Source of the DNA: Opitutales bacterium
GTDB lineage: Bacteria; Verrucomicrobiota; Verrucomicrobiia; Opitutales; T3Sed10-336
Length of the DNA stretch: 34,952 nt
Direction of reading: 5' to 3'
NCBI GenBank assembly: GCA_022565335.1
Contig: JAIUMY010000027.1
Coordinates: 1 to 34,952 of the forward strand
Under the pieces are notes generated by a model that was not told the DNA's origin, made no database searches, and saw only the letters and a list, made by a program, of their open reading frames with translations. Numbering within the stretch: position 1 is the stretch's first letter; the number at the start of each line of letters is the position of its first letter. Made by a program: the position numbers and the translations under genes. Shown piece by piece: positions 1 to 34,952 of the stretch.

Positions 1-76
1 CTAGTATCTGTTCTTTGCTTAGGTTCATGATACAAGGGACTTTAACCCTATTACAACGTGCCCATGCCGAGCACAC
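1..76 (-). mobile_element. 5' end of a group IIC-attC-like intron, copy 1 (continues left of window)
   Basis: Minus strand begins GTGTGCTCGGCATGGGCACGTTG...AGGGTTAAAGTCCC; 74/76 identical to 2932-3007, identity stopping at the attC junction; insertion after CTTGT in the attC bottom strand. Confidence 0.62.
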
Positions 77-198
77 ACAAGACGGTGCAGGAAACCGGTA
101 CCGTGCCCTGAGATGACCCATAATCCCCTACAACTTCAACCCCTGTCGTATCAGCGAACCCAGGCTTCCGGTACCGGCTCCTGACCTCGACGTTCTGC
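77..198 (+). repeat. attC1 (long family), R'' side interrupted by intron-like sequence; R' GTTCTGC at 192-198
   Basis: Shares the repeat ACGGTGCAGG...CCGGTACCG...CGGTACCGGCTCCTGACCTCGACGTT with attC2 and attC7; arms are imperfect inverted repeats. Confidence 0.82.
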
Positions 199-206
199 GA
201 AAGGAA

Positions 207-235
207 TTGAAAGTTTTGCGGCAATCATCTAGTTT
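207..235 (+). promoter_or_regulatory. Putative promoter of cassette 1: TTGAAA-N17-TAGTTT, 6 nt before ATG 242
   Basis: Hexamer match and spacing; start codon sits where the TSS is expected. Confidence 0.45.
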
Positions 236-241
236 AACTTC

Positions 242-499
242 ATGCCTGAAATTTCCAGATTTCTCGGAATCATCATCCGCATGTATTACCGGGATCATGC
301 ACCACCCCATTTTCACGCTGAATATGGCGATTATGAGATTACTGTTGAAATTGCGACTGGCATTGTGACCGGCCATTTCCCAAAGCGCGCATTGAAAGCC
401 GTGTTGGAATGGTATGAAATACACAAAGAAGCCCTACTCCGTGATTGGAAACTTGCCGAGGAGCGGAAACCACTCGAACCCATTCAACCCTTAGAATAA
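242..499 (+). CDS. DUF4160-family protein (TA-like pair, first gene)
   Basis: MPEISRFLGIIIRMYYRDHAPPHFHAEYGDYEITV motif typical of DUF4160. Confidence 0.88.
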   Translation: MPEISRFLGIIIRMYYRDHAPPHFHAEYGDYEITVEIATGIVTGHFPKRALKAVLEWYEIHKEALLRDWKLAEERKPLEPIQPLE

Positions 500-747
500 T
501 GAAATTTCTCCATATCGAAGATGCCAAGTATTTGGACGGATATTCCGTCTGGGTGAAATTCAACGATGGAACTGAAGGACAGGTCAACCTCGAGAGTGAG
601 CTGGAAGGGCCTGTTTTTGTGCCATTGAGAAATCCAGATTACTTCAAGAAGTTCACCCTGGAAGGACATACTCTGACATGGCCTAATGGTGCCGACTTTG
701 CACCAGAGTATCTCCATTCCCTCGTGCCGCACATCCAATCGGCATAG
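499..747 (+). CDS. DUF2442-family protein (partner of DUF4160)
   Basis: ATG overlaps the upstream stop; GYSVWVKFNDGTEGQVNL...WPNGADFAPEYLH motif. Confidence 0.87.
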   Translation: MKFLHIEDAKYLDGYSVWVKFNDGTEGQVNLESELEGPVFVPLRNPDYFKKFTLEGHTLTWPNGADFAPEYLHSLVPHIQSA

Positions 748-797
748 GTAAGCATATTACGGATCGCCTTCACTTCATACTGATCGGGTCCACACTA

Positions 798-924
798 CTC
801 AGACCAGACGGTGCAGGAAACCGGTACCGTGCCCCGAGATGACCCATAATCCCTTACAACTTCAACCCTTGTCGTGTCAGCAAACCCCGGCTTACGGTAC
901 CGGCTCCTGACCTCGACGTTCGCG
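798..924 (+). repeat. attC2 (long family); R'' CTCAGAC, R' GTTCGCG
   Basis: Close copy of attC1; GGTGCAGGAAACCGGTACCG pairs with CGGTACCGGCTCCTGACC. Confidence 0.85.
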
Positions 925-933
925 CAAAAACCA

Positions 934-1128
934 ATGAAAGTCCGTGATATTCTCAAATTGCTTGCAAATGATGGATGGGAAACTGCAAGGACTCGTGGCA
1001 GCCATCGACAATTGAAGCATCCAACGAAGAAAGGAACCGTGACGGTTGCGGGCAAACCAAGTCTTGATATTCCTCCAGGAACCCTTAAAAGTATTTACAA
1101 ACAAGCCAACATCGACCGAAAGGATTAA
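934..1128 (+). CDS. hicA: HicA family mRNA interferase toxin
   Basis: MKVRDILKLLANDGWETARTRGSHRQLKHPTKKGTVTVAGK. Confidence 0.93.
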   Translation: MKVRDILKLLANDGWETARTRGSHRQLKHPTKKGTVTVAGKPSLDIPPGTLKSIYKQANIDRKD

Positions 1129-1129
1129 C

Positions 1130-1345
1130 ATGAGATACGCAGTAGTCATCGAAAAAGGAGAATCATCATACGGAGCCTATGTTCCAGATTTACCTGGTTG
1201 TGTTGCCGTCGGAGAATCCAGAAGTGAGGTTGTGGCGCTCATCAGAGAAGCCATAGAGTTCCACCTTGAAGGAATGAAAGAAGACGGAGAGAAGCTGCCT
1301 GAACCACATTCCGAGACTGAATATGTGGAAGTTTTGACCGCCTAA
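1130..1345 (+). CDS. hicB: HicB family antitoxin
   Basis: MRYAVVIEKGESSYGAYVPDLPGCVAVGESRSEV, next to hicA. Confidence 0.93.
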   Translation: MRYAVVIEKGESSYGAYVPDLPGCVAVGESRSEVVALIREAIEFHLEGMKEDGEKLPEPHSETEYVEVLTA

Positions 1346-1346
1346 T

Positions 1347-1479
1347 CGCGAACCAGGCGGTGCAGTTACTCCCGCTGAGCGGGATGCCCCGAGATGAACC
1401 ATAATCCTCTACAACTTCAACCCTTGTCGTGTCAGCAAACCCCGGCTTTCGGTACCAGCTCCTGACCTCGACGTTGGCC
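1347..1479 (+). repeat. attC3 (long family variant); R'' CGCGAAC, R' GTTGGCC
   Basis: R'' is exactly complementary to cassette 2 start GTTCGCG (918-924). Inner left arm replaced by CCCGCTGAGCGGG palindrome. Confidence 0.88.
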
Positions 1480-1493
1480 AGAGAAAAATGCGG

Positions 1494-1522
1494 TGGACAA
1501 GTGCCTACGTTTTTGCTAATTA
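1494..1522 (+). promoter_or_regulatory. Putative promoter of cassette 3: TGGACA-N17-TAATTA, 6 nt before ATG 1529
   Basis: Hexamer match, 17 nt spacer; leaderless geometry. Confidence 0.5.
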
Positions 1523-1528
1523 AACTAC

Positions 1529-1762
1529 ATGAATAATTCAATGCTGGAATTGAGCCGTCAGGCAATGCATCTTCCTCGTAGCGAACGATTTGCGCTGGCC
1601 AAGAGATTGTTAGACGTGGATGATTCCTCCGATGATTCAAAGATAGAGGCGCTTTGGCATTCAGAAATCCTCAATCGCGCCCAAGCTGTCGAAGAAGGAG
1701 TAGCTCAAGGTTGTTCTTATGATGAAACACTTCGGAAAGTTGACGCAGCACTTAATCGATGA
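1529..1762 (+). CDS. Addiction module antitoxin (PF09720/TIGR02574-like)
   Basis: MLELSRQAMHLPRSERFALAKRLLDVDDSS...IEALWHSEILNRAQAVEEG. Confidence 0.85.
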   Translation: MNNSMLELSRQAMHLPRSERFALAKRLLDVDDSSDDSKIEALWHSEILNRAQAVEEGVAQGCSYDETLRKVDAALNR

Positions 1763-2046
1763 AAGTAATGTTCCTGACCGAGGCATCTCAGGAGTTTGAA
1801 GATGCTGCACGGTATTATGAAGGTGAAGAACCAGGTCTTGGTATTTGATTTCGAAACGAGGTAGATATACATATCAATTGGATTACAGAAAACCCAACAA
1901 TTCCACGTCTCCGAGATGGCAGTTATCGCCGAGTCAATCTAGCGGTATTTCCATACTATATCGCTTATTCAATTAAGGACAATACCATCTGGGTCCTCGC
2001 AATCGCACACGGTCATCGCAGGCCAGAGTATTGGATTGATCGATGA
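1759..2046 (+). pseudogene. RelE/ParE family toxin with in-frame TGA at 1846-1848
   Basis: MKVMFLTEASQEFEDAARYYEGEEPGLGI*FRNEVDIHINWITENPTIPRLRDGSYRRVNLAVFPYYIAYSIKDNTIWVLAIAHGHRRPEYWIDR; CGA to TGA would explain it. Confidence 0.87.
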
Positions 2047-2055
2047 ACCCAAACA

Positions 2056-2188
2056 GGCCAACAAGACGGTGCAGTTACTCCCGCTGAGCGGGATGCCCCG
2101 AGATGACCAATAATCCTCTACAACTTCAACCCTTGTCGTGTCAGCGAACCCCAGCTTACGGTACCGGCTCCTGACCTCGACGATATGC
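2056..2188 (+). repeat. attC4 (long family variant); R'' GGCCAAC, degenerate R' GATATGC
   Basis: R'' is exactly complementary to cassette 3 start GTTGGCC (1473-1479). Same inner substitution as attC3. Confidence 0.87.
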
Positions 2189-2194
2189 AAAAGA

Positions 2195-2443
2195 ATGAAA
2201 TACACTTCCGACCTTAAGCCAAAGGCGATCAAGGATTTGAAAACGATCCCGCTAAAGGAGCGGGAAAGAATTGTGGGATGTATCGAGAAGATGGAGGATA
2301 ATCTTCAGGGTGACGTGAAAAAATTGACTAACCACACCCCGGAATATCGGATGCGCAGCGGAAACTACCGGGTGTTATTCGAGGTTGAAGGAGACAGAAT
2401 AGTGGTTTACCGTATTTTACATCGAAAGGAAGCGTATTTATGA
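2195..2443 (+). CDS. RelE family toxin
   Basis: MKYTSDLKPKAIKDLKTIPLKERERIVGCIEKME...YRMRSGNYRVLFEVEGDRIVVYRILHRKEAY. Confidence 0.9.
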   Translation: MKYTSDLKPKAIKDLKTIPLKERERIVGCIEKMEDNLQGDVKKLTNHTPEYRMRSGNYRVLFEVEGDRIVVYRILHRKEAYL

Positions 2444-2637
2444 GCATTCATCCACAAGTCATTGAAAAAGAAGGGAAAAAGGAATTTGTTGTACTTCCCT
2501 ACGAGGAGTTTTTGGCCATCAAGGAAAGTCTAGAGGATTACGAGGACCTAAAAGATCTCAGAGAAGCTAAGGTTGCGGAAGGAGATGCCCGGACGACTCC
2601 ACTTAGCGACCTGCGTACGGACCTTCTCTCCGAGTAA
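2440..2637 (+). CDS. Phd/YefM-like antitoxin
   Basis: ATGA overlap with toxin; MSIHPQVIEKEGKKEFVVLPYEEFLAIKESLEDYEDLKDLREA. Confidence 0.85.
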   Translation: MSIHPQVIEKEGKKEFVVLPYEEFLAIKESLEDYEDLKDLREAKVAEGDARTTPLSDLRTDLLSE

Positions 2638-2642
2638 GCATA

Positions 2643-3007
<365 letters not shown>

Positions 3008-3076
3008 ACAAGGCGCTGGTGGACAACTCTGTTCCGCGCTCCGCGCTGCACTCCGTGCCACAGCTTGACGTTGGGT
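3008..3076 (+). repeat. attC5 (short, different family), R'' half displaced to 2638-2642 by intron-like insertion; R' GTTGGGT 3070-3076
   Basis: GCGCTGGTGGAC pairs imperfectly with GTGCCACAGC; canonical GTTRRRY R' box. Confidence 0.78.
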
Positions 3077-3133
3077 AAAGGGATCAAGAATCAATGTTAT
3101 TGACTATTCGGCGTCGCCTGTCATCTTCGAATT

Positions 3134-3340
3134 ATGATCCCTGACGTTAAAAGCATGACAAAAGAAGAAAAGTTGCTCACCATGAGTAGCTTGTGGGATG
3201 ACATGCGCGGCGAGTTCGCCACCGCACCTGAAACTCCTGAGATTATTGATCTGCTGGATCAACGTGCCGCTCGAGTCGAATCGAGCGAGGCAGAGCTTTT
3301 GGAGTGGGATACAGTAAAGGGAAGCATTGGGCGTTCATGA
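3134..3340 (+). CDS. Addiction module antitoxin (PF09720-like)
   Basis: MTKEEKLLTMSSLWDDMRGEF...EIIDLLDQRAARVESSEAELLEWDTVKGSI. Confidence 0.82.
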   Translation: MIPDVKSMTKEEKLLTMSSLWDDMRGEFATAPETPEIIDLLDQRAARVESSEAELLEWDTVKGSIGRS

Positions 3341-3669
3341 AGAAAATTTGGATTTCATCAGATGCCCTGTCCGATCTGAATGAAGGTTTTTTGTTTTACG
3401 AGCAGCAAGATCCGGGACTGGGGGACTATTTCACGTCGTGCATCAGGTCGGATATCGAAGAGCTCAAATTAACAGGCGGTATGCACCGAATTGTCCATCG
3501 CCAGTTCTACCGAAGCTTGTCACGTGTATTTCCATATGGGATATTTTACACTTCTGACGAAAAGACGGTCACTGTCTATGCAGTCGTCGACCTGAGACGT
3601 GACCCCGAGTTCATTCGTCGCCACTTGAACAAACCAAAGACCCAACCAGGCGAGGATCACAACGGCTAA
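3337..3669 (+). CDS. RelE/ParE family toxin; C-terminus read into attC6
   Basis: MKKIWISSDALSDLNEGFLFYEQQDPGLGDYFTSCIRSDIEEL...VVDLRRDPEFIRRHLN; stop lies inside attC6. Confidence 0.87.
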   Translation: MKKIWISSDALSDLNEGFLFYEQQDPGLGDYFTSCIRSDIEELKLTGGMHRIVHRQFYRSLSRVFPYGIFYTSDEKTVTVYAVVDLRRDPEFIRRHLNKPKTQPGEDHNG

Positions 3670-3695
3670 AGCCGCGTGATCTCTTTACGTTCGGA
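3640..3695 (+). repeat. attC6 (56 bp, compact); R'' ACCCAAC, R' GTTCGGA
   Basis: GAGGATCAC pairs with GTGATCTC leaving one extra G; GGCTAAAGCC apical hairpin; R'' exactly complementary to cassette 5 start GTTGGGT. Confidence 0.9.
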
Positions 3696-3708
3696 AAGAA
3701 GAATTAAT

Positions 3709-3736
3709 TTGCGCGACATCAATTTTTCGTCATAAT
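3709..3736 (+). promoter_or_regulatory. Putative promoter of cassette 6: TTGCGC-N16-CATAAT, 7 nt before ATG 3744
   Basis: Hexamer match and spacing; leaderless geometry if ATG 3744 is used. Confidence 0.45.
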
Positions 3737-3737
3737 T

Positions 3738-3956
3738 ATGTTTATGAGTCGTCTGGAAGCATTGAAAAACGAGGCAATGAGCATGAATGATCATGATCGG
3801 GCCACATTGGCATCGGACCTACTATGTTCGTTGCCTGCAACTCTACAAGATGAGGACGACGGACTAGGTGAAGCTATCCGAAGAGATAAAGAATTGTCGG
3901 AGAGCAATTCGTTCAGTGTTTCTTGGGACGAGCTTAAAAAAAGCGTCGGGCGCTAA
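3738..3956 (+). CDS. Addiction module antitoxin (PF09720-like); start 3738 or 3744
   Basis: MSRLEALKNEAMSMNDHDRATLASDLLCSLPATLQDEDDGLGEAIRRDKEL...SWDELKKSVGR. Confidence 0.83.
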   Translation: MFMSRLEALKNEAMSMNDHDRATLASDLLCSLPATLQDEDDGLGEAIRRDKELSESNSFSVSWDELKKSVGR

Positions 3957-4251
3957 TGTCTTTAATCTTTCATCACTTAGTTCAACGGGACTTGCGGATC
4001 GTACTTCGAACTACGAAGAGGAAGGTGGAATAACACTAGCTGATCGTTTTTTCTCAGAGCTTGAACAGATAATCAAAGAGATTCAGGACAACCCGCTTAA
4101 ATTCCATAAAATAAGCGACCAGATCAGGCGAGCAAACATGGGCCATTTTCCATATCATCTACTATTCCGTTGTGATGGAAATAATAATATTCGGGTTCTC
4201 ATTTTAAGACATCACAACCGCAATCCAGAACTTGGACTTAGAAGAAGATGA
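3956..4251 (+). pseudogene. RelE/ParE family toxin, frameshifted near 4009/4010
   Basis: MSLIFHHLVQRDLRIVLR then frame change to (Y)YEEEGGITLADRFFSELEQIIKEI...RRANMGHFPYHLLFRCDGNNNIRVLILRHHNRNPEL; adding one T after CGA (4007-4009) restores LRYYEEEGG. Confidence 0.87.
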
Positions 4252-4285
4252 GACTAATCATGTCAGTTGAGGAGCGGTCCAACCA

Positions 4286-4413
4286 TAAGAACTAGACGGT
4301 ACAGGAAACCGGTACCGTGCCCTGAGATGACCAACAATCCCCTCCAACTTCAACCCCTGTCGTGTCAGCAAACCCGGATTTACGGTACCGGCCTCCTGGA
4401 CTACTTGTTCCAA
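4286..4413 (+). repeat. attC7 (long family); R'' TAAGAAC, R' GTTCCAA
   Basis: Repeat family member with the original CCGGTACCG inner arm; R'' matches the complement of cassette 6 start (GTTCGGA) at 5/7. Confidence 0.8.
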
Positions 4414-4461
4414 TATAGTCGTAAGCCGAACCAATGGCCTCACTCACGCCAACGCCAAGTA

Positions 4462-4662
4462 ATGATTCCCTCGCCGGAGCGATGGGCAGGTAATCTCTTC
4501 GAGGCTATGTCGGGGATTTATGAAAAGACAGAGTATGAAGCTTGGGTTATGGATGCCCGTCCGATAATGGTTTTGGGAGCAGGCCGACGACCACACCACT
4601 ACGCTTGGGCAATTCCAACACTCTTAAGACCTATTCCACCTCAAAAATCTTCAAGCAAATGA
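4462..4662 (+). CDS. Small ORF, possible terminal cassette gene, unknown function
   Basis: 66 aa ORF after attC7; no recognised motif. Confidence 0.35.
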   Translation: MIPSPERWAGNLFEAMSGIYEKTEYEAWVMDARPIMVLGAGRRPHHYAWAIPTLLRPIPPQKSSSK

Positions 4663-4794
4663 TTCCCTTCTGTCTTTTCAGGATGTTGGAAACTCACTGA
4701 AAAGATAAGCCCTCTTCCTGCCAACCATGCAACCCTTGCTGGTCCCACCCTATCAGTGTCGTATCTCCGTCCATCCGTGGTCCATATTGCAGGC

Positions 4795-4820
4795 AAAAAA
4801 AAGGCTCACTTTCGTGAACC
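4795..4820 (-). terminator. Rho-independent terminator downstream of tRNA-Pro
   Basis: Minus strand GGTTCACGAAAGTGAGCC hairpin followed by eight Ts. Confidence 0.82.
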
Positions 4821-4848
4821 TTTATTCTTGGGGAAATTTTTGAAAAAA

Positions 4849-4925
4849 TGGTCGGGCCGGAGAGATTCGAACTCTCGACCTCTTGCACCCCATGCAAGCG
4901 CGCTGCCAGGCTGCGCCACGGCCCG
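4849..4925 (-). tRNA. tRNA-Pro(GGG)
   Basis: CGGGCCG...GCGCAGCCTGGCAGCGC...CTTGC ATGGGGT GCAAG...GAGAG TTCGAAT CTCTC CGGCCCG A CCA cloverleaf. Confidence 0.95.
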
Positions 4926-5030
4926 ATGACCAAAAACCAAATAATGCCGCGTTTCTTTTTCTTTGGCAAGAGGAATTTTTACGAAGTTTGGGTTTCTCAG
5001 CAAATGGAAACCCTCCTGTTCCCTCCGCCT

Positions 5031-6452
5031 TTATTCCTGTGCCCAAGCATGCAACTTCGCGGGCAAGCCACCAAAAGCTCCATTTGAAAAAAGAATGAGA
5101 ACCGCAGGCTGACCTTGCGGATCTTTCACCTTTTCTTCCAAATACCGTTGAAGCTCGGCATGCTCCTCGAAGGCCTCCGCGCGAAGACCTTTTTTCCGCA
5201 ACCTTTCGGCGATGGAAGAGGTTCCCAACCGGGACTCTAGAGCCAACGCTTGCAGACGGTCTACGGGCCCGAGCAAAACCTCATCAGCACACTCGAGTGC
5301 TTTCTGCAACTCGGCTTCCAGACAATTGGTACGGAGAGTATTGCTCCGCGGCTCCACCGCACAGACCAATTGGTGTTGCGGGAACCTTTCCCGGAAGCTT
5401 TCCAAAGCCAAGCGGATGGCGGTGGGATGGTGTCCAAAATCCTCGAAGAAATGCCATTGTCCCACCACGCCCAAACTTTCCTGTCGACGGCGGACCCCGC
5501 GGAAACCAGACCATCCGGGCACCTCGGCCTTCGTCGGGTCGGTCGGCGAAAGATACAAGGCAGCGGCCAGGGTTGCCATAGCGGCATTGCGGGCATTGAA
5601 AATTCCCGGCAAAGACCACTTCCCTGCAAGCCAGGGTTTCCCCTGCCACTCCAAGCGAAAATATGCGGAATTCGCGTTTTCCGAAAAATCCGCTATCCGT
5701 AGATCGTTTTCGCGGCCCAAGCCGACCCGTAGAACCTGGGTCCAGGGGACCTCCGCCCAATCCGAACAATTGGGGTCATCGCCGTTCAGAAGCAAATACC
5801 CCTGCCGGGGAATCAAACGGATAAAGTGCCCGAAGGTCCGTTTTACATCAGCGAGGTCTCGGAAGATATCGGCATGATCGAATTCGACATTGTTGACCAC
5901 AGCGATGCGGGGACGATAGTGAATAAATTTGCTTCGCTTATCAAAAAAGGCGCTGTCGTATTCATCCCCCTCAATGACGAAAGGCCCCTGAGGCCTCCCC
6001 CACTCTGCCCCCGAAAAGCCCCCGCGAGGCACTCCACCGATAAGATGTCCGGGTTGCTGACCCGCTTCCCGCAACAGATAGGTAAGAATGGTTGAGGTGG
6101 TGGTTTTCCCGTGAGTCCCCGCTACCACGAGACTTTGGCGCTGCCCAATAACCCTCTCCCCGATGAACGATGCCAGGGAAGTGAAAGGAATTTTTCGCTC
6201 CGCCAGCAGCCATTCAATCTCCTCATTTCCCCGTGAGAAGGCATTGCCCACAATTACCAAACCGGGGTTTTCGCGGGCCAGCGAGGACGCGCAGTAGCCC
6301 TCCCGCCAAACGATGCCGGCCGCCGACAGTAATTCGCTCATGGGCGGGTAGAGCTTTTGGTCGCTGCCACTAACAGCCCAACCTAACCGTTTGAGCAAAA
6401 CGGCAATATTACCCATCGCCGTTCCTCCGATACCAAGAAAGTATACATGCAT
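5031..6452 (-). CDS. mpl: UDP-N-acetylmuramate:L-alanyl-gamma-D-glutamyl-meso-diaminopimelate ligase (Mur ligase family)
   Basis: MHVYFLGIGGTAMGNIAVLLKRLGWAVSGSDQ...VAGTHGKTTTSTIL...EGDEYDSAFFDKRSKF. Confidence 0.92.
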   Translation of the reverse strand: MHVYFLGIGGTAMGNIAVLLKRLGWAVSGSDQKLYPPMSELLSAAGIVWREGYCASSLARENPGLVIVGNAFSRGNEEIEWLLAERKIPFTSLASFIGERVIGQRQSLVVAGTHGKTTTSTILTYLLREAGQQPGHLIGGVPRGGFSGAEWGRPQGPFVIEGDEYDSAFFDKRSKFIHYRPRIAVVNNVEFDHADIFRDLADVKRTFGHFIRLIPRQGYLLLNGDDPNCSDWAEVPWTQVLRVGLGRENDLRIADFSENANSAYFRLEWQGKPWLAGKWSLPGIFNARNAAMATLAAALYLSPTDPTKAEVPGWSGFRGVRRRQESLGVVGQWHFFEDFGHHPTAIRLALESFRERFPQHQLVCAVEPRSNTLRTNCLEAELQKALECADEVLLGPVDRLQALALESRLGTSSIAERLRKKGLRAEAFEEHAELQRYLEEKVKDPQGQPAVLILFSNGAFGGLPAKLHAWAQE

Positions 6453-6550
6453 TCCTTAGCGAATAGGTTTTGCGCAGAAAAAGGGCAACGATTCTTTTCT
6501 CGACGAAACCTTGTGGATTTGTTCAACTTACTTGAGCGCAATTACCCCAA

Positions 6551-9088
6551 ATGGATAAAAACATTCTTCACAACCGGAGGTTCAACTTGCAGATTCTGAC
6601 TTGGATTCTCTTGTCCCTGGTTATTTTCCTGCTTCTGTACATTGGGGTACCGATTATCGCCGATGCCGAGGAATGGTTCGTTAACGCTACCAAAATCATT
6701 CTCATCGTTCTCGGTCTTGGCTTGGGGTTGATTGAGATCCGGCGCCTGAACCGACGGCTGGCCACTTTGGCCGGAGTAGCGGAAAAAATTGGGGAGGGCA
6801 ACTATGAAACCCGTGCCGAGGTGGGTCGTCAGGACTCCGTGGGTATTCTTGCCAATACCCTGAACTTGATGGCTGGCCGTATTGCCGAATCAATTAATGC
6901 TCTGGAAACCTCGGAATCCAATCTTCGTCTCTCCAAGGAAGAGTTGAGTGATAAAAACAACCAACTTCTGGAAGCCTACCGCCGCCAGACCTTTTTCGGC
7001 AAATTTCTGTCGACCCTAAACGCTATTCGCATCGAACGGATTGTTGATAGGTCAATTCCTTTCATGCTGGAGGTCAGCAAGGCACAGGTGGGGGTCTTTT
7101 ATCTTTTTCAGGATGACAAACAAAAACTGGTCCGAATCTCCGAGCGGGGAATTGCGAAAGCCTTTGTCGGCCAACTAGGACCCAAAGAAACCTTGGATGG
7201 CCTCCCGGGAGAAGTTTATTCCCGCCAGGAAGCTACCTTGATACAGGACATACAGGGAACACCCTTGGGTAAAGTAGATCTCGGCATTGGCGAAACCCCC
7301 ATTCAGTACGCTCTCGGTCTTCCCGTTTCCTTTCAAAACAAAGCGATTGGCGTTCTTATTTTGGCAGGCATCAAACCTTTGCAGGAGGATGTTCGGGAAG
7401 CCCTGCAGAACTATATCGGAGCTTTAGCCCAATCGCTAAGTAACGCTTTGGCCTATCAGTTGGTCAATCAACAGATAGGCGATATCAAGGAAAGCAACTC
7501 GCGGCTCCAACAAATCAACAAGGAAAAGAATGATTTCGTCAACACTCTCAGCCACGAATTGCGGACTCCTTTGAATTCGATCATCGGATTTTCCCGTATC
7601 ATCAACGAAAACTCCGGTGATCAACTGCCGGATGAGGAACAGGACCGCCTGCAAAGGATTGGCCGAAATGCCCGACGTTTACTCAATATGATTAATGATA
7701 TGCTGGACTTTTCAAAAATTGAAGCGGGTCATGTCGGGTTTGAGGTTAATGATTTCTCTCTCAATGAAATCGGCAGGGATGTCATTGAAACGCTCCAACC
7801 TTTGGCCGATGCCAAAGACCTGGAGTTGGTCCTGGATTTCCCCGCCTCTGAAATCACCGCCCATTCAGATGAGGCCAAGATACGACAGATTCTCATCAAT
7901 CTGGTAGGCAATGCCATTAAGTTCACCAAGCGGGGAAGCGTCACCATAAGCCTCTCCGAAGATCCCATAAGCGAAGACCTGATCTATCTCGAGGTCACTG
8001 ACACCGGGATGGGCATTTCTCCTGAATTACAGGAGTCTCTCTTTCAACCCTACCGCCGGGGCCGGGATTCTACCAGCGAGGGGACTGGCTTGGGTTTGGC
8101 CATCAGCAAATCCTACGCCGAACAAATCGGCGGAAGTCTTTCCGTTCGCAGTAAAGAGGGTCAGGGCTCGACCTTCACCCTCAAACTTCCCCTTGTACAC
8201 GGCAAAGTTCACTCTGCCGCCGATTCTCTGCCGGGCAGTCCCTCCTCTGATGAAGTGGCGGACTCCAAAAAAGGCCAGGAAACCGGGGAACCTAAGGACC
8301 CCTCCGATCAGGAACCACCAGCGTCTGAAACCTCCAGTGAACCACTTTACATTCAGCGGTTGGAAAAGATCCTCAGCGAGACCATCCCCCTTAAAAAAGG
8401 GCAAACGGTTCTCGTCGTTGACGACGACGATGACACCCGCAGTATAATTTGCGACTATCTCGAAGACATGGGGCTCATCCCCGAGCCGTTGGCCGACAGC
8501 ACCCAACTCGTTGCCGAAGCAGAAAAAAAACAGCCTCAATTAATCACCCTCGATTTGAGTATGCCAGTCAAGAATGGTTGGGTGGCATTACGGGAACTCA
8601 GGGAAAGCGATATCTGCCAGGATATTCCGGTTTTAATTCTCAGCATCCACGAAAAGCAAAGCCGGAGAATTCCCCAATTAAAAGCCGAAACCCTACCAAA
8701 AACCCAGCTCCATAGCGAATTCACCGAGAAAGTCCGCTCCGTCATCACCCCTGGTTCGGCCCTTCGCTCTCATGCTTTATTGGTTTGTGCCGAGCCAAAT
8801 GCAAAAGAAACCTTAATCCCCGTGCTAGCGAAAAGAGTTGGTGAACTCGACGTTGCCGCCACTGCGACGGAAGCTATTGCCAAGGCTAAGGAGCACCAAC
8901 CGGATTTCATTCTGCTGGCCGGCGAAAGCGGCGAGGACGAATCGATGCCCCTTCTGGACTATTTTGTAGATCACTTTCAGACCAGTGAAATCCCCCCCAT
9001 CATCTCTTTTCGCAAAGAAGAAGGTCATAGCGGGGAAAACCAAAAGTTCCTCTTCGAGAAGGTGTTCACTGCACCTAATCGAGCATAA
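6551..9088 (+). CDS. Hybrid sensor histidine kinase (2 TM, HAMP, GAF, HisKA, HATPase, REC plus degenerate second REC)
   Basis: NDFVNTLSHELRTPLNSIIGFS, GTGLGLAISKSYAEQIGG, VLVVDDDDDTRSIICDYL, ITLDLSMP. Confidence 0.93.
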   Translation: MDKNILHNRRFNLQILTWILLSLVIFLLLYIGVPIIADAEEWFVNATKIILIVLGLGLGLIEIRRLNRRLATLAGVAEKIGEGNYETRAEVGRQDSVGILANTLNLMAGRIAESINALETSESNLRLSKEELSDKNNQLLEAYRRQTFFGKFLSTLNAIRIERIVDRSIPFMLEVSKAQVGVFYLFQDDKQKLVRISERGIAKAFVGQLGPKETLDGLPGEVYSRQEATLIQDIQGTPLGKVDLGIGETPIQYALGLPVSFQNKAIGVLILAGIKPLQEDVREALQNYIGALAQSLSNALAYQLVNQQIGDIKESNSRLQQINKEKNDFVNTLSHELRTPLNSIIGFSRIINENSGDQLPDEEQDRLQRIGRNARRLLNMINDMLDFSKIEAGHVGFEVNDFSLNEIGRDVIETLQPLADAKDLELVLDFPASEITAHSDEAKIRQILINLVGNAIKFTKRGSVTISLSEDPISEDLIYLEVTDTGMGISPELQESLFQPYRRGRDSTSEGTGLGLAISKSYAEQIGGSLSVRSKEGQGSTFTLKLPLVHGKVHSAADSLPGSPSSDEVADSKKGQETGEPKDPSDQEPPASETSSEPLYIQRLEKILSETIPLKKGQTVLVVDDDDDTRSIICDYLEDMGLIPEPLADSTQLVAEAEKKQPQLITLDLSMPVKNGWVALRELRESDICQDIPVLILSIHEKQSRRIPQLKAETLPKTQLHSEFTEKVRSVITPGSALRSHALLVCAEPNAKETLIPVLAKRVGELDVAATATEAIAKAKEHQPDFILLAGESGEDESMPLLDYFVDHFQTSEIPPIISFRKEEGHSGENQKFLFEKVFTAPNRA

Positions 9089-9103
9089 GGGGGGCATCGG
9101 ACC

Positions 9104-10426
9104 TTACCGTTCTACCCGGGCCAAAAGCTTCGCCCGCTGTTGCGTTCCTCTTAGACGAACTTCCTCCGCATCGATACCGGGATAGCTCCCTTCCCGATAA
9201 AGGATTTTTCCCGCCACCATGGTCATTCGAACGTCTTCCGGTTGACTACTGTAAACCAGATTGGTCAGAACATTGGTGGACGGGCAATGGTGCCAGCCTG
9301 ATTGGCGAACCAAAATCAAGTCGGCCAAATGCCCTGGCACGATACGACCGGTTTGTCGGCCACCGGGTAAAAATGATTGCCCCCCCCGGGTGGCCATTTG
9401 CAGGATGGTTTTGGCGGGCAAAGCTCTCGCCCCCCGGGATATCTTCTGCAAGAAACCCGTCAACCTCATTTCGGCAAACATATCCAGGCGATTATTGCAA
9501 GGAGCCCCATCAGCCCCCAGAGAAAGGGGAACTCCCAGCTCCAACAAATGCTGAACCGGAGCTATGCCGGAGCCCAGTTTGGCATTAGCGGAGGGGCAGT
9601 GAACCAACGACATTCCACTTTCCAACAATTGCTCCCTCTCCCGGGGTGTTAGGTGAACGCCGTGAACCAGACTGACCAAAGGGCCATAAAACCCACAATC
9701 GAGAAGAAATTGAATATTGCCCCGACCAGTCCGTTTCCGCACCAACTCCACCTCCGCCAATTGTTCGTTGGCGTGGGTCTGCAAAGGTAAATTACCATCG
9801 CGCGCCATCAACATGGATTCCCGCAGGGTCTCTTCCCGGCAGGCTAAGGCAAATCGCGGGGCAACGCCTACGCCTACCCGGGAATGACCACGATACCGCT
9901 TGGCCAGCGATTGAATTTCCTCCAAAGCCTTGCCCGTTTCCACCGCCAGAGCGGGAATGCCTGCGGATTCGTCGACCAGGCAGGGGGCGAATACCGCCCG
10001 CAAACCGAGCCGATCGTAAACTTCTCCCACGACCTCACTGTGACGAACCGTCTCAAAGGAAAAAACCGCCGTGGTGCCACCCCGCAACAATTCCAGGGCG
10101 GTCAGCTCCGCCGAAACTTTTAACGAAGCCGGATCATGTGCCGCCTCCAGCGGCCAGATATGCTTTTGCAACCAAGGCAGCAGAGGCAGATCCTCAGCCA
10201 ACCCCCGGAACAAGGTTTGGCAGGCATGCACATGGGTTTGCTGAAATCCCGGCAATAACACATCCCCTACACAATCAATTTTCTCGGCTCCTTTAGCAGA
10301 AATCTGTTTTCCTACCTGAAGAATCTTATCCCCCTCGACCAAAACATCCTGCCCCTCCAATACCGGATCATCTCCACCAGCCCACAAGGTGGCTCCCTGA
10401 AATAAAATCGCCCTTTCGGATGCCAT
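9104..10426 (-). CDS. Amidohydrolase family deaminase (MtaD / S-adenosylhomocysteine deaminase-like)
   Basis: QTHVHACQTLFRGLAEDLPLLPWLQKHIWPLEA...LVHCPSANAKLGSGIAPV...SLGADGAPCNN. Confidence 0.88.
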   Translation of the reverse strand: MASERAILFQGATLWAGGDDPVLEGQDVLVEGDKILQVGKQISAKGAEKIDCVGDVLLPGFQQTHVHACQTLFRGLAEDLPLLPWLQKHIWPLEAAHDPASLKVSAELTALELLRGGTTAVFSFETVRHSEVVGEVYDRLGLRAVFAPCLVDESAGIPALAVETGKALEEIQSLAKRYRGHSRVGVGVAPRFALACREETLRESMLMARDGNLPLQTHANEQLAEVELVRKRTGRGNIQFLLDCGFYGPLVSLVHGVHLTPREREQLLESGMSLVHCPSANAKLGSGIAPVQHLLELGVPLSLGADGAPCNNRLDMFAEMRLTGFLQKISRGARALPAKTILQMATRGGQSFLPGGRQTGRIVPGHLADLILVRQSGWHHCPSTNVLTNLVYSSQPEDVRMTMVAGKILYREGSYPGIDAEEVRLRGTQQRAKLLARVER

Positions 10427-10452
10427 AGCGTGATCTATCGTAAGATTCGGCC

Positions 10453-11220
10453 CTACTCGGGGGCGGGAGGAATGCGCAGCTCCATATTCGGACGGAGAAT
10501 CGCATTTTCGTCGGGCAAAACATCCCGATTGGCCTGCAGAATAAGCCGAAAGTGACGCGCATTTCCATAATATTGTGAACTGAGCCCATACAGAGTATCA
10601 CCGGGAACAACCCGATGGGTCCGATATTCCCGCTGGTCAGATCGATCCTCCCGAGGGGTGGAGGAATCCCGTTCTTCCGCAATCGTCCGTTCACGATTAG
10701 GCAATTGCGAGATCAGGCGATTCCTTTCGCTCCGGGCCGTTGCCAGACTATTTCGAAGCTGCTCATTCTCTCTTTGCAAACGCTCAATTTGCCGCATTAA
10801 CTCATTTCTCTCCTCGCTACCAATCCCTCCCGGGCGAGCAGGCAACATCCGGGCAAACTCCCGTTGCGCCGCCTGCTTACGTCCTTGCACCAATTCCCTT
10901 TGCGGAGAATCCGGACTCTGTTGCAAGTATCTGCGATAATGATAAATGGCTTCCACCGGATCGTTCAGATACGACAAATAGATCTCCGCCGCCTCTAAGT
11001 GCGATTCCGGAGCATTTCCCGGACGCAAATCGATAACCCGCAGAAAATCCCGCAATGCGTCCCCTTCCCGCCCCTCGCGAAGCATCTGGCGGCCCCGTTG
11101 AAAACTGCGCTCCTGTTCTTCCGGACCAATTTCCACATCGTTTTGATTAAAGCAACCCGTCCCCCACCAGGAAATGGAGAGCAGAAAGAATGAAACAAAT
11201 AAAAACGAAACCAAGCGCAT
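10453..11220 (-). CDS. LysM-domain lipoprotein with TPR-like and coiled-coil segment
   Basis: MRLVSFLFVSFFLLSISWWGTGCFNQ lipobox; C-terminal HRVVPGDTLYGLSSQYYGNARHFRLILQANRD LysM. Confidence 0.85.
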   Translation of the reverse strand: MRLVSFLFVSFFLLSISWWGTGCFNQNDVEIGPEEQERSFQRGRQMLREGREGDALRDFLRVIDLRPGNAPESHLEAAEIYLSYLNDPVEAIYHYRRYLQQSPDSPQRELVQGRKQAAQREFARMLPARPGGIGSEERNELMRQIERLQRENEQLRNSLATARSERNRLISQLPNRERTIAEERDSSTPREDRSDQREYRTHRVVPGDTLYGLSSQYYGNARHFRLILQANRDVLPDENAILRPNMELRIPPAPE

Positions 11221-11350
11221 GTCGAAAACCATTACCAATCCTCTCATCTTGAAGAAAAGTGGAGTAAACGAAAGGAAAAAGACAAGTTCCCCCGATAGAA
11301 ACATTCTCTCGAAAGTTGACCCTACCAGAGCTTTGTTCATCCTTTTAACC

Positions 11351-11650
11351 ATGCATTCCCCACCGTCTTTTTTCCGCATCGACAAAGAATTGACCGAGGG
11401 CGCGGAGCATTATGTCGTTCATGGGGTTCGCCCTCGTTTCACCATCCTCGTCGATCCGAATTACAACCCCGAAGGGCCCCCGGGCCGGGGTTTTATCAAA
11501 AAATTGCGGATTTCCAATGGTTGGGACAACGACTACCTGCGCTGCCGGAACTTGCTCTCCGCAGCGGAGAAATACTTTCGTGAGGAGCACCAGAGAAGAA
11601 AACAAAACCAACTTTCCGCGCGCTTTTCTCCTGACGATAAAAGCGAATAG
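11351..11650 (+). CDS. Small conserved-looking protein of unknown function upstream of HDAC-like gene
   Basis: MHSPPSFFRIDKELTEGAEHYVVHGVRPRFTILVDPNYN; next CDS begins 3 nt after its stop. Confidence 0.65.
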   Translation: MHSPPSFFRIDKELTEGAEHYVVHGVRPRFTILVDPNYNPEGPPGRGFIKKLRISNGWDNDYLRCRNLLSAAEKYFREEHQRRKQNQLSARFSPDDKSE

Positions 11651-11652
11651 CC

Positions 11653-12570
11653 GTGAGGATCAAAGCCTTTTACCACCCCGACTACTACCTCCCCTTGCCG
11701 GATGGGCATCCCTTCCCCATGGAAAAATTCCCCGGCGCCTACCACCGGCTTACACCGCATCCCCGAATGGAAATCGAGCAAGTCTCGCTCTTCCCCCGTG
11801 ACCAGATTGAGCGAGTACACCATCCCTTTTATCTCGATCGGGTCAATTTCGATGATGCCGAACACGGGCGCCGCGGACTGAACCGGTCCGAACGTCATCG
11901 CCTCGGGCTCCCCGCCCGGGAAAATCTTTTATATCGGTCAATGCTGGAAACCAGCGGCACCATCCTGGCGGCGAAAGCCGCGCTGAAAGAAGGTATCGCC
12001 GCTAATCTGGCGGGCGGCACCCACCATGCCTTCCCCGACCGCGGATTGGGCTTCTGCGTTCTCAATGATGTCGCGGTGGCCATCCGCGGGCTGCAAAAAG
12101 ACCGGCCCAATCTTCATTTTCTGGTCTTGGATACCGATGCTCATCAAGGGAATGGAACCCATGCAATTTTCCGGGACGACCCTCACGTATTTACCTATTC
12201 GATTCATGTGGGGCGGAATTACCCGGCTCATAAAGAGCCTGGCGATATGGATATTCCCCTGCCCCGCTGGGCTGATGGAAAACAATACTGGGAAGCTTTT
12301 GCGGAAAGTGCAGAAGCGGCATTTGCCCGCACCGAACCTGATCTGGTTTTCTGGATCGCCGGAGCTGACCCCCATCACCAGGACCGCTTTGGCCAAATGG
12401 CCTTAACCGACGGGGATTTTCGCCGCCGGGACCAGCACGTGTGGACCTTGTGCCGGGAATTCAACTGCCCGGTGGTGGTGCTGTATGGAGGAGGCTACAA
12501 TCGGGAACGCGGGAAAACCGCCGCCTTGCATGCGGCGACCCTGGAAACTCTCGCGGCCATCCCCGGATAG
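11653..12570 (+). CDS. Histone deacetylase-like (HDAC/AcuC family) amidohydrolase, GTG start
   Basis: GGTHHAFPDRGLGFCVLNDVAVAIRGL...LDTDAHQGNGTHAIF...YGGGYN. Confidence 0.92.
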   Translation: MRIKAFYHPDYYLPLPDGHPFPMEKFPGAYHRLTPHPRMEIEQVSLFPRDQIERVHHPFYLDRVNFDDAEHGRRGLNRSERHRLGLPARENLLYRSMLETSGTILAAKAALKEGIAANLAGGTHHAFPDRGLGFCVLNDVAVAIRGLQKDRPNLHFLVLDTDAHQGNGTHAIFRDDPHVFTYSIHVGRNYPAHKEPGDMDIPLPRWADGKQYWEAFAESAEAAFARTEPDLVFWIAGADPHHQDRFGQMALTDGDFRRRDQHVWTLCREFNCPVVVLYGGGYNRERGKTAALHAATLETLAAIPG

Positions 12571-12584
12571 CGAAGAGGCGTCAC

Positions 12585-12839
12585 TCACGCATCGATTTCA
12601 ATATCGTCCTTGGGAACCGAACAGCAAAGCAATTCATTTCCCTCGTCCGGCTCACCGGTATGTCCATTGGGATACTCAACCTCCCCCTTGACCACCGGTT
12701 GCTGACAGGCCGTGCAGTTGCCCATGCGACAACCAAAATCCAAATCAAGGCCATGGTCCTCGGCCAGTTCAAGAAGACTTTCGTGGGACCCATCCCACTC
12801 GACTTCGACTCCACTTTGTTTGAATAGTACTTTAGGCAT
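12585..12839 (-). CDS. 2Fe-2S ferredoxin-like protein
   Basis: [54 protein letters not shown]...LLCCSVPK. Confidence 0.9.
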
Positions 12840-12926
12840 AAAATATTCCTTGATTGAAGATTGCTCGTAAACAAGCCATAACATTCGTAAAACCGCACCC
12901 ATAGCAAACCCTTTTCTTATTTTTCC

Positions 12927-13988
12927 ATGAGCGAAAAACCCCTCAAAGACCGATTCCCTTTCATTCTATTGGCTGACTTACTCGCCGTTACAGGAATTCT
13001 CCTGGCCGGATATTTATTCTTTTTAAGCGCTTTGGAGTGGCCGTGTCTGGGCGGGGGATGCAGTGAGGTTTTACGAAGCAGCTACGCCAATCTCGATCTT
13101 GGTTTCGGGGCCATCCCGATTGCCCTATTGGCTATTTTCGCTTGGGTGGCCCTGTTTTTCGTTCCGTTCATTCTGGGGAAGATCATCCTCGCTCTGATGC
13201 TGATTGGAGCCGGTTTTCTAGTGTTCTTGCAGATTTTTGAAATCCGGGCTTTCTGCCTTTGGTGCAATATTCACCATCTCCTCGTTCTGGTCCTGCTCTT
13301 CGTACCCGCCCGTCCACAACATCGTTTTCTGGCCACTCTGGCTTTGCTTCTGCTCTTTCCCCTCCTTCTTTTGGAACAAGCCCGTATCTCGCAGCATCTG
13401 CCGGACCGTGAATACCGATACCTTCCGCAAACTGAAGAAACGGAAGAAAGCGAGACCGCCGAGACCGAAGAAGTTTCTCCACCGCAGGCCCGCTCCCACC
13501 TCCTCTGGGACAATCCGGAGGCAACCTCCCGGGCCATCATGGTATTGAACCTCGATTGCCCGGAATGCCTGGTCAAGCTGGACCAACTCGCGGAAAGCTT
13601 CGCCGAAAAGCCCCGCCTCCCCCGCGCACGCACCAGAATTTTCTTCCTTTCCAGCGAAGAACTTTTCTCCCACCAAGCGTTGTTTCTGGCGGCCTTGTTT
13701 CCGCCGGAAACGAGTTTCGCGGAAGGTATCCGGGAGCACTGGCCGATCCTGAGTCAACACTTGCAGGAGATCCCGAGATGGAGAGAGCTCCCCGTGGAGG
13801 AATGGCAAGCCTTGCTGGAAATGGACTTTCCACATATCGCCACGGCTTTTCCTGAATGGCAAGACCGCCTTCGTCGGCAACAGGAATTCCTCAACGAGGA
13901 AGGCCTTCAGGTGACTCCGCTACTCATTGATGAGGAAGGCTGGACCACAAACTTTTCCGTATCCGGCTTACTCCTCAAGGAAGACTGA
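12927..13988 (+). CDS. VKOR family protein fused to thioredoxin-like domain
   Basis: Four or five TM segments, FCLWCNIHH (CxxC) and a second domain with [15 protein letters not shown]. Confidence 0.87.
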
Positions 13989-14058
13989 AGCCGCAGGAAA
14001 TTCAAAAAAAACGCAAGGTGCCGTTGCCAAAAAAGAGAAAATAAGGTTTCCTCCTTCC

Positions 14059-14202
14059 ATGATCTGGTGGCTTATACTTATTCCTCTATTCCTCGTTATC
14101 GGAATTGTGCTTTTCCAGGCGAAGGACTGGATAACGATTCGCCGCAAAGATTGCTGCGGCGCCGGATGCGGCTGCCTCTTCCCGAAAAAGCGCAAGGATT
14201 GA
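14059..14202 (+). CDS. Small single-TM Cys-rich protein
   Basis: MIWWLILIPLFLVIGIVLFQAKDWITIRRKDCCGAGCGCLFPKKRKD. Confidence 0.55.
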   Translation: MIWWLILIPLFLVIGIVLFQAKDWITIRRKDCCGAGCGCLFPKKRKD

Positions 14203-14281
14203 GAATTGGGCTGGCCTCAGCCTGCCATCGGAAAGACAAACTCTCAGACCCCGCCCTGCAGGGATCTTCGACCCTCTGCTC

Positions 14282-15157
14282 TCATCCCTCCGATAAAGAC
14301 AATGAGACTAAACTAATCTCCGGAGGACTACGGAAACGAATGCGGTGCCGAATCACTCCCAGCCCACGGTTCACCAGCATTGTTCTGGAGCCCTTTCGAA
14401 AGACCCCGCTCAAATACTTATCCCCATACTCACTGGGCACGAAATGCGAGGTAATCCCGGGCAAGTTCACCTGCCCTCCATGTAAATGTCCCGCGAAAAT
14501 CAAAGCGTTCTCAGGGCCTTCCCATTCCTCGAATAAATCCGGCTGATGCATCAGCAGAAGAATTGGTTCCCCTTCCGGAAGATCTTCGAAGGCCCTCTTG
14601 GGATTGGGAAATTCCAAACCATCCCGCAGACCCCCGATGGCCAGCTCTTGCGTTCCGCCGGGAAAGCGCAACCGCGTCCAGGCATCCCTGAGAACCCGCA
14701 CCCCGGAATCCTCCAGAAGTTGGGCCATCCTTCCCGGGCCCACGGAAATGTCATGATTGCCCCAACACGCCCAAACCCCGAGCGGAGCCGCCAACTGGCG
14801 AAGCAACTTTTGCAAGGACGCCCCATACGTCTCAAAAACCTGTCCTCTTTGATGGCCGGGTGCCGCGGTCAAGAAATCGCCCGTTAAAAAAATCGCCTCG
14901 GGCCGCTCGGCCATTACCTTGTCGATGCAGGTTTGCAGGTATTCAGCAGGAACGATATCGGAAAGGTGCAGATCCGATATTTGGGCAATGCGGGTATTCA
15001 CAAACTCTGAAGGCAGCCCGGACAAACCCAATTGATACCGTTCCACCTGGACAGTAAAGGGCGACCAGCGGGTGGCGCGCCACCAGGATCCTCCCAGCGC
15101 GAAAATCCCTGCGGCCATCAGTGAACCCATAATTGCCAGAAATTTCCGCCGTTGCAT
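14282..15157 (-). CDS. Metallophosphoesterase (YaeI-like)
   Basis: RIAQISDLHLSD...FLTGDFLT...GNHD...FAGHLHGGQ. Confidence 0.9.
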   Translation of the reverse strand: MQRRKFLAIMGSLMAAGIFALGGSWWRATRWSPFTVQVERYQLGLSGLPSEFVNTRIAQISDLHLSDIVPAEYLQTCIDKVMAERPEAIFLTGDFLTAAPGHQRGQVFETYGASLQKLLRQLAAPLGVWACWGNHDISVGPGRMAQLLEDSGVRVLRDAWTRLRFPGGTQELAIGGLRDGLEFPNPKRAFEDLPEGEPILLLMHQPDLFEEWEGPENALIFAGHLHGGQVNLPGITSHFVPSEYGDKYLSGVFRKGSRTMLVNRGLGVIRHRIRFRSPPEISLVSLSLSEG

Positions 15158-15180
15158 GAAAGCCCCCCGTCCACCGAAAA

Positions 15181-16368
15181 TCAGTCTTCCTTGCGATCCG
15201 TGAAGAAGCGCTTGGCTTTTTCAAAGAAGCTCTTGCCCATAGGTTCATCAGCATCCCCGGAAGCCAGAGCAAATTCCTCCAACTTGGTGCGCTGCTCATT
15301 GGTAAGGGCTTTGGGCACCTCCACCTGAACTTTGATAAGTTGGTCGCCGAACCGTCCGGTGCGCAAGCCTGGCATGCCTTTGTTCCGCAGGCGGAAAGTC
15401 GTTCCGGTTTGCGTTCCGGGAGGGATCTTCAAGCTGGCCTTGCCCGACAATGTGGGGACATCAATTTTCCCACCAAGGGCCGCAAGGGTAAACTTGATCG
15501 GAATCTCGCAAAACAAATTGTCCCCCTGCCGTTCGAAAATCTCATGGTCTTTGAGGTGGATAACAATATAGAGATCGCCCGTGGCTCCTCCCCGAACCCC
15601 TGCCTCACCGTTGCCAACCGAACGCAATTTGGAGCCGGAGTCCACCCCCGCCGGAATTTTCACCTTGAGTTTGCTGTTTTCCGGCACCCGGCCCTCGCCG
15701 CCACATTTCCGGCAAGGCTGTTCAATTTTCTCACCGGTTCCACCGCAGGTCGGGCAAACTTGACGAACACTGAAAAAGCCACGCGAGGAGGTTACATAAC
15801 CGGACCCACCACAGGTAGGACAAACCACCCGACTCGTTCCCGGCTCCGCTCCGCTGCCTTTACAGGCCGAGCAATTGACCAGGCGGCGATAGGTAATTTC
15901 CTTTTCGATCCCAGCGGCGGCCTCCTCCAGGGAGATCTCCATATCGTAGCGCAAATCGGAACCACGCTGCGAACCATCGGCCTGGCGACGACCTCCGCCG
16001 CCCCCACCGAAAAACTCCTCGAAAATACTGCTGGCGCCACCGCCGCCACCGCCGCCGCCAAAGACGTCGCGAAAAATATCGAAGGGGTCCTGAAATCCTC
16101 CGGCGCCCCCGCCCATACCGCCGGGACCACCAGCTCCGGCTTGCTGGAAAGCGGCGTGGCCATAACGGTCGTAAGCCGCTTTCTTATCCGGATCTTTTAA
16201 AACCTCATAAGCTTCGGAAACCTTTTTGAATTTATCCTCGGCGGTTTTGTCCCCGGGATTTTTATCGGGATGGTATTTAATGGCCATCTTCCGATACGCT
16301 TTCTTAATCTCATCGGCAGAAGCACTTTTGCCCACTCCCAATAATTCGTAATAGTCCTCTTTTGCCAT
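15181..16368 (-). CDS. dnaJ: Chaperone DnaJ
   Basis: [42 protein letters not shown] region; four CxxCxGxG repeats. Confidence 0.97.
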
Positions 16369-16389
16369 AACTTATTCAGTTGCGGGGGT

Positions 16390-17037
16390 TCAGGATTCTT
16401 CGTTGGCGGTTTCCGGAATGCCACTGGACACCACTACCATGGCCGGACGAAGCAAACGCCCCTGAAGCTTGTAGCCCTTACGATGAACCCGCAGGATTTT
16501 TCCTTCCGCAAATTCCTCCGACGCCTCGTGGGCGGTAGCCTCATGGGCATGTGGGTCAAAGTCTTCACCAACCGGATTCACTTCTTCCAACCCATGCTGT
16601 TGCAGAATGCTTTTGATTTGCTGAACCACCATGACAAAGCCCTGGGCCACGGATTTTCCAGCCTCGTTCCCCTCGGCCGAGAGCAACCCGAGTTCCAGGT
16701 TATCCAGCGCCGGCAAAAGATCCTCGACCAAACCCGACACCGCATATTTACGCAGTTCCTCTTTTTCCTTCAAAGCGCGCTTCCGGTAGTTTTCAAGATC
16801 GGCCACCGAACGCAGGTAACGTTGATAGTTTTCCTTACTTTCCGCCCGCGCTTCCTCCAACGGGTCGACTTCGGGAATCTCCTCAGAAGTTTCCGGGGTT
16901 TCTTCCCCGTCCTTCACCTCGGCTGACTCTTCCGCAGATTTGCCGGAAACCGTTTCGGACTCCTCATCCACCGGAACTTCATTCGCAGCAGTTTCCTCCT
17001 TCTCGTCAGAGTGATGTTTGTGCTCTTCTTTGGCCAT
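16390..17037 (-). CDS. grpE: Nucleotide exchange factor GrpE
   Basis: RYLRSVADLENYRKRALKEKEELRKYAVSGLVEDLLPALDNLE; upstream of dnaJ. Confidence 0.95.
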   Translation of the reverse strand: MAKEEHKHHSDEKEETAANEVPVDEESETVSGKSAEESAEVKDGEETPETSEEIPEVDPLEEARAESKENYQRYLRSVADLENYRKRALKEKEELRKYAVSGLVEDLLPALDNLELGLLSAEGNEAGKSVAQGFVMVVQQIKSILQQHGLEEVNPVGEDFDPHAHEATAHEASEEFAEGKILRVHRKGYKLQGRLLRPAMVVVSSGIPETANEES

Positions 17038-17210
17038 AGTAATAAATAGAAACGACTTGTTCAGACAATCAAACCGCTAATCATAAAAAACCCCTTTCCT
17101 CACGGCAAGAGGATTTTCCGGGAGCCCACCCGGATCATTCCCAAGCCTAGCCGCCGGTCTCTGTGGTCGGCCAAAACCGGGAAATTTTAAGGATGCCAAT
17201 GCCGGCACCC

Positions 17211-18752
17211 TCAGTATGACTTCCGGGAACGAAAATATTTTCGCAGCGCACGAACCATCCGGGAGAGCAAGGGGAACCTGTTTTTTTGTTGAGCCAAGGA
17301 CCCTTGGCTCAACTTCTTTTTGAGTGCGATGATTTCCATTTTGAGGCGGTGAATTTCTCCAGAGTCTCCTTCAAGCGCACGTTCCAATAATTGGTTATGT
17401 TGAAAAGTAGAGTGCCAAATCGTGACCAACTCAGTTGAAAGCTCTTCATCCAATTCGATTTCAAAATGGTCCGGATCTTGAAAAAACCGCTGCCATAGAT
17501 GAGGCGCGTGAGTCTTTTCCCAATGCTTTCGAGCCATAGTTCCTTGGTTTCGGCACCAATCCACATCAATATTGCGGATTATCTCTAACAAATCATCAGG
17601 GTGAAACCACGTCAGGGCAGTGGGGTAAGCCATTCGACTTCGGCGGATATTGTTTTGAGAATACCGTCCATGCCAAATCATAGGCACCCCTGCAGCCATA
17701 CATTCCACCGAAGTACGCGCCCCCGGCAGAGGAAAGCTGTTCAACATCACATCCACACCCCGCTCTTCGATAATCTTTGCGACGGATTCGCAACGCCCTA
17801 CCGCTTGGAAACGATCTTTTCTCACTCCGGCCGCTAACAATTCGGAATGAATGGTTGCTAACAAATCTGCGGGAAGCTCACCTATATGGACATGAATTCC
17901 TTTGGTGTTTTTCAGAAGCCCTATGATCACACCTAAATAACCGTAACCGGACAAACCTCTTCGGAAAAGCTTTGCCGCAGAAACAGCCATCCCTGTAGTC
18001 ACCGCACCGTTTCGCAGAAACGTCTTTCGCCGCCAGCCGGGATCTGGGCAAGTGAGAGGCAGGTATTGGTTCGAAAGGCCCAAATTAAAACGGGTAAATG
18101 CCGCTGTTCGTTCGGTAAGCTCGATCACTCGCGCCTTTTTCAGATACAATCCCACCGTGGGTGAATAATCCGCATGATGAAACATGTAAATTTTCGCATT
18201 GGTAATGCTGGCAACGGCTACAGCAACAGCGACGGCTTCAACATCATGCATGTGCTGAAATAAATGAATGCGGGCAGGCGGTTGAACCAAACAGGCTTCG
18301 ATTGCGGCCAGAATGCGTTCAGAAGGCGAATTCCCGGGGATTTTCATGACCTTTGAAGAGCATAGACCGGTACGCTCCAACGCCCCCGGAGGCACTGGAT
18401 TTTCATCATCAAGCGGATGCGGAAAACAAAGCTTGACGGTATCTTCCGGGCAAGCAGCCACTAAATCACCAATGAGTGCGGTATGCCCTCCCTCGGCGTA
18501 AAGTGTGGTTGCAATAACGAGCTCACCAGAGGACTTGGGGTAGGTCTTCCCCCTATACTGCGCGGCGATTTTGACTCCACAGGCCTCGATCAGGAAATCG
18601 ATTTCCTCCATCCCCAAGGGCAGCGGACCAATATCGCTTTGGTAGATAAGCCTTGATGCAGTATCATGAAGATTGATCAACAATTCGTCCAGGGCTCCCC
18701 GGTGAAAAAGATCCCACCCTTCCTGTACGCATTGTTTGTATCCTTTACTCAT
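17211..18752 (-). CDS. Glycosyltransferase-like protein
   Basis: RGVDVMLNSFPLPGARTSVECMAAGVPMIWHGRYSQNNIRRSRMAYPTALTWFHP; ATGA overlap with DegT gene. Confidence 0.68.
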   Translation of the reverse strand: MSKGYKQCVQEGWDLFHRGALDELLINLHDTASRLIYQSDIGPLPLGMEEIDFLIEACGVKIAAQYRGKTYPKSSGELVIATTLYAEGGHTALIGDLVAACPEDTVKLCFPHPLDDENPVPPGALERTGLCSSKVMKIPGNSPSERILAAIEACLVQPPARIHLFQHMHDVEAVAVAVAVASITNAKIYMFHHADYSPTVGLYLKKARVIELTERTAAFTRFNLGLSNQYLPLTCPDPGWRRKTFLRNGAVTTGMAVSAAKLFRRGLSGYGYLGVIIGLLKNTKGIHVHIGELPADLLATIHSELLAAGVRKDRFQAVGRCESVAKIIEERGVDVMLNSFPLPGARTSVECMAAGVPMIWHGRYSQNNIRRSRMAYPTALTWFHPDDLLEIIRNIDVDWCRNQGTMARKHWEKTHAPHLWQRFFQDPDHFEIELDEELSTELVTIWHSTFQHNQLLERALEGDSGEIHRLKMEIIALKKKLSQGSLAQQKNRFPLLSRMVRALRKYFRSRKSY

Positions 18753-19849
18753 AGGGAAGCCAGCGCCTCCTTAAACACAGTGACAACGTGAAAAACATCC
18801 TCATCCCGCATGGATGGATATAAGGGCAAACTCAGAATAGATTCAGAAATACGAGACGCAACCGGGAAAGAACCCCACGCAAATTCAGAAGCATAAGCAC
18901 CCGTGCGGTGCGGCGGGACCGGATAATGAACCGCCGTCTGGATCCCCGCCTGAAGCATTTTTTCCCGGATGAGATCCCGCTCATTCACTAATATGGTAAA
19001 AAGGTGCCAGGCATGGGTTACCTGTTGGGACGGAGCCGGGAGTTGAATATTGGAAAACCCAGCCAACTGTTTTATATAAAGCCCGGCCAACTCCCTCAGC
19101 TTGTTTTGCCGTTCCCCCAGATAACGTAGCTTCACCCGGAGGACAGAGGCATGCAACTCCTCCATCCGGCCATTTTCGCCACGCAAATCATGTATCCCCG
19201 GTTTTTTCATTCCGTAATTCCGAAGAGCCTTCACCATCGAAATGATTTCAGGGTTTTTAGAAATCACTGCCCCGGCATCCCCAAGGGCACCCAGGTTTTT
19301 GGTCGGATAAAAGCTTAATGCCGCCCCATCCGCCATACATGCAGAGCGGGAGCCTTTCCATTCGGCCCCGAGGGACTGTGCCGCATCGACCAACAAAAGC
19401 AACCCATGCCTATCCGCATAGCGACGCAGAGCAACCATATCGCAGGGTTCTCCATACAAATGGGTGGTCAGAATCGCGCGCGTGCCGACAGGGGGAACCT
19501 CGGGTAAAGCCGAGGCATCCAAATTCCGACTTGTCATGGCTGGTTCAACCGGCAGCACCTTGGCCCCCACCGCACTCACTGCCAACCAAGTCGCGATATA
19601 GGTATTTGAGGCCACGAGAACCGAATCCCCTGGTCCAACACCATAAGCTTGCAGCAAGAGTTTCAAACCGACCATACCACTGGCAACTCCGGCAACGTGA
19701 AGTCCGTCATGATATGCGCCCAATTCATCCTCAAAGGCTTCCAACTCCGTTCCTAAAATAAGATTTCCGCTGTTCAGGACTCTTGCCAACGCTCCGTCAA
19801 TCTCGTCACGGATCTCAGCAATTTCAGACTTTAGATCGCGGAATAACAT
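18749..19849 (-). CDS. DegT/DnrJ/EryC1/StrS aminotransferase (QdtB/FdtB-like)
   Basis: MLFRDLKSEIAEIRDEIDGALARVLNSGNLILGTELEAFEDELG...DAAQSLGAEWKG...SFYPTKNLGALGDAG. Confidence 0.93.
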   Translation of the reverse strand: MLFRDLKSEIAEIRDEIDGALARVLNSGNLILGTELEAFEDELGAYHDGLHVAGVASGMVGLKLLLQAYGVGPGDSVLVASNTYIATWLAVSAVGAKVLPVEPAMTSRNLDASALPEVPPVGTRAILTTHLYGEPCDMVALRRYADRHGLLLLVDAAQSLGAEWKGSRSACMADGAALSFYPTKNLGALGDAGAVISKNPEIISMVKALRNYGMKKPGIHDLRGENGRMEELHASVLRVKLRYLGERQNKLRELAGLYIKQLAGFSNIQLPAPSQQVTHAWHLFTILVNERDLIREKMLQAGIQTAVHYPVPPHRTGAYASEFAWGSFPVASRISESILSLPLYPSMRDEDVFHVVTVFKEALASL

Positions 19850-20273
19850 CGGGTGGAATTTGGTCTGTGAAAAAAAAGTTTGGGTCGCGCACATAATTGT
19901 CCTCAGAATACTCCACCGAGGACAAGACCAAAGTAATCGTCCTTTCGGCATATCCAAAGAGATCCACCCACCAACCTGGCGGAATGACCGCTCCTACGCC
20001 TGGAGAATCAAGATGAAAGGTGACATTCCGCCCATGAGAATTCAGAAGCCTCACGGTCAGCGAGCCTTGAAGCGCCAATAGCAGTTCCACTCCATCGCGA
20101 TGCGCATGGCCCCCACGCCGGGCCCCCTCCGGTATTCCGCACACGTAATACGCCCTTTGTAAGGCAAAGGGCAAAGGCAAATCCTTTTGGGCGAAAAACA
20201 GATTGCCTAAGGTATGCTCCGAACAAGGAAGCTCTAGCAAACCAGGCTCTATCAATGCTGGGTCTTTAGACAT
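19824..20273 (-). CDS. Sugar 3,4-ketoisomerase, cupin (QdtA/FdtA/WxcM-like)
   Basis: YYVCGIPEGARRGGHAHRDGVELLLALQGSLTVRL...VGAVIPPGWWVDLFGYAERTITLVLSSVEYSEDNYVRD. Confidence 0.9.
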   Translation of the reverse strand: MSKDPALIEPGLLELPCSEHTLGNLFFAQKDLPLPFALQRAYYVCGIPEGARRGGHAHRDGVELLLALQGSLTVRLLNSHGRNVTFHLDSPGVGAVIPPGWWVDLFGYAERTITLVLSSVEYSEDNYVRDPNFFFTDQIPPDVIPRSKV

Positions 20274-20283
20274 GTCAGGTGAT

Positions 20284-20988
20284 TTATTTTCTTTTAAATT
20301 CCTTTTTATCCACCGCCGGAACTCCTGCAACCAACCGATGAGGCGAAACGTTTTTGAGGACCACCGCTCCTCCGGCTACGTAACTGCCTTCGCCGATACA
20401 GACATTTTCCAAAACCGTCGCGCCAATACCCACCACACATCCTTGACCAAGCCGAACCCTTGACGCCACCGCAGCCGAAGGACTCACAATCACATGATCC
20501 TCCAATACGGCATCATGCCCTATCGAAACGCCCCGGTTACAAAATGAGAAACGCCCGACCATTGTATTGGGACCTATCACGGTATTCGCACCGACAAAAC
20601 AGCCTTCGCCCAACACCGACATGGGGGAGACCACTGCACTAGCATGAAGAAGCGGGGAAAAGGCCAACCCATGCCGCGACTTCAACAACTTGATCAGAGG
20701 CTCAAGCTTCGGCCCCCGAAACCCTGCAACGGGTCTCTCGCCCTCGATTGGTACGTAATCCTCCAGCTGATCCACCTGTACCCGGTGATCCATACCCATT
20801 TTCTCCAGCCAATCATGGTAGTTTCTCAATCGGTCCTCAAATCGGTCTCCCTCTGCTCTGGGCGGTTCTTCCATGTTACGAACCACTCTGGATAAAATTC
20901 CCCCGACCGAGTGGATCGCATCCACAAAGTCCCCGAAAAGGGGATGGGTTCCAAATAAAACATAACGCTGCGGGGATTTCTTATTCAT
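20284..20988 (-). CDS. Left-handed beta-helix acyltransferase (NeuD/PglD-like)
   Basis: N-terminal Rossmann-like segment then hexapeptide repeats GANTVIGPNTMVGRFSFCNRGVSIGHDAVLEDHVIVSPSAAV. Confidence 0.88.
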   Translation of the reverse strand: MNKKSPQRYVLFGTHPLFGDFVDAIHSVGGILSRVVRNMEEPPRAEGDRFEDRLRNYHDWLEKMGMDHRVQVDQLEDYVPIEGERPVAGFRGPKLEPLIKLLKSRHGLAFSPLLHASAVVSPMSVLGEGCFVGANTVIGPNTMVGRFSFCNRGVSIGHDAVLEDHVIVSPSAAVASRVRLGQGCVVGIGATVLENVCIGEGSYVAGGAVVLKNVSPHRLVAGVPAVDKKEFKRK

Positions 20989-21853
20989 GGCAGGGGCACC
21001 TCCCATATTCACCGTACCCCGGAAGCATACCCAGCCGCTTCCGCAAGGTTGCCGGCCGCATAACGCGCCGGCCCAGAATTGCCGCCATTCTATGTACCCG
21101 CTCAACCAGATCGTGATTCGTAGCCAACTGAGCACGGTCTGAGTCCATAAACAGGTTATCCTCCAACCCGACACGAACCCCACCGCCGCTGGCTAACGCC
21201 AGTGCATTTGCCGGAAGCTGCGCAAAGCCGAGACCTCCTGCGGCCCAACAGGCTCCCTCGGGCAATCCTGCAATTAAATGGCCGAGAACTCCCGGCTCAC
21301 ACTGGGCTGTCGCCAAATTCCCAAGAAGAAAATTGACATAACAAGGATCTCGAAGAACCCCCCGATTTCTTAGATATTTCACTACATTCAACATCCCGAC
21401 ATCAAATATTTCCAACTCAGGAACAATCCCGCGCTGGAGCATTTCCCGGGCAAGTCCCACTGCTGTGGAAGGTTCCGTCAGACTGACTTGACGGGAAAAA
21501 TTCAAAGAAGACGGCGTAAGTGAAGCCATGTCGGGTTTGGCCTCGCCGGCGAGCTGCAAAGGGGCCAATCGGGATTCCAAATCGGGCGTCTTCCGGCCAC
21601 TGCATGAGATACAGACAATCAGTTCCGGATTCAATTTTCGCACTTCTGCGATAAGGTCTCCGTATCGCTTCACACACAACGTCGATTCCTCCGTTTCATC
21701 CCGAACATGTAAATGCACCATAGTGACACCCATCGCATCCACCTTGGCAATGTCTTCAAGAATCCTCTCCATCGTCAAAGGAACATGCGGAGAATCAGCG
21801 GATCGTGGCACCATCCCTGTTGGCACAAAATTCAATACATACTCACTATTCAA
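20981..21853 (-). CDS. BKACE family (DUF849; 3-keto-5-aminohexanoate cleavage enzyme-like)
   Basis: NFVPTGMVPRSADSPHVPLTMERILEDIAKVDAMGVTMVHLHVRDE...GGVRVGLEDNLF. Confidence 0.88.
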   Translation of the reverse strand: MNSEYVLNFVPTGMVPRSADSPHVPLTMERILEDIAKVDAMGVTMVHLHVRDETEESTLCVKRYGDLIAEVRKLNPELIVCISCSGRKTPDLESRLAPLQLAGEAKPDMASLTPSSLNFSRQVSLTEPSTAVGLAREMLQRGIVPELEIFDVGMLNVVKYLRNRGVLRDPCYVNFLLGNLATAQCEPGVLGHLIAGLPEGACWAAGGLGFAQLPANALALASGGGVRVGLEDNLFMDSDRAQLATNHDLVERVHRMAAILGRRVMRPATLRKRLGMLPGYGEYGRCPCHE

Positions 21854-21943
21854 AATACAAACTTTTTAAAAAATGGATTCGAAAGAGTTTCTCCTCTGGA
21901 GAACTATACGACGGAAATAAAGAAAAGGGGAAGCTTTTTCATT

Positions 21944-22903
21944 TCAAGGAATCCATTCCCAGCTACAAAGCGCAATACCCCGCGCACCCAGATACTCCTT
22001 ATATCGAAAAAGTTCAGCCTGAAGATTGCCCGTAACAGGATCATAAGACGTTCCAACATCACAAACCCCGCACGAATCTGCAAAGGTTTTCATCGCGAAA
22101 AGATCCAATCGCGTCGAGAGGTAGTCGGACTGGTTTTCCCCAACTCGGAAACAGGCTTGCAACCGTAAGACTTTTTCAAAAACAAAAACGATAAGGCCTC
22201 CCACGAGCCGACTTTCTTCTTTTGCCGTCAAAAAATAAATATTTTCGGGAAAAGCCTTCTTCAATTTCCTGATTTCCTCCAATGAGTGGATTGGCGATCG
22301 GCCAAAACGATCCCGCAGAAAACGTTCCAGCGCGGGCCAAATCTCTTCGGCATCTTCCGTTATCCCCAATTCCAGAGGATAACAACGGCGTGCCTTGCGA
22401 ATTTGTTTCAGACGACGGCTTGACAGGAGTTCAGGCAAACCATCCGCCTTCAACCTGAGCATAGACGTAAGCCTGGTCTGCCGGAGATGGGCTCCACGCT
22501 CTTGCAGCAGGACTTCCACTTCATCCCCTTCGGTTTTCTGATAAGGACTTGGCATCGGAGTAAAAACCAACCGCTCAAGCCCCTCGGTACGCATGTGCGC
22601 TGCCAATAGGTCCAGCATTTGCGAAATGTCATGCAGTCCGGCACCCCGCGCCAGAATAAGTCCCCCAAAGGGCAACCCTCCATAGCTATTCAAAGTACGA
22701 TCCTCCCGATTTGCCGGAAGCGCCCCAACCACTTTTCTTTCGTCCTTGAGAAACAAGATCGAATGATCCGTAATCCGATCTTCGTTATACCCAAGATAAT
22801 CACGCTGAAGCCAAAAGAGTCCGTTCCGGGCATTTTTCACAAACGCGTCCCATAGAGGTTTATCAACCGGTTTGTATGGAGAGAGTTTCAGCATTTTGCC
22901 CAT
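21944..22903 (-). CDS. FemAB/GNAT-like acyltransferase
   Basis: NARNGLFWLQRDYLGYNEDRITDHSILFLKDERKVVGALPAN...SYGGLPFGGL...CDVGTSYDP. Confidence 0.78.
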   Translation of the reverse strand: MGKMLKLSPYKPVDKPLWDAFVKNARNGLFWLQRDYLGYNEDRITDHSILFLKDERKVVGALPANREDRTLNSYGGLPFGGLILARGAGLHDISQMLDLLAAHMRTEGLERLVFTPMPSPYQKTEGDEVEVLLQERGAHLRQTRLTSMLRLKADGLPELLSSRRLKQIRKARRCYPLELGITEDAEEIWPALERFLRDRFGRSPIHSLEEIRKLKKAFPENIYFLTAKEESRLVGGLIVFVFEKVLRLQACFRVGENQSDYLSTRLDLFAMKTFADSCGVCDVGTSYDPVTGNLQAELFRYKEYLGARGIALCSWEWIP

Positions 22904-22986
22904 AAGGAGCTATTCCGTTTATTTCGTAACAACTTCCAGAAAGGACCGCTTTCCGGCGACCTGGCGGCCCTGAGGGGCAGCAACGC

Positions 22987-23062
<76 letters not shown>

Positions 23063-23625
23063 GTCAGAAACCAACGTAAGAAACTAGGAAAAACTTTTCT
23101 CCCAATCCTGGCAAGAAAGAACACCGGTGTTTTTCATTTTTCTTCTTTCCCGGGTGAGACAGTTTTCTGAGGAGCAAGGACATTTCTGACTTTGCGGAGC
23201 CGACCGTTCCCACCCTTCCTGTAGGGCTTGCGCTTGCGCAATGCCGTTGCGGTGAGGACGGTCGCAGGGTTTCTAAGGGAAACGCCATTTGCGATGGCCT
23301 GCGTAAACCTCTGGCAAAAGCGTGAGTCTTCACGGGCGGCGCTCCACAAGTGGAGGCCCTACAAAAAAGACCAAACCCCGCCAAGATGGGACAGGACGGA
23401 GCGGAGATCGGTCTGGGGTGAGCCCAGGGTGTTTCCGACGCCTCGGGAGTGTTGTGATCCCCGCTCAGCGGGATTTCGCTGTGGCTCAACAGATAGCACA
23501 AAGCCCCCGTTCGCGATTGCCAAAGGGGCGACATTTCCGTTTTCCGAATTTCCACCATCACTCCCATTCCCAAGGACAGGATTCACCGCTGCGCCCGACA
23601 AATGCCCGTGCTCCTGGGTCGGGGT

Positions 23626-23853
23626 TTACTCTACCCCGAGAAACGCGGCCGCTTTTTGGTAACTTCGCCTTTCCAGGTAATGACGCAGGTCCCCCGGCAA
23701 TTCGCGGCGATTTTCGACCGCGAGACGATCGAGCTCCGCCAGAATCTCCGTCAGGGAACGCTCCCCTTTTCCGACCACGGCCTCGGAAAACTCCCTTAGA
23801 AGAATTTTTGCGCGAGAGAGTGTTTCTTGTGATTGAGAATTTTGATTATCCAT
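23626..23853 (-). CDS. Small uncharacterised protein
   Basis: MDNQNSQSQETLSRAKILLREFSEAVVGKGERSLTEILAELDRLAVENRRELPGDLRHYLERRSYQKAAAFLGVE; amphipathic, plausible composition. Confidence 0.6.
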   Translation of the reverse strand: MDNQNSQSQETLSRAKILLREFSEAVVGKGERSLTEILAELDRLAVENRRELPGDLRHYLERRSYQKAAAFLGVE

Positions 23854-23945
23854 GAGAATTCTTAAAAGACAACATAAGCAAACTTGCTTGTCAGCCAAAT
23901 CTCTATTATATTTTTTCCTTTCTCCATACCTGTGCCCGAAGCACC

Positions 23946-26717
23946 ATGAATCAAATATCCTTCGCTCATCGCCAAAACGCCGACCTTATCGACCAATACT
24001 ACGAGTCTTGGAAGCAAGACGAGACCTCCGTTGACGAAAATTGGCGGGCCTTTTTCTCGGGGTTTGAATTAGCCTCCCAAAACGGCAGTGCTCCCACCGC
24101 TGCCCAGTTACCTGACGGAACCCCGGATACCGGAAGCTTCCCCGAGGGCTTTGCCGCCAAACAATCCCGGGTGGCCAGCCTTATCTATGCCTACCGCACG
24201 CTCGGGCACCTGACCGCCGATCTCGACCCCTTGGGCTTAAGCCCGCGCAGCCACCCTCAATTGGATCTTTCCAACTTCGGTCTGACCGAGGCGGATCTGC
24301 AAGAGGAATACGATGTTGGCCACTATCAGGACGGCGGGAAAATGCCACTCGGCGAGGTCATCGAAAAACTGAAAAGAACATACTGCGACAAAGTCGGCGT
24401 TGAGTACATTTACATTCAGGATACCGAGATCCGCCGCTGGCTGCAAAGCCGCATGGAGGGGATTTCCATGGATCCGCAGTTTGATCGCGAAGAAAAGATC
24501 CGCATTCTCAAGAAAGTCCATGAAGCTGAGGTCTTCGAAAGATTTCTGCATACCCGGTATTCCGGGCAAAAGCGCTTTTCTCTCGAAGGCGGCGAAACGA
24601 CCATTGCCGCCCTCGACATGCTGATTGAAAAATGCCCCCATTTCGGCATTGAGGAAATCGTCATGGGCATGGCCCACCGGGGCCGACTCAACGTCCTCGC
24701 GAACATCATGAAGAAATCCTACGAGTTTATCTTCGAGGAATTCTCCGAAAACTACATCCCGGAAACGGTTTGCGGCGATGGCGATGTCAAATACCACCTC
24801 GGCTACGAATCGGTCCTCAAAACCTCTTCCGAAAAAGAAGTCGAAGTTCGCTTAGCTTCCAACCCCAGCCACTTGGAGGCCGTCAACCCGGTGGTCGAAG
24901 GCAAGGCCCGCGCCCGTCAACGCATCCGCGAAGACCTGGAGCGAAAGAGAGTCCTGCCCTTCCTCATTCACGGCGATGCCGCCTTCGCCGGCCAAGGGGT
25001 CGTCAGCGAAACCTTGAATTTCTCCCAACTTCCCGGCTACCGCACCGGGGGCACGATCCATTTCATTATCAACAATCAAATCGGCTTCACCACCAAACCT
25101 TCGGAGGGCCGGTCCAGTCGCTACTGCACTGACATTGCCAAAATGATCGAAGCCCCGATTTTCCATGTCAACGGCGACGACCCTCTGGCCGTTTGCATGG
25201 TCATGGACCTTGCCCTGGAATTTCGGCAAAAATTCCAGAAAGATATCGTCATCGACATGTATTGCTACCGCAAGCACGGCCACAACGAGACCGATGAGCC
25301 AATGTTTACGCAGCCGATTCTTTACCAACGAATCAATAAAAAGCGCGCCATTAGCACAATACTCTCCGAAAAACTTATCGAGGAAGGCACCTTGGGCGAA
25401 AAAGAAAGCGAGAGCATTGCCAAGGAATTTCGGGAAACCCTCGACCAAGCTTTTGAAAAAGTAAAGTCAGGACAAAAAGAGAGCGATAAAATCGAAAAGA
25501 AATTCCGCGGGGCCGACGCGGTTTTCCAGCCGCCCTACTCTTTCGACCCCCTGCCCACCGGGGTCGAGGAAAAAACTTTGCGGAAAATCACCGAAGCTCT
25601 GACCGCGGTTCCTGAGAATTTTAAACTAAACCGGAAAATCAAACGCCAACTGGACGCCCGGCGGCGCAGCATGGAGGAAAACGAGCCTATCGACTGGGGA
25701 TTTGCCGAGGCGCTGGCCTTTGGCAGCCTCATGCTGGAAGGCACTCCCGTCAGGCTTTCCGGACAGGACAGCGAGCGGGGCACTTTCAGTCACCGGCACG
25801 CGGCCTTCTACGATGTCGAAACCAGCGAGCGCTACGTGCCCCTTTTGCATCTGGACGAAAACCAAGCCAAATTCTGCGTATACAATTCCAGCCTTTCGGA
25901 AGCCGGCGTTCTCGGCTTTGATTTTGGCTACTCGCTGGATTACCCGCAAATGCTCTGTATCTGGGAAGCTCAATTCGGGGATTTCGTCAATGGGGCTCAG
26001 GTTATCATCGATCAATTTTTAACCTCCAGCGAATCCAAATGGCAACAGGTCAGCGGGATGACCCTGCTCCTGCCACACGGCTACGAAGGCCAAGGGCCGG
26101 AACACTCTTCGGCACGCCTGGAGCGGTTTCTTCAAAGCTGCGCCGAAGACAACATTCAGGTCTGCAATATGACTACCGCGGCCCAATACTTTCACTGCCT
26201 GCGTCGGCAAATGAAGCGGGAATACCGCAAACCACTGATCATCATGTCGCCCAAGAGCCTCCTTCGTCACAAGGGGGTAAGCTCCCCGATGGAGGATTTG
26301 ACCTCCGGGCATTTCAAGGAAATCCTCCCCGATCCCGAAGCTCCCGCCAAGGCCAAAACCAAACGGCTGATTCTCTGCTCCGGGAAAGTCTTCTACGATC
26401 TTGATGACTACCGACGCAAAAACAACATCACCGACACCACGATCGTTCGCGTCGAGCAACTTTATCCGCTCAACCGGAAAGAATTGGAAAAACTGGCCAA
26501 AGACTACAAAAAATCCGGGGATCTGGTCTGGTGCCAGGAGGAATCCAAAAACATGGGAGCCTGGAGCTTCATCGCCCCCGAACTGGCCGAAATCTTTGGC
26601 AAACCTTTCCGCTATAGCGGGCGCGGCGCCAGCGCCAGTCCGGCCGTCGGTGCCCTCACCTTGCACAATCGGGAACTTGCGGAATTCCTGGACGACGCCT
26701 TTCAGAAGAAAAGTTAA
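23946..26717 (+). CDS. sucA: 2-oxoglutarate dehydrogenase E1 component
   Basis: Full-length; AHRGRLNVLANIMKKSYEFIFEEF, YCYRKHGHNETDEPMFTQP, LLPHGYEGQGPEHSSARLERFLQ. Confidence 0.97.
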   Translation: MNQISFAHRQNADLIDQYYESWKQDETSVDENWRAFFSGFELASQNGSAPTAAQLPDGTPDTGSFPEGFAAKQSRVASLIYAYRTLGHLTADLDPLGLSPRSHPQLDLSNFGLTEADLQEEYDVGHYQDGGKMPLGEVIEKLKRTYCDKVGVEYIYIQDTEIRRWLQSRMEGISMDPQFDREEKIRILKKVHEAEVFERFLHTRYSGQKRFSLEGGETTIAALDMLIEKCPHFGIEEIVMGMAHRGRLNVLANIMKKSYEFIFEEFSENYIPETVCGDGDVKYHLGYESVLKTSSEKEVEVRLASNPSHLEAVNPVVEGKARARQRIREDLERKRVLPFLIHGDAAFAGQGVVSETLNFSQLPGYRTGGTIHFIINNQIGFTTKPSEGRSSRYCTDIAKMIEAPIFHVNGDDPLAVCMVMDLALEFRQKFQKDIVIDMYCYRKHGHNETDEPMFTQPILYQRINKKRAISTILSEKLIEEGTLGEKESESIAKEFRETLDQAFEKVKSGQKESDKIEKKFRGADAVFQPPYSFDPLPTGVEEKTLRKITEALTAVPENFKLNRKIKRQLDARRRSMEENEPIDWGFAEALAFGSLMLEGTPVRLSGQDSERGTFSHRHAAFYDVETSERYVPLLHLDENQAKFCVYNSSLSEAGVLGFDFGYSLDYPQMLCIWEAQFGDFVNGAQVIIDQFLTSSESKWQQVSGMTLLLPHGYEGQGPEHSSARLERFLQSCAEDNIQVCNMTTAAQYFHCLRRQMKREYRKPLIIMSPKSLLRHKGVSSPMEDLTSGHFKEILPDPEAPAKAKTKRLILCSGKVFYDLDDYRRKNNITDTTIVRVEQLYPLNRKELEKLAKDYKKSGDLVWCQEESKNMGAWSFIAPELAEIFGKPFRYSGRGASASPAVGALTLHNRELAEFLDDAFQKKS

Positions 26718-26763
26718 TCTTTTACCGTTGCCGCCCTCTCTCTAAACTCTCATCTATAATCAC

Positions 26764-28020
26764 ATGGCCGTTGAAGTTAAAGTCCCCTCGATGGGTGAAT
26801 CCATCACCTCCGGAATCCTCGCCGCCTGGCAAGTCCAGGACGGCGACCACGTCACCCAGGATCAAGTCCTTTTTGAATTGGAAACCGATAAAATCACCTC
26901 CGAAGGCCTTGCCGAGGAAGAAGGTATTATCCGTATCAAAGTCGAAGAAGGCGAGGAAGTCGAAATAGGCCAAGTCGTCGCCATCATTGAAGAGGGCTCC
27001 GGGGAAAGCAGCGGCGACCAAGAGGAAAAATCCACTGCCGATAAAGAAGAATCCCCGGCTCCAGCCGAAGAAAAGAAATCAACTTCCGGAAAGGAATACC
27101 CTCTCTCCCCGGCCGCCCGCAGAGCGGTCGAATCAACTGGCGTGGACCCCGCCACGATTGAAGGTTCCGGCAAAGACGGCCGCATTACCAAAGACGATGT
27201 TCTCAAGGCGGCGGAAAACAAAGACCCCGCCCCGGCGTCAAAGACCGAACCCGCGCCCCCATCCAAACCCGCTCAGCCTGAGACTAAGGCTCCGGCCAAG
27301 GAACAACCGGCGGACGATTCGGATCGGACCACCCGTAAGAAAATGTCCCCGCTACGGCAACGTATTGCCCAGCGTTTGGTCCAAGCCCAACAGGAAGCCG
27401 CGATGTTGACCACCTTCAACGAAGTCGACGTCAGTGCGGTCAAACAACTGCGGGCCAAATACCAGGATCAATTTGTAAAAAAACACGGGATTAAACTGGG
27501 CTTTATGTCTTTCTTCGTCAAAGCCGTGGTCCATGCCCTGCAGGAAGTTCCGGCCGTCAATGCGCAGATCGACGGCGATTCCATTGTCACCAACCATTTT
27601 TACGATATCGGTGTCGCCGTCAGTACCGGCAAGGGCCTACTCGTTCCCGTCATCCGCAATTGCGACCAACTCGGTCTCGCGGAGATTGAAAAGGCGATTG
27701 GCGAATCCGCCCAAAAAGCCCGCGACGGGAAAATCACCATTGAAGACCTCGAAGGTGGAGTCTTTACCATTTCCAACGGGGGGATTTTCGGCTCCCTTCT
27801 CTCCACCCCTATCATCAATCCTCCCCAAAGCGGAATCCTCGGCATGCATACCATCCAGGAACGTCCGGTCGCCATCAATGGAGAAGTCAAGATACGACCC
27901 ATGATGTACCTCGCCCACTCCTACGATCACCGTTTGATCGACGGTAGCGAAGCGGTCAGATTCCTGGTAAAAATCAAAGAAGTCATCGAAGACCCCACCC
28001 GCCTGGTCATCGGCGTCTAA
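26764..28020 (+). CDS. sucB: 2-oxoglutarate dehydrogenase E2 (dihydrolipoamide succinyltransferase)
   Basis: Lipoyl domain [22 protein letters not shown]; catalytic [10 protein letters not shown]-like [20 protein letters not shown]. Confidence 0.96.
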
Positions 28021-28092
28021 GTATAGAATCGCGGACGCAGGAAGCACCCACAGCTACTTTTCATCGGCCCCTGTAACGGCTGGCTCCGACTT

Positions 28093-29448
28093 TTATTCCG
28101 CTGGGGAGCAGCCGGTCAGGAAGGGGGAGTCGAGATGAAACTGCTCTACCCTACGCAACCAATAAGGCTCCATGGGGGCAGCAATCTTTTCAGCATCGGC
28201 AGGCCATTGGGTGACAATGTTGGCCAGGGTCAGACCTTTCACATTATCCGCCACCACGGCCGCCCGGGCTACCCGCGCCTCGGGACTGAAATTTGAAAGT
28301 TGGTTACTGGTATCGCGGGGAACCGTGTAAGAAGGATCCTCGACCTCCGGATAGTCCAGGACCACATCCCGCAAGGTGATATTTTCCAAAACCGCACCGT
28401 CCTGCGCAGTGAGCAAAATCCTCCCCCGGGTTCGACAGACGAAATTGCTGATCAGAATGTTTCGGACTCTTCCCAACTCCGGGGCCTCCTTTTCATGCTC
28501 CTGAATATCGATGTGAATGGCCCGGTCGGTTCCTCGCCGCGTCATGGCTTGTCCGGTAAAGTTGGTGAAAACACAATTCTCCACCACGCCCCCGTCCCAA
28601 AGAATGATCTGCAGCATCCGGAGAGCATTCAAAACGGTGCAATTGCTCACCGCCACGTGTCGAATATCCGAAGCCGTCTCGGCCCCCAGACCCACCGCAG
28701 CACAGAGACTTTCCAGAATACAGTTGGTTACCACGATATGCTCACTTGGCCCGGCATCGACCGTTGCCTTGATGATGATATTGTCATCACAACCCCGGAT
28801 ATCACAGTTGCTCACCGTCACGTGCCGGCATCCATTGATATCGAGCCCATCGGTATTGGGTCCATGCATATTATTACGGATGGTCACCCCGTCAATCCAG
28901 ACCTGTTCGCACAAAAAGGTATGCACCGTCCAACCCGGGCTATTGCAAATGGTGATTTTTTCCAAGCGGAGATTGCGACAATTCCGAAACTCCAGCAAAG
29001 GGGAAATCCGTTGCTTTTTGGCCTTGTGAAAATAGTCATTGGGCGGCGGCATAAACCCTTCCCAGAACAGTTCCCCGCACCCGTCAATAGTCCCGCCTCC
29101 GGTAATCGTAACCCCCTCTACGCCATCGGCGACCAACAGGTGGAAAGGCTGACGGTCCTTATTGTGCCCTTGACCGAGATTTGGATATTCCCGGAGATCG
29201 GGATCGGGTTGCAGTACAGCCCCCTCGGACAAAAACAGGGTAACCCCCGAACGCAGGAAAAACGTGCGTACCGTCCAGCGGCCAGCCGGTACTAAAACAG
29301 TCCGGTCACCACTCTCCGCAGCTGCCGCATCGAGGGCTTGCTGCAAAGCGGCCGTCACATGCGCCGGATTTTCACGTTTATCGTCAGGGCAATACTCAAG
29401 GAATGACTTCATCCCGTAAATCCCAAGGCTATCGCATCCCTGAGGCAA
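28093..29448 (-). CDS. Glycoside hydrolase family 28-like / right-handed beta-helix protein
   Basis: NSPGWTVHTFLCEQVWIDGVTIRNNMHGPNTDGLDINGCRHVTVSNCDIRGCDDNIIIKA. Confidence 0.9.
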   Translation of the reverse strand: MPQGCDSLGIYGMKSFLEYCPDDKRENPAHVTAALQQALDAAAAESGDRTVLVPAGRWTVRTFFLRSGVTLFLSEGAVLQPDPDLREYPNLGQGHNKDRQPFHLLVADGVEGVTITGGGTIDGCGELFWEGFMPPPNDYFHKAKKQRISPLLEFRNCRNLRLEKITICNSPGWTVHTFLCEQVWIDGVTIRNNMHGPNTDGLDINGCRHVTVSNCDIRGCDDNIIIKATVDAGPSEHIVVTNCILESLCAAVGLGAETASDIRHVAVSNCTVLNALRMLQIILWDGGVVENCVFTNFTGQAMTRRGTDRAIHIDIQEHEKEAPELGRVRNILISNFVCRTRGRILLTAQDGAVLENITLRDVVLDYPEVEDPSYTVPRDTSNQLSNFSPEARVARAAVVADNVKGLTLANIVTQWPADAEKIAAPMEPYWLRRVEQFHLDSPFLTGCSPAE

Positions 29449-29690
29449 TCCTTAATGAACAATAATCTTGCTGAACCCCACCGCAATTTTCTGGCTCGGG
29501 CTATTTTTCTTACTTGCTTCACCGTTTTAATCCCGCTGAGCGCATGAATACGGACTATTTGGCCGGTCACTCCTTTGGATATTTTGTGCCGTAGGCACTT
29601 TGGACTGCGGCAATCCTATTACCGCTTTCTCCAGCCGCTGCCTGCGGCGGCGTTAGCGCAAATCCAACACTCCCGTAGCGAAGCGCTTTT

Positions 29691-29838
29691 ATAAGGAGCA
29701 AGGACATTTCTGTCCTTGGGGAGCCGATCAGGCGACCTGAGTGGGGGAGAGTTTTCCGAATAGGCACCCTCCCTTCCATTCTCAAGGACAGGACGGAGGC
29801 GGAGCCGGAGAGGGCGAAGCAATGTCCTTGCTCCTTAT
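29691..29838. repeat. MITE-like element with 18-bp perfect terminal inverted repeats
   Basis: ATAAGGAGCAAGGACATT (29691-29708) and its exact reverse complement AATGTCCTTGCTCCTTAT (29821-29838). Confidence 0.6.
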
Positions 29839-30014
29839 TTTGGCACCTCCCCAAGGACAAGCGAAAGCCTTGGCGAAGGCGGACCCCAAGAGCTGAAAGC
29901 CCAACCCTATGCGGTAGCATCCAAGACCTTTAGTAAGGTCAACCTCTGGCCTTTAACCCAGAACCAAAATACGGAACTAAACTGTCAACTTTTCAACAGG
30001 AGTCGACAGTTATC

Positions 30015-30626
30015 CTACGTTCCCTCCCGGTTCTCCAGATACGCCTGAACGAGCTTTTCGACTTGTTTGCCTAGCATGTCAAACTCCAGATTCACCTGGT
30101 CGCCCGGTTTTTTGGCCTTCAAATTGGTCAATTCCAGGGTGTGCGGAATCAGCCAAACCGCGAGCCCCTTGACCCGTACCTCCGCGGCCGTCAGCGAAAC
30201 GCCTTCGATGGCAATACTGCCTTTGGGTACCACCAGTTTGTCCCATTGGCCATCGTAGGAAATAGAGAGATAGGTATCCGCCCCCACTTTGCGGGCCTCC
30301 TCCACCTTGCCGACGGTATCGACATGCCCGCTGACAAAATGCCCCCCGACTTTGCCATCAAAGCGAAGGCTTCGTTCGAGATTTAAAAGATCGCCCTCCT
30401 GAAGGGACCCAAAGGAGGTACAGCGCATCGTCTCCTCCAGCAAATCAAAGCCTACCTGCCCTTCCCGTTGATCGGCCGCGGTCAGGCAGCATCCGTTGAC
30501 AGCAATACTGTCACCCGGATTTAAATCTTCCAGAGCTTTTTGGGCCTGTACCCACAACCGCCACCCTTTCGGGAGCTTTTCCAAGCTGGCTAACACTCCT
30601 GTTTCTTCAACGATTCCCGTAAACAT
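30015..30626 (-). CDS. ribE: Riboflavin synthase alpha chain
   Basis: [18 protein letters not shown]...[13 protein letters not shown]...[13 protein letters not shown]; internal duplication. Confidence 0.95.
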
Positions 30627-30726
30627 ACCCCTTTTCAAACGTGTTTCGACCTTTCGGGCAATAGCAATCAAACGGATTCCGTCTTGTCAGCCGGAACTCC
30701 CTCCGCCAATATACCCTTTTTGCCCT

Positions 30727-32586
30727 ATGGAAGATCACCAATATTCAGAAGACAGTATCAAATCCCTCGATTGGAAGGAACACATCCGCCTGCGCCCGGG
30801 GATGTATATCGGCAAATTGGGCGACGGGGCCTCCCCCGACGATGGCATCTACATCCTTTTTAAGGAAACTCTCGACAACAGCATCGACGAATTTGTCATG
30901 GGCTATGGCAAGAAAATCGATATCGAGGTGGAAGGTGATCTTCTCCGCGTCCGCGACTATGGCCGCGGTATTCCGCTGGGCAAGCTGATGGATTGTGCGG
31001 CCCGCATCAACACCGGCGCAAAATACGACACCGAGGCCTTCAAGAAATCCGTAGGCCTCAACGGGGTCGGCATCAAGGCGGTCAACGCCCTCAGTGAATA
31101 TTTTCGCATCGCTGCCTTCCGCGACGGCGAAACCAAGTCTATTTCCTTTTGTCGCGGAGAAGTGACGAAGGAGGACAAAACCAACCAACCGACCAAGGAG
31201 CGCAACGGAACCATGGTGGAGTTCCGCCCCGATCCGGAAATTTTCCGAAGCTTTGTTTTCAAAGACGAATTCCTGCAGAAAATGATCTGGAATTACGCCT
31301 TTCTCAACCGCGGCCTCACACTGGTTTTCAATGGCGAAAAATACACCTCCCAAAACGGTCTCGCCGACCTTCTGGCCGAAAATATCAGCGAAGAACCCAT
31401 CTACCCGGCCATTCATCTGTCGGGCGAAGACATTGAGATCGCCTTCACCCACACCCACCAATACGGGGAAGAGTACTACTCCTTTGTGAACGGACAACAC
31501 ACCACCCAGGGAGGCACCCACCAATCCGCTTTTCGCGAGGCTATCGTCAAAACCGTTCGCGATTTTTATAAAAAAGACTTCGATCCGGTGGATATCCGCT
31601 CCAGCATCGTCGCCGCAGTGAGCATCAAAATCATCGAACCGGTCTTCGAATCTCAGACCAAGACCAAACTCGGCTCCCAAACGATGTCCCCCGATGGCCA
31701 GACCATCCGCACGTTTATGATCAATTTTCTCGCCGAGAAATTGGACAACTACCTCCACCGCAACAGCGAGACCGCGGAAATTCTCCAGAAGAAAATCCTC
31801 CAGGCGGAAAAAGAACGCAAGGAGATGAAGGGCATTCAGAAACTCGCCCGCGAAAGAGCCAAGAAAGCGAAACTGCACAACCGCAAACTCCGTGATTGCC
31901 GGGTGCATTTTGACAGCAATGCCAAAAACCGCGAGGAAAGCACCCTCTTTATCACCGAGGGGGACTCCGCCTCCGGCTCCATCACCAAATCCCGTGATGT
32001 CAATACCCAGGCCGTTTTCAGCCTCAAAGGGAAACCCCTCAATTGCTTCGGGTTGACCAAGAAAGTGGTCTATGAGAACGAGGAGTTCAACCTTCTCCAA
32101 AACGCTCTCAACATCGAGGACGGTCTGGAAAACCTACGCTACAATCAGATTGTTCTCGCGACCGATGCCGACGTGGACGGGATGCACATCCGCCTCCTCC
32201 TCATTACCTTTTTCCTACAATTCTTTCCCGATCTGGTCAAACAAGGTCACCTGTATATTCTCCAGACCCCCCTCTTTCGGGTGCGCAACAAAAAGCATAC
32301 CCGCTATTGCTACAGCGATGAGGAACGCAAAAGAGCCATTCGCGACCTGTCCCCCAAACCGGAAATCACCCGGTTTAAGGGGCTCGGTGAAATCTCCCCG
32401 GATGAGTTTCAACATTTCATCGGCAAGGATATCCGTCTGGAACCGGTCGTCATTGCCAAGCACCACTCGATCAAGGAAATGCTCTCCTACTTCATGGGCA
32501 AGAACACCCCGGACCGGCAGAAGTTCATTATCGAAAACCTACGCATCGAACAGGATCTCCCCGAGGAAATTGCCGCCGCCAGCTAA
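30727..32586 (+). CDS. parE: DNA topoisomerase IV subunit B-like (ParE)
   Basis: [16 protein letters not shown]...[10 protein letters not shown]...[30 protein letters not shown]...[12 protein letters not shown]. Confidence 0.92.
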
Positions 32587-32607
32587 ACTGCTTCACCCCT
32601 TTATCCG

Positions 32608-33372
32608 ATGAAGATTGTTTTATTGGGGGACCTCCATTTTGTTAGTCCCAACGATCCTGACCTGGCCCAGCGGCAAGACCGGGCTCATTTCGCCGAAGCC
32701 TGGCCAAGCTTCGACGCAGTCGTCAAAGCCGTCCGGAAAGAAAGCCCGGATATGATTATCTCGGTCGGCGATATCGTCGATTACTTCTCCCCCGAAAACC
32801 TCGCCTTCGCCCAGGAGCAACTCAGCCGCCTGCCGGTTCCATGCCTGGTCACTCCCGGCAATCACGATTATTCCGGAGCCTCCTCACGGGCGGAAGTGGA
32901 AACCGCCTTCTCCAAGGCCGGCTTTCCCCTGGAAAACCGCGTTCTCTCCTGCGGGGATACCGGTATCCTTTTATACAATACGGGCCTTTCCAAAGAAGAA
33001 ACCGATGCCTGCCCCTGGTTGGACGAGCACCTACCCAAACATTCCCGCAATATCCTCTGCACACACGTCCCCCCTGATCTGCCCCAAACCCGGGAGGCGA
33101 TTCTCTCCGTTCAACCGGACAAGCCCCTGGCCAAATATGTCCGTCAACTCGGCCGCCGGCCCTTCGAAACCCTTTTGCCCCACCTCTCACACGTCTTCTC
33201 CGGACACGTACATTTCCCCGCCCAATATCGCGTCGCCACTACCGAGTTTCAACTCCTCCCTCTCAGCGTTCGCGCCGCCAACCGCAACTACCCCGGCATG
33301 GGCGCCATCCATACCCACGACCTCACCCAAAAAACAACCCGCCATATCCAATTGCCAGTCATTGCCGGGTAA
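32608..33372 (+). CDS. Metallophosphoesterase
   Basis: MKIVLLGDLHFVS...ISVGDIVDYF...TPGNHDYSG...FSGHVHFP. Confidence 0.88.
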   Translation: MKIVLLGDLHFVSPNDPDLAQRQDRAHFAEAWPSFDAVVKAVRKESPDMIISVGDIVDYFSPENLAFAQEQLSRLPVPCLVTPGNHDYSGASSRAEVETAFSKAGFPLENRVLSCGDTGILLYNTGLSKEETDACPWLDEHLPKHSRNILCTHVPPDLPQTREAILSVQPDKPLAKYVRQLGRRPFETLLPHLSHVFSGHVHFPAQYRVATTEFQLLPLSVRAANRNYPGMGAIHTHDLTQKTTRHIQLPVIAG

Positions 33373-33451
33373 ATGACCAGCCCATCGCCCTTGGCATCTC
33401 CACAGCCTACACATTCCCGGAACAGTCTGCATTCAAAAGCTTGCGATGCAA

Positions 33452-33763
33452 TCAGCCAGGTTTTTCAGGTCCACTCTCATTAGCTACATCACGAACGATT
33501 TCGTCAAAACGCACCTCAAGCGCTTTGCTGATTTTGAGAAGCGAATAAAGCGTTGGGCTTGTTCGGAGGCTTTCAATGTGACGCAACCCCGTGCGACTTA
33601 TCCCGGCTAATTCGCTCAAACGCTGCTGCGAAATCTTTTTTTCCTGCCTCAGGCGAAGTAAGTAGCGGCAAATTTCTTTAACCTGTTTTTGTTCCCGGTC
33701 CGATTTCACAAGGAAAAGCAAATCAGAAAAGCGTTCCAGATATACATGGCCATAAATGGCCAT
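33452..33763 (-). CDS. XRE-family HTH transcriptional regulator
   Basis: ICRYLLRLRQEKKISQQRLSELAGISRTGLRHIESLRTSPTLYSLLKISKALEV. Confidence 0.88.
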   Translation of the reverse strand: MAIYGHVYLERFSDLLFLVKSDREQKQVKEICRYLLRLRQEKKISQQRLSELAGISRTGLRHIESLRTSPTLYSLLKISKALEVRFDEIVRDVANESGPEKPG

Positions 33764-33897
33764 TTTTCCCTTGCCCCCCCTTTTCGTGTTTTCTTTGAAA
33801 GAAACAACCTGAAATAGTATCTAGATCTTCACATAAAAAAATTTCTGTCTTGCCCTCTTCCGGCAGGAAAGATTCTCTACAGTTAAGATCCGTTTAC

Positions 33898-34539
33898 ATG
33901 AAATATCCCCTGTCCTACCTCGCCGCGTTTACCTTCCCCGCCATTCTACTGTTTGCAGAGTCTAAAGAGGTTCCCGAAATTCCCACCCGCACTGAAGCTG
34001 ATTCCATCGTGGCCACTCAGGAGCAGGCCCGGGAACATCGCGAAGCCGAGCGCAAAGCGGCCATCGAAGAAATCCCCGCTTCCGAGGAATGGGAAGTCGA
34101 TCACGGCAACCGCAAAACCATCTTCCGGCGGGTCCACATCCCGCAGTCGCGGGATGAATTTCAAATTGCATCGCCAACCGGCGATGCCTGGACTGAAGAG
34201 GAAATCGCCGCCTGGATTGCCGCCCAACCCATCCCCCGCAGCATGAACCTCAGTGCCGTGGTTTACGACCGCATCTTCACGGAAATCACCTGGCGGGAGC
34301 AGGAGTCCGGCGAGGAATGGACGGTCCTCAGCAACATTGACTTTCGCTACCTCAGTGGCATCGGCAGCTTCGAGGATGAAAACCACCACTGGCAAACCTT
34401 TCTCTTCGTTGACGAAGTAGATTCCGAGAAAGAGAAGGAAATCGCCCGCCGTGCCCACACCCTGCAAATGCAGGGTGAATCTCAAATTTCAAATTCTGAA
34501 TTTCAAATTGCATCGTCACCGCCGACGCCCTCCGCCTAA
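33898..34539 (+). CDS. Secreted protein of unknown function, C-terminus probably disrupted
   Basis: Signal peptide MKYPLSYLAAFTFPAILLFAESKE; C-terminus encoded by an AT-rich repeat. Confidence 0.6.
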   Translation: MKYPLSYLAAFTFPAILLFAESKEVPEIPTRTEADSIVATQEQAREHREAERKAAIEEIPASEEWEVDHGNRKTIFRRVHIPQSRDEFQIASPTGDAWTEEEIAAWIAAQPIPRSMNLSAVVYDRIFTEITWREQESGEEWTVLSNIDFRYLSGIGSFEDENHHWQTFLFVDEVDSEKEKEIARRAHTLQMQGESQISNSEFQIASSPPTPSA

Positions 34540-34952
34540 CTAGACTCGATGACGGCGCGGAAATCATCCTCGACGCGGGCGGTCAGCACAGCGCCACGGG
34601 GGGCTTGCCCACCCCCGCCGCCGGCGTGGAGACCGCCACCACCCACTCCGGCACGAACACCAGTGGTCAGTACCACATCGAAGTTCCGGTGGACAATTCC
34701 GCCGGCCCGGTTCGGGTGAATTTTGACGTAATTGGCACCCTTGCTGAGGCTGGACACAATGGCAGCGACGCCATCGCGGAACTCTCCGGCTCCGCCCTGG
34801 TCCCGCCCGCCGCCGAGACCTACTTCCACGACCCTGCCGGAAACGTCACCGCCAACTGGCGCTGGTACTTCACCTGGGATGCCCGCAACCAACTCCGCAC
34901 CATCCAAACCTCCGCCGCTGCCGTAGCAGCCGGGGAACTCAACCAGCGCCTC
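34500..34952 (+). CDS. RHS/YD-repeat-like protein fragment, open to the window edge (may be a pseudogene part)
   Basis: Frame reads TADALRLTRLDDGAEIILDAGGQHSATGGLPTPAAGVETATTHSGTNTSGQYHIEVPVDN...PPAAETYFHDPAGNVTANWRWYFTWDARNQLRTIQTS with no stop. Confidence 0.65.
   Translation, partial: MSNCIVTADALRLTRLDDGAEIILDAGGQHSATGGLPTPAAGVETATTHSGTNTSGQYHIEVPVDNSAGPVRVNFDVIGTLAEAGHNGSDAIAELSGSALVPPAAETYFHDPAGNVTANWRWYFTWDARNQLRTIQTSAAAVAAGELNQRL

Follow-up and report, generated by a model that had tools for sequence, protein, structure and literature searches.

Group IIC-attC intron copies at unrelated attC sites in a verrucomicrobial cassette array

Two intron ends in one cassette array

How does nearly the same sequence come to lie at the same position of two attC sites that otherwise have nothing in common? 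This question is raised by the window, i.e., the whole stretch of DNA analyzed here (34,952 nt), which represents the complete contig C27 of an Opitutales genome bin (G000; 3.29 Mb, 92% complete) and whose first base is the contig start. Positions 1–76, read on the minus strand, equal 2932–3007 at 74 of 76 bases, the mismatches being positions 2 and 70, and in both copies the minus-strand junction reads CTTGT|GTGTG. The bases after the intron ends are ACAAGACGGTGCAG (1–76) and ACAAGGCGCTGGTG (2932–3007); similarity stops past the common ACAAG, and the sole match between the attC flanks measures 7 bp, which is at chance level. The identity, the shared ACAAG and the two junctions described in an earlier note were thus reproduced, and the attC sequences that follow are indeed unrelated, as it had stated. 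The features discussed are listed in Table 1.

Table 1. Coordinates of intron, attC and cassette features in the window.
Feature	Position	Strand	Basis or remark
Group IIC-attC intron 5' end, 76 nt, GTGTGCTCGGCATGGGCACG...	1..76	-	Truncated by contig start; match to C71 copy 76/76
Long-type attC bearing the intron; R' at 192–198, R'' half past contig start	77..198	+	Intron-free copies (window 800–921 and contig C170) 93–94% identical
Cassettes located between the introns: DUF4160/DUF2442, HicA/HicB, addiction module, ParE/Phd	242..2637	+	Pfam; Phd match slightly under the curated cut-off
Member of the first attC family without intron ("empty" site), ...CCAACAAGACGGTGCAG / CCAACAAGACGG	~2054..2070	+	Bottom strand CTTGT|TGG; same family as 77–198
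Second attC, R'' half (GCATA) to the left of the intron	2638..2642	+	Direct sequence reading
Internally deleted intron, 365 nt, both ends present (GTGTG ... ACCGGAT), no ORF, domain V disrupted	2643..3007	-	Ends compared with L132
Second attC, remainder (short type); R' GTTGGGT at 3070–3076	3008..3076	+	Sequence reading

The introns are oriented opposite to the cassettes, which are separated by attC copies. Removal of 2643–3007 joins 2638–2642 to 3008–3076 and yields GCATAACAAGGCGCTGG...CAGCTTGACGTTGGGT, a textbook attC with R'' and R' boxes. This short attC has no second copy in G000 and no significant similarity to the attC at 77–198, and its fold was no better than those of shuffled sequences. 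The bottom strand of the 77–198 attC forms long hairpin arms, but with a z-score of just -1.2. Two integron integrases, one intact and one broken (C44:20969–21901 and C170:476–1689 of G000), are encoded close to attCs of the family present in the window, and the host therefore possesses a real integron.

A search of G000 for the intron end retrieved exactly three copies (1–76, 2643–3007 and one on contig C71), all of them at an attC, which is far beyond chance. The C71 copy, which is identical to 1–76 over all 76 bases, extends for 201 nt before its contig, too, ends inside the intron; its end matches Rfam family RF02001 (group-II-D1D4-3) with 82.6 bits, the match being clipped by the contig end. 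Rfam scanning of the window itself identified two tRNAs only, with no match at 2560–3100 including the intron body. A RVT_1 search found no reverse transcriptase (RT) anywhere in the bin, and a model search for domains V and VI (DV-DVI) found no matching intron 3' half. Because both are missing, the 1–76 copy cannot be demonstrated to be full-length; probably, the repeated intron collapsed during assembly. One DV-DVI match, C116:28–112, was considered as the missing 3' half and rejected, as it ends with CTACTCGAT and not with CTACCCGAT. Owing to this different end and to neighboring sequence that reads Bacteroidota-like, C116:1–112 (L156) is read as the 3' end of a different class C-like (IIC) intron at a contig start, the contig probably being foreign to the bin.

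The neighboring intron at 2643–3007 shares its first 98 nt (93% identity) and its last 43 nt (93%) with the full-length intron L132 from a Verrucomicrobia bin labeled GSL.Bin9, and the DV-DVI model R1 matches 2643–2715 weakly (31.4 bits, E=0.003). Its interior lacks an ORF and holds repeat insertions. We regard it as an older copy with an internal deletion. A palindromic unit of the CCTTCGACAGGCTCAGGA type occupies the same domain I hairpin in this intron and in the 731-nt intron L053, which are inserted into different attCs and belong to hosts of the same family but of different genera. Another repeat, which falls within the region of domain V (~2686–2723), is represented in G000 by about a dozen related copies.

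Target-site recognition within the intron family

Among G000 and its relatives, the C71 end was matched in 13 of 132 genomes. An intron-only search pattern retrieved 64 stretches from a collection of 85,462 species, 60 of them verrucomicrobial by name. The other four (L085, L115, L120, and L126) may be misbinned; L126 has the same flank as L073, a locus from Opitutales. As the pattern contains no exon sequence, it does not bias the statistics on exons, but the counts are not fully independent, since several loci are near-duplicates of a single site. The 5' exon ends with TTGT at 56 of 64 readable sites, and likewise in both window copies and the C71 copy. In all 26 copies for which both ends are available (L050/L079 and L053/L076 each being one copy seen twice), including 2643–3007, the 3' exon begins with T; for the 1–76 copy this side lies past the contig start. 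An R' motif (AACG or GCGTCG) is present upstream of 45 of 60 sites, compared to 111 of 431 control positions with a terminal TTGT, and its distances cluster near -60, -80, and -119, matching the expected attC size classes. Pairing of the upstream arms also exceeds that of controls (Mann-Whitney p=4e-12), whereas a strict attC test for contiguous pairing separated sites from controls weakly, because attC arms contain bulges. Features common to the about 65 copies retrieved with the intron-only pattern are thus a 5' exon with TTGT, a 3' exon with T and an attC lying upstream, while the attC sequences differ. These copies agree with the proposal that the window holds a second insertion of the same intron, which occupies the equivalent structural position (R'', bottom strand) of an unrelated attC. 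They also support the suggestion that attC architecture and a short motif are recognized instead of sequence homology, which corresponds to the published rule for group IIC-attC introns.

The short motif has a counterpart in the intron. In 18 copies, IBS1 is matched by an EBS1 that occupies a loop of domain I (GGC-ACAA-CACAGCGAA); 15 of these pairs are TTGT/ACAA, and the others are the compensatory combinations TGGA/TCCA (two copies in related hosts) and TGGT/ACCA (one copy). Since both TGGA cases stem from hosts of one family, this covariation represents two or three events. The ACAA of the C71 copy pairs with TTGT as well, and the EBS1 of the 1–76 copy lies past the contig start. Exceptions to the pairing rule are G117 (TTGT/ACCA) and L131, in which TCGT meets an ACAA loop. 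Some of the G028 sites do not resemble attC. In this Opitutales genome, three copies (L072, L082, and L116), all at contig ends, are preceded by TTGT but have no visible attC; possibly, they were retargeted to other hairpins or genes.

All copies start with GTGTG, and the 26 both-ended ones terminate in ...ACCCGAT or ACCGGAT, in line with the GUGYG and AY ends of group II ribozymes; the 1–76 copy contributes a 5' end only. The both-ended copies either measure 203–750 nt and are ORF-less or deleted, or reach ~1.8–2.0 kb, most of the long ones containing an RT ORF. ORF-less copies with intact ends are numerous. Cerasicoccus maritimus carries two copies with a common ORF-less layout in different attCs (an ORF-less Cerasicoccus copy measures 621 nt), and also RT fragments of the family, a combination that fits mobilization in trans but does not prove it. 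Besides the C71 copy, eight relatives match RF02001. The Luteolibacter bin locus L091 contains a head-to-tail intron pair with an ACCCGAT|GTGTG junction. Seven intron 5' ends (L070, L077, L081, L094, L112, and L127) were detected in the single cultured isolate Haloferula rosea KCTC 22201, most of them within ~90 bases of a contig end; the intron repeats appear to break this assembly.

Class assignment and alternative explanations

The RTs encoded by full-length relatives (1.8–2.0 kb) comprise RVT_1 and GIIM as their only domains, En being absent, and their best match among solved structures is the GsI-IIC RT. In a tree of 28 RTs, the verrucomicrobial sequences form one clade (97/99) apart from GsI-IIC and, with moderate support (87/81), the sister group of class 1 integron RTs. 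The latter also lie antisense, in integrons that carry blaGES-24, blaIMP, and dfrA14; the equivalent ends of these introns are TTGT|GTACGCCCAGCATGGGC...CTACCCGAT|T, with a GGCACAAGAC EBS1 loop. Domain V starts with the CGC triad of class IIC (CGCC conserved in all 16 aligned relatives), which is disrupted in 2643–3007 and lies beyond the 1–76 end, and DV-DVI shows changes on both sides at 10 of 24 pairs. Judged by the features listed in PMC7923331, the window introns are group IIC-attC introns. Positions 1–76 are almost certainly the 5' end of such an intron, which chooses its site by EBS1-IBS1 pairing, the T and the attC hairpin.

Assignment to another class, such as the group IIB introns already reported adjoining attC in some hypersaline integrons (PMC7923331), or to a non-intron repeat is extremely improbable: the related RTs group beside those of integron IIC-attC introns and are structurally closest to GsI-IIC RT, the En domain is absent, the CGC triad is present, and the copies are antisense to the cassettes at TTGT|T sites. 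Proximity (<3 kb), location in one array and the 74 common bases might suggest that 1–198 and 2932–3080 are a single duplicated stretch rather than two insertions. We consider such a segmental duplication most unlikely, as identity extends precisely to the intron boundary and the adjoining ACAAG, and the flanking attCs are unrelated. Moreover, the 1–76 allele is that of C71, which continues intron-like, and not that of 2932–3007, and the same junction occurs in other attCs of dozens of other genomes.

attCs do recombine, and the host has integron integrases, so that a single insertion might also have been followed by the spread of intron-bearing pieces through cassette shuffling. IntI, however, recombines at R', which would move a whole attC and not place one intron in two of them; with the intron found inside the R'' of two unrelated attC bodies, this scenario is very improbable, too.

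The reading as independent group IIC-attC insertions is hence retained. Starting from the intron family, its two boundaries, the site rule, the EBS1-IBS1 covariation, the RT relationship and the CGC triad observed here, we infer that the intron RNA would reverse-splice at the TTGT|T of R'', on the single-stranded bottom strand that forms the attC hairpin, and would then be copied into DNA by the intron-encoded RT. The site would be chosen by ~4 bp of EBS1-IBS1 pairing (ACAA with TTGT), by a 3' exon that begins with T and by the attC hairpin, which would replace IBS2; a choice by short pairing, T and hairpin leads to the same landing place in attCs of unrelated sequence. In the studied host, the RT may be supplied in trans or by an unbinned full copy, and the introns may still be active today.

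Relation to known introns and implications

The insertion mechanism as such is already known: location at TTGT/T (IBS1/IBS3) in the R'' of the attC bottom strand, antisense orientation to the cassettes and the hairpin in place of IBS2 have been published (PMC7923331; PMC4424553). Introns of the S.ma.I2 type, represented by the class 1 integron introns L140 and L142–L144, share with the verrucomicrobial ones the R'' bottom-strand site, TTGT|T, antisense placement, an En-less RT, DV-DVI and the EBS1 loop. They differ by starting with GTACG instead of GTGTG, and their RTs are only ~47% identical to those of the separate verrucomicrobial clade, which is further distinguished by its hosts and its many ORF-less copies. 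GsI-IIC and other class C introns have the RT domain plan in common with this clade, but insert after transcription terminators and occupy a separate branch of the RT tree. A further likeness is UHB.F1 from the soda lake Tanatar-5, a truncated IIC-attC intron with a Verrucomicrobia RT as best database match (80%; PMC7923331), which also resides within a cassette array carrying toxin-antitoxin genes. By its published description, UHB.F1 is 5'-truncated and known from its 3' end and RT only, whereas for the present family we could define the 5' ends and both boundaries and identify many relatives.

Group IIC-attC introns have been little described in Verrucomicrobiota, and the new aspect is the verrucomicrobial branch, in which ORF-less copies are numerous even though bacterial introns without an ORF were said to be rare (PMC4424553). 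Tentatively, and with considerable doubt, we propose that Verrucomicrobiota harbor a distinct IIC-attC branch whose short introns (203–750 nt, ORF-less or deleted, with intact ends) spread between attCs by means of an RT acting in trans. If this is true, these short introns would act as small non-autonomous elements in the remodeling of chromosomal integrons. The natural compensatory changes between EBS1 and IBS1 support the model of site choice, and the range of the family, until now reported mostly from resistance integrons, extends to the chromosomal toxin-antitoxin integrons of Verrucomicrobiota.
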